From positions 1-64,000 of the forward strand of contig NZ_CP022543.1 of NCBI RefSeq assembly GCF_002237555.1: 64,000 bases of DNA. The letters run 5' to 3'. The notes under the pieces are model-generated. The model was not told the origin of the DNA. It saw only the letters and a program-made list of their open reading frames with translations, and searched no databases. The stretch comes from Antarctobacter heliothermus. GTDB lineage: Bacteria > Pseudomonadota > Alphaproteobacteria > Rhodobacterales > Rhodobacteraceae. Below are positions 1 through 64,000 of this stretch, one piece after another. Position 1 is the first letter of the stretch, and each line of letters begins with the position of its first letter. The translations under genes were made by a program, and so were the position numbers.

Positions 1-2
1 AG

Positions 3-278
3 ATTCAGAAGATCACGCTGAACAACGAGACCTTGTCGGTCGACGGAAGCTTCGCGATGATGCGGACAGGCGGGGTGAAGTTCACCGTCAGGAAGTCGTC
101 GCGGTCCTGGGCGGCGACCAGCGTGAGCGGCGAGGGTCTTCTTCAGACTTTCTCCGGGACCGGAACGGTCTGGATCGCGCCCACCGAGGAAATCTACAAG
201 CAGCTGTCGACACCCCAGGGACTTGCGCAACTCGCGCTTCCGCCTGGCGCCATGTATGACCGCGAAACGGGCAAGTGA
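3..278 (+). CDS. AIM24 family protein, C-terminal part (5' end outside window)
   Basis: The reading frame is open from the first bases of the window, so this is the 3' end of a longer gene. The visible 91 residues contain a glycine-rich beta-type segment with 'GEGLLQTFSGTGTVWIAPT' near residue 50, which resembles the C-terminal part of AIM24/TIGR00266-type proteins. Bacterial members have no firmly assigned activity. An internal TTG at 33 could be mistaken for a start, but the family match continues upstream of it. The gene ends 12 bases before the next start, so the two are probably co-transcribed. Confidence 0.65.
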   Translation: MQKITLNNETLSVDGSFAMMRTGGVKFTVRKSSRSWAATSVSGEGLLQTFSGTGTVWIAPTEEIYKQLSTPQGLAQLALPPGAMYDRETGK

Positions 279-289
279 GGGGACTCCTG

Positions 290-634
290 ATGACGGAAGA
301 ATCCGACAAAGCGAAGAACACCCGACCTGATGTCCGGGACAAGCCCATGCCGACCGAGGACAAGGTGCTTCTGGCTGTCCTGGGTCTCGTCGCCATCGGC
401 GCCCTGATTGGTCTTCGCTGGGTGCTGTCAGGGGTATTCGGCCTCGCGGTCGGCGCTTCCGCCGGCGTCGGCTTCAGGGATGCCTTCATCGCGGCGATAG
501 TGATCTCTGTTCTCCTGATGATCGTGTTCGCTGTCGTTGCGGGAGACGGAGCACTGGGAGAACTCACCACGATGGTGATCGGTTTCTTCGTCATGGTGGT
601 ATTCTTTACCGTCTCGATCGCCCTCATTCTTTGA
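290..634 (+). CDS. small hypothetical inner-membrane protein
   Basis: This is a 114-residue protein of unknown function. I chose the ATG at 290 over the in-frame GTG at 275 because GAGGGGA lies about 8 bases upstream of the ATG. A charged N-terminus of about 25 residues is followed by three or four hydrophobic stretches (roughly residues 28-50, 60-80 and 90-112), so it should be a polytopic membrane protein. It follows the AIM24-like gene by 12 bases, and a strong hairpin lies just after its stop. Confidence 0.55.
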   Translation: MTEESDKAKNTRPDVRDKPMPTEDKVLLAVLGLVAIGALIGLRWVLSGVFGLAVGASAGVGFRDAFIAAIVISVLLMIVFAVVAGDGALGELTTMVIGFFVMVVFFTVSIALIL

Positions 635-645
635 GACTTGAAAGC

Positions 646-680
646 CATCCTGTCCTCGTTGCCGCCCCGAGGACAGGATG
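646..680 (+). terminator. 13-bp stem-loop after the membrane protein gene
   Basis: A perfect 13-bp inverted repeat, CATCCTGTCCTCG with its complement, sits at 646-658 and 668-680 with a 9-nt loop, 12 bases after the stop codon. There is no T-tract on the plus strand, so it may act as a weak or Rho-assisted terminator or protect the transcript end. Confidence 0.5.
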
Positions 681-1037
681 CTACGCGAAAGCGAAGCGGA
701 CGAGTTACCGGTGAAGGAGCAGACAGTTTGCATCTATGGTGAGATCCCGATGCTGCTGGTCGCGCAAGAGAAGCGTATGCTCGCGGACCGATGTTGGCAG
801 CTGCCAACATCATGCTTCAGGCCGGGTGCTCCTGATTGTCTCGAGTCGCGCCAAGAGTCAGGCACTCCAAACCATTTTCATCAGACATCCTTAGAATGGC
901 CGGCGCCATCCGAATGACTCGGGTCGCCTTCAGAACGCTCGCGCCAAAGGCATCGTCTTCTATATCGCCGCGGAAGAGGGGGGTTTCGTACGGCATCGTC
1001 AACTTGCGGGGCTTGATCTGAAATCGTACCAACGGAC
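681..1037. other. intergenic stretch without a convincing gene
   Basis: Short open frames occur on both strands (for example 817-1032 on the minus strand, 71 codons), but none has a recognisable motif or a good ribosome binding site. The stretch probably holds decayed sequence at the edge of the IS fragment that begins at about 1038. Confidence 0.4.
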
Positions 1038-1319
1038 ATGATAAAAGCCAAACATTCCGGTGTCTTCACAGGCCACCGTTTCCCGCCTGAGATCATTGCC
1101 TATGCGGTCTGGTGTTGTTTTCGCTTTCCCTTGAGCCTGCGCGATGTCGAGGATCTGCTTGCGGCGCGCGGCATCGTCGTGAGCTTTGAGACGATCCGGA
1201 AGTGGGTTGGAAAATTTGGTACAAAGTATGCTGCTTCCATCAGTCGGGATCGGCCTGCGCCGTCTGATAAATGGCACCTTGATGAAGTTGTCATTCCTAC
1301 CCTTTTCCGCAGCTTCTGA
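1038..1319 (+). pseudogene. IS6-family transposase, N-terminal fragment
   Basis: About 88 codons match the N-terminal third of IS6-family transposases. Visible parts include the 'RFPLSLRDVEDLLAARGI' helix-turn-helix segment, 'FETIRKWVGKFG' and 'DKWHLDEVVI', which holds the first catalytic Asp of the DDE triad. The similarity stops abruptly after 'DEVVIP', so the second Asp, the Glu and the C-terminus are gone. The sequence differs from the 809-bp element found four times further right, so it is a separate, older IS6 insertion. It marks the left edge of the aromatic island. Confidence 0.8.
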
Positions 1320-1517
1320 ACCCGGGGGCTGCAACGTCGTTTCCGATTCCGCTGGTCTCGATAACGGGTCGCTGATGATCGGTGTCGGACCTGTGTCCGT
1401 ACAGAACGAAGTACCCGCCAACTCCTTCGGATTTTTTGTGGACATCACCGTTCGAGAAATGGCTTGACGGAGGTCGAACATTAACCGTAACTGTGCTTAC
1501 GAAATAGGGAGGGTATT

Positions 1518-2369
1518 ATGCGAATCTGTCGTTTCAACGAGGACAGGATCGGAATGGTCGAAGACGGGCAGGTCTATGACATTACCGCTGTCGCCGAAGA
1601 TCTGGGACCATTCGGATACCCGCTTCCGCGCCATGATGTCTTCATCGCTGCGCTGCCAGAGCTGAGCGGGCGGATCCGGGAGATTGCCGCCAAGGCCCAC
1701 CCGATTGCCGCAGAGGATGTGCGCTTTCTGTCGCCGGTGGCCAACCCTGGCAAGCTGATGGCGGCTCCGGTGAACTACATGGATCACCTTCAGGAAGCCG
1801 AAGAGGTTCTGATCAAGTATTTCGAGCAGAAGGTCGAGCAGATCAATAAGATCGGTCTCTTCCTGAAAGCAACCAGCTCGCTCATCGGGGCGGCGGATCC
1901 CATACGCCTGCGTCTGGATGACCGTCGCAACGATCACGAGATCGAGCTGGCCTGCGTCATCGGGCGTACCGCAAACCACGTGACCGAGGAGGACGCTCTC
2001 GATTATGTCGCGGGTTATTGCGTCGGTCTCGACATTACCCTCCGCGGACCGGAAGAGCGGTCGCTGCGTAAGTCCAGCGATACCTATTCGGTCTTAGGCC
2101 CATGGATGGTGACGGCGGACGAGATGGGCGATCCCTTGGGGCTTGGAATGCACCTCGAGGTCAATGGAGACAGTCGACAGGTCGCGAACACGCGTGATCT
2201 GATCTTCTCGGTACCCAAGCTGATCGCCTTGGCCAGCCGGTTCTATACGCTTCATCCCGGTGATGTGCTTTACACCGGAACTCCGGCCGGGGTCGGAGAG
2301 ATCGTGTCCGGCGACGTCATCACCGCGACGATCGACCGGGTCGGCACCCTGACATCCCGTGTCGCGTGA
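1518..2369 (+). CDS. fumarylacetoacetate hydrolase family protein (candidate acylpyruvate hydrolase)
   Basis: This 283-residue protein has the FAH-family fold signatures: 'DHEIELACVIGR' (metal-binding Glu region, about residue 140), 'GYCVGLDIT' with the metal-ligand Asp, and 'GDVLYTGTPAGVG' near the end. Members hydrolyse acylpyruvates such as fumarylpyruvate or maleylpyruvate to pyruvate plus a dicarboxylate. AGGGAGG lies just upstream of the ATG. It is the first gene of an operon ending with gentisate dioxygenase, so ring-cleavage product is the logical substrate. No maleylpyruvate isomerase is visible nearby, so direct maleylpyruvate hydrolysis (as reported for HbzF of Pseudomonas alcaligenes) is possible. 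Exact substrate unproven. Confidence 0.8.
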   Translation: MRICRFNEDRIGMVEDGQVYDITAVAEDLGPFGYPLPRHDVFIAALPELSGRIREIAAKAHPIAAEDVRFLSPVANPGKLMAAPVNYMDHLQEAEEVLIKYFEQKVEQINKIGLFLKATSSLIGAADPIRLRLDDRRNDHEIELACVIGRTANHVTEEDALDYVAGYCVGLDITLRGPEERSLRKSSDTYSVLGPWMVTADEMGDPLGLGMHLEVNGDSRQVANTRDLIFSVPKLIALASRFYTLHPGDVLYTGTPAGVGEIVSGDVITATIDRVGTLTSRVA

Positions 2370-3604
2370 TGGACGTAGGCGCGGATAGCAGCGGTACCTC
2401 CGGGCCTCTCGACGGGCTGCGCGTCATCGAGATCGGGCATTTTGTGGCCGCCCCGTTCTGTGCGCGGCTGCTGGGCGATCTCGGGGCCGAAGTAATCAAA
2501 ATCGAACCCATGACCGGCGACCCGGTGCGGACTTGGGGCAAGGCCCGCGACGGCAGGTCCGCCTGGTGGTCGGTCCATGGACGCAACAAGCGGTCCGTGA
2601 CCATCGACCTGAAATCGGCTGAAGGGCGCGAGCTGGTGCTGGACCTGGTCGCCAAATCCGATGCGCTGGTCGAAAACTTCCGGCCCGGCCAGCTCGGTCG
2701 CATGGGTCTAAACGACGATCTGATGCGCGCGCGCAATCCACAGCTTGTGATCGCGCACATCTCTGGTTTCGGTCAGGACGGCCCCGACAGCGGCCGGTCC
2801 GGCTTTGGCGCCATCGGAGAGGCGATCGGCGGTCTGCGCTATCTGACCAATCATGCAGCCGGCGACACCGACCTGCCACCCGTTCGGGTTGGCGTCAGCA
2901 TAGGCGACAGCCTCGCGGGGATCTATGCCGCGCTCGGCATCGTCTCGGCTTTGTGGGCGCGTGACAGCCCGGGCGGCACGGGGCAGGGGCAGCCGGTCGA
3001 TGTGGCTTTGACCGAGGCGGTGCTGAGCATCATGGAAGGCGTTGTGCCGGAATACAGCGTCTTTCAGGCCGTCCGAGAACCAGTAGGCGCCCGCATTCCG
3101 ACGACGGCGCCGTCAAGCGCCTACCCGACTCGTGACGGCAAGTGGATCATAATCGCGGCCAATTCCGCGCCGCTCTTCGACCGACTCTGTGACGTGATCG
3201 GGCAACCTGACCTTCCGTTGGACAACCGCTTTCGGGACAATCCCGGCCGTGTCGCCAATGTCGATGCGTTGGATCGGATCATCGAGGAATGGTCGGTCAC
3301 ACAGGACTGCGCCGAGGTCGAGGCAGCGCTGAACGCGCGCAACATCCCGAATTCGCCGATTTATTCCGCCGCCGATATCGCCGCCGATGCGCAGTTCCGG
3401 GCGCGCGGCATGCTGCGCAGCATCGACGATCCGGTTCTGGGAGCGGTGCTGCACCCCGGCGTCGTGCCGATGATGCCTGAATCCGGCGCCGGCATTCGCT
3501 GGCCCGGCCGCGAGATCGGCGAGGACACGGGCTTTGTCCTGACCGGCCTGCTGGACCGGAGCGCCGCGCAGGTAGCAGATCTGAAGGCGCGGGGTATCGT
3601 GTGA
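2369..3604 (+). CDS. CaiB/BaiF (class III) CoA-transferase
   Basis: The 411-residue protein has the typical N-terminus 'GPLDGLRVIEIGHFVAAPF', 'LGDLGAEVIKIE', 'ENFRPG' and the segment 'VGVSIGDSLAGIYAALGI', which holds the catalytic Asp of the family. Class III enzymes move CoA between carboxylic acids. The start is taken as the ATG in TGATG overlapping the previous stop; a GTG one codon earlier is also possible. Placed directly before an HMG-CoA-lyase-family gene, it would activate a hydroxy-acid for cleavage, as Sct (succinyl-CoA:D-citramalate CoA-transferase) does for its lyase in the 3-hydroxypropionate bicycle. The substrate is inferred from context only. Confidence 0.85.
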   Translation: MDVGADSSGTSGPLDGLRVIEIGHFVAAPFCARLLGDLGAEVIKIEPMTGDPVRTWGKARDGRSAWWSVHGRNKRSVTIDLKSAEGRELVLDLVAKSDALVENFRPGQLGRMGLNDDLMRARNPQLVIAHISGFGQDGPDSGRSGFGAIGEAIGGLRYLTNHAAGDTDLPPVRVGVSIGDSLAGIYAALGIVSALWARDSPGGTGQGQPVDVALTEAVLSIMEGVVPEYSVFQAVREPVGARIPTTAPSSAYPTRDGKWIIIAANSAPLFDRLCDVIGQPDLPLDNRFRDNPGRVANVDALDRIIEEWSVTQDCAEVEAALNARNIPNSPIYSAADIAADAQFRARGMLRSIDDPVLGAVLHPGVVPMMPESGAGIRWPGREIGEDTGFVLTGLLDRSAAQVADLKARGIV

Positions 3605-4536
3605 TGTCCCGGGTCGAAATCGTCGAGGTCGGGCCGCGGGACGGATTTCAGCCGGTCGGCCCTTTCATCCCGACCGAGGTCAAATTGAACTACGTGGCCC
3701 GACTTGCCGCGGCCGGCCTGCACCGGATCGAAATCGGTTCCTTCGTCAGCGAAAAGGCAGTGCCGCAACTGGCCGATACGCCCGAGTTGTTATTCCTAAG
3801 CCGTGACATTCCGGGGCTTCGCCCTCAGGTGCTGGTTCCCTCGCTTGGTCGCGGGATCAAGGCGTTCGAAGCTGGTGCGCCGGAGCTCGCCTTCGTGATT
3901 TCCGCCTCGCCGTCCCATAGTCAGGCCAATGTGCGGCGCACGCCGCTAGAGGCGTCGGCAGAATATTTGCAGCTTCTCGACCGGATGCCGAAGGATGTCC
4001 GGATCAGGCTGAACATTGCGACGGCCTTCGACTGCCCGTTCGATGGCCGCGTCTCTGCCGGCACCGTCAGAACGCTTTTGGACCCGCTGGTCGCCGCGCG
4101 ATCCGATGTCGAAATTGCGTTGTGCGACACCACCGGCCGCGCGGACCCGGCGCAAGTGACCAGCCTTTTCGGCGATCTGATGGCACGGTTCCCGCAGAAC
4201 GTCGTCTGGGCGTTTCATGGACACGACACCTTCGGACTGGGCCTAGCCAATGCTTACGCCACTTGGACGCAGGGCGTGCGGGTGTTCGACGCGGCCTTTG
4301 CCGGGCTGGGCGGCTGTCCCTTCGCCCCCGGCGCCACCGGAAATATCGCGACCGAGGACCTGGTCAACATGTTCCACAGCATGGGCGTCGATACGGAGGT
4401 AGACACCGTCGCGCTGCAGGGCATCGCCGAAGACGGTTGCCGCATACCCGGAGCGCTGATCGGAGGGCGGGTGCGTGACGCGATCGCCGCGCACCGCCAA
4501 CTGGACTTAACACGAGGAGGAGAACCCAATGGCTGA
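3604..4536 (+). CDS. HMG-CoA lyase family protein (HMG-CoA or citramalyl-CoA lyase)
   Basis: This is a 310-residue TIM-barrel DRE-type lyase. Key motifs are intact: 'EVGPRDGFQ' at the N-terminus (catalytic Arg-Asp), 'CDTTGRADP', the metal-binding 'FHGHDTFGLGLAN' and 'GLGGCPFAPGATGN' with the catalytic Cys. The family splits 3-hydroxy-3-methyl acyl-CoAs, for example HMG-CoA to acetyl-CoA and acetoacetate or citramalyl-CoA to acetyl-CoA and pyruvate. It overlaps the CoA-transferase stop (TGATG), and the next gene overlaps its 3' end by 8 bases, so translation is coupled. In a gentisate operon, citramalyl-CoA is an attractive but untested substrate. Confidence 0.85.
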   Translation: MSRVEIVEVGPRDGFQPVGPFIPTEVKLNYVARLAAAGLHRIEIGSFVSEKAVPQLADTPELLFLSRDIPGLRPQVLVPSLGRGIKAFEAGAPELAFVISASPSHSQANVRRTPLEASAEYLQLLDRMPKDVRIRLNIATAFDCPFDGRVSAGTVRTLLDPLVAARSDVEIALCDTTGRADPAQVTSLFGDLMARFPQNVVWAFHGHDTFGLGLANAYATWTQGVRVFDAAFAGLGGCPFAPGATGNIATEDLVNMFHSMGVDTEVDTVALQGIAEDGCRIPGALIGGRVRDAIAAHRQLDLTRGGEPNG

Positions 4537-5710
4537 GCCCATTGCAATCGCGGGGGCCGGGATCGGGGGCCTGTCGGCCGCCCTTGGCCTGGCCCGAGCC
4601 GGGCATGAGATCATCGTGCTGGAACAGGCGCCGGAACTTGGCGAGATCGGTGCCGGTATCCAGCTGGGCCCTAACGCCTTTCACAGTTTCGACCACCTCG
4701 GCATCGGGGACGAGGCCCGCGCCGTCGCGGTCTATGTCGACGCCCTACGCATGATGGACGCCACCGACGGCGCTGAAATCGCCCGCATGGACACCGGCAC
4801 CGCTTTTCGCGCGCGGTTCAACAACCCCTATGCCGTCGTTCACCGGGGCGAGCTGCACACCGTTCTGCAGAACGCCTGCCGGGCCAACGCCCGGATCGAC
4901 ATCCGCACTGGCGTCCATGTCACCGGATACCGCACCGGTGACCGCAAGGTCGACGTGCTGATGGACGGGGGCGACCCTCTGACCGTCCGCGCCCTGATCG
5001 GGGCGGATGGCCTGCGCTCGAAGGTGCGCGAACAGATGGTGGGCGACAGTGACCTCAGGGTCTCGGGACATGCAACCTATCGCACCGTGATCCCGACCGA
5101 GAAGATGCCGCCGGACCTGCGCTGGAACATGATGACCCTCTGGGCCGGGCCGAAATGCCACCTCGTCCATTACCCGCTGAAGGGGGGCGAGCTGTTCAAC
5201 CTGGTCGTCACTTATCATCGCGGCATGACTGAACCCGTTTCGGGGCAGCCGGTCACCAATGCCGAGGTGCGGCAGGGCTTTGAACACGTCTGCGACCAAG
5301 CGCTGCAGATCATCGACTTCGGCGAGAACTGGAAGCTCTGGGTCCTGTGCGATCGTGATCCGATCCGTACCTGGACGGATGGCACCGTCGCGCTGCTGGG
5401 CGATGCCGCGCATCCGATGATGCAGTACCTCGCTCAGGGGGCCTGTATGGCAATGGAGGATGCGGTCAACCTGTCCCACCACGTCGGCCGGACCGGCGAC
5501 GACATCGAAGGAGCGCTGAAGACTTACGAGGAGCAGCGGGCCGCCCGTACTGCCCGCGTGCAGCAGACCGCGCGGCTGTTCGGCGACTTTGTCTTCCACC
5601 CCTCGGGCGCGACGGCCCATGCCCGCAACACCGTCATGCGCAACCGAACCCAGAAGGAATGGCACGACCGGGCCGACTGGCTCTATGCCCGAAACGGCCT
5701 GACGGGCTGA
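4529..5710 (+). CDS. FAD-dependent monooxygenase, likely 3-hydroxybenzoate 6-hydroxylase
   Basis: The 393-residue protein is a class A flavoprotein hydroxylase. It shows the N-terminal dinucleotide fold 'IAGAGIGGLSAALGLARAG', the mid-protein 'GADGLRSKVRE' and the C-terminal FAD-ribityl motif 'GDAAHPMMQYLAQGACMAME'. Length and motif texture match 3-hydroxybenzoate 6-hydroxylases, which para-hydroxylate 3-hydroxybenzoate to gentisate using NADH and O2. The downstream gentisate dioxygenase supports this. GAGGAG precedes the ATG, and the gene overlaps the lyase gene. Salicylate 5- or 1-type hydroxylation is a less likely alternative. Confidence 0.82.
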   Translation: MAEPIAIAGAGIGGLSAALGLARAGHEIIVLEQAPELGEIGAGIQLGPNAFHSFDHLGIGDEARAVAVYVDALRMMDATDGAEIARMDTGTAFRARFNNPYAVVHRGELHTVLQNACRANARIDIRTGVHVTGYRTGDRKVDVLMDGGDPLTVRALIGADGLRSKVREQMVGDSDLRVSGHATYRTVIPTEKMPPDLRWNMMTLWAGPKCHLVHYPLKGGELFNLVVTYHRGMTEPVSGQPVTNAEVRQGFEHVCDQALQIIDFGENWKLWVLCDRDPIRTWTDGTVALLGDAAHPMMQYLAQGACMAMEDAVNLSHHVGRTGDDIEGALKTYEEQRAARTARVQQTARLFGDFVFHPSGATAHARNTVMRNRTQKEWHDRADWLYARNGLTG

Positions 5711-5771
5711 GACGCCGCCGGCCGCACCCTGCGGCCCGCTGGACATGACACAGACAAACGGAGGAACCCCA

Positions 5772-6824
5772 ATGTCCTTGAAGGATGCACCCGAGCTGAC
5801 CCCTGAACGCGAAGAGTTTTATGGCAGGCTCGACACCCGGTCCCTGACCCCGCTCTGGACCGTCCTGCATTCGGTCGTCACGCCCGAACCGAAAAGCGAC
5901 TGCCGTGCGCATATGTGGCGTTATGACGACCTGCGGACCTTTCTGGTCGAGGCCGGATCGCTGATCACCGCGAAAGAGGCCGAGCGCCGCGTGCTGGTGC
6001 TGGAGAACCCCGGCCTGCGCGGCAAGACCTCAATCACCACCGATCTCTATGCTGGGCTGCAGCTGGTTACCCCCGGAGAGCGCGCCCCCGCGCACCGCCA
6101 CACCCAGTCGGCCCTGCGCCTGATCCTCGAGGCCGAGCCGGGCGCGCATACCACCGTCAACGGCGAACGCACGCAGATGAGCTATGGCGATTTCATCATC
6201 ACCCCGCCCTGGGGCTGGCACGACCATGGCAACGACAGCGACGCGCCGGTGATTTGGCTCGACGGGCTCGACCTGCCGATGGTCAGCCATTTCGACGCCT
6301 CCTTTGCCGAAGAGTTCGGCGAAGACCAGCAGCCGGTCACCCGCGAAAGCGGCGACAGCCTGGCCCGCTATGCCGCCAACATGCTGCCCGTCGGCTACGA
6401 CGCCGGCGGCCAGGCCTCGCCCGTTTTCAATTATCCCTACGACCGCGCCCGCGGCGCGCTGGAGAAGCTGAAGGCGCAGGCAGAGATCGATCCCTGCCAA
6501 GGCATCAAGCTGCAATACGTCAACCCGATCGACGGTGGGCCGGCTATGCCGACCATCGCGACCTTCCTTCAGCTTCTGCCCAAGAGCTTCAAGACGGCCC
6601 CGTACCGCAGCACCGATGCCACAGTCTACGTCGCGGTCGAAGGTTCGGGCCGCAGCCGGGTCGGGGATGAGGCCTTCGACTGGGGTCCACGCGACATCTT
6701 CGTTGTGCCCAGCTGGAAGGAAGTCGTGCACGAGGTGGCTGATGAGGCGGTTCTCTTCAGCTTCTCGGACCGCGCCGCGCAGCAGAAGCTAGGGCTGTTC
6801 CGCGAACGCCGAGGCAACTCCTGA
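5772..6824 (+). CDS. gentisate 1,2-dioxygenase
   Basis: This is a 350-residue bicupin. The N-terminal cupin has 'ERAPAHRHTQSALRLI' (two iron-ligand His) and 'PPWGWHDHGN' (third His region). The second cupin lies at about residues 250-340. The enzyme opens gentisate between C1 and C2 to maleylpyruvate, using Fe(II) and O2. I prefer the ATG at 5772 with GGAGG 7 bases upstream over an in-frame ATG at 5745. It follows the 3-hydroxybenzoate hydroxylase by 61 bases and is the last enzyme gene of the operon. A GST- or DinB-type maleylpyruvate isomerase would be expected but is not seen. Confidence 0.88.
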   Translation: MSLKDAPELTPEREEFYGRLDTRSLTPLWTVLHSVVTPEPKSDCRAHMWRYDDLRTFLVEAGSLITAKEAERRVLVLENPGLRGKTSITTDLYAGLQLVTPGERAPAHRHTQSALRLILEAEPGAHTTVNGERTQMSYGDFIITPPWGWHDHGNDSDAPVIWLDGLDLPMVSHFDASFAEEFGEDQQPVTRESGDSLARYAANMLPVGYDAGGQASPVFNYPYDRARGALEKLKAQAEIDPCQGIKLQYVNPIDGGPAMPTIATFLQLLPKSFKTAPYRSTDATVYVAVEGSGRSRVGDEAFDWGPRDIFVVPSWKEVVHEVADEAVLFSFSDRAAQQKLGLFRERRGNS

Positions 6825-6960
6825 AAACCGTGCGACGAGGCAGCTTTGACTGGTTGCCCCGCCCGCTTTGCGCTAGTTTGGCCGCCGAAACAGGCTTTGG
6901 GCGAAAAGGCAGGACGGACGGTTGGCGGCAGGCAAAAACGCGGCGGATTCCCTTGACGCC

Positions 6961-7404
6961 ATGACACTCCCTGGTCTGAAAGAGGTACGGCAATCGCCGG
7001 GATACCTGATCCGGCGGGCGCATCAGCAGGCCACAGCCGCTTACGTCGCCGAACTTGGGTCCGGCCAGATCACCGGTGTGCAGTTCGTCGCACTGGTGGC
7101 GGTGGCCGAGGAAGGCGGGCTGTCCGGAACTGTCGTTGCCGACCGCATCGGCTATGACAAGATGACCACCAGCCACGTGCTGCGCCGCCTGGAACGAAAA
7201 GCGCTGATCGAAAGGCGGACCAGCCTGACGGACCGTCGCGAGACGCTGATCTTTGCCACCCCTGCGGGCCGCGAGATCGTGGCCGAAGTGAACGAGCGTC
7301 TCGGTGCGGTCAGCGAAAAGCTGTTTCGCGGGCTCGATCCGGTGGAAGCGACAACGCTGCTGACGATCCTCAGCAAGATGGAGACCCTGGCGCGGCGGGG
7401 CTGA
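6961..7404 (+). CDS. MarR family transcriptional regulator
   Basis: This 147-residue protein has the winged-helix core of MarR: 'GGLSGTVVADRIGYDKMTTSHVLRRLERKALIERRTSLTDRRETLIFATPAG' reads as recognition helix, 'D-x-R' wing and beta hairpin. The ATG at 6961 is the simplest start, and an in-frame TTG at 6922 would add 13 residues. MarR proteins next to aromatic operons usually bind a phenolic ligand and repress. It lies 136 bases after the dioxygenase on the same strand and probably governs the 1.5-6.8 kb operon. Its operator was not identified. Confidence 0.85.
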   Translation: MTLPGLKEVRQSPGYLIRRAHQQATAAYVAELGSGQITGVQFVALVAVAEEGGLSGTVVADRIGYDKMTTSHVLRRLERKALIERRTSLTDRRETLIFATPAGREIVAEVNERLGAVSEKLFRGLDPVEATTLLTILSKMETLARRG

Positions 7405-7415
7405 CGGTCCCAGCG

Positions 7416-8348
7416 TCAAGTGGCAGGAACGGCTTTTGTTTCCTGCAATGCGCGGGTCAGTTCGTGCATCAATTGCGTCTGGTACCGGTTCAGCTGCTTG
7501 CGCTTGCGCCGCAGCAGGTAGGACGGGATCTGGAAGTCGAGGCCCGGCGTTTCGACAACCTCCAGCACCCCGTAGCGTAATTCGTCGATCACCGCGTTTT
7601 CGAAAAGGAAGGCCACGCCCATGCCGGATCGCACGCCCTGTTTCATCGCTTCGGCCGTGCCGAACTCGATGGTCACATGGTTCCGGGACAGCCCGTATTT
7701 GCGCAGCGCGATCTCTTCCAATTCACGCCGCGGGGTCCCGGTCTGCGCTGTGACAAACGGCAGGCCACACAGCATTTCGGCCGTCACGGACGAGGGCAGG
7801 GGGGTTCGCGGGTCCTTGAGCAGAAGTAGACGCTCCGCTCGGAGCGCATCGGCTTCGAACCCCGAAAGGTCGCGTTTCGGATCGAGGATGAGGAAGGCGA
7901 AATCGCAGCGTCCGTCCTGCACGGCATCCATCACGAAAGCAGGCGTGCCGGTGAGGACCGCGATATCGGCATTCGGATGCTTGAGCTGGAACTCTGCCAC
8001 CACAGACGGCAGCACATATGATCCGATGCTCAGCGAGGCTCCGATCACCGCCTTGCCGCGCAGACCGCTGCGGCTTTCGATCAGCTCTCTTTCGATCTCG
8101 AGCGTTCGGAATGTCACTTCCCGTGCCCATTTCAGCACCCGTTGGCCATCTTCGGTCAGCGCGATACTGCGACCGTTCCGCCGGGTCAGCTGGGTGCCCA
8201 CCTTTTCCGACAGCGCCTTGAGATGGGCCGATACGACCGGCTGCGCGATGCCCAGCCGTTCGGCTGCGTGCGATACCGACCCGAGTTCGGCCACGGTGCA
8301 GAAAACTTCGAGTTTGTGAAGCGACAGCTGGGAAATGGATGATCTCAT
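7416..8348 (-). CDS. LysR family transcriptional regulator
   Basis: The 310-residue protein starts with the LysR helix-turn-helix ('LHKLEVFCTVAELGSVSHAAERLGIAQPVVSAHLKALSEKVG'), followed by a periplasmic-binding-protein-like effector domain from about residue 90. It is transcribed away from the TAXI-TRAP transporter genes, the classical LysR arrangement, with an AT-rich 200-base gap between them. The same gap shares a motif with the promoter region of the 15.1-11.5 kb operon (15182-15198), so it may control both transport and side-chain processing genes. Confidence 0.88.
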   Translation of the reverse strand: MRSSISQLSLHKLEVFCTVAELGSVSHAAERLGIAQPVVSAHLKALSEKVGTQLTRRNGRSIALTEDGQRVLKWAREVTFRTLEIERELIESRSGLRGKAVIGASLSIGSYVLPSVVAEFQLKHPNADIAVLTGTPAFVMDAVQDGRCDFAFLILDPKRDLSGFEADALRAERLLLLKDPRTPLPSSVTAEMLCGLPFVTAQTGTPRRELEEIALRKYGLSRNHVTIEFGTAEAMKQGVRSGMGVAFLFENAVIDELRYGVLEVVETPGLDFQIPSYLLRRKRKQLNRYQTQLMHELTRALQETKAVPAT

Positions 8349-8547
8349 GTATACTCTGTGGGATATAAAATGCTGAGCGTATATATATTATATTGAGCGT
8401 TTCTTAGCAAGTACTGTTGGTTTGGAGGAGATACTCGGACCCCGCGACGGCGACCGGAACAATACGGAGACGTATGTTCTGTACTATCTGCCTGTCGGGG
8501 GGGGGCGGGTCGAAACTGGCGCAACATCGCCGAAACGGGAGGATCAT
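8349..8547. promoter_or_regulatory. divergent LysR / TRAP transporter promoter region
   Basis: The region is AT-rich next to the LysR start (8350-8400), unlike the GC-rich surroundings. It contains ATGCTGAGCGTATATATAT at 8370-8388. The reverse complement of 15182-15198 reads ATGCTCGAAGTATATAT, so ATGCT-N4-GTATATAT is shared between two promoters of the island. GGGAGG at 8538-8543 is the ribosome binding site of the SBP gene. LysR sites are usually T-N11-A with dyad symmetry; this assignment is inference. Confidence 0.45.
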
Positions 8548-9501
8548 ATGAACGGAATTACCAAAATTGTCACCTCGGCAGCTCTTGGACTGTTGTTGAG
8601 CGCGGCGCCGGGGTTGTCTCAGCAGATCGTGATGGGCACGGGACAGCAGGGTTCGCAGAACTATGGTGTTAACACCGGCATCGCCGCGGTGCTCAGCGAC
8701 AACGGATTCAACATCTCGCTTGAATCCTACGGTGGCTCGGGCTCGGTACTTCCGCTGCTCAATGCCGGCGATATCGACGTCTGGGCCGGCGGAGCGCCGG
8801 ACCTGACGGCCGCAACCGAGGGTTCCGAATATTTCGGCGGCATGAAGCTGGAAGATGTCCGCATCGTGGCGCGGCTTTTCGGGACGCCGATCGGGTTCTT
8901 CGTGAAGAGGGACAGCGGGATGGAAACCCCAGCCGACATCAAGGGCAAGACCATCGCCTGGGGCTTCACCTCGCAGCCGACACTGCAATCGGATGTGGGG
9001 GCGATGCTGGCCAACCTCGGGCTCAGCATCGACGACATGAAGTCGGTGCTTGTCCCGTCCGTCGGGGCGGGCGGCGACGAATTCATGACCGGCAATATCG
9101 ACGTCGGTTTCTTTGCCATCCGTGCTGGCAAGATGAAGGAGATCGACGCCTCGGTCGGGGGCGTCCGCTTCCTAGACATGGACCCGTCGGACGCGGCCGT
9201 CGCCCGCATGAAGGAGGTCGTCCGGTCCTCGGACATCATGCAGGTCAAGGGCGGAGAAGGCACCACGGGCGTGGCAGAGGACCTCGATGTCTACGCCTTC
9301 AACCAGGTGCTGGCCGTACGCGCCGATCTGCCTGACGAGATCGTCGAAAAACTGATCATGGCGCTGCACGACAATCCCGACGCGGTGCGGGCGTCGAAGA
9401 TCAACGCCGATTTCGATCCGACCGACATGGCGCGCGATGTGACCGGCCTGCCGTGGCATCCTGCCGCGATCGCGACCTTTCAGAAGCTTGGTCTCAAGTG
9501 A
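8548..9501 (+). CDS. TAXI-family TRAP transporter solute-binding protein
   Basis: The 317-residue protein has an N-terminal signal peptide (hydrophobic to about residue 25, cleavage near 'GLSQQ'). The TAXI signature segment follows: 'IVMGTGQQGSQNYGVNTGIAAVLSD', then 'GGSGSVLPLLNAGDIDVWAGGAPD'. It captures a substrate in the periplasm for the fused permease encoded next. The start at 8548 has GGGAGG upstream; an in-frame extension to 8422 is not supported by the signal peptide. Placement beside gentisate genes suggests an aromatic or hydroxy-acid ligand, but TAXI ligands are poorly known. Confidence 0.85.
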   Translation: MNGITKIVTSAALGLLLSAAPGLSQQIVMGTGQQGSQNYGVNTGIAAVLSDNGFNISLESYGGSGSVLPLLNAGDIDVWAGGAPDLTAATEGSEYFGGMKLEDVRIVARLFGTPIGFFVKRDSGMETPADIKGKTIAWGFTSQPTLQSDVGAMLANLGLSIDDMKSVLVPSVGAGGDEFMTGNIDVGFFAIRAGKMKEIDASVGGVRFLDMDPSDAAVARMKEVVRSSDIMQVKGGEGTTGVAEDLDVYAFNQVLAVRADLPDEIVEKLIMALHDNPDAVRASKINADFDPTDMARDVTGLPWHPAAIATFQKLGLK

Positions 9502-9555
9502 CCATCTGGCGGCGTGGCAGGACCGCGCCGCCCTCTCAACTTTCCCGGATTGAAG

Positions 9556-11430
9556 ATGCTTAAGAACATTCTGCAAGCCCTCCTCGTTCTGGTGGCTGTC
9601 GGTTGGGCGCTCAACGTGCCCGTGAAGCTCGGCTATCAGTTCTTCACGGAACAGATGCTGGCCATCGCGCTCGGATTGTCGGTCGCGCTGGTCTTTCTGG
9701 ATGAAATAAGGCCCGGCTGGTCTGCGGCATGGAAATGGGTCGTGCGGCTCGCCGCGCTATGCGTGTTGGCGCTGTCGATCTACCTCGCCAAGGTGTTCCC
9801 AACGGTCTCCATCCTGATCGCGATGAAGCCGCTCGGCCTGTCCCTCGTGGCGGGGAGCCTTGTCGCGCTGCTGTTGCTCGCATTGCTGCGAACCTCTGGC
9901 ATCGGCATCTTCATCGTGGTGGTCGCCTTTATCTCCTATGCGATCCTCGGGTACCTGCTGCCCGGACCCATGGCGCTCCGGGATTACGGGGTCCGCCGCG
10001 TCATGTTGTATCTCGGGGCCGATCCCAACGGGGTTCTAGGAGCGCCGCTCAAGGTCGCGATCTCCATCGTTCTGCCCTATATCCTCTTCGGTCGCCTGCT
10101 GACGCTCTTTGGCGGGGCCGAATTCTTTACCGATCTGGCCTCTGCCCTCATGGCGCGGTTCCGGGGCGGTCATGCCAAGGTGGCGATCACGGCCTCGGCG
10201 CTGTTCGGCACCATTTCCGGCTCGGCCGTGGGCAACGTGGTCTCGACCGGTGTCGTGACGATCCCGCTGATGGAAAAGGGCGGCTACCGTCCCAAGGAGG
10301 CCGGCGCGATCGAGGCCGTCGCCTCGACCGGCGGTCAGCTGGTTCCGCCGGTGCTGGGGGCCACGGCCTTCCTGATGGCCGAATTCCTGGCGCTGCCCTA
10401 TTCGACGGTCGTCGCCGCCAGCATCATCCCTTGCGTGCTGTACTACTGGGCGCTGTTCCTTCAGGTCGACCTGCTGGCCGGAAAACGTCGCCTGACCGCC
10501 GAAACGCAGATCGACATCCCCGCCTTCTGGCCGACGCTGCGGCAGGGCTGGCACTTCCTTCTGCCCTTCGTCGCGATCTTTGTCGGCTTGTTCCGCTTCA
10601 ACCTGCGGGCCGAGGTCGCGGCGCTCTATGCCATCGCGGTTCTGCTGGCAGTGGGTCTGATCTTCGGACACAGGGGCAAGCGTCCTGGTCCGAAGGAGAT
10701 GGCGAAAGGCATCATCCAGACCGGCGGGGCCAGCAAGGAGATCCTGATCATCACGGCCTCGGCCGGGATCGTGATAGGAGTGCTGAACCTGACCGGCGTG
10801 TCGTTCAGCATCACCCAGAACCTCGTGCAGCTGACGGGCGGGAACATAATTGCGATGCTGCTGGTGGCGGCGCTGATCAACATCATCCTTGGCATGGGCA
10901 TGCCGACCGTGGGGATCTATGTCCTACTGGCCACGCTGATCGCCCCGCCGATGATCAGCCTCGGGATCGAACCGATCGCCGCACATATGTTCATCCTCTA
11001 CTTCGGGCTGATGTCGATGGTGACGCCGCCGGTCGCGCTCGCCTCTTTCGCGGCGGCGCATATCGCCAAGGCAAACCCGTGGCAGACCTCGTGGATGTCG
11101 ATGCGCTTTGCCTGGGTGGCCTACGTGGTGCCCTTCCTCTTTGTCGCGGCACCCAGCCTGCTGATGATCGGCGACACGGTCAACATCGTGCACGCAACAG
11201 TCACCGCCCTGATCGGTGTGGGCGCGGTCTCGGTCGGGTTTGTCGGCTTCCTGATGTCGACAGTGCCCGGCGTCCTGCGGCCGATCTGGGTCATTGCCGG
11301 GGTTGCCGCAATGGTGCCCGGCCGCGCCTTCGAGCATGCCCAGCTAGTCGAGGCGGCGGGGATCGTCGCGATCCTGGTGTGCCTTGCGCAGCAATTGCCG
11401 ATGGTCCGCCGGCTACGCACCAGCCGCTAA
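9556..11430 (+). CDS. TRAP transporter fused permease (4TM + 12TM)
   Basis: This 624-residue polytopic membrane protein is a fused small (DctQ-like) and large (DctM-like) TRAP permease, the form normally paired with TAXI binding proteins. The large-subunit motifs 'GTISGSAVGNVVSTGVVTIPLM', 'STGGQLVPPVLGATAFLMAEFL' and 'NIILGMGMPTVGIYVLLATLIAPP' are clear. It begins 54 bases after the SBP gene. The ATG at 9556 is preferred to an upstream in-frame codon at 9514. Transport should be ion-gradient driven. The final 60 residues add hydrophobic helices typical of the fused form. Confidence 0.9.
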   Translation: MLKNILQALLVLVAVGWALNVPVKLGYQFFTEQMLAIALGLSVALVFLDEIRPGWSAAWKWVVRLAALCVLALSIYLAKVFPTVSILIAMKPLGLSLVAGSLVALLLLALLRTSGIGIFIVVVAFISYAILGYLLPGPMALRDYGVRRVMLYLGADPNGVLGAPLKVAISIVLPYILFGRLLTLFGGAEFFTDLASALMARFRGGHAKVAITASALFGTISGSAVGNVVSTGVVTIPLMEKGGYRPKEAGAIEAVASTGGQLVPPVLGATAFLMAEFLALPYSTVVAASIIPCVLYYWALFLQVDLLAGKRRLTAETQIDIPAFWPTLRQGWHFLLPFVAIFVGLFRFNLRAEVAALYAIAVLLAVGLIFGHRGKRPGPKEMAKGIIQTGGASKEILIITASAGIVIGVLNLTGVSFSITQNLVQLTGGNIIAMLLVAALINIILGMGMPTVGIYVLLATLIAPPMISLGIEPIAAHMFILYFGLMSMVTPPVALASFAAAHIAKANPWQTSWMSMRFAWVAYVVPFLFVAAPSLLMIGDTVNIVHATVTALIGVGAVSVGFVGFLMSTVPGVLRPIWVIAGVAAMVPGRAFEHAQLVEAAGIVAILVCLAQQLPMVRRLRTSR

Positions 11431-11450
11431 GGGGCGCCGGACAAAGGAAA

Positions 11451-11478
11451 ACGGGCAGGGCATCAGTGCCTTGCCCGT
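11451..11478. terminator. bidirectional terminator between convergent operons
   Basis: A 12-bp stem, ACGGGCAGGGCA with TGCCTTGCCCGT and one G-T pair, closes a 4-nt TCAG loop. It is followed by CTTT on the plus strand and preceded by an A-rich run (AAAGGAAA), which gives T-rich RNA on the other strand. It sits between the convergent permease and aldolase-like genes. Confidence 0.75.
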
Positions 11479-11503
11479 CTTTGCATCGCCGCGGTCGATC
11501 AGA

Positions 11504-12250
11504 TCAGAGGCCGGAAAATCCGGCCCGTGCGGTCCAGTAATCCCAGGTTCGTGCAAGGGCCATGTCGCCCAACAGCATGGAGCCGGTCTTCTCGATCTCT
11601 CCGTCGGTCAGATAGGTGACCGCGCCCAGTTGCATGGTCTGCTGGATTAGGGCGGCATTGTCGCGCAGTCCCATGGAGACGAAGCACACTGCCTTGACGT
11701 TCGGCCCGACGCAGATGCAGCCATGACCGCGCAGCAATGCCACCGTGTTCTGGCCAAGCGTCCGCGACAGGGAATGGCCCATCTCCATCGAATCGACCAG
11801 CATGTTGGTGTCGCCGAATTCGTCCTGGCTTTCCCAGGTCGGGACCTCTTTGCCGATCACGGCGGCCATGTGGAACATCGGACGCAGAGAGATCGATTGC
11901 ATGGTGAACGGCAGGATCGACCGGGCGTGGTGATGCGTCACCGCGTTCACTTCGGGTCGGTCCTTGTAGATCGCGCCGTGGATGTGGCGCTCACTGTAGG
12001 GCATGCGGGGATCGTCGCCGATCAACTCGCCGTCCAGCGTGAACTCCATGATGTCGGTGCGGGTTACGTTCGCGGGACTGCGCGAGCGCGAGAGCAGATA
12101 GCGGTCATCCCGCAAGGGATGCCGGACGCTGACATGACCGAAATTGTCGATGATGTTCTCGCGTGCAAGAATGCGGTTGGCGATGACGAGATCGGTGATC
12201 GCCGCATCGAGAATGGTCTTTTCGTGGGTCGACAGTTTATCGTCTTTCAT
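11504..12250 (-). CDS. class II aldolase/adducin family protein (possible hydroxy-acid aldolase or aromatic decarboxylase)
   Basis: The 248-residue protein belongs to the zinc-dependent class II aldolase/adducin fold. Visible are 'NFGHVSVRHP', 'VNAVTHHHARSILPF' (His metal ligands) and 'LLRGHGCICVG' (third His). The start at 12250 has AGAAAGGA upstream. The family covers sugar-phosphate aldolases and also decarboxylases acting on dihydroxyphthalates, so this may be an aromatic decarboxylase. It lies 48 bases after the ThDP enzyme and is the last gene of the reverse operon. The substrate is unknown. Confidence 0.75.
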   Translation of the reverse strand: MKDDKLSTHEKTILDAAITDLVIANRILARENIIDNFGHVSVRHPLRDDRYLLSRSRSPANVTRTDIMEFTLDGELIGDDPRMPYSERHIHGAIYKDRPEVNAVTHHHARSILPFTMQSISLRPMFHMAAVIGKEVPTWESQDEFGDTNMLVDSMEMGHSLSRTLGQNTVALLRGHGCICVGPNVKAVCFVSMGLRDNAALIQQTMQLGAVTYLTDGEIEKTGSMLLGDMALARTWDYWTARAGFSGL

Positions 12251-12298
12251 GGGGGTCCTTTCTGAGAACAAAATTACCTCTGACAGGCTCGACGATGG

Positions 12299-14041
12299 TC
12301 AGGCCTCGCTCCGCAGGGCGTTCACCATCGACGGAGCGTATCCCTTGGCGGTTTCGACTTCGATGACGGCGGTGCCTCCGGCGTCGACCGTCGCGATGGC
12401 CGCCTGTAGGGCGGCCCGCAGGTCGTCAGGGGTTTCAACACGCCCGTAGACATCGGCCCCAAAGCCGCGCGCAACTTCGGCGACGGCGATCAGCGGGCCC
12501 GACATTTCAACACCAATCGACCGGTTCTCGACCGGTCGGCCGCGCACGCGGGCGATCGTCTCCTGGTGCACCTCGTCGTTGAAGAAAGAGTGGTTGTTCT
12601 GCACGACGATCAGCAAGGGCACCTTCTGGTTGACCGCGGTCCAGAGCGCGGAGGCGTTCATCAGGAAATCCCCGTCGCCCAGCACCGCCAAGGGAAAGCG
12701 GTCGGGATGATGATCCCGCAGGGCCAGTGCAGCGCCGACGGCCATGCCGGGTCCCGATCCGATCCCGCCACCGCCATCATAGCCCAGCATGTCCAGCGGA
12801 CCTTCGACAGGCCAGTCGTTGCCCGTCCAGCTGAGCGGCCCCCGCACAACGGTGGTCGGGCGTCCGGCGAAGGTTTCGCGCAGAACCGCCGCAACGTCCT
12901 GGGCGGTCATCGGCCAATCGACGACTTTGCGCGAGGGCTGAGGCGCCGGGATCTGTGCGGGAACCTTGACCGACAGACTGTCGCACAGCGCGGACACGAG
13001 GTCGTCGGGCGCGCATTGGAGCGAAATATCGGCCGGAACCATCGCCCCGGCATCCCGGACCCAGCCCTTCTGCAGCGCCATGTCCATCGAAGCGTTGATC
13101 AATCGCGCAGGAGCGGGGGTTTCCCCGAACACGGAGCGCAAGAACCCGGCCGGGTCAAGCCAGTCGAGCATCAGGATCACATCGGCGTCGCGGATCGTCT
13201 CCTTGGCCTGGGCGTCAGGGAAAAACCCGGCGACGCCGGTCGTCGCGGGATGCGCCGTCGGAAAGGATGCGCCAACCTTGAAGTCCGTGATGACCTGCGC
13301 CCCAAGATGTTCCACCAGTGCGATGCGACCGTCCCAGTCGCCCTGATTCCGAGAGACGCGGCCGACCAGAATGACCAGACGCGCGGCTGAAGACAGAAGA
13401 TCCGCCGCCCGGGCCACATCAGCGGCTGCGGGGACGGGGGGCAGTGCCGGCAGCATCCGCGCAACATCGGGCATAGCTGGAGCACGGTCGAGTTTCTGTT
13501 CCTGCAGAGCACTGTCGAGGTTCACGTAGACCGGTCCGCAGGGCGCTGTTGCTGCCCGGGCCGGAGCTTCGGCAAGGGCTTGACATGCGGCGTTGACACT
13601 GCCCGGTTGGTCATCCCATTTCAGAAAGTCGCGCACCAGAGACCCTTGATCCTGCGACGTGTGGATCCAGTCGATCCAGGGGCGCCGTCGTGCGGCATCG
13701 ACCGGTCCAGTTGCGCCGACGATCACCACGGGCATGCGGTCGCACCACGCATTGTAGATGCTCATCGAGGCATGCATGAGCCCAACGTTGGAATGGAGGA
13801 TTACGCCGATGGGCCGACCGGTGACCTTAGCCCAACCTTGCGCGATCGACACTGCCGTCTCTTCGTGGATGCAAAGCAGCAACTTCGGCATCCCCGGCCC
13901 GGTGTTGACCAGACTATCGTGCAGACCACGAAAGCTGGCACCTGGGTTCAGGGCGACATAACGCAGGTCGGTCTGTGCTAGGACGCGCGCCATGGCATCG
14001 GATCCCCAATCCATGGCAGTATTTCCTTCAGTTGTGGTCAT
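12299..14041 (-). CDS. thiamine diphosphate-dependent enzyme (benzoylformate decarboxylase / acetolactate synthase-like)
   Basis: The 580-residue protein has the three-domain layout of the pyruvate oxidase/decarboxylase superfamily. The PYR domain has the catalytic Glu in 'CIHEETAVSIAQGWAKVTG'. The middle domain spans about residues 200-350. The PP domain has the ThDP/Mg motif from 'GDGDFLMNASALWTAV' to 'QNNHSFFND'. Family members decarboxylate 2-oxo acids or ligate acetaldehyde units. Beside an aldehyde dehydrogenase and 3-hydroxybenzoate genes, an aryl-glyoxylate decarboxylase giving an aryl aldehyde would make sense. Its start overlaps the dehydrogenase stop (ATGA). Confidence 0.78.
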   Translation of the reverse strand: MTTTEGNTAMDWGSDAMARVLAQTDLRYVALNPGASFRGLHDSLVNTGPGMPKLLLCIHEETAVSIAQGWAKVTGRPIGVILHSNVGLMHASMSIYNAWCDRMPVVIVGATGPVDAARRRPWIDWIHTSQDQGSLVRDFLKWDDQPGSVNAACQALAEAPARAATAPCGPVYVNLDSALQEQKLDRAPAMPDVARMLPALPPVPAAADVARAADLLSSAARLVILVGRVSRNQGDWDGRIALVEHLGAQVITDFKVGASFPTAHPATTGVAGFFPDAQAKETIRDADVILMLDWLDPAGFLRSVFGETPAPARLINASMDMALQKGWVRDAGAMVPADISLQCAPDDLVSALCDSLSVKVPAQIPAPQPSRKVVDWPMTAQDVAAVLRETFAGRPTTVVRGPLSWTGNDWPVEGPLDMLGYDGGGGIGSGPGMAVGAALALRDHHPDRFPLAVLGDGDFLMNASALWTAVNQKVPLLIVVQNNHSFFNDEVHQETIARVRGRPVENRSIGVEMSGPLIAVAEVARGFGADVYGRVETPDDLRAALQAAIATVDAGGTAVIEVETAKGYAPSMVNALRSEA

Positions 14042-15128
14042 GTCCGGGGTCGCAGCATCACATTGATAGATTTCGCCTCGGTATAGGTCAGCAGTTCGTC
14101 ACGGCCTTCCTCCCGACCCACGCCGCTGCTGCCCATGCTGCCAAAGGGAACGCCGGGGAAATGCGCGCTGGACCCGTTGATCCAGATATGGCCGGACCGC
14201 ACCCGACGAGCCATGCCAAGCGCGTCGTCCAGATCATGTGTCCCGATCGCCGCAGTCAGGCCGAATTCGGTACTGTTGGTCAGGCTCACCGCTTCGCAGA
14301 AGTTCGACCAGCGGCCGATGGCCATGACGGGACCGAAGACCTCGCGCTGCCACAGATGCATGCCGGGCCGGACATCCGGATCACAATCGGGAAAGACGAT
14401 CATCGGATTCTTGCCACCAAGTTCGAGGCTGATGTGCTTGACCGCGGCTTCTGCGGCAGAGCGCTGCAAAAGCCGTCCAGTTTCGGGTGAGCCGATGAAG
14501 GCGATGCGCTTGATATCCGGATGACGGGCGATGGCATTTCCGGCGCCTTTTCCATCTCCCGTGACAATGTTAAACAGACCCTGCGGCAGCACCTCGCGCA
14601 CGATGTCTGCCAGAACCGTGGCCGACAGCGATGACGTCTCGGGCGGTTTGACGATGACGGCATTGCCGACCGCAAGCGCAGCTGCCGTACGGGCGACCGC
14701 AAACATGATCGGATGGTTGAAGGGGGCGATACGCGCGACGACGCCATAGGGTTCGTGTTCAACGAAATGCAGCTGCAGGGCGTCGCGGGAATGGTGTCGC
14801 CGCGCAGGTCCGCTGCCAGCCTCGCGAAATAGCGCAGGCTTTCGACCGAGGTCGGAACTTCGATCTTTCGCATCGGGCGAATGGTGTTGCCGGTGTCGGC
14901 AAATGCGTTCAGAACGGCCGCCCGGTCCAGCGCGGGCCGCGCGGCCCGGTCGCGCCATGCCCCGGCGGCGGCCCGGACGGCAAGGGCCACATCTGCATCC
15001 GTTGCATTCGGCACCTGCCCGATCGGTTCTTCGGTGGCTGGGTCGACCGAGATGATCCAGCTGTCCCCGGCGCTGCTGACTATGCGACCGCCAATCAGAA
15101 GACCGCTTCTTTGAACAATGGCGCCCAT
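14038..15128 (-). pseudogene. aldehyde dehydrogenase, inactivated by frameshift and internal deletion
   Basis: The 5' part (start at 15128) reads as the N-terminus of an aldehyde dehydrogenase to 'YFARLAADLRGDTIPA'. The frame then shifts near 14785-14795, and the homology continues from 'DALQLHFVEHEPYGVVARIA' in another frame to 14038. The second part runs from 'LELGGKNPMIVFPD' straight into 'VRPGMHLWQREVFGPV', so the segment with the catalytic Cys (well over 100 residues) is missing near 14370. The total is about 363 codons against the usual 480-500. The C-terminal 'GREEGRDELLTYTEAKSI' is intact. It was presumably the first enzyme gene of the operon. Its loss may break the aldehyde-to-acid step unless another dehydrogenase supplies it. 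Confidence 0.88.
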
Positions 15129-15240
15129 ATTGCCTTCTCCCTTTTCAATATCATTGTCCTAGGATCAACAAGAATGATCCAATATATACTTCGAGCATCA
15201 GACATACTCTTTTGGGTATATATATTAGAAAATCATCCGG
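15129..15240. promoter_or_regulatory. promoter region of the dehydrogenase-decarboxylase-aldolase operon
   Basis: The sequence is AT-rich, with an inverted repeat GGATCA-N7-TGATCC at 15162-15180 and ATATATACTTCGAGCAT at 15182-15198. The latter matches, in reverse complement, the element at 8370-8388 upstream of the TRAP operon. This suggests shared control by the LysR protein. A TATATATATT run follows at 15217-15227. Confidence 0.45.
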
Positions 15241-15241
15241 C

Positions 15242-15340
15242 TCAGGCCGCGGTCATGGAGCGATTTAGGCGCTCCGATGGCTGCCAGTTCCACGGCAGAA
15301 GGTCCGGCAAGGTAGGCGGCGCGTGCACTTGAGACGCGGG
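15242..15340 (-). pseudogene. possible IS66-type transposase C-terminal remnant
   Basis: In one minus-strand frame the last roughly 30 codons before a TGA at 15242 read 'APPTLPDLLPWNWQPSERLN', which resembles the '(R)LDELLPWNW' C-terminus of IS66-family transposases. Nothing upstream in that frame is recognisable. The fragment is short and the identification is weak; it is recorded because it marks the boundary between the catabolic island and the mobile region. Confidence 0.3.
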
Positions 15341-15867
15341 GTTTTTGTCATTCGGTGACGGCCGGAACATGATGGCAAAAGCGCCCGCCGGGTCAGGAAT
15401 GTCGCGCGGATAAAAAGTATCCTTGATTGGAATCCGTCGGAAATGTCGGAAAGTCGGAAAATGGTTTCCTTGTTAGTATGATCCTTACCTGCCTCGGTTA
15501 TCCCGCCGGGACGATACAAAATGGACTGCCCCTCTTGCCCATCTCTGGTCGCGGGCGGCGCTACAAATTCAATGAGACGCGCAAAAGTGTCGGAAAAGTC
15601 GGAAAAGTCGGAGCGAGGCCCTGATGCGGGACGGTTTCAGCAACAAAGCCGCTCGCTCGGCTTCGCCTACCGCAGCGAGTTGCATAGCAAGCATCCAGCA
15701 CAAGCCAAGCGACGATTTTCCCTTGGCAGCCACTCGTGTGGTATGAGCTTCGGCATTCGTTGCATCCGGGATGTGTGCCATGGGACCTGGATTTGAGGTC
15801 CCCATCTTGGGTTGAACATCTCCGAGCAACACCTGAAAAATGAGTTGTTTTTCAGGAGACGTGCCCA
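15341..15867. repeat. gene-free stretch with short GTCGGAAA direct repeats
   Basis: Two clusters of a GTCGGAAA-type unit are present. Three copies lie within about 15432-15461 and three within about 15587-15612, spaced 9-11 bases. Nothing else convincing is coded here. The repeats could be iteron-like protein-binding sites or remnants of repetitive coding sequence. Spacing and length exclude a CRISPR array. Confidence 0.4.
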
Positions 15868-16938
15868 ATGAACCAACAGATATTCACTTCTCTTTTTTGC
15901 GTGATGGCGACCACCTCCAGTGCGGCACCCACAGAGGACGTATTCGAGGCGGCGCGCGCCTCTTGTAGCGCCGCTTTCCTTGAGCGCGACGCGGCCGCAT
16001 GGCAGGAGGCCGCCGCTACGATGATCGGGTGGGGAACGGTTGAGGATGGCGACCTGAAACGCGATATTGATCTGTGCCTCGCCTATGGCGAGGTGATTCC
16101 AGATGCCGACTTGGCGGCTGCAAAAGCAGCCGCTGAGCAAGAGACTCCACCAGAACCGAAAAAACCGGAGCAACTGGGCACCATTGCACAGGATCTTGAG
16201 CTTTTCCTGCGGCGGGCCAAGAGCACGGACGCCAACATGGAGCGTCTGGCATCTGATATTGTCGAGGATGAGGATTTCCGGCCGGAAGCGAGGCCAGAAC
16301 GGGACGAGCTGGAAGAGATCCTGGTCACCTATGTCCGGCCGCTCCCCGCGTCACGCCGGAAAGCAAACCTCACGGCCTATCAGGCGCTGGCGCGCATCGA
16401 TCCTGACAACAAAGACTACCAAGAGCGCATTGCCCGCTACGCGGCTGCGATCGAGGTTGAGAGCGCCGCTCTGGAGCGTGCAGCGCGAGGCCTGGAAAAG
16501 CGCCTCATAAAGACGACAGAGGCCTTTGACGGCTCTTCTTGGTCGCGCCACCCTTCCTCGCCACGCTATCAGGACATCCGCGACTACATCACGCTATACC
16601 TGATCAATGACGGGAAGGGTCGGAAGTCACTCGAGCTCTTCGTGAACTACACGTCACGGGATGGATGGCTATTTGTCGAGAACGCTCAGCTGAACGTCGA
16701 TGGATCAACATCGCGTCTGCCGGTGTCGCGTTGGTTTCGCGACAACGACACGGAGATTTGGGAATATGGATCCGTCCGCGGGTCTCAGGCGATCGAGATC
16801 GCCCGCAAGATCGCCAATTCGGACCGGACCGTGGTGCGCTTCAATGGCCAGCAGTTTTACGACGACTTCGTGGTCTCAAATACCGACAAGAAGGTGATGC
16901 GTGAGATGCTTGCGCTGTGGGATGTGATCGGGAAGTGA
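15868..16938 (+). CDS. hypothetical exported protein
   Basis: This 356-residue protein has a short signal peptide ('MNQQIFTSLFCVMATTSSAA', cleavage after AA). The mature part is rich in Ala, Glu and Arg, with a likely helical stretch at about residues 60-210 that includes several acidic/basic alternations. The C-terminal 140 residues look like a globular beta-rich domain ('SLELFVNYTSRDGWLFVENAQ', 'RTVVRFNGQQFYDDFVVS'). I do not recognise the family. AGGAGA lies 7 bases before the ATG. The product is predicted to be periplasmic. It stands alone between mobile remnants. Confidence 0.6.
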   Translation: MNQQIFTSLFCVMATTSSAAPTEDVFEAARASCSAAFLERDAAAWQEAAATMIGWGTVEDGDLKRDIDLCLAYGEVIPDADLAAAKAAAEQETPPEPKKPEQLGTIAQDLELFLRRAKSTDANMERLASDIVEDEDFRPEARPERDELEEILVTYVRPLPASRRKANLTAYQALARIDPDNKDYQERIARYAAAIEVESAALERAARGLEKRLIKTTEAFDGSSWSRHPSSPRYQDIRDYITLYLINDGKGRKSLELFVNYTSRDGWLFVENAQLNVDGSTSRLPVSRWFRDNDTEIWEYGSVRGSQAIEIARKIANSDRTVVRFNGQQFYDDFVVSNTDKKVMREMLALWDVIGK

Positions 16939-17237
16939 TAAACCTTCAGCGGGTCAGTAGGCGATTCAGCCAGCCATTATTCGGGGTACCAAATCGCTCG
17001 ACCGCCTGAAGAACAGCCATCGTATCATCAGTCCCCTCCGTCCCTTGATGAGGTCCGGCACCGACTCGTGAAGACGGGAAACGGCCTACTCGCCCCGACC
17101 TCAAGCTCTGGAAAGCGCATAACAGTGGAGCATGGGTTTGGGTTTGGATGGCACATGGCTCTGTTCTTTTTGTTGCTGGTACTTTGTTGTCTCAGACTGT
17201 TCCATCTAAACCCACAAACCCCTAAACCCCTCTCATC
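16939..17237. other. intergenic stretch
   Basis: About 300 bases with no supported gene. A T-rich run (17160-17200) precedes the next open frame. Nothing else was recognised. Confidence 0.4.
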
Positions 17238-17729
17238 ATGGTAAAACGTCGGCGCCCCATTTCATCGCTGCTCGCGAACAACGAAAGACCCATAGACCTA
17301 ATGGGGCTCAGCGCTGATGTGTTACGCAATGTCCCCAACTTGGCGCGGGTTGGCGGGCCAGAGGTTCCTCTCGTAGCCCCGGCTGGAGGTCGCCCCATGG
17401 AGGCCGCCACAATTGAATTTCTCGGTTTCCTGTCGTCCCATTATCTCTCGAAACGCGAAGAGCGCGAGAAAGAAAAGGCTGGGAAACCACCACCCCGTCG
17501 TCCCGGGCAGAGGTTTGACGTGGACACATGGCTGCGCCAATCGGCGATACAGCTGAAGTGGTCCCAGGCAGAACTTTCGTGCCGCGGGAAAAAACGAGTC
17601 GATCTGGTCAACAAGTATCTGTCACGACCGGAAGCTGGCCGCTGGCGCAACCCGCAAGGCGTTAACCTCGAGGCTTTGAAGGAATGGCGCAAGTCGGGGC
17701 CGAAGGGCCTATGTGCGGGAGCGCATTGA
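17238..17729 (+). CDS. hypothetical protein, probably the N-terminal part of the broken primase-like gene
   Basis: The 163-codon open frame begins with the basic 'MVKRRRPISSLL' and has no recognised domain. The central part ('FDVDTWLRQSAIQLKWSQAELS') could be helical DNA-binding sequence. Its last sensible residues, 'EALKEWRKSGPK', read on naturally as 'AYVRERIEERLG' in the next frame, where the primase-like fragment lies. A frameshift near 17700-17706 may therefore have split one gene. This reading is inference; alternatively it is a separate small gene. Confidence 0.4.
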   Translation: MVKRRRPISSLLANNERPIDLMGLSADVLRNVPNLARVGGPEVPLVAPAGGRPMEAATIEFLGFLSSHYLSKREEREKEKAGKPPPRRPGQRFDVDTWLRQSAIQLKWSQAELSCRGKKRVDLVNKYLSRPEAGRWRNPQGVNLEALKEWRKSGPKGLCAGAH

Positions 17730-18070
17730 AGAACGGCTTGGGGTTGAAAATAACGAGCAAGGTGAGGCGGAGACCACGATCGTTCGGGCCATCGACGACG
17801 CCATCCTCGGTCCGGACTTTGTTTTGCACGTGCATGCTCCGAAGGCACCGGACCGACTCGAAAAGGTCACCGTCGAACAGGTTCTCGCTGAAGTCGACAG
17901 GTATGACGGTCGTGCGGCATGCGATCCGATCGAACCAGAATACAATGGTTTCTCGCGCACAGCCAAGTTGTACCTGACCGGAAGGCAGCCAAACCTGTAT
18001 TCGTTGGCGCACGGAGGGCGCAACTACCGCCTGCAGCTTGATCGGCCTACAATCACCTTGGTGCCTGGCG
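17713..18070 (+). pseudogene. primase/helicase-type replication protein, fragment 1 (interrupted by IS copy 1)
   Basis: This frame reads 'RPNLYSLAHGGRNYRLQL'-like sequence (actual: 'QPNLYSLAHGGRNYRLQLD'), a hallmark of phage and plasmid primase/helicase proteins (DUF3987/DUF5906-like), and then 'TITLVPGG' up to the IS boundary at 18070/18071. The frame continues into the IS and is meaningless there. The next part of the same gene, starting 'PGGMSQAVDQTLLAM', lies inverted at 19455-18880. The last 8 bases before the IS, GCCTGGCG, are the target duplication. Confidence 0.65.
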
Positions 18071-18879
18071 GGCTTTGTCAGGTTGCTGATGTCAGGCTGA
18101 GTTTATTGGTGACGGCGAAGATCACGCAGTCAATTCGTTGGAATAACCGGTCCACAGCGAGAGTGCGTCGTTCCTAGCGTGGCGGTAAGATTCTGCGGAC
18201 AGGCGGTGGCGCTTCGGGCGAAACAGACTGGTGGCCTGATCATGCACGGATAGAAACTGCTGTGCTTGGCGCGGGGATTTAAACCGACCCATGATCTTCT
18301 CGCGTCTTCGTGTATGCCGGTGGGAGGCCTCGCTTCGGTTGTTCAAACCCTTGTGCTGACGGTGCTCGATTCCGGGGGCGATTTCTGCCTTGGCTGCACC
18401 GTAAGAGCGCAGCTTGTCCGTCACCAGCACACGGGGTTGGCCCCAACGTTTCATCAGTTTGCGGAGAAATCGGCGGGCCGCGGCCTTGTTGCGTCGGGAC
18501 TGGATCAGGATTTCGAGCACGTCGCCCTTGGCGTCGACCGCCCGCCAAAGCCAGTGGCTTCGTCCCTTGATTTGGATAACGACTTCATCGAGATGCCATT
18601 TATCTGCCGGCGCTGAACGGTCACGGCGAATCTTTGCGGCAAACTGGTGCCCGAACCGGCTCACCCAATCCCGGATCGTTTCGTACGACACTGCAACCCC
18701 GCGTTCAGCCAACAGGTCTTCGACGTCGCGCAGGCTCAGAGCGAAGCGGTGGTAGACCCAGACGGCGTAACCAATCACGCTCCGTGGAAACCGGAAGCCT
18801 TTGATCCGGGACAAATCTTTGGTGTTCAGCATGACAAAGACCTACCCCGCCGATGCGGCGTCAGCAACCTGACAAAGCC
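18071..18879 (-). mobile_element. IS6-family element, copy 1 (809 bp)
   Basis: The element is bounded by 19-bp terminal inverted repeats GGCTTTGTCAGGTTGCTGA (18071-18089, complement at 18861-18879) and holds one transposase gene on the minus strand. Three other 809-bp copies lie at 19456, 57539 and 60022. The left flank GCCTGGCG occurs as its reverse complement on the left flank of copy 2, and the DNA between the two copies is inverted, a signature of intramolecular replicative transposition. Confidence 0.95.
18122..18832 (-). CDS. IS6-family transposase (copy 1)
   Basis: The 236-residue DDE transposase is full length for the family. It has the N-terminal helix-turn-helix ('FALSLRDVEDLLAERGVAVSYETI'), first Asp in 'DKWHLDEVVIQIKG', second Asp in 'RVLVTDKLRSYGAAKAE' and the catalytic Glu in 'LNNRSEASHRHTRRRE'. 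Such enzymes move by replicative cointegrate formation. The amino acid sequence is identical to copy 4 and differs from copy 2 at one residue (Asn versus Thr near the C-terminus). Confidence 0.95.
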   Translation of the reverse strand: MLNTKDLSRIKGFRFPRSVIGYAVWVYHRFALSLRDVEDLLAERGVAVSYETIRDWVSRFGHQFAAKIRRDRSAPADKWHLDEVVIQIKGRSHWLWRAVDAKGDVLEILIQSRRNKAAARRFLRKLMKRWGQPRVLVTDKLRSYGAAKAEIAPGIEHRQHKGLNNRSEASHRHTRRREKIMGRFKSPRQAQQFLSVHDQATSLFRPKRHRLSAESYRHARNDALSLWTGYSNELTA

Positions 18880-19455
18880 CCGTGATCAGGTGCGAGTGAG
18901 GCAAAAACAGGCGCTTTGTCGATCGCAGAACGGATCGGGGCGGTCAGTATCGCGCACAGCAATGCGGTTCTGGATGCCATCGAAGAGAGCTGCAGTTCAG
19001 TGAAGGGACTCCAGATCAGGTTCTGGGCGGCGACGCAATCATCATGCGTCGGCGTTTCTGGAATCGCCGGAAAATCGGCTTCCGAAAAACATCCGTAGAC
19101 GCCGGTTTCCTCATCAAACCCGGGTCGGGTGTGGAGCGTCCCTGATGGGCGTATGAACGGGCCTCTCGAAATTCCCAAGAGGGTCGGCAAAGAACGCTCG
19201 AACTTCCCGACGTGCAGAATCTGGCGGCACAGACGTTCGGTCGGGTCGATGGTCTCTACTACCTCTTCTCCGCGAACGATCTTCTTCCTCCTGAAACGAG
19301 CAAACTTTCCCAACCGGAAGGCGAGCCCATGCTCGTTCAGGAGCGTTGGCAGATGCCCATTGACCGTAACCAGAGCATCGCCCAGATTAAGATACTTACC
19401 GGAGCGTTTCATGGCGAGCAGGGTTTGATCCACCGCCTGCGACATGCCGCCAGGC
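18880..19455 (-). pseudogene. primase/helicase-type replication protein, fragment 2 (inverted between two IS copies)
   Basis: On the minus strand the frame runs from 'PGGMSQAVDQTLLAM' at the copy 2 border to 'AIDKAPVFASLAPDHG' at the copy 1 border. It contains 'TRPGFDEETGVYG' and 'ASRTALLCAILTAPIRSAIDKAPVFA', which precede the Walker A motif in plasmid and phage primase/helicase proteins of the DUF3987/DUF5906 type. It directly continues fragment 1 when re-inverted, sharing 'PGG' and the 8-bp target. The expected NTPase core downstream is absent, so the gene is both inverted and truncated. Confidence 0.7.
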
Positions 19456-20264
19456 GGCTTTGTCAGGTTGCTGACGCCGCATCGGCGGGGTAGGTCTTTG
19501 TCATGCTGAACACCAAAGATTTGTCCCGGATCAAAGGCTTCCGGTTTCCACGGAGCGTGATTGGTTACGCCGTCTGGGTCTACCACCGCTTCGCTCTGAG
19601 CCTGCGCGACGTCGAAGACCTGTTGGCTGAACGCGGGGTTGCAGTGTCGTACGAAACGATCCGGGATTGGGTGAGCCGGTTCGGGCACCAGTTTGCCGCA
19701 AAGATTCGCCGTGACCGTTCAGCGCCGGCAGATAAATGGCATCTCGATGAAGTCGTTATCCAAATCAAGGGACGAAGCCACTGGCTTTGGCGGGCGGTCG
19801 ACGCCAAGGGCGACGTGCTCGAAATCCTGATCCAGTCCCGACGCAACAAGGCCGCGGCCCGCCGATTTCTCCGCAAACTGATGAAACGTTGGGGCCAACC
19901 CCGTGTGCTGGTGACGGACAAGCTGCGCTCTTACGGTGCAGCCAAGGCAGAAATCGCCCCCGGAATCGAGCACCGTCAGCACAAGGGTTTGAACAACCGA
20001 AGCGAGGCCTCCCACCGGCATACACGAAGACGCGAGAAGATCATGGGTCGGTTTAAATCCCCGCGCCAAGCACAGCAGTTTCTATCCGTGCATGATCAGG
20101 CCACCAGTCTGTTTCGCCCGAAGCGCCACCGCCTGTCCGCAGAATCTTACCGCCACGCTAGAACCGACGCACTCTCGCTGTGGACCGGTTATTCCAACGA
20201 ATTGACTGCGTGATCTTCGCCGTCACCAATAAACTCAGCCTGACATCAGCAACCTGACAAAGCC
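19456..20264 (+). mobile_element. IS6-family element, copy 2 (809 bp)
   Basis: It has the same 19-bp terminal repeats as copy 1 but the opposite orientation. The left flank CGCCAGGC (19448-19455) is the exact reverse complement of the flank left of copy 1. The right end abuts, without a gap, a different IS6 element whose first 20 or so codons are missing, so this copy also took part in an adjacent deletion. Confidence 0.95.
19503..20213 (+). CDS. IS6-family transposase (copy 2)
   Basis: This is a 236-residue DDE transposase, intact, with all three catalytic residues. It differs from copies 1 and 4 by one residue close to the C-terminus ('RHARTDALSLW' instead of 'RHARNDALSLW'), caused by two nearby base differences. 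It is convergent-free and should be functional. A chimeric minus-strand open frame crossing its left end is an artefact. Confidence 0.95.
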   Translation: MLNTKDLSRIKGFRFPRSVIGYAVWVYHRFALSLRDVEDLLAERGVAVSYETIRDWVSRFGHQFAAKIRRDRSAPADKWHLDEVVIQIKGRSHWLWRAVDAKGDVLEILIQSRRNKAAARRFLRKLMKRWGQPRVLVTDKLRSYGAAKAEIAPGIEHRQHKGLNNRSEASHRHTRRREKIMGRFKSPRQAQQFLSVHDQATSLFRPKRHRLSAESYRHARTDALSLWTGYSNELTA

Positions 20265-20963
20265 CCTATGCCGTCTGGGCGTACCATCGCTTTGCCCTGA
20301 GCCTGCGCGATGTCGAGGATCTGTTGGCCGAACGGGGCGTAATCGTCTCGTATGAAAGCATCCGGGTATGGTGCCGGCGGTTCGGAACGCAGATAGCGGC
20401 CAAGATCCGTCGCGATCGCCCGGTTCCTCCCGACAAATGGCACTTGGACGAAGTCGTGATTTCAATTCAAGGGCGAAAATATTGGCTTTGGCGAGCGGTC
20501 GACGCAAACGGAGACGTGCTGGAGATACTGCTGCAAGGCCGCAGAAATGCCTATGCCGCCAAGCGTTTCCTGATGAAGTTGATGAAGCGATGGGGTGTGC
20601 CACGCGTCCTGGTGACGGACAAACTGCGCAGCTATGCCGTGGCCATCCGTGACCTTTGCCCAAGTGTCGATCATCGCTCGCACAAGGGTTTGAACAACCG
20701 ATCAGAGGCGTCGCATCGACACACACGACGAAGAGAAAAGATCATGGGTCGCTTCAAATCCCCCCGCCAGGCGCAGAGTTTTCTATCCGTCCACGATCAG
20801 GCCGCGACCCTCTTCCGTCCAAAGCGCCACCGCCTTTCCGCAGCACCCTACCGCCAATCTCGGGCCGAAGCGTTCAGCCTGTGGAACAACTATGCGGCTG
20901 AATTGGCTGCCTGAGCGGAGCGCGGCTCTGGGTCTCGTCATGACTGAACAACCTGACAAAGCC
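20265..20963 (+). pseudogene. second, divergent IS6-family element, 5'-truncated
   Basis: The transposase frame starts mid-protein at the IS copy 2 border with 'YAVWAYHRFALSLRDVEDLL' and runs to a stop at 20914, about 216 codons. Catalytic parts are intact: 'DKWHLDEVVISIQG', 'VLVTDKLRSYAVAI' and 'NNRSEASHRHTRRREK'. The right inverted repeat, ending CCTGACAAAGCC at 20963, is present, but the left end and the start codon were removed by IS copy 2. It is related to, but clearly distinct from, the 809-bp element. Confidence 0.9.
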
Positions 20964-21079
20964 TTGAAAAGTTATCAGTCTTTTGTTTATGCATAGCATT
21001 AACGTGCTTGAACTGGATCTACCGTGATCTTTGCTCAGCTTCGTGGCCGTACAGAACCTTATTTGGAGGATAATATATT

Positions 21080-22135
21080 ATGCCAACGACTTATACTTTC
21101 GGAAGCTCTGTCGGCTCAGACGGGATCGGTTCGTTTTTTGATGACTATGACGGCACAATCACGACTGTTGTTGATGATGGCAGTATACAGCCCGGTGATG
21201 CGGTCACCATCACGGGTTTCGATATCAATACAATGTCTACCGGTGGTGTTTCCGGTGGCACCGGATTCTACCTTGGGAACGGCACATTCAACGGTGCAAA
21301 CGGTTATGTCTTCGGAGGCGCCGACACAGTAGCTGGCAATACGAATTTCTTTGTGGTCTTCGACGGTGATGAAGGCTCACAATTCTCCACAGCAATTGAC
21401 GTAGGCAACTTTGTTGACGACCCGTCGTCGCAGCCGCTTGACGATGATCCGGCTTGCTTTGCGGTCGGTTCCATGATCGCGACCCCGGACGGCGAGACCG
21501 CAGTCGAATGCCTAAAGATCGGGGATCCGGTCATGACTGCGAATGGAAGGCACGTACCGGTCACATGGGTCGGTCGCAAAACCGTACACAAGGCATTTGC
21601 ATCGCCCCGCGTACAACCTGTCCGAATTCGAGCCAAAGCGCTGGGGTTTGGTCAACCCCATAGTGATCTCGTGGTGACCTCAGACCATGCAATTGTTCTT
21701 GAGGGATTGGCAATCAATGCCGGAGCCCTGGTGAATGGCACGAGCATCTCATTTGTTCCGCTCAACAAACAACCTGATTTGAATGTCTATTATCATATCG
21801 AGACCGAAGAGCACGAGGTCATCCTTGCGAATGGTGCTCCTGCTGAGACCTACATAGACTATGTTCAGCGCAAGGCTTTTGACAATTATCAGGAATACTT
21901 GGACCTTTACGGCGAAGAGCGCACCATCTCAGAGTTGGAGCTGCCCCGCATCTCTGGCAAGCGGTTTGTGCCGCAGTCGATCCGAGCCCGGCTTCAAGGG
22001 GAACTTGGCAAGGCTCCCGGCTTCGTCGTCGATAGTTTGAATGTGGGATATGGGGGCCTTGGGCGCAGGCAGATTTCCGAATATCTTGATCGTGTTGTGG
22101 TGCATCCACCCTCTGATCAGGTCGCCAACCTCTAA
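21080..22135 (+). CDS. Hint (hedgehog/intein) domain-containing protein 1
   Basis: The 351-residue protein starts with about 130 residues of acidic, Gly/Thr-rich beta-type sequence without a signal peptide. From 'DPACFAVGSMIATPDGETAVECLKIGD' onward a Hint domain follows, with the conserved N-terminal Cys, 'VQPVRIRAKALG', 'DLVVTSDHAIVL' and 'YYHIETEEHEVILANGAPAETYIDY'. Such proteins are common in Rhodobacterales. Hint domains self-cleave, but the role here is not known. GGAGG lies 11 bases before the ATG. A paralogue follows at 22702. Confidence 0.8.
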   Translation: MPTTYTFGSSVGSDGIGSFFDDYDGTITTVVDDGSIQPGDAVTITGFDINTMSTGGVSGGTGFYLGNGTFNGANGYVFGGADTVAGNTNFFVVFDGDEGSQFSTAIDVGNFVDDPSSQPLDDDPACFAVGSMIATPDGETAVECLKIGDPVMTANGRHVPVTWVGRKTVHKAFASPRVQPVRIRAKALGFGQPHSDLVVTSDHAIVLEGLAINAGALVNGTSISFVPLNKQPDLNVYYHIETEEHEVILANGAPAETYIDYVQRKAFDNYQEYLDLYGEERTISELELPRISGKRFVPQSIRARLQGELGKAPGFVVDSLNVGYGGLGRRQISEYLDRVVVHPPSDQVANL

Positions 22136-22701
22136 GCTGCAAAGTGATGCGTTCCTAGAGGCTTCCACGATGGCTATCGACCAATCACTCGGTTGCATGT
22201 CCCGATCCCGCCGCAGACGGTATACACTTGAGCGCGTCGCTTGGTCGTGCAGGTAACAAGCGTGGCGAGAGCCTTTTTCGATACAGGTCCAGCGCGCTTG
22301 ACTGCCCTCTCTCTCCTACGGCACCGCATGCTGGATATCCCCAGCCGCGCAACATGCGCCAAACTGCGATGAACGTCAGCGCCAACGCCACGCTAATAAA
22401 ACAACTTCAGTACACAAATGCTGGGTCGGTGCCCCATGACGCGACTTGGACAGTCAAGTTGCAGAGGTTCAAGCCCGGATGGCGGTCGTGCGCGGCAGTG
22501 CCGGGTTTGGCGTCGCAGTCATGGGTCCTGTGGTCGAGCCCACCCAATAAATTCATTTCGGCTTGTGGGCACCAGAGTCGCTCATGCTAACCCGACACGA
22601 TGACCTACTCTGAACCTAATAAAAGTTAAGACAGGCTATTAACCTGCAGCCACATACGATACTGATTTTCCCATAAATTTTACCTGCGCAGAGGACAGGC
22701 A
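22136..22701. other. gap between the two Hint genes
   Basis: About 560 bases separate the paralogues. Short open frames occur (for example 22228-22590 on the plus strand), but none shows a motif. The last 100 bases are AT-rich (22610-22690) and probably hold the promoter of the second Hint gene. Confidence 0.4.
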
Positions 22702-23652
22702 ATGCCAACACCATTTTCAGACCAATTTTTTTACATAGACCCATTCTCTCCGCCTGGTGTTGGCGCGCAGCTGGATGTGTTCGATCTGACGGGTAGTGAT
22801 GTGAATGATGATGGCGTCATTACTCCAACCTCGGGGGATACCATCAATGGCTTTGACATCATCCAGTCTTATAATGGTGATACTGTAACCGTTAACGTCT
22901 CCGGAGAAGATCAGATCACCTACACTGGCGTCACGTTTTACATTGCGTCCGCGCAATGGATATTTACTCCAACAGATGGTCAGTTGCTTCAGTCAGGCGC
23001 GTTCGTTTCGGCTACCGGCGTGCCGAGCCAGGGCAGCGTCACGACGTCCGCGCTGTCACCGCCATGTTTTGCCGCTAGCACCTTGATCGAAACCCCGTCG
23101 GGCCCTCGCAGGGTCGAAACCTTGGTTGCGGGAGATATTATCCTAACCGCAGATGGAGGTACGACGACAGTTCTGTGGCTTGGGCTAAAGACTTGCACGC
23201 GGCTTTCCTATGGTTCGGCCATGCAACCTGTTCGTATTCGCGCGGGCGCATTGGGTGAAGGGCTGCCAACCGCCGATCTGACAGTCACCGCCGACCACGG
23301 CATGATCTTTGACGATTTGGTCATCAATGCTAGCGCCTTGGTGAACGGCGACATGATCGATTTCCATCCTATGGCCGAACTGCCCCGCCAAATCACCTAT
23401 TACCACATCGAAACCGATGCCCATGACGTGATCCTCGCAAATGGAACACCCACGGAAACATTCGTGGATTACGTGGGGCGCACGGCCTTTGACAATTATG
23501 CCGAATACCTCGAGCTTTATGGTGCAGAGCGGATCATCCCTGAAATGCACCGCCTCCGCATCTCGACGCGGCGAATGCTGCCGAATGCAATGCGCGCGCG
23601 TCTGGGAATCGCGTCCGTGTCCGAGCCACTGCCCGCGTTACTCGCTTCTTGA
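22702..23652 (+). CDS. Hint (hedgehog/intein) domain-containing protein 2
   Basis: The 316-residue protein is a paralogue of the preceding Hint protein. Its N-terminal 115 residues ('PFSPPGVGAQLDVFDLTGSD', then 'TINGFDI') differ strongly. The Hint part from 'PPCFAASTLIETPSGPRRVETLVAGD' through 'LTVTADHGMIFDDLVINASALVNG' to 'YYHIETDAHDVILANGTPTETFVDY' aligns closely. The C-terminal tail 'YLELYGAERIIPEMHRLRISTRRMLP' also matches. The product may be exported by a type I-like route, as no classical signal peptide is seen. The first Cys needed for autoprocessing is present. Confidence 0.8.
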   Translation: MPTPFSDQFFYIDPFSPPGVGAQLDVFDLTGSDVNDDGVITPTSGDTINGFDIIQSYNGDTVTVNVSGEDQITYTGVTFYIASAQWIFTPTDGQLLQSGAFVSATGVPSQGSVTTSALSPPCFAASTLIETPSGPRRVETLVAGDIILTADGGTTTVLWLGLKTCTRLSYGSAMQPVRIRAGALGEGLPTADLTVTADHGMIFDDLVINASALVNGDMIDFHPMAELPRQITYYHIETDAHDVILANGTPTETFVDYVGRTAFDNYAEYLELYGAERIIPEMHRLRISTRRMLPNAMRARLGIASVSEPLPALLAS

Positions 23653-23706
23653 AAGGACGTTCCGCCGATGATCGAGCTGCCCTAGAGTTTTTTTGGGGCT
23701 GGCAAC

Positions 23707-23737
23707 AATGTCGAATCCGCGAAATGGATTCGACATT
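23707..23737 (+). terminator. terminator after the second Hint gene
   Basis: A perfect 12-bp stem, AATGTCGAATCC with GGATTCGACATT, closes a 7-nt loop and is followed by TTTC. It lies 55 bases after the Hint stop and just before the IS at 23756. Confidence 0.75.
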
Positions 23738-23755
23738 TTCTGCTCACATTTCAGG

Positions 23756-24567
23756 GGCATTGCCAACTTAACGGCACTGGCCTGTGACGGTGCCCAGGGG
23801 TGACCTTCTCAGGTGGTCATTTCGAGCGCATAACTGTGCCACAGGTCGAAGGCATCTGACCTTGCGTGGCGATATGAGACGGCGGAAAGGCGGTAGCGGC
23901 GGGGTCTGAACATCGTGTTGATTTGATCGTGGGCCGCGGGGAATCTTTGCGTCTGTCGGATCGATTTGAACCGGCCCATGACCTCCTCTCGTTTGCGGCT
24001 CGGCCGACGCGCAGCCTCGATGCGGTTGTTGAGCCCTTTGTGTGCCCGATGATCAGCTTCTGGCGCAAGAGCCCGGATCGGCTTGATGTAACTGCGCAAT
24101 TTGTCCGTCACGACGACACGCGGCTTGCCATAGCAGGCGATCAGCCGGGCAAGGAAACGCTTGGCGGCTTTGGCATTTCGGCGTGGTTGCACAAGGATAT
24201 CCAGCACGTCCCCATTCGCGTCCACCGCTCGCCACAACCACTGCTTCACGCCGTTGATCGGAACGACGACTTCGTCCAAATGCCACTTGTCGGCAGCAGC
24301 GGGGCGGTCACGTTTGATGCAATCGGCGAAATGCCGACCAAACCGGTTCACCCATTTGCGCACGGTTTCCCGGCTGACGGTTACACCGCGTTCAGCCAGC
24401 AGATCCTCGACGTCCGCCGTGCTGAATGCGAAGCGATGATAGGCTCATACGGCAAAGGTCACGACTTCACGGGGGAAACGATAGCCTTTCAGGCGCGGCA
24501 ACTCAGATGGTATTCTCATGACAAAAACGCTAGTCGCGCCAAGGTGTGGCAGCAAGTTGGCAATGCC
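23756..24567 (-). mobile_element. IS6-family element, third type (812 bp), inactive
   Basis: The terminal inverted repeats are GGCATTGCCAACTT at 23756-23769 and its complement at 24554-24567. They differ from the repeats of the 809-bp element, so this is another IS6-family member. The flanking 8-mers (ATTTCAGG left, AGAACGAT right) do not match, so either the insertion is old or one flank was exchanged by recombination. Confidence 0.85.
23809..24519 (-). pseudogene. IS6-family transposase with a premature stop codon
   Basis: The frame from ATG at 24519 would give about 236 residues, but codon 25 is TGA (24447-24445) where relatives have Trp ('FAVWAYHRFAF' becomes 'FAV*AYHRFAF'). A single G-to-A change explains it. 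The rest is intact: 'DKWHLDEVVVPING', 'RVVVTDKLRSYIKPI', and the Glu region reads 'NNRIEAARRPSRKREE'. Reinitiation inside would lose the helix-turn-helix. Confidence 0.88.
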
Positions 24568-24615
24568 AGAACGATTCACCCTAAATCCGATCCACCAGAT
24601 GCCGGGACTGAACAC

Positions 24616-25530
24616 CTAGCCTGAACCAAGAACGTCGATGCCGTCCAGATCGTTGAAGCGCTCTTCGAGGGCGTTGAACTCCGGCAGGCCCATCAAGCTC
24701 CATATGTCGTCGATGGAGGACATCAATTCAGGCCGGTCCACCACTTCGCCCGTCGGCAGCGCCTCGCGCAGCGCGGCGAGCGTTGTCTCCATCCCCTTGA
24801 GCGCCGCCGCAGGAAGCATCCGGGGCAAGGTGACGCGCCGCACGCCCAATTCATGCAAGCGCTTTACCGGAATCAGCGGAGTGGTCGGGCGCGACCTCAG
24901 GCCAAAGCCCATGTTGATCGACACGGGGATTTCAACCGCCTCGACCAGAGCCTTGATCTGGTCCTCGCCCTTGATCGCGTCGGCGAAGATCAAATCGGCA
25001 CCGGCCTTTTCGTACAGCTTCGCGCGGCGCAGCGCTCCCTCTAGCCCCTCGACGGCAATCGCGTCGGTTCGGGCGAGGATCACAAAGTCGTCGTCCAGGC
25101 GGGCATCGCAGGCAGCCTCGATCTTGCGCGCCATCTCGCGCATGTCGATGACGTCCTTGCCCGCCATGTGGCCGCAGCGCTTGGGGCTGACCTGGTCCTC
25201 GATATTGATACCGGCGACGCCGGTTTCCTCGAAGCGGCGGGTGCTGTGCCAGACCGTCGCGGGGTTTCCATAGCCCGTATCGGCATCGGCCATCAGCGGG
25301 ATCGACACGCAGCGCGCCATCATGCGGCAGGCCTCGACATTGTCTGTCAGGCCCATGATGCCAACGTCCTCGAACCCCATGCGCGAATTGGCCAGCCCCG
25401 CGCCGGTCGTGCAGGCGGTCTTGAAACCCATCTTCTCGACAAGGCGGACGCTGTATCCGTCGTAGACTCCGGGCGACACGAGGATGTCTTCCCCGGCCAA
25501 TAGATCGCGCAGGCGCTTGGTGGATTTCAC
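24616..25530 (-). CDS. isocitrate lyase/PEP mutase family protein (2,3-dimethylmalate or methylisocitrate lyase-like)
   Basis: This 304-residue (alpha/beta)8 enzyme of the ICL/PEP-mutase family shows 'VSPGVYDGYSVRLVEKMGF', 'PLMADADTGYGNPATV' (Mg-binding Asp pair), 'INIEDQVSPKRCGHMAGK' with the catalytic Cys loop, and 'ILARTDAIAVEGLEGALRRA'. Cys in the KRCGH loop points to a C-C lyase cleaving a 2-hydroxy dicarboxylate rather than a P-C mutase. It overlaps the GntR gene (ATGA), so both are co-transcribed. With the divergent aconitase-like hydratase it would make a hydratase-lyase pair, as in 2,3-dimethylmaleate degradation. Confidence 0.82.
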   Translation of the reverse strand: MKSTKRLRDLLAGEDILVSPGVYDGYSVRLVEKMGFKTACTTGAGLANSRMGFEDVGIMGLTDNVEACRMMARCVSIPLMADADTGYGNPATVWHSTRRFEETGVAGINIEDQVSPKRCGHMAGKDVIDMREMARKIEAACDARLDDDFVILARTDAIAVEGLEGALRRAKLYEKAGADLIFADAIKGEDQIKALVEAVEIPVSINMGFGLRSRPTTPLIPVKRLHELGVRRVTLPRMLPAAALKGMETTLAALREALPTGEVVDRPELMSSIDDIWSLMGLPEFNALEERFNDLDGIDVLGSG

Positions 25531-26198
25531 GCTTTGTTTTCCTTGTTCTCGGCACCACTGGCGACTGCCGGGGTGGTTTCGCTGTCCAGCAGGTTTTGCA
25601 GCGCCTCGGTGGCGCGGGCGATATGGGCCCGCATCAGGGACTCGGCAAGCTCGGCATCGCGGGCGCGCATGGCCCGCAGGATCTGCCAGTGCTCGGCCGC
25701 CGCGTTGCCCTGCCGCCCGGCGTACGACCCCGAGCGGGCGCGGTACAGGCGCAGCAAGTAATACAGTTCGTCACACAACAGCGACTGGATACGGCGGTTG
25801 CCGCTTTCACGCGCGATCCGCGCATGGAGGTCCAGGACCTTCGCGTCGCCATCGACCTTCTCGAAATCGGCCAGCAGCGAGGTCATAGCGGCATCGCTCA
25901 TGACCTGCGTGGCCAGCTTGACGCTCATGCCTTCGACGCTTTCGCGCAGCTGGAAGATCTCAACCATATCCCGCGCGTCCAGATCGACGACACGGGCCTT
26001 GAAATAGGGCTCTTTCACTATCAGCCCACGCCCCTGCAGGGCCTTGACCGCTTCGCGGACCGGGCCGCGGCTGACCTTGAAGGACTCGGCAATCGCGGCT
26101 TCGTTGACCACACCACCAAGGGGAATTTCACCACCCAAGATACGCTGGAAGATGCCCTCGAACACGGTATCAACGAGGGTTCGCTGCTGGTCGGCCAT
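25527..26198 (-). CDS. GntR family regulator, FadR subfamily (FCD domain)
   Basis: The 223-residue protein has a GntR winged helix at residues 8-75 ('IPLGGVVNEAAIAESFKVSR', 'GPVREAVKALQGRGLI') and an alpha-helical FCD effector domain from about 90 ('VEIFQLRESVEGMSVKLATQ', with His at 'DLHARIARESGNRR' and later). It is the only regulator gene of the 24.6-48 kb island. The six TGTTGACA-type sites in three promoter regions, one of them just before its own start, suggest autoregulation and control of the whole island, with a pathway intermediate as inducer. Confidence 0.88.
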   Translation of the reverse strand: MADQQRTLVDTVFEGIFQRILGGEIPLGGVVNEAAIAESFKVSRGPVREAVKALQGRGLIVKEPYFKARVVDLDARDMVEIFQLRESVEGMSVKLATQVMSDAAMTSLLADFEKVDGDAKVLDLHARIARESGNRRIQSLLCDELYYLLRLYRARSGSYAGRQGNAAAEHWQILRAMRARDAELAESLMRAHIARATEALQNLLDSETTPAVASGAENKENKA

Positions 26199-26331
26199 TT
26201 GCGCTCCGTTGTGTCAACACTTTCGCTAATATACCGTCAGAATCTTGACGCGTAAACACGTAAATGCGCGACATAGGTGACATGTTGGTATTACTGTTGA
26301 CACTTTTTAGGCCCACGTCTATCTATTTTGC
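26199..26331. promoter_or_regulatory. divergent promoter region with two candidate GntR operators
   Basis: GTGTCAACAC at 26211-26220 (reverse: GTGTTGACAC) lies just upstream of the gntR start. CTGTTGACAC at 26294-26303 overlaps a -35 box TTGACA (26297-26302) that is 17 bases from TATCTA (26320-26325). Transcription would start at about the ATG at 26332, so the aconitase-like mRNA may be leaderless. For gntR, TTTACG-17-TATATT on the minus strand places the first operator near +1. The operator assignment is inference from recurrence. Confidence 0.65.
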
Positions 26332-29064
26332 ATGACTGAAAACAGCGCGACTCTGAGCGACCATATTCCGCTTGTGCGTCTTCTGGACGGCGCAGGGGAA
26401 GGTGACGTTCTGGTCGTCGACATTGCGAGCCTTATTGCCGCAAGGGGCGCACCGCTACCGCGCGTCTTGAGGGTCGTGCTTGAGAACGTCGCCGCACAGG
26501 CAGCAAGCGGCAAAGAAATGGACGCGCACGTCGCCGCGTTGGCTGGATGGCATCCGAACGCCTCTGAACTGGCGGTGCCGCTGGCCGTGTCGCGGGTCAT
26601 GCTGCCCGACTCAAGCGGATTGCCTGCGCTGATGGATCTTGCCGCCGCCAGGGACGTGTTGGTGCAGGCTGGGCAAAGCCCCGGGCGGGTTGAGCCCGCC
26701 GTGCCAGTTACGCTGGTGGTGGATCACTCCCTAATCGTCGATGTGGCCGGGCATCCGAATGCCAAGGATCGCAACATTGCCGAGGAATACCGGCGCAACG
26801 GCGAACGATACGCCTTTTTCAAATGGGCGCAGCAGGCCTTTGCCGGGCTGAGGGTGGTGCCGCCTGGGGCGGGGATCATTCACCAGGTCCACCTGGAGAG
26901 CATCGCGCAGGTCGTGGCCCCGGTCACGCGCGAAGGGCTGCCTGATATCCTGACCACCGAGTTCGTTCTGGGCTGCGACAGCCACACCACCATGGTCGGC
27001 GGCATCGGCATGCTGGCCTGGGGCGTCGGAGGCATAGATGGCGAGGCCGCCGCGCTTGGCCTGCCCTACGAGGTGCGCATCCCTCGCATTGTGGGGGTCA
27101 ACCTGACCGGGGCGCTTGGGCCAGGGGCCACGACCACCGACCTGGTGCTGACCATCACGCAGCGCCTGCGCGAAGTTGGCGTTGTGGGGGCCTTTGTTGA
27201 GTTTTGCGGTCTCGGCACCCGGAACCTGACGGTGCCCGACCGGGCCACGATTGCCAACATGGCACCGGAGTACGGTGCGACCTGCGGATATTTCCCTATC
27301 GACGCACAGACGCTGGACTATCTCAGCAGTTCAGGCCGAGACCCTGCGCAAGTGGCGCGGATCGAGGCCTATGCCAAGCGCACCGACCTTTGGGCCGGCG
27401 AGGACGAAGCGCCTGCAGAGTATTCCGAGCTGGTCGAGATTGACCTGGCCGGTATCGTCCCCAGCGTGGCAGGCCCCAAGCGGCCGCAGGATCGTGTAGC
27501 GCTGGACCACGTGCCGCAGGCCTTCCGCGACGCCCTGACTGCCCCGGTCGGACCTCAGGGCTTCGGGCTGGATTGCGACACGGTGCAGCGCGAGGTTCAG
27601 GTGATGGTCGAGGGACAGCCAGTCACGTTCCGGCACGGTAGCCTGACGATCGCCGCGATCACCTCTTGCACCAACACGTCGAACCCGTCGGTCATGCTAG
27701 CGGCGGGGCTGCTGGCGCGCAACGCAGTGGAGCGGGGACTTCGCGTTCCACCGGGGATCAAGACATCGCTCGCGCCCGGGTCACGACTGGTCGAAGATTA
27801 TCTGGCCGATGCCGGGCTACTGCCGCCACTAGAGGCGCTGGGGTTCCACATCGTCGGTTTTGGCTGCACCACCTGCTCGGGCAAGTCAGGGCCGATCGCC
27901 CCCGGTCTGGCCGAGACCATCGCCGCAAACGATCTGGTCTGTGCCGCCATCCTGTCAGGCAATCGCAATTTCGAAGGCCGCATCCACAAGTCCGCCCGCG
28001 CCGCCTACCTGGCTTCGCCACCGCTGGTGGTGGCCTATGCGTTGGCCGGGCGGCTCGATATCGACTTCGCCACCGAGCCACTGGGAACCGATGCCACCGG
28101 GCAGCCTGTCATGCTGGCCGACATCTGGCCCGACAACGTCGAGACCGAAGCTCTAGTCCGCGAAAGCCAGAAGCCCGAGCGCTTCCGCAAGAGCTATGCC
28201 ACCCTGTATGACGGCGCGCAGCACTGGCAGGAACTGGACAGTGTCACCGGCCCGGTCTTCGTCTGGGACCCGAAATCGACATATATTCAGCGCCCACCCT
28301 TCTTCGAGCTTTCCGCGCAGCCGGTGCCTGACCGACTGGACGCTGCGCGAGCACTGGTCGTGGCGGGAGATTCACTGACAACCGACTTCATCACTCCCTC
28401 GGGCGAGATCCTGCCCGACACACAAGCGGGCCGCTACCTGTTGGACAGGGGCGTAGACCCTGCCAATTTCAATGCCGTAACCCAGCGGCGCGGCAACCAC
28501 GAGTTCATGGCCCGCGTCACCTTTGCCAACCAACGGATGAAGAACCAGCTGGCCGGGGGGCAGGAAGGCGGCGTGACCCGGCTGACGCCCGAGGGGCCGA
28601 TTACGACAGTCTTCGACGCAGCACAGGCGTTGCAACAGGAAGGCTTTCCCGCAATCGTCCTGGCAGGCCGTGACTATGGCATGGGGTCCAGCCGCGATTG
28701 GGCGGCCAAGGGGCCGAAGCTGCTGGGCATTCGCGCGATCCTTGCCGAAAGCTTCGAGAGGATCCACAGGTCCAACCTGGTTGGCATGGGGATTTTGCCG
28801 ATGGCCTTTGCGCCCGGGCAAGGTGTCGGTCCTCTGGGGCTTTCTGGTTTCGAGCGTTTCGACTTCTCCGGCCTCCTGGCGGCGCTTGAAGAAGGCACGC
28901 CGATCCCGGTCTGCGCAACCGCGTCCGACGGCACCAGAACCCGCTTTCAGGTTCGCCTGGACATCGCCAGCACCCACGAGCGCGAACTGCTGCGCGCCGG
29001 GGGAATTTTTGCTTCGATCGTATCTCTGCCCGCGGCGGTGGCGCATGGAAAGGACAAGCCATGA
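26332..29064 (+). CDS. aconitase family hydratase
   Basis: The 910-residue protein is full length for the AcnA/IRP type. Iron-sulfur ligands are visible in 'TSCTNTSNPSVMLAAGL' and 'FGCTTCSGKSGPI'. Substrate-binding motifs include 'GCDSHTTMVGGIGMLAWGVGG', and the C-terminal swivel domain has 'GRDYGMGSSRDWAAKGPKLLG' and 'ESFERIHRSNLVGMGILP'. The 'CSGKSG' loop differs from the usual 'CIGNSG', so it may not be a housekeeping aconitase. In this cluster it may hydrate an unsaturated dicarboxylate for the divergently encoded lyase. No ribosome binding site is seen. Its stop overlaps the next start (ATGA). Confidence 0.88.
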   Translation: MTENSATLSDHIPLVRLLDGAGEGDVLVVDIASLIAARGAPLPRVLRVVLENVAAQAASGKEMDAHVAALAGWHPNASELAVPLAVSRVMLPDSSGLPALMDLAAARDVLVQAGQSPGRVEPAVPVTLVVDHSLIVDVAGHPNAKDRNIAEEYRRNGERYAFFKWAQQAFAGLRVVPPGAGIIHQVHLESIAQVVAPVTREGLPDILTTEFVLGCDSHTTMVGGIGMLAWGVGGIDGEAAALGLPYEVRIPRIVGVNLTGALGPGATTTDLVLTITQRLREVGVVGAFVEFCGLGTRNLTVPDRATIANMAPEYGATCGYFPIDAQTLDYLSSSGRDPAQVARIEAYAKRTDLWAGEDEAPAEYSELVEIDLAGIVPSVAGPKRPQDRVALDHVPQAFRDALTAPVGPQGFGLDCDTVQREVQVMVEGQPVTFRHGSLTIAAITSCTNTSNPSVMLAAGLLARNAVERGLRVPPGIKTSLAPGSRLVEDYLADAGLLPPLEALGFHIVGFGCTTCSGKSGPIAPGLAETIAANDLVCAAILSGNRNFEGRIHKSARAAYLASPPLVVAYALAGRLDIDFATEPLGTDATGQPVMLADIWPDNVETEALVRESQKPERFRKSYATLYDGAQHWQELDSVTGPVFVWDPKSTYIQRPPFFELSAQPVPDRLDAARALVVAGDSLTTDFITPSGEILPDTQAGRYLLDRGVDPANFNAVTQRRGNHEFMARVTFANQRMKNQLAGGQEGGVTRLTPEGPITTVFDAAQALQQEGFPAIVLAGRDYGMGSSRDWAAKGPKLLGIRAILAESFERIHRSNLVGMGILPMAFAPGQGVGPLGLSGFERFDFSGLLAALEEGTPIPVCATASDGTRTRFQVRLDIASTHERELLRAGGIFASIVSLPAAVAHGKDKP

Positions 29065-29477
29065 ACAGCGATCTGACTTGGGCCAGCGACCTCGCCGTCG
29101 CCTATCTACAGGCGATGGAGGCGCGCGACATCAAAGCCGCGCGTGCCTTGGTGGCCGATGGCGCGATGGAGATCGTCTTTCCCGGTGGCCGCCGTTTCAG
29201 CGGGATCGACGAGATCATCCGCAATTCCTCGGGCCGCTACCGCGTGGTGCGCAAGCATATCGAAAACCGAGACGCCTGGCGGAGCGACGGGTGCGTCCGG
29301 GTGATGATCACCGGTACGCTTTACGGGGAATGGCCCGATGGAACCGCGTTCGAGGACATCCGCTTCGTCGATTGGTTCGAGATCGAAGAGGCTCCGCCCG
29401 CGCGGATCCTGCGCCAGCACGTCTGGAACGACAGCGGTGAACGGTTGGTTGCAATGCAAGGGGACGCCAAAGGATGA
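29061..29477 (+). CDS. SnoaL/NTF2-like fold protein
   Basis: This 138-residue protein has the pattern of the NTF2-like superfamily: an N-terminal helix 'AVAYLQAMEARDIKAARALVAD', then 'MEIVFPGGRRFSGIDEIIRNS', and beta strands ending 'FVDWFEIEEAPPARILRQHVWND'. Members are small dehydratases, isomerases, cyclases or binding proteins. It is translationally coupled on both sides (ATGA overlaps at 29061 and 29474), so it must work with the hydratase and cyclic amidohydrolase. Its activity cannot be assigned. Confidence 0.72.
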   Translation: MNSDLTWASDLAVAYLQAMEARDIKAARALVADGAMEIVFPGGRRFSGIDEIIRNSSGRYRVVRKHIENRDAWRSDGCVRVMITGTLYGEWPDGTAFEDIRFVDWFEIEEAPPARILRQHVWNDSGERLVAMQGDAKG

Positions 29478-30835
29478 GCTTTGACCTGGTTCTTAAGAAC
29501 GGAGAGATCGTTTTTCCTCGCGAGGGCGTTCAACGCGGCAGCATTGCCGTATCGAACGGGCGCATCGCCGCCATCCTCGCGCCCGGAGAGGCCGTCGCCG
29601 GCAAGCGGGTGATCGACTGCACCGACCAATGGATTCTACCCGGCGCCATCGACCCGCATACACACATCGGTTTTGGCGCAAAAGCCGAGGACTGGACCAC
29701 CGAGAGCCGCACCGCCGCTCTTGCCGGTGTGACCGGCCTGATGACCTTCTGGCGGTCCGAGAACTTGGCCGACATGACCGATTCCTGGCGTGCCGAGGGC
29801 GAAGCGCGTTCGGCCATCGACTTCGGCTTTCACTTTGGCGTCACGGCCCGTCGCCACGTGGAAGAGTTCCCGGCCCTGGCGCGCCGCTTCGGCGTGACCT
29901 CGCTGAAGGTTTACCTGATGTACAAGGGCGAGACGGGCCGCGCCAAAGGGTTCGAAGAAGTTGACGACGGGTTGCTGTTCGCCGCGCTCCAGGCCGGGGC
30001 AAAGGTTCCCGGCGGCGTCGTCGGCGTGCATTGCGAGAATACCGAGGTGATCCCGGTGTTCCGCGAGCCGGTGAAAGCCGCAGGCCGCATGGATCTTGGA
30101 GCCTGGGACGACCAGAGCCCCGGCTTCCTGGAGACCGAGAACGTCTTCCGCGTCGCCTATTTCGGGGAAAAGGCAGGTTGCCCGGTGAACATCGTTCACA
30201 TGTCGGCGGTGGAAAGCCTGGACCTGGTCCGCGGCATGCGCCGCCCCGACCGGCCCGCGATCAACGTCGAAACCTGCATTCACTACCTGACGCTCAGCCG
30301 CGACTCGGACATTGGGGATCTCGGCAAGGTGAACCCGCCACTGCGCAGCCGCAAGGATGTTGACGGTCTGTGGGAGGGCGTGCGCGATGGCGCGATCCAA
30401 ACAATCGGCTCGGACCATGTGGCGCGCAAGCGGGGCACCAAGGGGCCAGATATCTGGCGGGCCTCGGCGGGGTTCCCTGGCATCGGTCAGATATGGCCGG
30501 CACTGGTCAGCGAGGGGTATTTCGCGCGAGACATCCCCATCGAGACGCTGGCCGCGGCCACCAGCCGCAATGTCGCGGAGCTGTACAAACTGCCCCGCAA
30601 GGGCCGCATTGCCCCGGGCCATGATGCCGATTTCGCCATTATCGACCCCGACAGGGAAACCACAGTGCATCACGCCGACTTCCCGTCGCACTCGGACTAT
30701 TCGCCCTATGAGGGCATGCGCTTCAAGGGCGCGGTAACCCATACGGTGCTGCGGGGCCTTGTCCTGTCCGAAAACGGCACATTGGCCGAGGATGCCATCC
30801 AGTCCGGCGGCCAATATCTATTCCGGGCCAACTAA
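29474..30835 (+). CDS. dihydropyrimidinase/allantoinase-type cyclic amidohydrolase
   Basis: The 453-residue protein is a binuclear-metal amidohydrolase: 'DPHTHIGF' (His-x-His), 'SLKVYLMYKG' (carboxylated Lys), 'GVHCENTEV', 'VNIVHMSAVESLDLVR' (metal His residues) and 'IGSDHVARKRG' (catalytic Asp). The family opens cyclic amides: dihydropyrimidines, hydantoins, allantoin, dihydroorotate and cyclic imides. With the isochorismatase-type amidase that follows, it suggests ring opening of a cyclic amide or imide and then removal of ammonia. The start overlaps the SnoaL-like gene stop. Confidence 0.85.
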   Translation: MSFDLVLKNGEIVFPREGVQRGSIAVSNGRIAAILAPGEAVAGKRVIDCTDQWILPGAIDPHTHIGFGAKAEDWTTESRTAALAGVTGLMTFWRSENLADMTDSWRAEGEARSAIDFGFHFGVTARRHVEEFPALARRFGVTSLKVYLMYKGETGRAKGFEEVDDGLLFAALQAGAKVPGGVVGVHCENTEVIPVFREPVKAAGRMDLGAWDDQSPGFLETENVFRVAYFGEKAGCPVNIVHMSAVESLDLVRGMRRPDRPAINVETCIHYLTLSRDSDIGDLGKVNPPLRSRKDVDGLWEGVRDGAIQTIGSDHVARKRGTKGPDIWRASAGFPGIGQIWPALVSEGYFARDIPIETLAAATSRNVAELYKLPRKGRIAPGHDADFAIIDPDRETTVHHADFPSHSDYSPYEGMRFKGAVTHTVLRGLVLSENGTLAEDAIQSGGQYLFRAN

Positions 30836-30860
30836 AACCCGCTTTTTGAAAGAGATCCAC

Positions 30861-31574
30861 ATGAGCGAACGCATCTGGGACAAGTTCCTGACCGACAAGG
30901 ACAAACGCATTTTTCAGCTGGCCGGTTATGGCAAGCGAGGCGGATTCGGCACCCGACCGGCGCTGTTCATCATCGACGTGCAGTACAACTTTACCGGCGA
31001 TGAACCGGGCGAGACGCAAGAAGAAGGCGTCAAGCAATACCGCACCCACTGCGGCGAGGCGGGCTGGCAGGCCGTGCCCCATATCGAACGCCTGTTGAAA
31101 ATCGCGCGCGCCAAGAACTTGCCAGTTTTCTACACTGTGTCTGAACGGCGGGCCGACATGATCGACAGCGGCGTGCAGGTCGGCAAAAGCCATCGAGGCG
31201 GAGAGAAGACCTCTGTCGAGGGGAGCCACGCCACTCAGACGGTCGCCCCGCTCGCGCCGCAGCCGCGGGACATCCTGATCGGCAAGCGCAAACCCTCGGC
31301 TTTCTTCGGCACGATCTTCATGAGCCACCTCAACTTCCTGGACGTTGACACGCTGATCATGACCGGCTGCACCACCTCGGGTTGCCTGCGGGCGACGACG
31401 GTGGACGCCTATTCGTTCAACTTCAAGGTGGTAATCCCCGAGGAAACCGCCTTTGACCGGTTCGAGGCAAGCCACGCCATCAACCTGTTCGACCTGAACT
31501 GCAAATACGCAGACGTCATCCCCACCGATGAAGTCGCCGCCTATCTTGAAGGGCTGGAGCCGCGCCAAGAATAA
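30861..31574 (+). CDS. isochorismatase family amidohydrolase
   Basis: The 237-residue cysteine hydrolase has the family triad: Asp in 'LFIIDVQYNFTGDEP', Lys in 'ILIGKRKPSAFFGT' and Cys in 'IMTGCTTSGCLRATTVDAYSFNF'. The length and N-terminal extension resemble N-carbamoylsarcosine amidase and maleamate amidohydrolase types rather than true isochorismatases. It would release ammonia (and CO2 if the substrate is a carbamoyl compound) from the ring-opened product. The ATG at 30861 follows AAAGAGAT and is 25 bases after the amidohydrolase stop. It is the last gene of the forward operon. Confidence 0.83.
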   Translation: MSERIWDKFLTDKDKRIFQLAGYGKRGGFGTRPALFIIDVQYNFTGDEPGETQEEGVKQYRTHCGEAGWQAVPHIERLLKIARAKNLPVFYTVSERRADMIDSGVQVGKSHRGGEKTSVEGSHATQTVAPLAPQPRDILIGKRKPSAFFGTIFMSHLNFLDVDTLIMTGCTTSGCLRATTVDAYSFNFKVVIPEETAFDRFEASHAINLFDLNCKYADVIPTDEVAAYLEGLEPRQE

Positions 31575-31596
31575 GGCCCGGTCAACGGCTATTTGG

Positions 31597-32373
31597 TCAA
31601 ACAGCCAGGTAGCCGCCATCCACCAGCACGTCGCAGCCGGTCATAAAGGCGGCCTCGTCACTCAGCAGATGCGCGGCCATGGCGGCGACTTCTTGCGGAG
31701 TACCCAGCCGGCCGGTCAGGTAGCGCGCGCCAAGGGCAGCCTCGGCGGCCTCGGCCGAGCCATAGCGGCGCTCCAGCCGGCTGGTCAGCACCGCGCCGGG
31801 GGACAGGCTGAGGGCGCGGATGCCCTCTTGCGCGTGATCCACGGCCAGCGAGCGGGCCAGCTGGATCAGTCCGGCCTTCGACACGGCATAGGCCGCGCGT
31901 CCAGCCGCACCCACCTGACCAAGTTGCGAGGCGACGTTCAGAATAACGCCGCCTGCGTTTTGGGGACGCCGCATGTGGGGAATGGCCTCGCGCGCAATCA
32001 GCATGGCGCCGGTTAGGTTGACAGCCAGCGTCCGGTTCCAGGCGTCGAGGGACAGTTCGGTGACGGGCAGGCCCTCGGTTGCGGTGGCGGCATTGTTGAC
32101 CACCCCGTCCAACCGCCCGAACTTGGCCACGCAAGCATCAACTGCCGCCACGACAGAGGCCGCGTCCGAGACGTCGCAAGCCATGGGCAGCGCCGGGCCC
32201 GGTAGATTGCGGACCAACTCCAGCGGCGCCTCGAGGTCCAGCAGCGCCAGCGACGCCCCCTCGCAGGACAGTCTCTCGGCAATCGCACGCCCAATGTCAC
32301 CCGATGCCCCGGTGATCAGGATCACCTTCCCGGCCTGCCGCCCACCGCTCACGGCATCACTTTCCAAAGGCAT
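31597..32373 (-). CDS. SDR family oxidoreductase
   Basis: The 258-residue classical short-chain dehydrogenase has the cofactor motif 'ILITGASGDIGRAIAERL', 'GVVNNAATATEG' and the active-site 'YAVSKAGLIQLARSLAVD', with a preceding Ser in 'LNVASQLGQVG'. 'LLDLE' after the second strand suggests NAD(H). It is the last gene of the ABC transporter operon and overlaps the end of the permease gene by 17 bases. It should oxidise or reduce a hydroxyl/keto group on the imported compound or an intermediate; the substrate is not known. Confidence 0.85.
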   Translation of the reverse strand: MPLESDAVSGGRQAGKVILITGASGDIGRAIAERLSCEGASLALLDLEAPLELVRNLPGPALPMACDVSDAASVVAAVDACVAKFGRLDGVVNNAATATEGLPVTELSLDAWNRTLAVNLTGAMLIAREAIPHMRRPQNAGGVILNVASQLGQVGAAGRAAYAVSKAGLIQLARSLAVDHAQEGIRALSLSPGAVLTSRLERRYGSAEAAEAALGARYLTGRLGTPQEVAAMAAHLLSDEAAFMTGCDVLVDGGYLAV

Positions 32374-33154
32374 TGTTCAACCCTACGGTACGTTCCAGTC
32401 CAAGGACGAGGACATAAGCAAATAGGATCAATAGGGCCGAGACGGCGGCGATCATCGGGTCGATGGCGAATTCGATGTAGTTGTAGATACGGATCGGCAG
32501 CGTCGTCACGTCAGGCCCCGACAGGAAGATCGAGATCGTTACCTGATCGAAGCTAAGGATGAAGCAGAAGATCAGGCTGACCATCACCGCCGGCATGATC
32601 GCGGGCATGATGACCCCGAAAAGGACACGCGACGGGCGCGCGCCCAGTCCCTCGGCCGCCTCGGCGAGCGACGGATCCAGCGACACCAGCGAGGCGCCGA
32701 CCGTCCGCACAACGTATGGAATGGTGATCAGCGTATGGCCCAGCAACAGCCCGGCCCAATTGCCCGGCAGCAGCGCCATGCCGATCTCCGAGGTGCGCAT
32801 GAACTGGAACAGCGCAACGCCGGTGACGATGGTGGGCAGGATCAACGGCAGCATGAAGAAGCCGCGCAGGAACTCTCGCCCCGCCTCGCCCTTCCGGGCG
32901 ATGGACAGGGCAGCCAGAGTGCCCAGCACGGTGGCCACGACGGTGGAAAGCCCCGCCAGCAACAGGCTGTCGATGAAGCTTTCCAGAAAGTCCTGCCGCT
33001 GGAACAGCGCCTGGTACCACTTCAGCGTGAATCCCTCGGGCGGGAAGGCGACATAGGGCGTTTCGGTGAACGACCCGGCGATGATCACGATCAGTGGCCC
33101 CATCAGGAAGATGACGACAAGAAGAGTGGTGAAGTCGACAAAACGGCGGGCCAT
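32357..33154 (-). CDS. ABC transporter permease, PotC-like
   Basis: The 265-residue inner-membrane permease has about six helices and the EAA loop 'DPSLAEAAEGLGARPSRVLFGVIMPAIMP'. It is the second permease of a polyamine/opine-type importer. The ATG at 33154 overlaps the stop of the first permease (ATGA); a longer in-frame extension upstream is a shadow of that gene. 'GSFTETPYVAFPPEGFTLKWYQ' is typical of PotC-type N-termini. Confidence 0.9.
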   Translation of the reverse strand: MARRFVDFTTLLVVIFLMGPLIVIIAGSFTETPYVAFPPEGFTLKWYQALFQRQDFLESFIDSLLLAGLSTVVATVLGTLAALSIARKGEAGREFLRGFFMLPLILPTIVTGVALFQFMRTSEIGMALLPGNWAGLLLGHTLITIPYVVRTVGASLVSLDPSLAEAAEGLGARPSRVLFGVIMPAIMPAVMVSLIFCFILSFDQVTISIFLSGPDVTTLPIRIYNYIEFAIDPMIAAVSALLILFAYVLVLGLERTVGLNNAFGK

Positions 33155-34074
33155 CAGGAGTCTCCAGTGCGGAACAGCAGCGCGTGCAGCGCCAGCATGA
33201 TCATGTTCATCGCAAGCAGGACAAAGACCATCGCCGCCCCGAAAGGCCAGTTCAGGGCATAGGTGAACTGTTCGTAAATCAGCGTCGACACCGTTGCGAC
33301 GGTGCCTCCGCCAAGCAGTGCAGGCGTGACGAAGGCACTGATGGTGAACGAAAACACAAGGATGGCCCCTGCACCGACACCCGGCAAGGTCAGCGGCCAG
33401 ATCACATGGGTGAAGGTACGCAGGCTGGTTGCACCGAGGTTCTCTGAGGCTTCCAGCAGGTGGCCGGGCAACGACTGCATGACCGAGGTCAGCGACAGCA
33501 CCATGAAGGGCAATGTCATGTGCACCATGCCAACGACGACGGCAAACCACCCCCCGATCAGAGAATAAGGCCCCAACCCCAGCAGCGAGAAGCCTTGGTT
33601 CAACACGCCCTGCTCTCCCAGCATCACCAGCCAAGCATAGGTTCGCACCACCAAGTTGATCAGCAACGGCGACAGGGCGATCGACAGCAGGATTGATCGC
33701 ATCATCGGGCCCGAGCGCGCGATTTTCCATGCCAGCGGATAGCCCAGCAGCACCGTAAAGAAGGTCACGCTGACGCCCAAGGCGATCGTGCGCAGGATCA
33801 CGGTCAGGTAATAGGGCTCGGCAAAGATGTCGGCATAGTTTTGCAGCGACCACATTTCACGGAAGATGAACATGGGGTCGTAGAGGTTGAAGCTCATCCG
33901 GGCCAGCGCCACGTAGGGCAGCACGATACCGACCAAATACAGCAACAACACCGGGGCCATCTGACCCAACCGCCGCATCCTGTCCCTGCGCCGTCCCTTG
34001 CGGGAGGCGATCGCGGCGGCATCCCTCGCTGGCGGCGCTGAACGGTTCAGAGCGATGGAGGGGGCTTCGGACAT
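33154..34074 (-). CDS. ABC transporter permease, PotB-like
   Basis: The 306-residue permease has a cytoplasmic basic N-terminus of about 30 residues, six predicted helices and an EAA loop near 'LLEASENLGATSLRTFTHVIWPLTLPGVGAG'. It pairs with the following PotC-like protein. It starts 93 bases after the solute-binding protein stop, with a strong hairpin in between that probably lowers permease expression relative to the binding protein. Confidence 0.9.
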   Translation of the reverse strand: MSEAPSIALNRSAPPARDAAAIASRKGRRRDRMRRLGQMAPVLLLYLVGIVLPYVALARMSFNLYDPMFIFREMWSLQNYADIFAEPYYLTVILRTIALGVSVTFFTVLLGYPLAWKIARSGPMMRSILLSIALSPLLINLVVRTYAWLVMLGEQGVLNQGFSLLGLGPYSLIGGWFAVVVGMVHMTLPFMVLSLTSVMQSLPGHLLEASENLGATSLRTFTHVIWPLTLPGVGAGAILVFSFTISAFVTPALLGGGTVATVSTLIYEQFTYALNWPFGAAMVFVLLAMNMIMLALHALLFRTGDS

Positions 34075-34134
34075 GTGCGTACTTTCCGTGAAAGAGGCGC
34101 CGGGGCCGGGGCCCGCGGCGTCTTTGTCAAGTGA

Positions 34135-34156
34135 CGGCGGGCAAGACGGCCCGCCG
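34135..34156 (-). terminator. intercistronic hairpin between binding protein and permease genes
   Basis: CGGCGGGC and GCCCGCCG form a perfect 8-bp stem with a 6-nt loop just after the binding protein stop. There is no T-tract. Such hairpins commonly stabilise upstream mRNA and cause partial termination in ABC operons. Confidence 0.5.
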
Positions 34157-34167
34157 GTGTCGCCGGA

Positions 34168-35196
34168 TCAGTTGGCGAATTCCTTGTTCCACTGGGCCAG
34201 CAGATCAGGTTTCTGCGGGTTCAGAACGCCCCAGTCCGCGAAGCGCAGGCTGTTGATCTTGTCGGCCCCGTAGACGTGCTTGGCCGCCAGCTCGGCCGGC
34301 AGTTCGACCGTCTTGTTCGAGGGGCTGTACAGCTTGGGCGCAAAGCTCAACTGGTAATCCGGGCTCATCGCGGTGTTCACCCATTCCTTGGCCATGTCCA
34401 TGTTGGCGGCATGGGCCGGGATCTGCATGCCGGTGCGCATGCCATAGGTGCCCTCTTCGGGGGTGGCGAGCGCCAGGTTGATGCCGTCATCCATCAGCAG
34501 CTGCACGCGGTGGGTATAGAACAGTGCCGCGTCCATCTCGCCGCGCTGGAACTTGCCGAAGCCGTCCGTCACGCCCTTGTAGATCATCATGTCATCGAGC
34601 TGCTTGAGCTTCTCAAAGCCGGGGGCCATGTTCTCGGCCCCGCCGCCGTTCAGCTGCGCGGCGATCATCAGGAAGATAATGCCGTAGGTGGCCGAGATAT
34701 GCGGCACGCCGACGGTGATGCCCGACTGCCAAAGGTCTTCCCACGAGGTGGGGGCGTCCATCTTGTCGGGATTGTAGGCCAGCCCGAACTCGTAGATCAT
34801 CGCGGTGTATTGCGGCAGGACCGGCGGCTTTGCCATGTCGTAGACATCGGCCAGGTTCGGGATCTCGGCCGGGTCGATATCGGCCCAAAGGCCGGCGGTG
34901 TCGCCAAAAATGGCCTCATCTTCATTGACATAGACGACATCGAAGGGCGGGTTGTTGCGCGAAGCGATGACCTTGGGAATGAAGGTATTGCCAATTCCCA
35001 GTTCCAGCGACACCGAAGCGCCATGTGCCGCCTCGAACCCGGGGATGACCGAGGAGCGAAGGATGCTTTCATACGTCCCCCCGAAGGTGCCGATGTTCAG
35101 CGAAGTCGCTGCGCGGGCCAACCGAGGCGCTGCAAGGCCGGCAACCGTGGCTCCGCCGATCAGGCCAAGCGCACCGCGTCGTGTGAAATCCTGCAT
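34168..35196 (-). CDS. ABC transporter substrate-binding protein, PotD-like, Tat signal
   Basis: The 342-residue protein starts with a twin-arginine signal, 'FTRRGALGLIGGATVAGL', cleaved after 'ARA'. The mature type II binding protein begins 'SLNIGTFGGTYESILRSSVIPGF', and a binding-cleft segment reads 'GVPHISATYGIIF'. Its ATG overlaps the ATPase stop (TAATG). The spermidine/putrescine-type family binds polyamines but also many other cationic or zwitterionic compounds. It is about 45-50% similar by eye to the second binding protein of the window (38773-39804). Confidence 0.9.
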   Translation of the reverse strand: MQDFTRRGALGLIGGATVAGLAAPRLARAATSLNIGTFGGTYESILRSSVIPGFEAAHGASVSLELGIGNTFIPKVIASRNNPPFDVVYVNEDEAIFGDTAGLWADIDPAEIPNLADVYDMAKPPVLPQYTAMIYEFGLAYNPDKMDAPTSWEDLWQSGITVGVPHISATYGIIFLMIAAQLNGGGAENMAPGFEKLKQLDDMMIYKGVTDGFGKFQRGEMDAALFYTHRVQLLMDDGINLALATPEEGTYGMRTGMQIPAHAANMDMAKEWVNTAMSPDYQLSFAPKLYSPSNKTVELPAELAAKHVYGADKINSLRFADWGVLNPQKPDLLAQWNKEFAN

Positions 35197-36293
35197 TATG
35201 TTGTCTCCTTGTCTGGAAGGGGTAAGAGATGGATTTGTTCGGGGGCGGCGCTGACGGTGACCGGGCGGCCCACCTCCAACTGGCTGGCGCTCTCGGGGGC
35301 GACCAGCGCCCGGACCGGGCCGACCGCCGTCTCCACGTGAACCTCGTAGTGAACACCCAGATAGCGTTGCGATGTTACGCGGGCCGTGCCCGGTACCGCG
35401 TCTTCGTTCTGTGCAGTCAGGGTCAGCTTTTCCGCCCGCACGAACAGGGTGCCGCGCCCATCGGACTGCAGCCGTCCGGTGGCGGCCTGCTCGGACACCG
35501 ACAGATCGACACCGGGCACCCCGTCTAGGTCCAGCCCGCCTTTGCCGTTCGGGCGCAGGGCACCGCAGACAAGGTTGCCGCTGCCGATAAACTCGGCCGC
35601 CCAATGCGATGCCGGGGCGGCAAAGATATCCTGCGGGCCACCGACCTGTTCGATCACCCCGTCCCGCATGATGGCAATCTTGTCGGCCATCGCCATGGCC
35701 TCTTCCTGGTCGTGTGTCACGAAAACTGCCGTCACCCCCAACCGTTGCTGGATGCGCCGCAACTCGGTCTGCATCTCGATCCGCAGCTTTCGATCCAACG
35801 CGCCCAGAGGTTCATCCAGCAGCAACAGGTTCGGCTCGATCACCAGCGCACGAGCCAGCGCCACACGCTGCTGCTGCCCGCCGGAAAGCTGGCGCGGCCG
35901 CCGGTCCGCCAGGTGCGACAGCCCCACCAGATCAAGAGCCATGGTCGCCCGATCGGCCAGCTCGGCACGCGGGGTGCCGCGACATTTCAGTCCAAAGGCG
36001 ACGTTTCCCAGTGCCGTGAGGTGCGGGAACAGGGCGTAATGCTGGAAGACCATGCCGAGGTTCCGCTCGCGCGGGCGCAGGGGCATCATGTCCTTGCCGT
36101 CAACCTCGATGGCCCCGGCCTGTGGACGCTCGAACCCAGCGATTGACCGCAGAAGTGAGGTCTTGCCGCAGCCAGATGGACCAAGCAGCGCAAGAAACTG
36201 CCCGCTGTCCAGCGACAGGTCGATCCCCTTCAGCGCCTGAAACGTGCCATACCGAAGCTCGACGCCAGAAACCTCTAGGCTGGACGTGGTCAT
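35196..36293 (-). CDS. ABC transporter ATP-binding protein, PotA-like
   Basis: The 365-residue ATPase has Walker A 'GPSGCGKTSLLR', the Q-loop, signature 'LSGGQQQRVALARAL', Walker B 'LLLLDEPLGALD' and a switch His in 'VFVTHDQEEAM'. A C-terminal TOBE domain starts at about residue 280. It is the first gene of the reverse operon ATPase-SBP-permease-permease-SDR and is divergent from the luciferase-like monooxygenase. Confidence 0.93.
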   Translation of the reverse strand: MTTSSLEVSGVELRYGTFQALKGIDLSLDSGQFLALLGPSGCGKTSLLRSIAGFERPQAGAIEVDGKDMMPLRPRERNLGMVFQHYALFPHLTALGNVAFGLKCRGTPRAELADRATMALDLVGLSHLADRRPRQLSGGQQQRVALARALVIEPNLLLLDEPLGALDRKLRIEMQTELRRIQQRLGVTAVFVTHDQEEAMAMADKIAIMRDGVIEQVGGPQDIFAAPASHWAAEFIGSGNLVCGALRPNGKGGLDLDGVPGVDLSVSEQAATGRLQSDGRGTLFVRAEKLTLTAQNEDAVPGTARVTSQRYLGVHYEVHVETAVGPVRALVAPESASQLEVGRPVTVSAAPEQIHLLPLPDKETT

Positions 36294-36643
36294 GCGCGGG
36301 CTCCGCAGGGGAGTGTGCCGTGGAACGTGGTTTGGGGCATATGTCTGTGTCGTTCGCTTGGTTGTTGCAGGTCAGTGTCGTGTTGGCTTGCTGGAAGAAA
36401 ATCGCCAAACCATCAAAGTGTCAACTCTTTTTGGGACATAAGCCGGTCATCGCCACGAATGAGGTCAATATTCCCTGAATTTGGCCGAAATTTCGTGCAT
36501 ATGTTCATTTTTGTTGACACTATGATGAATGCCCCGGCAGATTGCGCCCGACAGTTCGCGTGGTGGTTTCACTTCCCTTTCGCTCCGCCTGCGCACCCTC
36601 CGTGCCGATCGAGTCGGCCAAGAACGTCAGAAGGAACCCCGTG
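36294..36643. promoter_or_regulatory. divergent promoter region with two candidate GntR operators
   Basis: GTGTCAACTC at 36418-36427 (reverse: GAGTTGACAC) faces the ATPase operon. TTGTTGACAC at 36511-36520 faces the monooxygenase operon and is followed immediately by TATGAT. Both match the TGTTGACA motif found at 26.2-26.3 kb and 42.8-42.9 kb. An in-frame extension of the monooxygenase to 36542 crosses this region but is unlikely to be translated. Confidence 0.6.
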
Positions 36644-37684
36644 ATGAAATATGGTATCTGGGCCCCCTTGCCCCATGTCGTGCGCCACGAACCGCGCATG
36701 GCTGCCGCGGTCAGCGACTTGCAGACCATTGGCAAAGGACAAGGCATGGCCGACGCGTCCTTCGAATTCGTCGTGGACGTAATCCGCCGCGCGGAGGATT
36801 TTGGCTTTGACGTCACGCTGATAGCCGAACGGCTGCAAGGCCCGGACCTGGAAAGCTGGGTGCTGGCCTCGGCGCTGGCACAGCGGACCTCGGCAATCAG
36901 GCTGATGGTCGCCGCCCATGCAGGTGTCGTGACGCCGCAAATGGTCGCTAAGATGGGGGCATCGCTGGATCGGGTCAGTGGCGGGCGCTTTTGCCTGAAC
37001 GTCATTGGCGGCTGGTGGAAGGAAGAGATTGATCTGTTCGGCAACGGCAACTGGCTGGATGACCCGGCCGAACGTGGTGCGCGGCTGACCGAGTTCGTCG
37101 ATGTCATGCGAGGGCTCTGGAGCAACGAAAATTTCCGTTTCGACGGCACCTACTACAGGGTGAACGAAGGCAGCCTGCCCATCCGCCCGGTGCGGCCGGG
37201 TGGGCCGGAGTTGTATGCCGCCGGTCGGTCCGAGGCCAGTCGCGACATGTCCGCCAGCCGCTGCGACACTTGGTTCGCTGGCGTGACCGAAGGTCGTGAC
37301 GCCTTCGAGGAAAACCTTGCCGGTCTTCGTGACGATGTTGCAGCGATGCAGGCCCGCGCCAAGGGCCATGGCCGGAAGCTGGGCGTGGGTTTGAGCGCCC
37401 ATGTCATCTGCCGCCCCACCATGGCCGAGGCCCTGCGTGAGGCCGAGGCACTGGAGGAATACGGCCAACGTGATCGCATTGCCAGCATCGCAGCGCGCGC
37501 CCTCGCCCCCGGCCTTGTGGGCACACCCGAATTGCTGGCCGAACGAATTCGCGCCTACGAGGCGGCAGGCGTCGATCTGCTCATGTTGCGGTTCTCTCCA
37601 ATGCTGGAAGAGCTCGAGGTTTTTGGGAACACCGTCCTGCCGCTGGTGCCGCCAAAGAGTGCCTCCGCCGGGAACGTGTCATGA
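36644..37684 (+). CDS. LLM-class flavin-dependent monooxygenase
   Basis: The 346-residue TIM-barrel flavoenzyme is of the bacterial luciferase family. It shows the N-terminal 'MKYGIWAPLPHVV', 'LAQRTSAIRLMVAAHAGVVTPQMVAKMGASLDRVSGGRFCLNVIGGWW' in sequence, and 'ELYAAGRSEASRD'. The 'GGWWKEE' region resembles dimethylsulfone (SfnG) and pyrimidine (RutA) monooxygenases. It would use FMNH2 and O2 to open a ring or cleave a C-N or C-S bond. The ATG at 36644 has AAGGAA upstream. It overlaps the SDR gene (ATGA). No flavin reductase gene is nearby. Confidence 0.85.
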   Translation: MKYGIWAPLPHVVRHEPRMAAAVSDLQTIGKGQGMADASFEFVVDVIRRAEDFGFDVTLIAERLQGPDLESWVLASALAQRTSAIRLMVAAHAGVVTPQMVAKMGASLDRVSGGRFCLNVIGGWWKEEIDLFGNGNWLDDPAERGARLTEFVDVMRGLWSNENFRFDGTYYRVNEGSLPIRPVRPGGPELYAAGRSEASRDMSASRCDTWFAGVTEGRDAFEENLAGLRDDVAAMQARAKGHGRKLGVGLSAHVICRPTMAEALREAEALEEYGQRDRIASIAARALAPGLVGTPELLAERIRAYEAAGVDLLMLRFSPMLEELEVFGNTVLPLVPPKSASAGNVS

Positions 37685-38388
37685 ATGCTACTGAAACGGC
37701 GTGCCACGCAGTGGTGACGGGCAGCTCATCGGGGATCGGTCTGGCAGTCAGCACTGCACTTCTGAATGCGGGCTGGCGCGTAACTGGACTGGACCGCGCC
37801 GCCCCCGCACTGTCGCACGAAGGTTTCGCTGCCCGGCAACTGGACCTGCTGGACGATGACGCGCTGGAAACCACGCTGGCTGAACTGGAAGGCGTCACCG
37901 GAATCGTCCATTCAGCCGGTATCGTGCGGACCGGACGGATCGACGAGGCCCGCCGAGCAGAGGCCGACGGCATGTGGGCGCTTCATGTTGGCGTGGCCAT
38001 GACCCTTGGTCGCGTCCTTGCTCCGCGCTTGCCGGACGGGCGCGGACGGATCGTCGCCTTGTCCAGCCGTGGTGCACTGGGTCGGCCGGGTCGCGGTGCC
38101 TATGCAGCCACGAAAGCGGCTCTGAACGGTTTGGTGCGCAGCTGGGCGCTGGAGCTCGCCCCGCGCGGGATCACCGCCAACCTCGTGGCGCCAGGTGCGA
38201 CGGACACACCGATGCTTACCGATCCTTCCCGAGGCGAACCCGCCGTCGTGCAGAACCCTATAGGCCGTGTGATCCGCCCCGAAGAAGTCGCGGCAACCGT
38301 TGCCTTCCTGCTGAGCCCGCCCGCCGGAGCGATCACGGGGCAGGTTCTGCACGTCTGCGGTGGCTCATCGCTTGTCGCACCCAGCTGA
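37681..38388 (+). CDS. SDR family oxidoreductase
   Basis: The 235-residue short-chain dehydrogenase has 'VVTGSSSGIGLAVSTALL', 'GIVHSAGIVRTGR', Ser in 'IVALSSRGALGRPG' and the active-site pair in 'YAATKAALNGLVRSW'. 'LDRAAP' after strand 2 suggests NAD(H). It overlaps the monooxygenase gene, so it likely oxidises the monooxygenase product or a side-chain alcohol. It is not closely similar to the SDR at 31597. Confidence 0.85.
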   Translation: MNATETACHAVVTGSSSGIGLAVSTALLNAGWRVTGLDRAAPALSHEGFAARQLDLLDDDALETTLAELEGVTGIVHSAGIVRTGRIDEARRAEADGMWALHVGVAMTLGRVLAPRLPDGRGRIVALSSRGALGRPGRGAYAATKAALNGLVRSWALELAPRGITANLVAPGATDTPMLTDPSRGEPAVVQNPIGRVIRPEEVAATVAFLLSPPAGAITGQVLHVCGGSSLVAPS

Positions 38389-38772
38389 CGGCCTGCAACT
38401 TCCCGGCCTGCAGTGGCAGGATGACGGGCAACGCGAGCGGGATTATCAGGCGTTGATCAAACCTAGATTTCGATGGTCTTGCCAACTGGAAAACTCATGA
38501 TTTCCCGTGTTGTTCCATGAGCTTGTACAACGCGGCGCGCAAGGTTGATTCCGGGATGTGGCGCTGAAACTCAAGCTGCACGCGTTTGCCGCGCCGCCGC
38601 ATCTGTACGCTGCCCTGTTCATCACTCGGGTTAAAGACCCTGTCGACAGCGTTGCGGGTGCGGGGCGGCCTGGCCGCGTCCTGTTCACCTCAGGAGGTGG
38701 CCGGCCAGCACCCCAGCGCTCGCTTCCCGGTGCCGAGAAGGGCACCGGGACGGAGGCTGTATTAGTTGTGGG
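38389..38772 (-). other. intergenic stretch with an unidentified coding-like remnant
   Basis: On the minus strand about 62 codons without a stop end at TGA 38495. They read 'RTRNAVDRVFNPSDEQGS', then 'RRRGKRVQLEFQRHIPEST', and finish 'LYKLMEQHGKS'. The composition looks like real protein, perhaps the C-terminus of a DNA-binding protein, but I cannot assign a family. An upstream in-frame TGA and the lack of a start suggest a remnant. It sits between the end of one operon and the terminator of the next. Confidence 0.3.
38725..38750 (-). terminator. hairpin after the second binding protein gene
   Basis: A perfect 10-bp stem, TCCCGGTGCC with GGCACCGGGA, has a 6-nt loop and lies 23 bases past the stop of the binding protein gene. 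No clear T-run follows. Confidence 0.55.
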
Positions 38773-39804
38773 TCAGCCGATCTCGCGGACCCAGAGGTCG
38801 ACCAATTCATCCTTTTGCGGCAGGATAACGTTCCAATCCATCTCGCGGATGCCGTTAACCGTCTCCGCGCCCATAAGGAGCTTGGAGTCGAGTTCTGCTG
38901 GGGCCTCGACCTTGCTGTTGGTGGGGCTGTAAAGGCCCTTGAGAAACTTCGACTGGTACTCCGCGCCAAGCGCGTTGTTTACCCAAGCGATCGCGCCCTC
39001 GACGTTCTGGCAGGTCTTCGGGATCTGGTATCCGGTGCGCTGACCCCACAGGCCCTCCTTCGGCGTCGCGCGCGCCAGATTCAGGCCCGAGTCGATCAAC
39101 TGCTGGCCACGGTGGCTGTAGAACAGCGCGGCGTCGACTTCCTGTTGCTGGAACATGCTGCGGCCTTCGGACACGTTCTTGTAGACCTTGAACTTCTTCA
39201 GGCTCTTGATCGCCTCGATCCCGGGCTTGAGATTGGTGGCGCTGCCGCCGTGCAGTACCGCTGCGATATAGAGGAAGGTCAGGCCATAGGCCTGCGAGAT
39301 ATGCGGAACGCCGACAACGATGTCATTGGTCCAAAGGTCCATCCAGGACTCGACGGTCGGCAGCTTCGACTTGTCGTGCACCAGCGCATACTGATAGACG
39401 ATCGCGCCATAGTTCGCGGTCTGAGGCGGCAGCGAGCTGCCATAGACATCCATGGCATTGGGCATCTTCGAGGACTGGTCGTCCAGCCAAAGATGCTGGC
39501 CCTGGAAGGCAATCGGGTTGTCGAGCGTAACCACGTCATAGACCGGGCGGTCCCGTGCAACGATCAGCTTTGGCAGCATCTGCACGTCGTCCTCGACGGT
39601 GAATACCACCTCGATGTTATGCTTGGCTTCGAAGTCGGGGATGACCTCTTGGCGCAGGATTTCCTCGTAAGCGCCGCCGAAGCACTGGAATTGCAGCCTG
39701 GATTTCGCCTGCGCGATGGCAGGGGTCGAAAGCAGCGGCAGGGCGGTGGCGCCAAGCGCACCGCCCAGGAACGTGCGGCGGTTGAAATCGAATGTGGAAG
39801 ACAT
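38773..39804 (-). CDS. ABC transporter substrate-binding protein 2, PotD-like, Tat signal
   Basis: The 343-residue protein has the twin-arginine signal 'NRRTFLGGALGATALPLL' with cleavage after 'AIA'. Mature parts parallel the first binding protein: 'FQCFGGAYEEILRQEVIPDF', 'GVPHISQAYGLTFLYIAA' and 'WGQRTGYQIPK'. The ATG at 39804 is preferred to an in-frame start at 39849, which would overlap the permease gene and precede the signal. It is the last gene of the operon, whereas in the other transporter the binding protein is second. Confidence 0.88.
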   Translation of the reverse strand: MSSTFDFNRRTFLGGALGATALPLLSTPAIAQAKSRLQFQCFGGAYEEILRQEVIPDFEAKHNIEVVFTVEDDVQMLPKLIVARDRPVYDVVTLDNPIAFQGQHLWLDDQSSKMPNAMDVYGSSLPPQTANYGAIVYQYALVHDKSKLPTVESWMDLWTNDIVVGVPHISQAYGLTFLYIAAVLHGGSATNLKPGIEAIKSLKKFKVYKNVSEGRSMFQQQEVDAALFYSHRGQQLIDSGLNLARATPKEGLWGQRTGYQIPKTCQNVEGAIAWVNNALGAEYQSKFLKGLYSPTNSKVEAPAELDSKLLMGAETVNGIREMDWNVILPQKDELVDLWVREIG

Positions 39805-39845
39805 GGCAGGAAAACTCCGTTTTTTGAGAGGGAAGGGAAGATTCG

Positions 39846-40628
39846 TCACTTGGCAAAGGCACGGTCGATCCCGAAGACCCGCTGCAGAAGGGCCACCAGC
39901 ACGAAGGCCGAGAGGATCAGGATGGTGGAAATCGCCGCAATCACGGGTTCCACCGAGAATTCGATATAGGTGAAGATCCGGATCGGCAGCGGCATGATCT
40001 CGGGGTTGCTGAAGAAGATCGACATCGTCACCTCGTCGAAGCTGACGATGAAGACGAAGGCCAGTCCAGCGCAGATCGACGGCACGATGGATGGCAGCAG
40101 CACCCGGAACAGCACCCGCGTGCGGCTGGCCCCAAGGCTTTCGGCCGCCTCTAAAATCGAGTTCGGCACACTTTCCAGCCCTGCGGCCACGGTGCGGATG
40201 AAGAACGGCACGGTGATCAGGATATGTCCGATGACGATACCGACCAGCGGCGCGTCGAGGCCCGAGGCATAATAGATCTGCAGCAGCGCGATGCCCGACA
40301 CGATGGCTGGCAGGGTCAACGGTGCCATGACCATGCTGCGCAGGATTGTCTGCGCCCGGGTCGAGCCCATCCGTAGCCCAAGAGCAGTGGGGATGCCAAT
40401 CAGCGCGGCACCGGCCATGGTGGCAACCGCGATCATCAGGCTGTCGAACAGCGCGTCAATGAAGCCGCCGGCCGACATCGCCTCGACATACCAGTGCAAG
40501 GTGAAACCGCGCGGCGGGAAGGTCACGAAGTCGGTCGTGGTGAAGGAGCTTCCGACGATGATCAGCAGCGGCGCGACCAAGAAGACGATCGAAAGTAGGG
40601 CGATCACGGATATGATGCGGCGGACCAT
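39846..40628 (-). CDS. ABC transporter permease 2, PotC-like
   Basis: The 260-residue six-helix permease has the EAA loop 'SILEAAESLGASRTRVLFRVLLPSIVPS'. Its N-terminal 'GSSFTTTDFVTFPPRGFTLHWYVEA' matches PotC. It begins one base after the PotB-like stop, so the two are translated together. It is a paralogue of 32357-33154. Confidence 0.9.
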   Translation of the reverse strand: MVRRIISVIALLSIVFLVAPLLIIVGSSFTTTDFVTFPPRGFTLHWYVEAMSAGGFIDALFDSLMIAVATMAGAALIGIPTALGLRMGSTRAQTILRSMVMAPLTLPAIVSGIALLQIYYASGLDAPLVGIVIGHILITVPFFIRTVAAGLESVPNSILEAAESLGASRTRVLFRVLLPSIVPSICAGLAFVFIVSFDEVTMSIFFSNPEIMPLPIRIFTYIEFSVEPVIAAISTILILSAFVLVALLQRVFGIDRAFAK

Positions 40629-40629
40629 C

Positions 40630-41526
40630 TCATTTCTCCCGGAACAGAAAGCCGTGCAGCATGATCACGGCGAAGTTCAGAGCCAGCAGCACGAAGACAA
40701 GGGCCGCCCCGACGGGCCAGTTCATCGAGAAGGTGAACTTCTGGTAGATGATCGTGCTGATCGTCGAGAAGCGGTTCCCCCCCAGAAGCTGCGGCGTCAC
40801 GAAGGCACTGATGACGGTGCAGAACACCAGCAGGCTGCCCGCGCCGATCCCTTGCATGCACAATGGAATATGCACCCGGACCAGCATCTTCAGCGTACTG
40901 GCCCCCAGGCTTTCGCCGGCTTCGAACAGGCCCTTGTCCAGTTTCTCCATCACGCTGACAAGGCTCAGGACCATCAGCGGCAGGCTGAGGTGGACAAGGC
41001 CGATGGCCACCGAGATGAAGTTGCCGTTGATCGGTAGCGGCGTGTCGATCAGCCCGATCGAGGACAGCACCTTGTTGATCACCCCGTTGTCGCCCAACAG
41101 CACCAGCCAAGCGTAGGTGCGCACCACCACGTTCACCAGCAGCGGCGTCATTGTCAGGATCAGCAGGACCGACTTGGCCGTCTTGCCTGCGGCCACGATC
41201 CGCATCGCCAGAGGATAGCCCATCAGCAACGAGACCAGCGTGACGAACAGCCCCAGCCCGATCGTCTGGGCCAGCAAGCCCAGGTAGTAGCCGTCGGTCA
41301 GGATACCGACATAGTTCTGCAGTCCCAGATCGGGCACATAAAGCAGGGACGAGCTGTAGCGGGTCAGGCTCAGCCAGAAGATGTAGCAATAGGGGATCAG
41401 CAGGAAGAGCGCATAAAAGGTCGTGATGGGCGACATCAGGGTCGACATCCGACCGCGGGGCGGCAGTCGCATCCCGTCCGCGCGACGCGGGCGACTGGCT
41501 GTTTGCGGTTGGGTGGCCATGGTCAT
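40630..41526 (-). CDS. ABC transporter permease 2, PotB-like
   Basis: The 298-residue permease has a basic cytoplasmic N-terminus (about 30 residues), six predicted helices and the EAA loop 'GLFEAGESLGASTLKMLVRVHIPLCMQGIG'. It starts 40 bases after the ATPase stop. It is a paralogue of 33154-34074; the two transporters probably arose by cluster duplication and gene re-ordering. Confidence 0.9.
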   Translation of the reverse strand: MTMATQPQTASRPRRADGMRLPPRGRMSTLMSPITTFYALFLLIPYCYIFWLSLTRYSSSLLYVPDLGLQNYVGILTDGYYLGLLAQTIGLGLFVTLVSLLMGYPLAMRIVAAGKTAKSVLLILTMTPLLVNVVVRTYAWLVLLGDNGVINKVLSSIGLIDTPLPINGNFISVAIGLVHLSLPLMVLSLVSVMEKLDKGLFEAGESLGASTLKMLVRVHIPLCMQGIGAGSLLVFCTVISAFVTPQLLGGNRFSTISTIIYQKFTFSMNWPVGAALVFVLLALNFAVIMLHGFLFREK

Positions 41527-41566
41527 GGGATAATCCGAGGGTTAGTGCGTTGGGCCGGGGCCGGTC

Positions 41567-42694
41567 TCAGTCGTCGGGCAGCCAAGTTCCGCCGCCGGGA
41601 GCCGCGGCCAGCCGGACAGAATCTCCGACATCGAAGTCACCCAGCCGGTTGATCGGCAGCTGCGCGCGCAGTTGCAGCTCGCCACAGGCGATCAGCAGGT
41701 CGAGCGCCATGCCGTTCGGGCGGATTGAGACCACCCGATAGGGCGTAGCCTCGGGCGTCGTCGTCACTTCCAGATGGTGCGCAGGAAGCAGCAGCTTGGC
41801 GCGCGCCCGGTCGACACCGGTCGGGGCCTTCGCCCCGGCTGTAAATCCGCCGGGAAGTTGAACGGACCAGCGGTCACCGTCGGCGCGAACCTCGCCCGAC
41901 AACAGGTTGCCGGCGTCGATGAACTTTCCGACCCAGGCGGTCGCGGGGCGGGCGAACAGCTCGTAGGGCGTTGCGATTTGCTGGATCCGGCCGTCGCGCA
42001 TGACGACGATGCGGTCCGCCATCGCCACGGCCTCGTCCTGGTCGTGGGTGACGAAGATCGCGGTGATACCAAGGCTGCGCTGAAGCTCTTTCAGTTCGAA
42101 CTGCATCCGGCTGCGCAATTGCTTGTCGAGCGCGCCAAGCGGTTCGTCGAGCAGCAGAAGCGATGGTTCGAAGGCGATTGCGCGGGCCAGCGCGACGCGC
42201 TGTTGTTGCCCGCCGGACAGCTCGCGCGGGCGACGATCCGCAAATTCGGCCAGCCGCACCTTGTCGAGCGCCGCCAAGGAACGCGTGTCGATCTCGCTTG
42301 TCGACAGTCGCCGGCATTCCAGTCCGAACCCGACATTTTTACGCACCGTCATGTGAGGGAATAGCGCGTAGTTCTGGAACACGATGCCAATGTTGCGCTG
42401 GCGCGGCTGCAGATCTGCCACATCCTTGCCATTGAGGACGATGCGGCCTTCTTGCGGCAGATTGAACCCGGCGATTGAGCGCAACAAGGACGTCTTTCCG
42501 CAGCCCGAGGGCCCGAGCAGAGCGACAAACTCGCGTGCGCAGACATCAAGGTTGATCTCGTCCAGCGCCGTCACATCGCCATAGCGTAGCCCGACGTTCT
42601 CGATCTTTAGCATTTCGGGTGACGCCAAGCTGTTGACTCCCTGCGGTTTCAATTTCGTGTCCGTCATCTGGTTTCGTTCATCAAACATCTTCAC
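41567..42694 (-). CDS. ABC transporter ATP-binding protein 2, PotA-like
   Basis: The ATPase has Walker A 'GPSGCGKTSLLRSIAGF', signature 'LSGGQQQRVALARAIA', Walker B 'LLLLDEPLGALDKQL', switch His in 'IFVTHDQDEAVAM' and a C-terminal TOBE domain. The start is uncertain. The GTG at 42694 gives 375 residues; ATGs at 42688 and 42667 are alternatives, and the domain itself begins about 30 residues in. It is the first gene of the operon ATPase-PotB-PotC-SBP and diverges from the decarboxylase operon. Confidence 0.9.
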   Translation of the reverse strand: MKMFDERNQMTDTKLKPQGVNSLASPEMLKIENVGLRYGDVTALDEINLDVCAREFVALLGPSGCGKTSLLRSIAGFNLPQEGRIVLNGKDVADLQPRQRNIGIVFQNYALFPHMTVRKNVGFGLECRRLSTSEIDTRSLAALDKVRLAEFADRRPRELSGGQQQRVALARAIAFEPSLLLLDEPLGALDKQLRSRMQFELKELQRSLGITAIFVTHDQDEAVAMADRIVVMRDGRIQQIATPYELFARPATAWVGKFIDAGNLLSGEVRADGDRWSVQLPGGFTAGAKAPTGVDRARAKLLLPAHHLEVTTTPEATPYRVVSIRPNGMALDLLIACGELQLRAQLPINRLGDFDVGDSVRLAAAPGGGTWLPDD

Positions 42695-43042
42695 TGCTCA
42701 GGCTCTGTCGGGGTGGGGCAGGGGCCGTGCCCCCACGAAGGAAACCGTCGTGTTGCGTTCAGTCTAAGGGCAGAGATCGCAATTCTGTCAACACTTTTTG
42801 ATCTCACATCCCTTGCCGAGGTGAAATTTTCCACAAAATGGCGAATTTCCGCAATTTTTGGCTCCGAGATTCCGTCGCTTCTCGGCAAAAAGGCAGTTTC
42901 TGTAAAAAGTGTTGACATAACGGGGGTGCGGCTCGATATTCCAGGTGTCCGCCAGTGGCGCGGACGCGCGCAGAAACTGCGAGGCCGAGTTGGTCGAACT
43001 TACTCCCCCCAAGCCGGACAGCCCCGGCCCCACGAGGCAGTC
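42695..43042. promoter_or_regulatory. divergent promoter region with two candidate GntR operators
   Basis: CTGTCAACAC at 42785-42794 and GTGTTGACAT at 42909-42918 form an inverted pair of the TGTTGACA motif. Both are embedded in the longer match AAAAAGTGTTGACA (42904-42917 and complement at 42786-42799). The right copy supplies a -35 TTGACA (42912-42917) 17 bases from GATATT (42935-42940). That predicts a leader of about 95 nt for the decarboxylase mRNA. The region between the sites is AT-rich. Confidence 0.65.
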
Positions 43043-44431
43043 ATGCAAGAAACAGAACCGAACTGGCTGGCTGGTATCGGCGGACGCCCAGATGGCATGG
43101 CCATTGACGAGACAGGCCAGCTGAGGCTTGGCGGAATATCCGCAGACAGGTTGGTTCGGGAGCATGGGTCACCGCTTTACGTCACGCTCGAGCAGGTGAT
43201 CCGCGACAACGTTCGTCGCCTTCAGCGGGCCCTCGACCTTCACTGGCCAACCGGCGCCGAGCTTTTCTATGCGATCAAGACAAACAACTGTCTCGCCATA
43301 CGCTCCATCCTAACTTCGGAAGGTGTCGGCGGTGAGTGTTTCGGCGATGTCGAATACCGTGCAACCCACGAGTCTGGCGTCCCAACGGACCGCATCCTTC
43401 TGAATGGCAGTGACAAAACCGAGCGGGCGCTGACTGCGGCCGTCGCGGGCAATTCAGTGATCAACATTGACAGCCTGGACGAGATAGACGTCCTGTCGCG
43501 TCTGGCCGTGCCAGAGTCGCCGGTGCGGGTTAACATTCGGCTGCGTCTTGCACCACTCGGGCTGGATCGCTTCGATGCCAGCTTCTTCAAGAACGGCGGC
43601 ACCGCGAGTGAAAGCTTGCTGGCCGCCAAGTGGGGCTTCTCCGAGGATGCCGCGGCAGAAGTTGTCGCGAGGCTCCTGTGTGATCCCAAGTTCGATCTTC
43701 TTGGCTATTCCAGCCATGTGGGCCGGTTCACCAGTGATCCTGCTGCCTTTGGGGTTGTCGGAGAAGAAATTGCTCGGTTCGCGATGGCCCTGCGTGGTCG
43801 CACCGGGTTCTGGCCCCGCGTGCTGGACCTCGGCGGCGGCTGGCCTCGCCTGCGCGAGCCGGAGTCGCGTGTGCCGTCCGCCAACACCCACGACATAGAT
43901 GCCTATGTGGCTGCCATGACCACAGCCCTTCGGGACGGTCTCGATGGTAAACTGCCTTGTCTGTGGCTGGAGCCAGGCCGCTACCTGGTCGGCAACGCAG
44001 TCGTGTTGCTGGGGGCTGTCACGACGATCAGGTCAGAGGCCGACCGTCGCTGGGTTCACGTGGACGCAAGCACCAACCTTCTGATGCGGATCGAGACAAG
44101 CCGCAGCTGGTATCACATCCTTCCTGCCTCCTGCATGACTGCGCCGGTCACGGGCAAGGCCACCATCGTCGGTCCGACCTGCGTTCCCTCGGTCCTGGGG
44201 GCGGATCGCCCGATGCCGAATCTGCAACGCGGAGACGTGGTCGCCATCCCCGATGCTGGCATGTATGCCGAGGTGCTGGCGCCGCAGTTCAACGGGATGC
44301 CGAGGCCGGCAGGCGTGATGGTCGCACCGGATGGCGGCGTCGACCTGGTGCGCCGACGCGAGGCCTACGATGAAATTTTCCGCAATCACGTTGTTCCCGA
44401 ACGCCTTGCCGCAGGCGGTCCCCTGACATGA
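43043..44431 (+). CDS. PLP-dependent decarboxylase (Orn/DAP/Arg decarboxylase group IV) paralogue 1
   Basis: The 462-residue protein resembles diaminopimelate decarboxylase. The PLP Lys is in 'LFYAIKTNN' at about residue 79, followed by 'SHVGRFTSDP' (stacking His), 'VLDLGGGWPR' and 'LWLEPGRYLVGNAVVLL'. The C-terminal 'GPTCVPSVLG' keeps the active-site Cys but has Val-Pro where relatives have an acidic residue, so the substrate probably lacks the usual distal amino group. GAGG lies 8 bases before the ATG at 43043. An upstream in-frame extension to 42713 crosses the promoter and is rejected. It overlaps the next paralogue. Confidence 0.85.
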   Translation: MQETEPNWLAGIGGRPDGMAIDETGQLRLGGISADRLVREHGSPLYVTLEQVIRDNVRRLQRALDLHWPTGAELFYAIKTNNCLAIRSILTSEGVGGECFGDVEYRATHESGVPTDRILLNGSDKTERALTAAVAGNSVINIDSLDEIDVLSRLAVPESPVRVNIRLRLAPLGLDRFDASFFKNGGTASESLLAAKWGFSEDAAAEVVARLLCDPKFDLLGYSSHVGRFTSDPAAFGVVGEEIARFAMALRGRTGFWPRVLDLGGGWPRLREPESRVPSANTHDIDAYVAAMTTALRDGLDGKLPCLWLEPGRYLVGNAVVLLGAVTTIRSEADRRWVHVDASTNLLMRIETSRSWYHILPASCMTAPVTGKATIVGPTCVPSVLGADRPMPNLQRGDVVAIPDAGMYAEVLAPQFNGMPRPAGVMVAPDGGVDLVRRREAYDEIFRNHVVPERLAAGGPLT

Positions 44432-45846
44432 GTCGCGTTGTGAAGACCGGGGCTGAAACCCTTGCCGATGTTGAGATATTCAGTGATCGCCTGACGGCGA
44501 GGACCGACGGTATACTCGATATCGGTGGAGTTGCTGCGACTGAACTGCTTGGGCGCTTCGGCTCGCCCCTAGTGGTTGGCGTAGAAGAGACGCTGCTTGC
44601 AAACTTCGATCGGATCCGTGCGGCCTTTGCCTCGGCATGGCCTGGCTCCAGCGGGATACTTTACGCGATCAAGAGCAACAACACCCTCGCTTTTCGCCAC
44701 CTCCTGTCACGCGCTGGCGCGGGTGGCGATTGTTTCGGCATGGGTGAGCTGCTGGCGACTTTGGACAGCGGCGCAGACCCGGCGCGCGTCGCCCTGAACG
44801 GCAGCGACAAGAGCGCCGAGCTGATCCGGGTCGCGGTCGCGCGCGGGGTGACGATCAACATCGACGACGCCGACGAGGTCGACATGATCGCCGATGGGGC
44901 GTCGCAGACAGGACGTCGGGCCCGCGTGAACCTGCGCCTGAAAGTCCTGCCCGAGGCTCTGGGCCCGTTCATGGGTGGGTCGACCCAACGACACGGCCAA
45001 GGCATCGCCTCGGCCAAACGTGCCAAGTGGGGTCTGAGTCCCGAAGCCGCAACCGACATTGCCAAACGGCTGCTACGGATGCCCGGGATCGACCTGGCGG
45101 GGTTCTCGGTTCACATCGGTCACCTGTCGAACCGCCCCGAGGCGTTTGCCGCCATTGCGGCAGAATTCGGGGCTGCGGTCCTGCAAATCTGCACCGTTCT
45201 TAGCCTGCGGCCCCGCATTCTGGACCTGGGCGGCGGCTGGGCGCGCGAACGTGAGCCGGAACAGCGTGGTGCCCCGATCGACTGGGTAAGCGTCGAGGAA
45301 CAAGCGAATGCCGCCTGCGATGCACTGATCGGTGCGTTGGGGCCCTTGGCAGATCCGGCCATGGGCCCTCTGCCCGCGCTATGGGTCGAACCAGGGCGAT
45401 ATATCAGCGGCAACGCCGAAGTCCTGCTGACCACTGTCGGGTCAGTCAAAGAGGACTGCGGCTATCTCTGGGTGAACGTCGATATCAGCACGAACGACCT
45501 CATGAGAATAGAAACCGGCGCCTTCACCTATGAAATTCTGCCTGCGAACCGAATGCATGATGCTCCGACCTCGTCGCAAGAGATCGTTGGCAGTACCTGC
45601 TTCCGCTCGGTGATCGGCGCGGGACGGACCTTGCCCCGTCTGCGGCGTGGGGATGTGCTCGCTGTGCTCGACGCAGGGATGTATGCCGAGGTCTTTTCCA
45701 CGCAGTTCAACAGCGTACCACGTCCGGCCGCAGTTCTGATCGACCCGGACGGAGAGGTCGAAGTGATGCGCGTGCGGGAAACGCAGGACGATGTCTTTGC
45801 AAGCCACCGCGTCCCGGACCGCTTGAAACGAGAAGAAAAGGAGTAG
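44428..45846 (+). CDS. PLP-dependent decarboxylase paralogue 2
   Basis: The 472-residue tandem paralogue of the preceding gene has the PLP Lys in 'GILYAIKSNNTLAF', 'SVHIGHLSNRP', 'ILDLGGGWARERE', 'LWVEPGRYISGNAEVLL' and C-terminal 'GSTCFRSVIGAG', again with Cys but no following acidic residue. In this fold the active site is completed by the partner subunit, so the two translationally coupled paralogues (ATGA overlap) may form a heterodimer. The substrate is unknown; an amino acid made or imported by this regulon is likely. Confidence 0.85.
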   Translation: MSRVVKTGAETLADVEIFSDRLTARTDGILDIGGVAATELLGRFGSPLVVGVEETLLANFDRIRAAFASAWPGSSGILYAIKSNNTLAFRHLLSRAGAGGDCFGMGELLATLDSGADPARVALNGSDKSAELIRVAVARGVTINIDDADEVDMIADGASQTGRRARVNLRLKVLPEALGPFMGGSTQRHGQGIASAKRAKWGLSPEAATDIAKRLLRMPGIDLAGFSVHIGHLSNRPEAFAAIAAEFGAAVLQICTVLSLRPRILDLGGGWAREREPEQRGAPIDWVSVEEQANAACDALIGALGPLADPAMGPLPALWVEPGRYISGNAEVLLTTVGSVKEDCGYLWVNVDISTNDLMRIETGAFTYEILPANRMHDAPTSSQEIVGSTCFRSVIGAGRTLPRLRRGDVLAVLDAGMYAEVFSTQFNSVPRPAAVLIDPDGEVEVMRVRETQDDVFASHRVPDRLKREEKE

Positions 45847-45849
45847 ACG

Positions 45850-46080
45850 ATGACAGACGTATCCGCCCGGTCCATCTCGGATCCGATAACAGAGAAGCTG
45901 CTGGAGAGCCTAGTGGCGCTCGCAGCCGAGGTCAGTGTTCTGCGCGACCGCGTCGCAGCACTCGAAGCGCGGGCGGAGGGAAACAGTCTGCCCGCCAGTG
46001 CCGAAAGCGCCGAGCACTTCGTGACGGCCGTCTTTGGCGGCATGGCCTCAATGGCCCCTAGAACCGGAGCAGACACATGA
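45850..46080 (+). CDS. small coiled-coil protein of unknown function
   Basis: The 76-residue protein begins 3 bases after the decarboxylase stop with AAGGAG before the ATG and overlaps the methyltransferase start. Residues 15-45 form a heptad-like helix ('KLLESLVALAAEVSVLRDRVAALEA'-type pattern, short coiled coil). The tail is Ala/Ser/Met-rich. It could be an assembly factor or subunit for a neighbouring enzyme. No family was recognised. Confidence 0.6.
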   Translation: MTDVSARSISDPITEKLLESLVALAAEVSVLRDRVAALEARAEGNSLPASAESAEHFVTAVFGGMASMAPRTGADT

Positions 46081-47147
46081 CCGCCAATAGCCAGTCGTTC
46101 GCCCCGGTGCCGGATGCGCAAACCGCTTCCTATCAGGCGTTTATCGGGGCCTTCCGCAAGCTGTGGGCCGGGCCGATCTATCGCGAACTGCGGCAGCAGG
46201 CCGGCGCGCTGCCTGACCAATCGCCCGAGGCGTATGACCGCTACGAAGCCCGGCTTGCGCAGTTGCCGATCCACCAGCTGTTCGGCTGGCTCGAACACAA
46301 CCTGCAACTGATGAAATACCGCGGCGCCCACGGCGTCGTCCCGATGGTGGAAGGCCAGCGGCAGGCGCTGGAGCAGGCGCTTTTGCAACCCGTCCCCGAC
46401 GGCATGTTGACCCTGTCCGAAGACATGGCGCTGCCCGACTACTACAAGCTGACGGATTTTCACCATCACCCGGGCGGTCTGCGCGAAGACCCGCTGGCCG
46501 GCATCGTCTATCGCACCAGCGCCGGGGCTGCGGGTGGAGTCGTGGGACGGGCCGGTCTGCATCGTCTATTCGCCAACCACGTCACCCGCGACCGAGGCTT
46601 CGACCGCGTGCTGGATATCGGCTGTGGATTCGGGCGCAGCACCCTGGCCTTCGCCGGAACCGGCAGCGACACTCGCGCCGTCGGGATCGACCTGTCCGCC
46701 GGCTGCCTTCGACTGGCCGCGCATCTCGGCGCGGAGATCGCCGGGAAGGACCGCGTCCGTTATCTGCAAGCGGATGGGGCCTCGGTGCCGCAGGAGGACG
46801 CCGGTTTTGACCTCGTGACCTCGACCATGCTGCTGCACGAGCTGTCCGCCGACGCCATCCGCGACATGACGGCCGAGGCATTCCGCCTGCTGCAACCCGG
46901 CGGAGAGGTGGCGCATCTGGACTTCCTTCCGCCCGACGACAACTTCCTGCGCGCGCTGTTCCTAGGCCATTCGGACCGCAATGCAGAACCCCACATGCGC
47001 GACCTCGCCGCGATTGACCTGCCCACCGAATTCCAGAAGGCGGGCTTCGCCGACATCTCGATCACGCCGTTCGACGAGACCGGCGGCGAGACCGGTGATG
47101 GCTGGCGTCTGCCTTGGGTGGTGATCCGCGCAAGGAAACCGCAATGA
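46077..47147 (+). CDS. SAM-dependent methyltransferase
   Basis: The 356-residue protein has an N-terminal region of about 150 residues of unknown fold and a class I methyltransferase domain with motif I 'VLDIGCGFGRSTLAFAG', an acidic residue in 'AVGIDLSAGCL', 'DLVTSTMLLHELSADA' and 'LLQPGGEVAHLDF'. It is coupled to both neighbours by ATGA overlaps. The N-terminal part may form a substrate lid. It would methylate the decarboxylation product or a later intermediate; the acceptor is unknown. Confidence 0.8.
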   Translation: MTANSQSFAPVPDAQTASYQAFIGAFRKLWAGPIYRELRQQAGALPDQSPEAYDRYEARLAQLPIHQLFGWLEHNLQLMKYRGAHGVVPMVEGQRQALEQALLQPVPDGMLTLSEDMALPDYYKLTDFHHHPGGLREDPLAGIVYRTSAGAAGGVVGRAGLHRLFANHVTRDRGFDRVLDIGCGFGRSTLAFAGTGSDTRAVGIDLSAGCLRLAAHLGAEIAGKDRVRYLQADGASVPQEDAGFDLVTSTMLLHELSADAIRDMTAEAFRLLQPGGEVAHLDFLPPDDNFLRALFLGHSDRNAEPHMRDLAAIDLPTEFQKAGFADISITPFDETGGETGDGWRLPWVVIRARKPQ

Positions 47148-47995
47148 ACGCCGCAACGCCGGTCCGGCGCGGCTTTGTTGATGTATCGGGCGGACAGATG
47201 CACTATCGCCACGCCGGGCCCTCAGGTACCGGGGCCGACCGCCCCCCGCTGATCGTGCTGCATCCCTCGCCCGGCTCCAGTCTGATGATGGCGCCATTCA
47301 TCCGCGCCATGGCCTGTTACCTGTCGGTCTATGCCTTCGACACGCGCGGCAACGGCGATTCCGACCCGCTGCCCGGCAAACCGGCGATCCCCGATTTCGC
47401 GGCCGCAACATGGGAGGCGATCGACACCCTGGGCCTTGGCACCGTCAACCTCCTCGGGACCCACACCGGTGCCAGTATCGCCACCGAGGCCGCCAACCAG
47501 CACCCCGAGCGCGTGTCTGGCCTGATCATCGACAACATGGGGCTGTGGTCGGATAGTAAGAAGACCACCCATTTCGAGAAGAACTCGCCGAAGGTCGAGC
47601 CCGACGCGATGGGCAGCCAACTGAACTGGGCCTGGCACTATTGCCGCGACCAATACCTGTTCTCGCCTTGGTATGACCCGACGCAGGCAAACCGCCGCAA
47701 CATCGACCTGCCCGAGCCGCAGGTCCTGCATGAATTCGTTGTTGAGGTGCTGAAAGCCTTAGGCACCTACCACATGTCCTATTCGGCCGCCGCAGTCTTC
47801 GACAAGCGCGCGGCGCTGGCAAAAGTCTCGGTTCGCACGCTGGTCAGTTCGAACCTGCGCGACCCTCTCATGGTCCACCTGGACGAGCTTCACACCTACG
47901 TACCTGGATCGGTTCGCGAGGTCGTGGGGGATCTGGAAACCGAGGACGGCGCCGAGGAGGCAGCCAAGTTATATGCGGCTTTCCTGAACGCCTGA
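47144..47995 (+). CDS. alpha/beta hydrolase fold protein with non-canonical nucleophile elbow
   Basis: The 283-residue protein has an alpha/beta hydrolase core: oxyanion region 'VLHPSPGSSLMM', 'YAFDTRGNGDSDPL' and the elbow 'NLLGTHTGASIATEAA'. The nucleophile position of G-x-Nuc-x-G is His rather than Ser, Asp or Cys (GTHTG). Candidate acid and His residues lie in 'VSSNLRDPLMVHLDELH'. It may be a lyase-like, cofactor-free or degenerate member. It is the last gene of the operon, with an ATGA overlap to the methyltransferase; an IS6 remnant follows directly. Confidence 0.75.
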   Translation: MNAATPVRRGFVDVSGGQMHYRHAGPSGTGADRPPLIVLHPSPGSSLMMAPFIRAMACYLSVYAFDTRGNGDSDPLPGKPAIPDFAAATWEAIDTLGLGTVNLLGTHTGASIATEAANQHPERVSGLIIDNMGLWSDSKKTTHFEKNSPKVEPDAMGSQLNWAWHYCRDQYLFSPWYDPTQANRRNIDLPEPQVLHEFVVEVLKALGTYHMSYSAAAVFDKRAALAKVSVRTLVSSNLRDPLMVHLDELHTYVPGSVREVVGDLETEDGAEEAAKLYAAFLNA

Positions 47996-47998
47996 TAC

Positions 47999-48265
47999 GG
48001 GTCCGTTGCATAAACTTGGTCGCCGATCTCGAAGTTTCCGAACTATCCCTTGCGGGTGACGCGGAAGGTTTCGATGCCAGTTAGGGCGGCGTTGGCACCG
48101 GCCAGGGTTCGGAACCCGCGGATGGGTCTCAACCGCTGCTTTAGCGCGGCATGGTCGCTGTCGATGCGGTTGTTGAAATACTTGCGTTCGACATGACGGA
48201 TTGCACCGTATGGCCCCCGCCTTTTGTTGATTTCGCCGATGGCCTCGCCAGCCCGCCACCATTCC
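47999..48265 (-). pseudogene. IS6-family transposase C-terminal remnant (fourth IS6 type)
   Basis: On the minus strand the frame ending at TAG 48043 reads 'GEINKRRGPYGAIRHVERKY', 'FNNRIDSDHAALKQRLRP' and 'GFRTLAGANAALTGIETFRV', the C-terminal third of an IS6-family transposase with the catalytic Glu position replaced by Asp (NRIDSDH). The end-like sequence GGGTCCGTTGCATAAA at 47999 fits an inverted repeat. The N-terminal two thirds are missing where the scpB-like gene begins. It marks the right edge of the catabolic island. Confidence 0.8.
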
Positions 48266-48861
48266 TATGACCCGCCGTCCAGACCTGCGTCCTCCAAATG
48301 CTCCCGGTCGGGCAAATCTGCAAGTGACTCAAGTCCGAACGCCACCAGGAACATCTCAGTCGTCACAAAAGTATAGGGGGCGCCGCGCCGGGGCGACCTT
48401 GGCCCGGTGCCGATCAACTCGCGCGCATGTAGCCGTCCGATCAGGTCGCGGCTGATCTCTTTGCCAAAGATGTCCTTGAGCCCGTCGCGGGTGATCGGCT
48501 GGTGGTAGGCGATGGCGGCCAGGACGGCGACGTCGAATTCGTTCAGGTCCTGCAGCTGATCCCCGACATCCGCCGCGGCGCGGATTGCCGGCGCGTAGGC
48601 GGGGCGCGTGCGGAACATCCAACCGTCGGCGACCTTGGCAATCTCGAACGCCCGCCCCTCCAGATCGGCGGTGAGGTCCTCAACTAGCAGGTCAACCGAG
48701 GCCCCCTGCCCCACCACACGGGCCAAATCCTCGCGCGGCACCGGTGAAGCCGAAGCAAAGAGCACCGCCTCGATCCGCCGCATCCATTCGCGCCACCGCA
48801 ACTTCGGAGGCAGGTCAGGCAACTCACGGTCCAACTCCGGCTCGGAGCGATCCTTCGCCAT
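48265..48861 (-). CDS. scpB: ScpB-like protein (SMC-associated kleisin partner)
   Basis: The 198-residue protein is a double winged-helix protein of the ScpB type: 'RRIEAVLFASASPVPREDLARVVG', 'YAPAIRAAADVGDQLQDLNEFDVAVLAAIAYHQPITRDGL', then 'GKEISRDLIGRLHARELI' and 'RRGAPYTFVTTEMFLVAFGL'. Chromosomal ScpB works with SMC and ScpA in condensation, but no scpA or smc is seen here. It starts 2 bases after the DUF1403 stop. The C-terminus ends at the IS6 remnant and may be altered by it. Confidence 0.82.
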   Translation of the reverse strand: MAKDRSEPELDRELPDLPPKLRWREWMRRIEAVLFASASPVPREDLARVVGQGASVDLLVEDLTADLEGRAFEIAKVADGWMFRTRPAYAPAIRAAADVGDQLQDLNEFDVAVLAAIAYHQPITRDGLKDIFGKEISRDLIGRLHARELIGTGPRSPRRGAPYTFVTTEMFLVAFGLESLADLPDREHLEDAGLDGGS

Positions 48862-48863
48862 CT

Positions 48864-49748
48864 CTACACCCCGTAGAGACGGAAGGTGTCCCGCCCGGTC
48901 AGTTCACGCACCGCACCGAGATCGACCAGCCGGTCGCAGAGCCGCCGCGCGGCGCGATCCGGCAGGGGCAGCGCGGCCGGCGCGACAGCATCGCGGGTCA
49001 GGAACATCTCGACCGCGTCGCCCGCCCCCTTGGCCCGAAGCTTTGGCGCGACCGCTTTTAAATGTGCAGCCCGACGTGCGAGGTCGGCGGCCTGCCGAAC
49101 GGCCTCGATCACCGAGGAGATGAGTGCCCGATGACAGGCCAGCCGCAGCTCATCGCCGCGCTTGCGCCGGTCGGCGCGTTTCACGCCCGTGGCCATAAGT
49201 GGCAGGATAAAACTCCAACCCAGCGCCTGCGCCAATGCCGCGTCCGCGAGGATCAGCGCCGAGGTCTCCGCACGGGGCGCTTCGGCTAGCACCCTCTCCA
49301 GCACCATTGCGGCTCGGCTGACCGGTGCGCCCTGCCCTTCATCGAGCCACGCCGCAATCTGGCCCGGATCAAGTGTTGGCAAAGCCCGACCCAGCGCCTT
49401 GACCGATACCGACCGCGCCACCGCGCGCCGCCATGCCATGTAGATTTCGCCCGCCGGTCCGGGCAGATCACCCGGGCGCAACAGGTGGGCAGCGTCGCGC
49501 AGCTCCCCTGCCCTTTCCGGACGCCCGGAGACTACGACACAGGCCTCCGCTGCGCGTAGCGCAAGCCTCTCTCGCAACAAGGATTGGGGGACGTCCTCGT
49601 GGCCCAACACAACATGCAGGTGGTTCAGCGCAGCGCCCGATAAAAACGCCACATCTTCAAGGGTTTCAGCGCGCACGGAGGTTACCCAGGCGGGCATCCG
49701 GGGTAGCATCTCTGGGTCGCGAGTGTGGTCCGGGCGGGCAAATGTCAT
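48864..49748 (-). CDS. DUF1403 family protein
   Basis: The 294-residue, Ala/Arg/Leu-rich, mostly helical protein matches the DUF1403 pattern ('MPAWVTSVRAETLEDVAFLSGAALNHLHVVL' at the N-terminus, C-terminal 'ARRLCDRLVDLGAVRELTGRDTFRLYGV' winged-helix-like). The function of DUF1403 is unknown. It forms an operon with scpB (2-base gap) and diverges from the tyrosine recombinase, an arrangement I associate with Rhodobacterales plasmids. A role in plasmid maintenance or recombination control is plausible. Confidence 0.7.
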   Translation of the reverse strand: MTFARPDHTRDPEMLPRMPAWVTSVRAETLEDVAFLSGAALNHLHVVLGHEDVPQSLLRERLALRAAEACVVVSGRPERAGELRDAAHLLRPGDLPGPAGEIYMAWRRAVARSVSVKALGRALPTLDPGQIAAWLDEGQGAPVSRAAMVLERVLAEAPRAETSALILADAALAQALGWSFILPLMATGVKRADRRKRGDELRLACHRALISSVIEAVRQAADLARRAAHLKAVAPKLRAKGAGDAVEMFLTRDAVAPAALPLPDRAARRLCDRLVDLGAVRELTGRDTFRLYGV

Positions 49749-49873
49749 GCCTGAAGCCTACGCTACTGCGGCGCTTTGTGCCAGATAATAGCGCACAAAC
49801 CGCCGCACAGTGTCGTTTGCTAATATGTCCAATAAGTTTGCATTATCAGACATCGAAAGTTAATCTCCGCGAC

Positions 49874-50971
49874 ATGTCAGAAAACACCGGGAAATCGCGC
49901 TCAGCGGCGCCAAATGGGTCTCCACTCCACGAGGACGACGAGAGAGAGCAGCCTGACGGGGCGGCCTTGTGTCCTCCTTCCGATGTGGCGGGTTCAGGCG
50001 CGCTCGACCGGCTGGTGGACACCGCGCGCGATTATGCCCGCGCTGCGGCATCTGAGAACACGCTGAAAGCCTACGCCAAGGACTGGGCGCATTTTGCCCG
50101 CTGGTGCCGGATGAAGGGCGCCGAGCCCCTGCCCCCCTCGCCCGAGATGATCGGGTTGTACCTCGCTGACCTCGCCTCCGGGACGGGCCCCTCTCCTGCC
50201 CTGTCGGTCAGCACGATTGACCGCCGACTGTCCGGGTTGGTCTGGAACTATGTGCAGCGCGGGTTCACCCTCGATCGCAAGACCCGCCATATCGCGACGG
50301 TGCTGGCCGGGATCAGGCGAAAGCATGCGCGCCCACCGGTCCAGAAGGCGGCAATCCTGGCCGAGGATATCCTCGCGATGGTCGCGACGCTACCCTATGA
50401 CCTGCGTGGGCTGCGGGATCGCGCGATCCTTCTCCTTGGATACACCGGGGGTCTGCGCCGTTCCGAAATCGTATGTCTGGACGTGCATAAGGATGACACG
50501 CCGGACTCTGGCGGCTGGATCGAGATGTTCGACAAAGGCGCCCTGCTCACGCTGAATGCCAAGACCGGCTGGCGCGAGGTCGAGATTGGCCGTGGATCCA
50601 AAGATCAGACCTGCCCCGTGCATGCGCTTGAGCAATGGTTGAACTTCGCAAAGATCGACTTCGGCCCGATCTTTGTCGGCACATCGCGGGATGGCAAACG
50701 CGCCGCCGAGACGCGGCTGAACGACAAGCATGTCGCGCGGCTGATCAAACGCACGGTTCTGGACGCTGGCATCCGATCCGATCTGCCTGAGAAAGAACGT
50801 CTGGCGCTGTTCTCTGGCCACTCGCTGCGCGCCGGTCTTGCCAGTTCCGCCGAGGTCGACGAGCGCTATGTCCAGAAACAGCTTGGCCATGCCTCGGCCG
50901 AAATGACCCGCCGCTATCAGCGCCGACGGGATCGGTTCCGCGTGAACCTGACCAAGGCCGCGGGCCTGTGA
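49874..50971 (+). CDS. tyrosine recombinase (XerD-like integrase)
   Basis: The 365-residue protein has a SAM-like N-terminal core-binding domain ('ASENTLKAYAKDWAHFARWC') and a catalytic domain with Arg I in 'GGLRRSEIVCLD', the His-x-x-Arg box 'SGHSLRAGLASSAEVDERYVQKQLGH' and the nucleophile Tyr in 'MTRRYQRRRDRF'. The ATG at 49874 is used; a long in-frame extension to 49433 overlaps the divergent DUF1403 gene and is rejected. It probably resolves plasmid multimers or once inserted an element. The N-terminal 45 residues are low-complexity. Confidence 0.9.
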   Translation: MSENTGKSRSAAPNGSPLHEDDEREQPDGAALCPPSDVAGSGALDRLVDTARDYARAAASENTLKAYAKDWAHFARWCRMKGAEPLPPSPEMIGLYLADLASGTGPSPALSVSTIDRRLSGLVWNYVQRGFTLDRKTRHIATVLAGIRRKHARPPVQKAAILAEDILAMVATLPYDLRGLRDRAILLLGYTGGLRRSEIVCLDVHKDDTPDSGGWIEMFDKGALLTLNAKTGWREVEIGRGSKDQTCPVHALEQWLNFAKIDFGPIFVGTSRDGKRAAETRLNDKHVARLIKRTVLDAGIRSDLPEKERLALFSGHSLRAGLASSAEVDERYVQKQLGHASAEMTRRYQRRRDRFRVNLTKAAGL

Positions 50972-50977
50972 CGTGGA

Positions 50978-51313
50978 TCAGGTGTCTTCGGACATCACGG
51001 CCGAAAGTGAGGCAACATGGCGAGAGAGATCGCTGCGGGAATGGAGGATATCCACGATGATGATCTCGTCCGATTGATCCAGAAAAACCAGGAAATGCTC
51101 CCCAGCCCTTATGAACCGCAGGTCTTCGACATCATCAACGAGAGCTGCGCAACTCCGACTATAGGCTTGGCCATTCAGGATACTTTCACAGCGGTTGAGC
51201 AATTCGGCCTCGTAAAGCTCTGCTTGGCGCAGCCCGAAAGTTTCGATCGTCCATCTGGCGATTTCAGTGAGGCTGGCCTCCGCACGACGGGTCAGCCGGA
51301 AGGATCGGCTCAT
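50978..51313 (-). CDS. parE: ParE/RelE family toxin
   Basis: The 111-residue ParE-type toxin has the N-terminal 'FRLTRRAEASLTEIARWTIETFG', the central 'RSCAALVDDVEDLRFIRAGEHFLVF' and the C-terminal 'EIIIVDILHSRSDLSRHV'. It starts inside the antitoxin stop (ATGA). Members act on DNA gyrase or mRNA. With parD it stabilises the plasmid by post-segregational killing; its position directly after repC is typical of Rhodobacterales repABC plasmids. Confidence 0.88.
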   Translation of the reverse strand: MSRSFRLTRRAEASLTEIARWTIETFGLRQAELYEAELLNRCESILNGQAYSRSCAALVDDVEDLRFIRAGEHFLVFLDQSDEIIIVDILHSRSDLSRHVASLSAVMSEDT

Positions 51314-51555
51314 GAACGCGCGCGCGCAGTCGCAAAGGCCCTACGAACCGCATCTTTGCCGCTGCCCTCAGCAAGATCCCCCGCCAGACCTTCGAGAAGC
51401 CCTTGGCGGATGCTCGTGATCTGCGCCTCTTCCTGCTCGAGCAGCCTCAGGCCAGCGCGCATGGCTTCACTCACATTCTGGTAGCGCCCGGACGCTACCA
51501 GTGCTTGCACCAGACGGTCTTGGGTTTCGGTCAGGACAACGTTGCGTGTCACCAT
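51310..51555 (-). CDS. parD: ParD family antitoxin
   Basis: The 81-residue protein has an N-terminal ribbon-helix-helix ('NVVLTETQDRLVQALVASGRYQNVSEAMRAGLRLLE') for DNA binding and a C-terminal toxin-binding tail. GGAG lies before the ATG. It is coupled to the toxin gene and probably autoregulates the pair. Confidence 0.88.
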   Translation of the reverse strand: MVTRNVVLTETQDRLVQALVASGRYQNVSEAMRAGLRLLEQEEAQITSIRQGLLEGLAGDLAEGSGKDAVRRAFATARARS

Positions 51556-51610
51556 GGGTCAGGTCTCCTTTATTGGCAATATATGCCAACGCCACTTATT
51601 GATCAATACG

Positions 51611-52891
51611 TCATGCCGCCTGCCCACTGAGCCTACCATAGAAGCTGCGCTCGAGATGCAGCTCCCCTGCCCCGGCTTTTTCGACCATGCCGCGCAGGTA
51701 TCCACCCGGCGAGGACACCTCTCCCGCGCTGTGCTTTTCGAAGACAAGCGCAAACGCGGCCGTGGCCACCTGGGTGCCCATTCGGTCCTGCGCCACGTTC
51801 CAGGCATGTTCCGAGATCCCGATCATCGGCCTGAGTTGACCGGCAACCCGGTGCAGATCGCCCCAATCCTTTAGGAACCCGCCCATATTGCGCGCCCAGG
51901 ATGCGAACTCCGGACAGGCCTGCATGATTGTCGGCAGGTCAAGCGCCGTCCGTTTCTTGCGCACCTCGGTCACCCAGTCTTCCAGCTCCCTGTCAACCCG
52001 CTCTTCGGCTGGACCTTTGGGCACCACACCCGCCGCTTCCTCTTTTTCAGAGGAATTACTAGATACAGGATTAAGTTGATTTGTAGTTAGTATATGAGGT
52101 TCAGAAATGACCTCCCTGGGGTTCATTTCTTGAGACTTCTTCATGGCTTGGACGTCTTTGTCATCAGTGTTTTCCACAGGTTCTGTCGCAACAGTCGCCT
52201 TGAGATAAGCCGCCTCGACCCGTTCCTGAAGCTCCTTGAACCACAACAGTAGTCGTTCCAACTGCTCAGAGCCGTCATGGCGACGTGGAAGCCGGTCCAG
52301 AAGCTCCTCAAAGAACCCCGTGAATTGCCTCCAGGGCCCACGCAGAGCGCTGCTGAGAGCTGCCTCGATCCGCGCACGGATCATCCGGCGCGCCACAGTG
52401 ATCTGGCGCTTCAGGCGCTGGCAGAGCTCGCGCTCGGCCTGCAACTCGGTATGAAGCTCCTCGAACTCCTCAACACGGGCTGAAAGCGGCGACAGGTCGA
52501 AGCCATAAGCCTCGACGATGCGGCCCTCGGTGTCCCTGCGGCCCCACCGCTTGCCATTGGGACTATCCTGGAAGGAGATCACGCCGATCTCAGCAAGACG
52601 CCGCGCGTGGCGCTTGAGCGCGGAGAGCGAGAACCCCGTCTGCCCCATCAGATAAGCGTTCGACGCCCAGACGATCGGACGCTGCCCCTCTTCCCAGTCC
52701 TGGGCCTGGGTAAACGCCCCGAGCGTGTCGAGGAGCATCATGTCGCCGGCCTTCAAGCCGATATGTGCCCCCACGCGCTTGAGCGCGACAAATGCTCGTG
52801 TTTTGGGTACTGCTACCCGTTCACCGGCTTGGGCAAGTTGCTCAGCAACCCCAAGACCCGGTGTTGGCTTGCGCCAACCTGTATGTTTCAT
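51611..52891 (-). CDS. repC: replication initiator RepC
   Basis: The 426-residue protein has the RepC N-terminal domain: 'RVGAHIGLKAGDMMLLDTLGAFTQ', 'IVWASNAYLMGQTGFSLSALKRHARRLAEIGVISFQDSPNGKRWG' and 'YGFDLSPL'. A coiled-coil/linker section at 145-290 follows, then a C-terminal winged helix ('LPTIMQACPEFASWARN', 'AAFALVFEKHSAGEVSSPGGYLRGMVEKA'). RepC binds an origin that lies within its own gene in this plasmid class. GGAGGTGA lies 10 bases before the ATG. It is preceded by the intergenic antisense RNA. Confidence 0.92.
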   Translation of the reverse strand: MKHTGWRKPTPGLGVAEQLAQAGERVAVPKTRAFVALKRVGAHIGLKAGDMMLLDTLGAFTQAQDWEEGQRPIVWASNAYLMGQTGFSLSALKRHARRLAEIGVISFQDSPNGKRWGRRDTEGRIVEAYGFDLSPLSARVEEFEELHTELQAERELCQRLKRQITVARRMIRARIEAALSSALRGPWRQFTGFFEELLDRLPRRHDGSEQLERLLLWFKELQERVEAAYLKATVATEPVENTDDKDVQAMKKSQEMNPREVISEPHILTTNQLNPVSSNSSEKEEAAGVVPKGPAEERVDRELEDWVTEVRKKRTALDLPTIMQACPEFASWARNMGGFLKDWGDLHRVAGQLRPMIGISEHAWNVAQDRMGTQVATAAFALVFEKHSAGEVSSPGGYLRGMVEKAGAGELHLERSFYGRLSGQAA

Positions 52892-52955
52892 GCCTGTATC
52901 TCACCTCCAGTTATGTGGAGGCAAAAGAAAGCCGTTCGCTCAGAAGCGTTCGTCG

Positions 52956-52984
52956 TTGACAGTGATTTCTGGGAGACCTATCTT
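52956..52984 (+). promoter_or_regulatory. promoter of the counter-transcribed RNA
   Basis: TTGACA (52956-52961) and TATCTT (52979-52984) are separated by 17 bases on the strand opposite to repABC, inside the repB-repC gap. A perfect -35 at this location is expected for the incompatibility ctRNA of repABC plasmids. Confidence 0.75.
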
Positions 52985-52990
52985 GAAGGC

Positions 52991-53040
52991 GACCAAACCA
53001 TTAAGATCAGCTCTCAGGCCACACCGCTTGGGGGCTTTTC
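52991..53040 (+). ncRNA. repABC counter-transcribed RNA (incompatibility antisense RNA)
   Basis: The RNA of about 50 nt is predicted from the promoter at 52956-52984 to a terminator hairpin: AGCTCTCA (53009-53016) pairs with TGGGGGCT (53029-53036, G-U pairs included) and is followed by a T-rich run, TTTCTTTT. The location between repB and repC, antisense to the repC leader, matches known ctRNAs that limit RepC synthesis and set incompatibility. The ends are estimates. Confidence 0.75.
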
Positions 53041-53117
53041 TTTTGCCTTTACTTCACTTTTTGTCCCTCTTTGCTCGTCGCCTCATCTTTGTTGAGAATA
53101 TTCCGCTGACATTGTCG

Positions 53118-54140
53118 TCAGTCGGTGTCCTTTTCCGAGCCTTCGGCGCTCAAGTAGTCGGCGACTAGATCTCCGAGCTTCTCAAGACGCTCTTGGTCAA
53201 TCGGCATACCTGCAACCTTGATGGATAAGTTGCCACCGATTGAAGTCGCCGAAAGATTGCGGTTGCCCACCTTGCGTTTGACCGTGAGCTTACGGGGCTT
53301 TGCCTTTGGTTTGGGCTTAGGTTTGCTCACCCTTTCCAAGCTCGCTAAGGCTGCTTGCAAGTCGCGAAAACTCATGTCGTAGACATTCTTGAACGCGTTC
53401 AAGATTTCATCCTGCGCGGCGAACACAGACCTTGCCCGCGAGACTAAGCTCTCATGCACGCCAATTTTCTTTGCGAAGGCCACAGCTGTCAGCTTTGCTT
53501 CGCCAGAAGCAAAGGTTTCATACATTTCACCAATCGAAACCAGCCGCTCAAATGGGCTAAGATTCTCGCGCTCCTCATTCTCGCGGAACCGCAGAAACAA
53601 CATCTCAAACTTGCTGTTCTCGGCGTCTCGCGCGACAGGCGAAGCTAGGATTGCACGAAGAGGTAAACCCAGCTCCGACGCGGCAGCCAGTCGGCGGCGT
53701 CCTGTAAGCATCACAAATGGAACGCCAGAGACGTTCGACGGCTCCAACGGATCCGGCTGCCAATCCGGATCCTTGGGCCACACCAGAATGGGGGTGTCCT
53801 GCCCATTCGACGCAATGCTGCTTACCAGAGACCTGAATGCTTCCTGAGACATCCAGTCTTGACGGCGGTCAGTCCCCATCGGATCTGAGATCTGGTCTGG
53901 CGACAGACTTATCTCGTGGCGGCCTTTTAGGATATCCGAACAAAGCTCGGCTCTGCTTCGCTCCACTGCGGCTTGCGACTGTGCAAGCGCCCCTGATTTC
54001 CAAGCGCTGCCGGCCCCCTTGAAAGGAGTGGAGACAGCATCACTCGGTTCTGCCCGGCCTTCGGGACCCGGCGTGCGCTCCATGGATGCTTCAGGGTTGG
54101 TAGCCTTGCTGACCAACGACCTAGGAATACTGCGTTTCAT
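53118..54140 (-). CDS. repB: partition protein RepB (ParB family)
   Basis: The 340-residue protein has the ParB/Sulfiredoxin-like N-terminal domain ('SPDQISDPMGTDRRQDW', 'LVSSIASNGQDTPILVWP', 'FVMLTGRRRLAAASELGLPLRAI'), then 'NEERENLSPFERLVSIGEMYE' and a helix-turn-helix ('TAVAFAKKIGVHESLVSRARSVFA'). The C-terminus is basic and Pro/Lys-rich. It binds parS-like palindromes; one lies inside this gene (53387-53404). It overlaps the repA stop (ATGA). Confidence 0.92.
   Translation of the reverse strand: MKRSIPRSLVSKATNPEASMERTPGPEGRAEPSDAVSTPFKGAGSAWKSGALAQSQAAVERSRAELCSDILKGRHEISLSPDQISDPMGTDRRQDWMSQEAFRSLVSSIASNGQDTPILVWPKDPDWQPDPLEPSNVSGVPFVMLTGRRRLAAASELGLPLRAILASPVARDAENSKFEMLFLRFRENEERENLSPFERLVSIGEMYETFASGEAKLTAVAFAKKIGVHESLVSRARSVFAAQDEILNAFKNVYDMSFRDLQAALASLERVSKPKPKPKAKPRKLTVKRKVGNRNLSATSIGGNLSIKVAGMPIDQERLEKLGDLVADYLSAEGSEKDTD
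53387..53404. repeat. 18-bp palindrome inside repB, second copy of the parS-like core
   Basis: TCTTGAACGCGTTCAAGA is a perfect palindrome with the same 18-bp core as the 38-bp palindrome upstream of repA (55626-55663). Its presence in a coding region, at the same codons 'LNAFK', argues for a conserved protein-binding site. It is the best candidate centromere-like site for RepB. Confidence 0.7.
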
Positions 54141-55492
54141 GCCTCGCCCTCGCCGTCATCTTCATAGAATTCGTCCATCCATGTATCAGCGTAGCCGCGT
54201 TCTAGTCCTGGCCAGAGCCGCGATACTATGGCGTCATTCACGGCATCGGCATTCGTGATGAACCGGTTGATCCCCTTGCGCTTTCCCGGCGTGTCCGGCT
54301 CATACTCGTATACGGACTGATAGACGTCTGACGCATTCGAGATCGCGTCGGAACGCAGATAAAAAACTGGCAGAATTTCCGTGGGGCAATGTTCCAGCAG
54401 GTTTCCGATGTGGTTGAGATCCTGCGCATTGGATCGTTGAACGATCGTAGGCAACAGCATGTTTGCACCGGTTCCGATTTCGATTCGTTCATGGGCCAGA
54501 ATGTGCTGAAGCATCCCCAGCAGGCCGGTCACAAAGGTCGACAGCGTTGCGATGTCGAACCCCTTCATGGTTTGCGGGATGACCAGCGAAGTCGAAGCAA
54601 TCACGTTATTCAGCTGAAAAAGTGTTAACGCAGGTTGATAGTCGATAATGATTACGTCGAGGGTCTCGGACAGCGCAGCATCCAGCCGCTGCTGATCGAC
54701 CTTGCCCTCGATTACCAATTCGTTGGGCAGCGTCTTTGGCGGGTGGCCGGCCTTCCACCGATCAATGGCATCGCGCAGGTAGCGATAGAAGCTCTTTCCG
54801 GCGGGGGCCTCGCGCACAAGGCGCGCAATCTGGATCTCACCCTCAGACGTTTCGCCATGAGCCGGCAGCAGACGCAGCCCCGGCCACGAGGTCTTGAGAA
54901 AGAAACTGTCGAGCGTCTGCGCATCGTGATCGGTGTATGGCGCATCTTCCGACTGGAAGAGGCCGGCAAAGTCCACCATAGAAGCGGTGTTTTCGTCGGG
55001 CATCTGTGGAAGTCCTTCCCCCCCGACAAAGTAGAGAGTTATCGTGCTTTGCGGGTCTGCGTCCATGACACCAACGCGCATCCCGTAATGCAAACTGAGA
55101 TACTGCGCAAAATGCGCTGCGCTCAGGCTTTTGGCGGTGCCGCCTTTCTGGCTGGCAAACGAGATGACGGGTAAGGGGGCGTCGGTCTTGCGCCAGGCTA
55201 GGTAGTCGTAGGGCCGCTTTGCCGAGGCCGCCAGAAGGGCCCGCATATGCATCAATTCGGAAAGCGTGAAAACGCGCTCTCTTCCAACATATTCGCCCGC
55301 AGGAAAGTCGTCGCTCGAATTGGCGAACTTGGTGAGATACTGAATACTAACGTTCAGAAACCTTGCGCACTGGCGCATTGACCACGTGCGTTTGATGCGC
55401 TGACGCAAGGTGAGTTCCTTGTTCACTGCCACCATCGTGCGCTCAAGCCCACGTGACAGGTCCGTCAAAAACTGTTCTAGACTACCGCTCAT
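54137..55492 (-). CDS. repA: partition ATPase RepA (ParA family)
   Basis: The 451-residue protein has a DNA-binding N-terminal part (residues 25-120, 'RQCARFLNVSIQYLTKFA') and a ParA ATPase with the deviant Walker motif 'FASQKGGTAKSLSAAHFAQYL', then 'VGVMDADPQSTITLYF' and 'LDVIIIDYQPALTLF'. The usual RepA motif is KGGSGKTT, so the Ala and Ser here are notable, but both Lys residues are kept. The start at 55492 has TTAGGA upstream; an in-frame extension to 56104 runs through the DUF736 pseudogene and is rejected. First gene of repABC; it should repress the operon with RepB. Confidence 0.9.
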   Translation of the reverse strand: MSGSLEQFLTDLSRGLERTMVAVNKELTLRQRIKRTWSMRQCARFLNVSIQYLTKFANSSDDFPAGEYVGRERVFTLSELMHMRALLAASAKRPYDYLAWRKTDAPLPVISFASQKGGTAKSLSAAHFAQYLSLHYGMRVGVMDADPQSTITLYFVGGEGLPQMPDENTASMVDFAGLFQSEDAPYTDHDAQTLDSFFLKTSWPGLRLLPAHGETSEGEIQIARLVREAPAGKSFYRYLRDAIDRWKAGHPPKTLPNELVIEGKVDQQRLDAALSETLDVIIIDYQPALTLFQLNNVIASTSLVIPQTMKGFDIATLSTFVTGLLGMLQHILAHERIEIGTGANMLLPTIVQRSNAQDLNHIGNLLEHCPTEILPVFYLRSDAISNASDVYQSVYEYEPDTPGKRKGINRFITNADAVNDAIVSRLWPGLERGYADTWMDEFYEDDGEGEA

Positions 55493-55625
55493 TCCTAAGC
55501 CCTGACTTCGGTTGGGTCCGAGTTCGACTCGATTCTGTTTCGATGGTAGCACGGTTTTGGAGGAAAGATAAAGATACCACGCGCCTACAGGTTTCAGGCG
55601 CTTATTTAGAAGCTCCGCGACCCCA

Positions 55626-55663
55626 AAAGCTCCAATCTTGAACGCGTTCAAGATTGGAGCTTT
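55626..55663. repeat. 38-bp perfect palindrome upstream of repA, candidate parS/operator
   Basis: Each 19-base arm is the exact complement of the other. The core is CTTGAACGCGTTCAAG and the outer arms extend through GCTCCAAT to AAAG. The core recurs in repB at 53387-53404. It lies 134 bases before the repA start. RepABC plasmids carry group-specific palindromes at this location that serve as RepB-binding partition sites. Confidence 0.75.
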
Positions 55664-55701
55664 GATGGGCCAATCCGCAGGGAGACGACCAGCCTTAGCC
55701 A

Positions 55702-56040
55702 TCAAGCGGCGTCTTTGGAATCCCAGGGGATAACCGCCTGCGGGGACAGATCGGCCTGGTTCGCGGCCTTGCCGAGGTTGGCGTTGAAACCGTGGTCGCG
55801 GATGGTCAGCATGTAGTAGACGGCGCCGGTCTCCTTGTTCTGCTTCTTCCAGATGCAGCCGCATTCGACCAGCTTGCCGCGTGGGGAGCGGCCGAGGACG
55901 CGGTGCGTGGGGGCCATCGGGTTCGCGCTTGCGACAGGTTCGACCGTGATGTCGAGGGCGAAGGTCAGGGTCGAGATAGAGCCGACGCCCTTGGCGGTTT
56001 AGATGTCGGCGCAAGTGAATTTGATGCAGTTTGTGGTCAT
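55702..56040 (-). pseudogene. DUF736-like gene with an in-frame stop codon
   Basis: From the ATG at 56040 the frame reads 'TTNCIKFTCADI', then TAA at codon 14 (56001-55999), then 'TAKGVGSISTLTFALDITVE', 'NPMAPTHRVLGRSPRGKLVE' and 'YYMLTIRDHGFNANLGKAAN' to 55702. The pattern fits small DUF736-type plasmid proteins of about 100 residues. Internal starts could still give a 71-residue product from 55917, lacking the first strands. It sits upstream of repA in the same direction. Confidence 0.6.
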
Positions 56041-56660
56041 TGCTCTTCTCCTTGTTTGCGTTGCAATGATGGTCACCTTGCAGCTGGCCAAGGCCCAATC
56101 GCACCGAAGGCGGAGCGGAGAGGGGCAGGCGTCGGTCTTTTTGCCTCGCTAGGAATGACCCGCAGGGTCAGGGAAAAAGATCCGGGACAACCTTTGTGGA
56201 CGGGACGACAGATGCGATCAGCATGTCATGCAATTCAGACAAAGGGAGAAGTGCGGTGGCCGCGAAGGAAACTGGGGGAACAGCTGAGAGAGATGTCGAG
56301 TGGCCTTGGCTCCTTTCTAAACTCATCGAAGATAAGACAAAGCCCCGACGTCAAAGTCGCATCCCCTAGGATCACTGACGCGTCCATTGTGGTCGCTGAA
56401 GCGCCCTCGATGCGGATGAGTGCTCGAGGTGAACAGAGCGTGAAACGAAAGGTCGGGTCGTCACTAGACACCGCAACCATCCAATCGCCCGAAATGACAG
56501 CCCGGCTGGCTGGTTCGGTCAGAAAATGCGACAGGACATTTGGCCAAGGGCCGCCGCTGCCAACGGGCAGGGCATACCGCCTAGCTTTGGCAGCCGACGC
56601 CGGCTTGCCCTTCCAGTGCTCATGCTATACGTCATTGACACATATGTCGCCGAAACCTAT
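56041..56660. other. gap between the repABC region and the toxin-antitoxin genes
   Basis: About 620 bases hold no convincing gene; the long plus-strand frame from 55792 is a shadow of the DUF736 pseudogene. Near its right end TTGACA (56635-56640) is 17 bases from TATATG (56658-56663), a plausible promoter for the toxin-antitoxin pair that would start within the first codons of the 56661 ATG and so favours the ATG at 56673. Confidence 0.45.
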
Positions 56661-57014
56661 ATGGAACTGACGATGACGCGATTGCAGACAGTGGTCGAAC
56701 TGCCCGAATTCCAAAGGCGCGCAAAGGCAATCATGTCGGACCGGGAGCGCGAGGCTGCGATCGACTTCATTGCAGCCAATCCGGAAGCTGGCGTCTCTCT
56801 TGGCGGCGGACTTCGGAAGGTCCGCATCCCGAGAGAGGGAGGTGGAAAGAGTGGCGGGTTCAGGACGGTGTATGTCTTTGGCGGGACCCGTATGCCGATC
56901 TTTCTGATCACGGTCTTCGCCAAGAATGAGAAAGCCAACCTGTCGAAGTTTGAGCAAGCCGCGGCGGTAGAGATGAGCAAAGCGCTTGTCGCGAAATATG
57001 GAGACGCTACATGA
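56661..57014 (+). CDS. RelE/HigB-type toxin
   Basis: The protein of about 113-117 residues has 'VVELPEFQRRAKAIMSDRERE', 'AAIDFIAANPEAGVSLGGGLRKVRI', 'GGKSGGFRTVYVFGGTRMPIFLITVFAKNEKANLS', the layout of HigB2/RelE-type ribosome-dependent RNases in toxin-first operons. Two starts are possible: 56661 or 56673 (MTRLQ). It overlaps the antitoxin start (ATGA). The pair is probably a plasmid-stability module. Confidence 0.85.
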   Translation: MELTMTRLQTVVELPEFQRRAKAIMSDREREAAIDFIAANPEAGVSLGGGLRKVRIPREGGGKSGGFRTVYVFGGTRMPIFLITVFAKNEKANLSKFEQAAAVEMSKALVAKYGDAT

Positions 57015-57304
57015 CTGCATTCGAATCCGTATCCAAGGGCCTGGAAGAGGCGCTGGCCTTCGCGAGTGGCGATTTGGCAGGCGCGAAGGTACATGAAGTG
57101 ACCGTTGCTGAGGTCGACGTCGCCGAAGTCCGGCAGCGAACCGGTCTGTCCCAGGCAGAATTCGCGAAGAGCATAGGCGTCGCGAAAGGCACACTGCTGA
57201 ATTGGGAACATGGGCGCCGCCACCCGACGGGTCCCGCACAAGTTCTTCTCGCCCTCATCGACAAGAAACCTTCCGTGGTCCAGGATTTGCTGCGCGGCGC
57301 GTGA
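57011..57304 (+). CDS. HigA/NadS-type antitoxin (HTH, Xre family)
   Basis: The 97-residue protein has a C-terminal Xre helix-turn-helix, 'RQRTGLSQAEFAKSIGVAKGTLLNWEHGRRHPTGPAQVLLALI', and an N-terminal toxin-binding helix. It is translationally coupled to the toxin gene. It likely represses its own promoter. Confidence 0.87.
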   Translation: MTAFESVSKGLEEALAFASGDLAGAKVHEVTVAEVDVAEVRQRTGLSQAEFAKSIGVAKGTLLNWEHGRRHPTGPAQVLLALIDKKPSVVQDLLRGA

Positions 57305-57312
57305 ACCGGGGC

Positions 57313-57471
57313 CTACGCCCCAATCCTTTTGATGCGGATTCCGAGCTTGCGAGCCTTGTCGACGATGCTCTCGGTGATGCCCGAACGAGGTGTCGCGATA
57401 AAACCCTGCGGCATGTTTCTCGAGTATCGTGTCGTTGCGCTTGGAGGCGGCGGCCTTGCCGTGGCTCTTTC
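57313..57471 (-). pseudogene. DUF2493/SLOG-type protein, C-terminal remnant
   Basis: The minus-strand frame ending at TAG 57313 reads 'HGKAAASKRNDTILEKHAAG', then 'IATPRSGITESIVDKARKLG' and 'IRIKRIGA', similar to the nucleotide-sugar-like SLOG domain of DUF2493 plasmid proteins ('KRND', 'GSGITENLVDKA'). Just upstream the frame has TGA where Trp is expected ('QPE*KSHGKA'), and IS copy 3 follows about 70 bases on. So it is a double-broken fragment. Confidence 0.45.
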
Positions 57472-57538
57472 ACTCGGGCTGGGGCAGGGGGCTATGATCG
57501 GTCTCGCCAGGACTCGGTGGCGCGCCATGAAGTGCGAT

Positions 57539-58347
57539 GGCTTTGTCAGGTTGCTGACGCCGCATCGGCGGGGTAGTTCTTTGTTATGCTGAACACCAAA
57601 GATTTGTCCCGGATCAAAGGCTTCCGGTTTCCACGGAGCGTGATTGGTTACGCCGTCCGGGCCTACCACCGCTTCGCTCTGAGCCTGCGCGACGTCGAAG
57701 ACCTGTTGGCTGAACGCGGGGTTACAGTGTCGTACGAAACGATCCGGGATTGGGTGAGCCGGTTCGGGCACCAGTTTGCCGCAAAAATCCGCCGTGACCG
57801 TTTAGCGCCGGCAGATAAATGGCATCTCGATGAAGTCGTTATCCAAATCAAGGGACGAAGCCACTGGCTTTAGCGGGCCGTCGACGCCAAGGGCGACGTG
57901 CTCGAAATCCTGATCCAGTCCCGACGCAACAAGGCCGCGGCCCGCCGATTTCTCCGCAAACTGATGAAACGTTGGGGCCAACCCCGTGTGCTGGTGACGG
58001 ACAAGCTGCGCTCTTACGGTGCAGCCAAGGCAGAAATCGCCCCCGGGATCGAGCACCGCCAGCACAAGGGTTTGAACAACCGAAGCGAGGCCTCCCACCG
58101 GCATACACGAAGACGCGAGAAGATCATGGGTCGGTTTAAATCCCCGCGCCAAGCACAGCAGTTTCTATCCGTGCATGATCAGGCCACCAGTCTGTTTCGC
58201 CCGAAGCGCCACCGCCTGTCCGCAGAATCTTACCGCCACGCTAGGAACGACGCACTCTCGCTTTGGACCGGTTATTCCAACGAATTGACTGCGTGATCTT
58301 CGCCGTCACCAATAAACTCAGCCTGACATCAGCAACCTGACAAAGCC
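57539..58347 (+). mobile_element. IS6-family element, copy 3 (809 bp), inactive
   Basis: It has the same 19-bp ends as copies 1, 2 and 4 (GGCTTTGTCAGGTTGCTGA at 57539 and complement ending 58347). The flanking 8-mers (AGTGCGAT left, CATTCTGT right) differ, so one side was replaced by deletion or recombination. It carries several substitutions relative to the other copies and is the oldest of the four. Confidence 0.93.
57586..58296 (+). pseudogene. IS6-family transposase (copy 3) with amber stop
   Basis: The 236-codon frame is interrupted at codon 96 by TAG (57871-57873), where the intact copies have TGG ('HWLWRAVDAK' becomes 'HWL*RAVDAK'). Other changes include Trp to Arg ('YAVRAYHRF') and Ser to Leu. 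The stop falls between the first and second catalytic Asp. Confidence 0.92.
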
Positions 58348-58795
58348 CATTCTGTTGTTCCTGCTGCCCGCTTTTCCCTACCCGCAGCGCCCGGTGCCGC
58401 CGATCTGGCCGGTGCGCGCGCGTCGTCATGTCATCGAGCGTTTGGATTGCAGCATCGAGGTTGAGCGCCTACCGCTGCGCTATTGGGGCGGTGATCTGAA
58501 GCCACTGATCCGGCGTCTCGCGCCGCATCTGCGTCAGATCATCGAGGTACAGGGTGAAACCCGTCGCGAAACCTCCGTATTTGCCCCTGGCATGCTCAAG
58601 GAGGCCTCAAGAGCACCCGAGCCAGTCGAAGCGGAGCAAGATACCCCAGTGCGCAATTCTGAGCCCCCTGTGGTGCCTCAGCGATCAGACAAGCCGAAGG
58701 CCAAGGCACCGGTAAAGCGGCGGAGCCCTTCAGCGCAAAAAACGAAGGGCCCTAAACTGCCGCCCAAGGCAAAGCCGGTGCAGGCGGCGGAGTAA
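58348..58795 (+). pseudogene. unidentified gene, 5'-truncated by IS copy 3
   Basis: The frame is open from the IS border and reads 'LLPAFPYPQRPVPPIWPVRA', 'VERLPLRYWGGDLKPLIRRL' and a Pro/Lys/Ala-rich basic tail ('KPKAKAPVKRRSPSAQKTKG'). No start codon or ribosome binding site of its own is evident. The low-complexity basic C-terminus suggests a nucleic-acid-binding or structural protein. I do not recognise it. Confidence 0.5.
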
Positions 58796-58824
58796 ATGCA
58801 GCGTCCATGGTGACCCTATAGTGC

Positions 58825-59871
58825 TCAGTATGGAAGACTATCAATTCGCCGTCTTGGATCGAAGATATCTAGCGCCAACCTAGACGCTTTGGCTGAAATG
58901 CGAGCTGTTGGGTCGTTTTCAAGGCTTTGGTTTACGGTGAATGTGCAAGCACCGTCACCACTATATCCTTGCTCATCGTATATCACTTGGAGGGACGTCG
59001 AAGGACCGTCTGTCGAGCCAGACCAAGTGGGCTTTTCTGATGTTTCATAATAGACGAAATCACCGTAGTTTTGTATCTCCAAAGCACTTTCGTCTCGTTC
59101 CCAAGCCACCCTATTTTTGCACGATTGGCGAAAGTCCGCCTCCGCTAGAAGTACCCCTTCGTAGTTGATTGGACCGATCTGAATACCCCACCGTCCCGCT
59201 TGATCCACGGTTTCTACAAACAGCATTTGATCAGATGGCGTCTCCAGCATCGACGCCATCAATGAAGGTGAAAGATGTACGCCATCTTCAAAATTTTTGT
59301 TCTGAACGAGTTGGCGAATAGTTATGGAAATCGTTCGGAGCGCAATTGCATAAGCAAAATTAATATCCTCTTCGGTGTAGCGTCCGGGTATAATATCAAG
59401 AGATGGAGCGTGAAAACCTAACTGCGCCGCTGGATGCATGATCCGCCATTTTCCATTTATCCCGTCACCAAAATAGCTACCAGACATAAAAAGTAGACTG
59501 CAGGCACTTTCACAGTTTGCACCCATTTCCAATTTGGTCCCAACAAGTTCAGATCGAAAAAAATCCGCTAGTTTGAGCGCTTCTATTAGAGAGCCCCCTG
59601 GACTGTTTAGGCAAACAACTGCATTCGACCAATTGGGAGTATCACGATTTTGTTTTACTTCCAGCCTATTAAAGGAAGATTTTAGAACTGGGATCATCCG
59701 ATCAGCGTCGCCCGTTTGGAATTTACCGGAAATTCGATGCGTGCAGGGGCGCATTGGATCTGGAAAACTGTAAGCGGGTTGTTGATAGCCCTGCAGTCCA
59801 AAGAATTCTAACTGCGCGGAACGGACTGGCGAAGCGAATAAAAGTGTTAGCAAAAGAGTAAAACGAACCAT
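58825..59871 (-). CDS. exported ClpP/crotonase-fold serine protease-like protein
   Basis: The 348-residue protein has a signal peptide ('MVRFTLLLTLLFASPVRSA'). The ClpP-like core shows 'VVCLNSPGGSLIEALKLADFFR', the nucleophile region 'GANCESACSLLFMSG' (Ser in Glu-Ser-Ala-Cys) and the His region 'AAQLGFHAPS', as in COG3904-type periplasmic proteins. A C-terminal 100 residues with Cys residues has no known fold. The lower GC content and AT-rich codons differ from neighbours, suggesting transfer. It stands alone between IS copies 3 and 4. Confidence 0.7.
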   Translation of the reverse strand: MVRFTLLLTLLFASPVRSAQLEFFGLQGYQQPAYSFPDPMRPCTHRISGKFQTGDADRMIPVLKSSFNRLEVKQNRDTPNWSNAVVCLNSPGGSLIEALKLADFFRSELVGTKLEMGANCESACSLLFMSGSYFGDGINGKWRIMHPAAQLGFHAPSLDIIPGRYTEEDINFAYAIALRTISITIRQLVQNKNFEDGVHLSPSLMASMLETPSDQMLFVETVDQAGRWGIQIGPINYEGVLLAEADFRQSCKNRVAWERDESALEIQNYGDFVYYETSEKPTWSGSTDGPSTSLQVIYDEQGYSGDGACTFTVNQSLENDPTARISAKASRLALDIFDPRRRIDSLPY

Positions 59872-60021
59872 AATAACTCCTGTTTAGGCTTGGCGGACGC
59901 TCCCCCAAATGGCCTGCCGCTTACCGCAAGGTCACCGGATTTTGTCGCCAGATCAAGTTACTTGCACTTCAAGTTCGCTCTACGGTGTCCTTCGGTGAAG
60001 GTTCTGTGATCTGCCTTCACT

Positions 60022-60830
60022 GGCTTTGTCAGGTTGCTGACGCCGCATCGGCGGGGTAGGTCTTTGTCATGCTGAACACCAAAGATTTGTCCCGGATCAA
60101 AGGCTTCCGGTTTCCACGGAGCGTGATTGGTTACGCCGTCTGGGTCTACCACCGCTTCGCTCTGAGCCTGCGCGACGTCGAAGACCTGTTGGCTGAACGC
60201 GGGGTTGCAGTGTCGTACGAAACGATCCGGGATTGGGTGAGCCGGTTCGGGCACCAGTTTGCCGCAAAGATTCGCCGTGACCGTTCAGCGCCGGCAGATA
60301 AATGGCATCTCGATGAAGTCGTTATCCAAATCAAGGGACGAAGCCACTGGCTTTGGCGGGCGGTCGACGCCAAGGGCGACGTGCTCGAAATCCTGATCCA
60401 GTCCCGACGCAACAAGGCCGCGGCCCGCCGATTTCTCCGCAAACTGATGAAACGTTGGGGCCAACCCCGTGTGCTGGTGACGGACAAGCTGCGCTCTTAC
60501 GGTGCAGCCAAGGCAGAAATCGCCCCCGGAATCGAGCACCGTCAGCACAAGGGTTTGAACAACCGAAGCGAGGCCTCCCACCGGCATACACGAAGACGCG
60601 AGAAGATCATGGGTCGGTTTAAATCCCCGCGCCAAGCACAGCAGTTTCTATCCGTGCATGATCAGGCCACCAGTCTGTTTCGCCCGAAGCGCCACCGCCT
60701 GTCCGCAGAATCTTACCGCCACGCTAGGAACGACGCACTCTCGCTGTGGACCGGTTATTCCAACGAATTGACTGCGTGACCTTCGCCGTCACCAATAAAC
60801 TCAGCCTGACATCAGCAACCTGACAAAGCC
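60022..60830 (+). mobile_element. IS6-family element, copy 4 (809 bp)
   Basis: It has the same terminal repeats as the other copies and an intact transposase. The flanks CCTTCACT and GCAGGACG do not match, so no target duplication is preserved. It lies in the same orientation as copies 2 and 3, so recombination among them could delete the DNA in between. Confidence 0.95.
60069..60779 (+). CDS. IS6-family transposase (copy 4)
   Basis: The 236-residue DDE transposase is identical in protein sequence to copy 1 (18122-18832), including 'DKWHLDEVVIQIKG', 'VLVTDKLRSYGAAKAE' and 'NNRSEASHRHTRRRE'. It is intact and probably active. Confidence 0.95.
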   Translation: MLNTKDLSRIKGFRFPRSVIGYAVWVYHRFALSLRDVEDLLAERGVAVSYETIRDWVSRFGHQFAAKIRRDRSAPADKWHLDEVVIQIKGRSHWLWRAVDAKGDVLEILIQSRRNKAAARRFLRKLMKRWGQPRVLVTDKLRSYGAAKAEIAPGIEHRQHKGLNNRSEASHRHTRRREKIMGRFKSPRQAQQFLSVHDQATSLFRPKRHRLSAESYRHARNDALSLWTGYSNELTA

Positions 60831-61048
60831 GCAGGACGCGCAGACCCATTCTTGTGCGCGGAGGAAGTTACCATCAATTTCACTCACCTCTTGCGCTTCG
60901 TTGGACGCCATCGCTCGCTCCTCGGAGAGGCTGCCCAAAAAACATCATTAAATCGCCCATTTGTTCTCAAAAAGTGGGTACAAAAAATGGGGATGGTAAT
61001 GGTTGCCGTCAGCGATCAGATTACTGTTAAATCTTTGGGGGAATCTAC
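60831..61048. other. leader region of the HEPN-Hsp70 gene
   Basis: This 218-base, AT-richer stretch follows IS copy 4. A 66-codon open frame (60852-61052) runs through it but has no recognisable content and ends inside the next start; it may be a truncated gene. GGGGGAA at 61036-61042 is the likely ribosome binding site of the TTG start at 61049. Confidence 0.4.
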
Positions 61049-63928
61049 TTGAGTACTTGGCCTATTTTTCAGAAGGATATAGTTCAAGTCCTCTCCGTTT
61101 TCCTTTCGAACACACTTCCGGCGATAGGAGGTGATCGTTGGTGGACGTTTTACGTCTTAGATCAACTTAATCCCTATCAGGCTCATCGCCTTCAGAAAGC
61201 GCGGAAGCAGTCGCTCGGGCAATTGGACCTTGCGGCGCTTATTCGGGTGGCTTTGGCCAGTTGCGAGGAGATGATTGTCAAGAAATGCGTCACACGGGAG
61301 TTTCAGGATCTTCTGGCAGCGATGAAGGCTATACGGAACAGGCACGCACATTCCCCAGCCGATGGCATCCCAGTTTCAATTGAGGCGCGTGACATTGAAA
61401 TTAGTGCTGATTTTGTTGCGTGCATCGATAACTCTTCAATCCTACCCGACCGGCTTCGAGCTGCAGCGAAGCAACTCGTCGATCAGGCATCCATGTTGAA
61501 GCCCGCAAAGGCTGCAAAACCATCTGGAAAAAGCCCGCTTGCCGTGCTGCGCCATCCGGAACCACTGTTGCCGGAAAATACCCTTCAGAACAAGACGTAC
61601 ATCGGAATGGATTTTGGCACTTCTACTACCGTTCTGAGTGCAGTTTCACTAAAGGACGGAGCAGAACAGGTGGATGCTCTCATCATCGAGCAACCTGACC
61701 AGTATGGTGTGATGACGCGGAACCACTTGGTTAATACGGTCATCGCCTACGTCAACGAACGGCTGGTATTCGGGCGCGAAGCATTCCGCCAAAGATCTTT
61801 TCTCCACGAAGGACGCAATGTCTTTTCTTCGTTCAAAATGCGTCTAGGCATCGATCTTGGTCCAACTTACCCAGAGACGGCCCTGCGCGGTGGTGTGCTC
61901 AAGTCCGGGCACAAGATCGAGTCTGCCCAAGACGCCGCGGCAATGTTCTTCCGCTTCATCAAGAGAGGCGTGCAAACCGCGCTGGAAACCGCAAAATTGC
62001 CGAAAACGCCCGAGTGGTGTGTGTCTGTGCCCGCCTCATTTGAGGCAAACCAGCGCAAGGATCTGGAGACAGCTTTGCGAGCCGCGGGTATCGTTACCAC
62101 TTCGGTCGCTCTTATAGATGAACCGAACGCCGCTTTTCTCTCCTACCTCTTCGAGACATCGCGAGGGTTGAACAGTAGTGAGCTTCTCGAAGTACTGCGC
62201 GAACGCCCTATCAACGTGCTGGTCTACGATTTTGGTGCCGGCACCTGCGACATTTCCGTGCTTCGTCTGGAGAGCCGTGCAGAGGGGATCGAGTCTCGAA
62301 ACTTGGCGGTGTCGCGGTTTACTGCTCTAGGCGGCGACGATATCGATCTCGCTCTTGCGCGTCAGGTGCTGCTGCCGCAACTCATCGAATCGTCCGCTCC
62401 TGTGCAACCGTCTCAACGGGATATCGAAGAGCGGATCCTGCCAAGGCTTCAGCCCACAGCAGAGCTACTGAAGATCCGACTTCTTGAGCACGCACGCGAC
62501 AAGGGCATCGAGACGACCGACGGGCTGCGAGAGGCCAGTGACCTGCGGGTGACTGCTCTGGATATTGAAAGCTTCAAGATAGGAGCCGATGAGTTCCATC
62601 TGCCGAAACCCGGTGCCACGCTCATTGACCTTGCCACTGCGCTCGAGCCATTCACCCGATTTCCAGTGCCAGCGGACGATCGCACTGCACATGTTTTTAC
62701 CCCGGTCCAGGATGCTCTGGAAAAGTCTGGACTTACTGCGGACGATCTAGACGGCGTTCTCTTCATAGGTGGCAGCAGTGAAAACACTATCGTCCGCCAT
62801 ACTGTGATGAAGGCGCTTGGGGGGACAGTCGAAGCGATCGTGCCAAAGGATCTTCGAAGCCATGTCTCAAAGGGTGCGGCTCTGCATTCATACTGGTACA
62901 ATGGTTGTGGCTTTGACTTCATACAACCGATAACTTCTGAACCGATCCTCGCGTTGGTCCGAGGTGGCGCGTTTGAAACGATCCTTCCGGCATCCACTCC
63001 GCTGCCAAGCCAAGTGACTATAAGTGATGAACTTATCGTGGAAGACGAGGGGCAGAAACGCATCGAGATACCGATCTGTGTCTCAACAGCAGATAAGCTG
63101 CTTGGCGTAATCGTGATCGATTCGCCAGACCGGGAGGGCTTTCAGCGTGGCACCAGAATTTCACTTTCCGCCAGCATTTCGCGTGACAAGCTGCTCGTGG
63201 TTGAGGCGAGGATCGGAGATCGCGTCGCAAAAACGGCCATGCTCAACCCGATGGCCAACCGACCCGTATCGGAAACCGAGGCAAGACTGCTAAAGGCGAA
63301 ACAGGCTTTCAACGAAGTGCTTTTGAAATACGGCCCGCGCCCGCCGGCGGCAAAAGTAATTGCTTATGCGAACGCCGCCGAATCTGCAGGCGATCATCAA
63401 CTTGCCGCTGAACTGTTTCAGAAAGCTGAGCAGCTTGATCTGACGCGCAACTTTGCTGTGTCTATCACTTATAACTATGCTCGCGCTGGAAAACATCAAC
63501 TAAAGGAACTGTGGGCGCGGAAGGCCTACGAGAGAGAGCCCTCGGCTGCTGCGGCCTACAATTTGGCCATCAATGTTGAAGGTTCGGACGAGAAGGAAGC
63601 ATTATTCCGCGAAGCGCTTCGCTATGAGCCGGGCTACCACTCCGCTACCCTCGCTCTTGGGCGGATATTGTTGAGGAAAGGGGATCCAGAAGGGACTGAA
63701 CTCCTAGAGCGATCCGCTAAGAAGCTCAGCCAGCAGCTGAGCACACACAATATTGATGAGGGCGGATGCCGCGTGCTGGCAAGTGTATCACGCGAACTTG
63801 GCCAGACGGATGTTGCTCAGGAAGCTGAAGCTCGTGCAAAGACGCTTTCACCCAAGCAGCAGACATCCGCGGCGTATTCCGAAAATAACCTCGCCGCTCG
63901 ATCCAGAGCCGCGATAGAAGAAGCGTGA
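61049..63928 (+). CDS. HEPN (Swt1-like)-Hsp70-TPR fusion protein
   Basis: The 959-residue protein has three parts. Residues 1-110 resemble a Swt1-type HEPN domain: 'GGDRWWTFYVLDQLN', 'LDLAALIRVALASCEEM' and the RNase motif RNRHAH (96-101, fitting RNxxxH). From residue 183 an Hsp70 ATPase follows: 'YIGMDFGTSTTVLSAV', 'ALIDEPNAAFLSYL', 'VLVYDFGAGTCDISVLRLE' and 'GVLFIGGSSENTIVR'. From about 740 to 930 alpha-helical TPR-like repeats follow ('AAELFQKAEQLDL', 'ALRYEPGYHSATLALGRILL'). TTG is the start, because an in-frame TAA lies 7 codons upstream. A cytosolic ATP-dependent sensor with RNase output is the inference. The next gene begins 3 bases later. Confidence 0.8.
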   Translation: MSTWPIFQKDIVQVLSVFLSNTLPAIGGDRWWTFYVLDQLNPYQAHRLQKARKQSLGQLDLAALIRVALASCEEMIVKKCVTREFQDLLAAMKAIRNRHAHSPADGIPVSIEARDIEISADFVACIDNSSILPDRLRAAAKQLVDQASMLKPAKAAKPSGKSPLAVLRHPEPLLPENTLQNKTYIGMDFGTSTTVLSAVSLKDGAEQVDALIIEQPDQYGVMTRNHLVNTVIAYVNERLVFGREAFRQRSFLHEGRNVFSSFKMRLGIDLGPTYPETALRGGVLKSGHKIESAQDAAAMFFRFIKRGVQTALETAKLPKTPEWCVSVPASFEANQRKDLETALRAAGIVTTSVALIDEPNAAFLSYLFETSRGLNSSELLEVLRERPINVLVYDFGAGTCDISVLRLESRAEGIESRNLAVSRFTALGGDDIDLALARQVLLPQLIESSAPVQPSQRDIEERILPRLQPTAELLKIRLLEHARDKGIETTDGLREASDLRVTALDIESFKIGADEFHLPKPGATLIDLATALEPFTRFPVPADDRTAHVFTPVQDALEKSGLTADDLDGVLFIGGSSENTIVRHTVMKALGGTVEAIVPKDLRSHVSKGAALHSYWYNGCGFDFIQPITSEPILALVRGGAFETILPASTPLPSQVTISDELIVEDEGQKRIEIPICVSTADKLLGVIVIDSPDREGFQRGTRISLSASISRDKLLVVEARIGDRVAKTAMLNPMANRPVSETEARLLKAKQAFNEVLLKYGPRPPAAKVIAYANAAESAGDHQLAAELFQKAEQLDLTRNFAVSITYNYARAGKHQLKELWARKAYEREPSAAAAYNLAINVEGSDEKEALFREALRYEPGYHSATLALGRILLRKGDPEGTELLERSAKKLSQQLSTHNIDEGGCRVLASVSRELGQTDVAQEAEARAKTLSPKQQTSAAYSENNLAARSRAAIEEA

Positions 63929-63931
63929 ACG

Positions 63932-64000
63932 ATGGGCTGGTATGTTCCCTTTTCAAGCCTGAGCCAAACGCAAGAATCGATCATCAAAGAGATCACACGC
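63932..64000 (+). CDS. start of a downstream gene (possible SF1 helicase or ATPase), cut by window end
   Basis: The ATG at 63932, 3 bases after the previous stop, opens a frame reading 'MGWYVPFSSLSQTQESIIKE' to the window end. The 'LSQTQ...II' pattern resembles a Q-motif at the N-terminus of UvrD/Rep-type helicases, but 23 residues are too few to decide. Tight spacing means it is co-transcribed with the HEPN-Hsp70 gene. Confidence 0.55.
   Translation, partial: MGWYVPFSSLSQTQESIIKEITR

Follow-up and report, generated by a model that had tools for sequence, protein, structure and literature searches.

The locus lies at the end of the window, by which is meant the whole stretch of DNA analysed, namely bases 1 to 64,000 of an 81,447-base contig in a genome of 5.3 Mb. 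Gene A is a single intact ORF of 959 codons. Its product joins an N-terminal HEPN domain to an Hsp70 nucleotide-binding domain, the beta part of an Hsp70 substrate-binding domain, and a set of TPR-like helices (Table 1). This HEPN-Hsp70-TPR fusion had been proposed in the first-pass annotation of the window and is borne out by profile matches, a structure model and intact motifs.

Table 1. Features of the locus, with positions in the window unless the contig is named.
Feature	Position	Strand	Remarks
IS6-type transposase ORF, intact, 236 aa	60069..60779	+	borders the block; IS family assigned by eye
Block of 5.7 kb	contig 60831-66505 (window part 60831..64000)	+	
Gene A, HEPN - Hsp70 (NBD + SBD-beta) - TPR-like, 959 aa	61049..63928	+	TTG start; stop codon included
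HEPN (Swt1-like) domain, residues 1-149	61049..61495	+	model all-helical
RNRHAH (R-x4-H) predicted RNase motif, residues 96-101	61334..61351	+	
Hsp70 nucleotide-binding domain, residues 181-621	61589..62911	+	
Hsp70 substrate-binding domain, beta part, residues about 630-735	62936..63253	+	
TPR-like helices, residues 742-933	63272..63847	+	at the position of the Hsp70 lid
Gene B, SF1 UvrD/Rep-like helicase, 387 aa	contig 63932-65095 (window part 63932..64000)	+	
Gene C, 456 aa	contig 65110-66480		directly after gene B

The Swt1-like HEPN profile PF18731 matched all 11 of the N-termini scanned, taken from 11 of the 17 HEPN-type loci, at E≤0.1 with a best value of 4.8e-17; the window protein alone matched at 6.5e-5, below the curated Pfam cut-off. 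These matches and the helical model agree with the HEPN fold that had been expected of the N-terminus. The RNRHAH motif sits at the end of a modelled helix (residues 83-100). Loss of the motif among homologues, which would have spoken against the reading, did not materialise, as R96 and H101 are both retained in 44 of 48 aligned proteins and the motif is lost in four. In an 11-row alignment of HEPN domains R-N-R-x-A-H is invariant, and four divergent HEPN-type loci outside this alignment keep R-x4-H and not all of the other motif letters. A structure search with the whole protein gave a match list filled by the Hsp70 part rather than by HEPN, and a HEPN profile search of PDB sequences returned HepS alone, at E=0.91. 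Residues 150-165 form a loose linker in the model.

The nucleotide-binding domain matches PF00012 at E=1.7e-20, and the phosphate-1, connect-1, phosphate-2 and adenosine motifs are near-invariant in the 48 aligned proteins. Residues 181-737 of the model superpose on residues 1-477 of DnaK with an rmsd of 3.1 over 467 residues. The alignment with DnaK ends at residue 737, and the TPR-like helices occupy the region of the lid (SBD-alpha). Gene A differs from DnaK and HscA, to which it is about 22% identical, in these helices, in its N-terminal HEPN domain and in its operon with a helicase.

Genes A and B are separated by 3 bp and genes B and C by 14 bp, forming a tight operon that continues past the end of the window. 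The first-pass annotation had coupled gene A to a second gene that might be a Q-motif helicase. The coupling to a helicase holds, but the type is corrected to UvrD/Rep-like SF1, and reading past the window turns the pair into a three-gene operon. Gene B matches the UvrD_C and UvrD-helicase families of Pfam. Walker A and DExQ are present in 67 of 67 B proteins; a regular expression for motif VI fits 34 of the 67, and the aligned arginine is present in 64. Gene C has no Pfam match above the cut-off and no PADLOC match. Its model is confident for about residues 1-340 and disordered for 342-456, and the N-terminal domain bears a weak structural likeness to proteins that we take to be ART-fold. Gene C is a new protein family with a confident model and without a clear known fold. 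Promoter and terminator scans of the locus gave sites no commoner than in shuffled sequence.

The 5.7-kb block that carries the three genes is 92% identical to a locus of Roseibaca ekhonensis (L003). It starts just past the IS6-type ORF and stops just past gene C; the cassette forms a discrete block flanked by insertion elements. Gene C is followed by transposase-type genes and then by a very long RTX-repeat ORF (named by eye); at L002:9820-17979 a minus-strand ORF of 2719 aa with RTX-type Gly/Asp-rich repeats lies downstream of insertion elements. The intact IS6-type copy has a near-alike companion at 57586-58296 that is split into two ORFs, and the two bracket a minus-strand ORF of 348 aa (58825-59871). 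Three minus-strand ORFs at window positions 51611-56104 stand in a repC-repB-repA-like order that, judged by eye, points to the 81-kb contig being a repABC plasmid. Overlapping small genes at 56526-57304 have the look, again by eye, of a RelE/HigB-type toxin and a HigA-type antitoxin.

A homologue scan of one genome per species yielded 120 relatives of gene A. The best 80 of the 120 loci were kept and, with the own locus, make up a sample of 81 A genes, among which are a few near-duplicate loci and five A genes that are short or cut. By tblastn, gene B lies directly behind A in 66 of the 68 loci with at least 1300 bp downstream, the exceptions being L079, where the A gene is truncated, and L080, where it is of a NERD type. 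Gene C follows B in 62 of the 63 loci with room for it (including L022, L024, L032 and L043), with L027 as the exception; in L043 gene B is broken into two ORFs. Used alone (>45 bits), tblastn detects C in 54 of 62 loci and misses some because C diverges fast. The first 59 C proteins form one BLAST-connected family at E≤1e-4. By record title the A-B-C loci fall in eleven phyla, many of the records being metagenome bins for which single phylum labels may be wrong. The A-B-C cassette is a real, complete and conserved system, and the first-pass annotation had described one variant of its first gene.

The surroundings of the cassette are variable. The lists of flanking genes, the sets of neighbours and the search with the HEPN profile were all based on a table of the longest ORFs, in which antisense ORFs may dilute the results. 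Within 5 kb of the cassette each flanking family is found in at most four of the 81 loci, and no recurrent fourth gene was found in more than four loci among neighbours of at least 180 aa within the same distance; the conserved housekeeping neighbourhood that would have told against a defence or stress system is thus absent. Gene A occurs in 2 of 292 genomes of the order, the own genome included (E≤1e-60). The accessory location claimed earlier agrees with this patchy presence and with the variable flanks, which also led to the rejection of a housekeeping chaperone. A quick tree was built from 74 Hsp70-TPR cores, with seven short, duplicate or start-motif-unclear rows omitted. Its topology places one actinobacterial copy beside a gammaproteobacterial copy and one Bacillota copy inside Bacteroidota, as expected of horizontal transfer.

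Relatives of gene A were also sought in viral, phage and plasmid records. In IMG/VR, 2 of 27 candidate stretches encode such relatives, the good one being L114. On this contig, filed as viral, gene-transfer-agent or prophage-type tail genes (by eye; L114:181-7463) lie upstream of an 86% identical A gene, and carriage by a phage is therefore not demonstrated. A phage gene was rejected as an explanation. Phage records gave 13 matches, all to Hsp70 regions at 23-29% identity. Among plasmid records 116 match gene A, none of them across more than 80% of the query, and the best is pPP6 of Persicobacter psychrovividus (L083), with a HEPN-less A of 785 aa and a B of 388 aa. The third gene of pPP6 (596 aa) has no BLAST match to C at 1e-3, and a WYL-domain gene lies about 3.9 kb upstream of the A/B operon. 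A search of plasmid records with gene C found nothing, which says little since C diverges fast. Two HEPN-type loci from different phyla (L007:3543-6895 and L008:6551-10005) have a common upstream gene order; their nearest upstream genes are 59% identical, and one L007 gene matches PADLOC PDC-M33A.

The N-terminus of gene A is the changeable part of the system. By profile, HEPN is present in 17 of the 81 A proteins, 11 of the 17 having been used to build the profile, and most of the others begin almost directly at the Hsp70 domain. Among the 59 HEPN-less A proteins, 16 have a short conserved SLFPA-R peptide ahead of the Hsp70 domain, L039, L043 and L058 being examples. L022 and L024 have a Ser/Thr-kinase-like N-terminus (by eye) together with complete B and C genes; in both, the A and B genes have an overlap of 4 bases, and their C genes match the C family at 1e-17 and 1e-13. 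L080:9338-12319, from a Bacteroidetes bin, starts with a domain that by eye is NERD-like, a nuclease type, and nothing in the locus matches B or C. No separate HEPN gene was found in the HEPN-less loci, as all 17 HEPN profile matches are A proteins. On the tree the four N-terminal states require 6 changes, against a mean of 16.7 when shuffled. The HEPN label requires 5, of which 3 are forced by well-supported branches, and the two kinase-type proteins have a HEPN-bearing protein as their sister. The N-terminal domain has therefore been exchanged repeatedly while the core stayed constant.

The retention of B and C in loci where HEPN is missing or substituted means that the two genes serve the Hsp70 core as well as the nuclease. 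The first-pass annotation had pointed to HEPN RNases as effectors of many antiviral and toxin systems. The domain is present, but with HEPN in just 17 of the 81 proteins the system must have at least one other output; the lost motif in four aligned proteins and the absence of HEPN from most A proteins show further that an RNase output is not essential to the core. The variable N-termini (HEPN, kinase-like or none) point to a conserved unit of Hsp70-TPR, helicase and C with changeable outputs, a reading strengthened by the kinase-type loci that carry both B and C. The same facts bear on a plasmid addiction module of toxin-antitoxin kind, in which the HEPN-bearing A protein would be a toxin restrained by B or C. 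HEPN domains are frequently toxins according to the accessible part of PMC3710099, and the window copy lies near plasmid-type genes (by eye). However, the three genes are large, and B and C persist without HEPN, as their overall frequencies given above show when set against 17 HEPN-bearing A proteins in 81, and are therefore not mainly HEPN antidotes, which makes such a module highly improbable.

The genes around the cassette were compared with defence families. The neighbour set comprised 118 of 273 eligible proteins (180-1150 aa; 50,000 residues), taken nearest first within about 1.8 kb of complete A-B-C loci, with six own or near-duplicate loci left out. The control, a crude one, comprised 118 of 177 ORFs (47,730 residues) from hand-picked stretches of the same locus-bearing genomes. 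At E≤1e-8 the 118 neighbours matched 245 PADLOC families and the 118 controls 97, numbers that count families and not proteins, as one protein can match many models; the ZacC protein of L003, for example, also matches DrmD and others. Among the matches listed, the neighbours included ZacC, DrmD, BrxL, BrxC, SspC, type IIG and type I modification enzymes, and reverse transcriptase. The control included methyltransferases, AbiE (AbiEi and AbiEii), RtcR, a type I restriction enzyme and PDC-S01 among its listed matches, and so also contained defence-type proteins. Co-occurrence with defence genes, proposed earlier as a check, may be reflected in the larger number of families near the cassette.

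Of 10 hand-picked neighbours from seven HEPN-type loci, 6 gave a match in single-protein PADLOC checks (1e-5) and 4 gave none, with no match at L019 and a weak one at L005. Beside HEPN-less loci 3 of 10 hand-picked neighbours matched and 7 gave nothing, one of the three matches being PDC-S01, which is also in the control. Examples of the matches are ZacC, at 5.5e-109, behind the closest relative, L003, and a WYL protein that directly precedes L028. Gene A itself matches only PDC-M61B in PADLOC, from the candidate system PDC-M61 with its Hsp70-like component, over a 62-residue stretch (390-451) at 24.5 bits. Patchy presence, flanks and neighbour matches support, short of proof, a role of the cassette that is accessory and, probably, defensive.

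The cassette might instead be an accessory stress or genome-maintenance module, in which a specialised Hsp70 would remodel complexes that helicase B loads onto DNA or RNA, for instance during repair, recombination or the upkeep of mobile elements, and HEPN would trim RNA. UvrD/Rep-type helicases often function in repair, the Hsp70 ATP motifs are intact, most relatives are without a nuclease domain, and the 81-kb contig of the window copy also carries insertion elements and genes of plasmid type (by eye). The restriction to two genomes of the order, the variable flanks and the excess of defence-type families beside the cassette over the control count against a module of this kind, which is regarded as unlikely.

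No published description of the A-B-C cassette was found in a literature search that reached few subscription journals and not bioRxiv, and within that search the earlier statement that no characterised system has this architecture stands. The nearest published idea found is the Type III CoCoNuT (CnuH, CnuE, CnuD/CnuCD), for which the accessible part of PMC11090510 describes Hsp70-like NBD and SBD, an SF1 helicase and, in Type III-A, HEPN, the same kinds of parts as in the cassette. According to the same portion of that source, CoCoNuTs combine a McrB-type GTPase core with a UPF1-like helicase that carries a large helical insertion, and the Walker A-like motif of the CnuD Hsp70 is degenerate. 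In contrast, genes A, B and C gave no match to a McrB-type NxD GTPase and the next genes look like insertion elements, gene B is a compact, UvrD/Rep-like protein, and the phosphate-binding motifs of the Hsp70 part are intact. HEPN is fused to Hsp70 in the cassette, and no CoCoNuT counterpart of gene C was found in that part of the source. By the features tested, and as far as the accessible text describes CoCoNuTs, the cassette is not a member of this group. A surveillance of RNA like that of CoCoNuTs, in which the Hsp70-like part would bind stalled ribosomes or RNA that is viral or aberrant, leaving the unwinding to the SF1 helicase and the cutting to HEPN, shares its kinds of parts with the Type III systems (PMC11090510, accessible part) and is nevertheless decidedly unlikely in view of the missing GTPase match, the compact helicase and the intact ATP motifs. 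The latter, set against the degenerate motif of CnuD, favour a working chaperone cycle.

Other known systems share single parts. The accessible part of PMC3710099 describes fusions of Abi2/Swt1-group HEPN to an AAA+ ATPase and of HEPN to SF-I helicases. Gene A is like this group in its Swt1-like HEPN, its R-x4-6-H motif and its fusion to an NTPase, and differs in that a HEPN-Hsp70 fusion was not found in that text, where the only mention of Hsp70 found concerns its recruitment by the DnaJ domain of sacsin. Gabija (GajAB) has in GajB a UvrD-type helicase that is the best PADLOC match of gene B (E=3e-17, partial); however, A and C have no match to a GajA-type (OLD) nuclease, and B is shorter than the GajB models. 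Predicted GTPase-centred conflict operons include HSP70 proteins, some with TPR or DnaJ partners (PMC7159879, accessible part), and so resemble the cassette in HSP70 proteins that are in some cases partnered by TPR, whereas genes A, B and C are without a Pfam GTPase match above the cut-off. The cassette consists of known parts in a combination unreported in the literature found, with a new family in the third place.

Taken on its sequence and modelled structure, the locus in the window is read, with a probability of about 0.6, as a mobile conflict system of three genes, here in its HEPN-bearing form and most likely anti-phage. The conserved ATP motifs, the peptide-binding beta domain and the linker-joined effector-type domain suggest an ATP-driven switch of HEPN pairing, and from these features we infer the cue, the gating, the RNase activity and the protective effect in the following form. 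Gene A would be the switch, and its Hsp70 part, with the lid replaced by TPR-like repeats, would bind a cue, which may be a polypeptide, misfolded or specific to infection, or else a nucleic-acid complex that helicase B delivers through an adaptor, C; the helicase and protein C would probably supply or read this cue. Turnover of ATP would alter the shape or assembly of A and bring the HEPN domains into pairs, and the paired R-H site could then cut cellular or phage RNA, so that growth or phage production would stop. Other members have a kinase-like N-terminus or no N-terminal domain, which implies that the core has outputs besides HEPN.

A wider proposal is more tentative and falls a little short of even odds. 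The cassette may represent a widespread immune class, unnamed in the literature found, in which the sensor and trigger would be an Hsp70 cycle rather than a STAND, CARF or GTPase switch. The Hsp70-TPR part would read polypeptide or nucleoprotein cues together with a dedicated SF1 helicase and family C (possibly an ART-fold adaptor), HEPN RNase and kinase outputs would be swappable, and the NERD-nuclease form would be a stand-alone offshoot. If this is true, a chaperone of protein folding would form the regulatory core of an immune system, being more than its helper, and the way in which cells distinguish their own complexes from those that are damaged or made by phage would become testable. 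The cassette is compact, has conserved catalytic motifs in A and B, and offers natural HEPN-plus, HEPN-minus, kinase and motif-lost variants for comparison. The kinase-type loci (L022:8861-15061 and L024:400-6810) come from Vicinamibacterales/Acidobacteria bins, and in them the kinase-like part, with a start that is possibly overlong, extends for about 390 aa before the Hsp70 domain.
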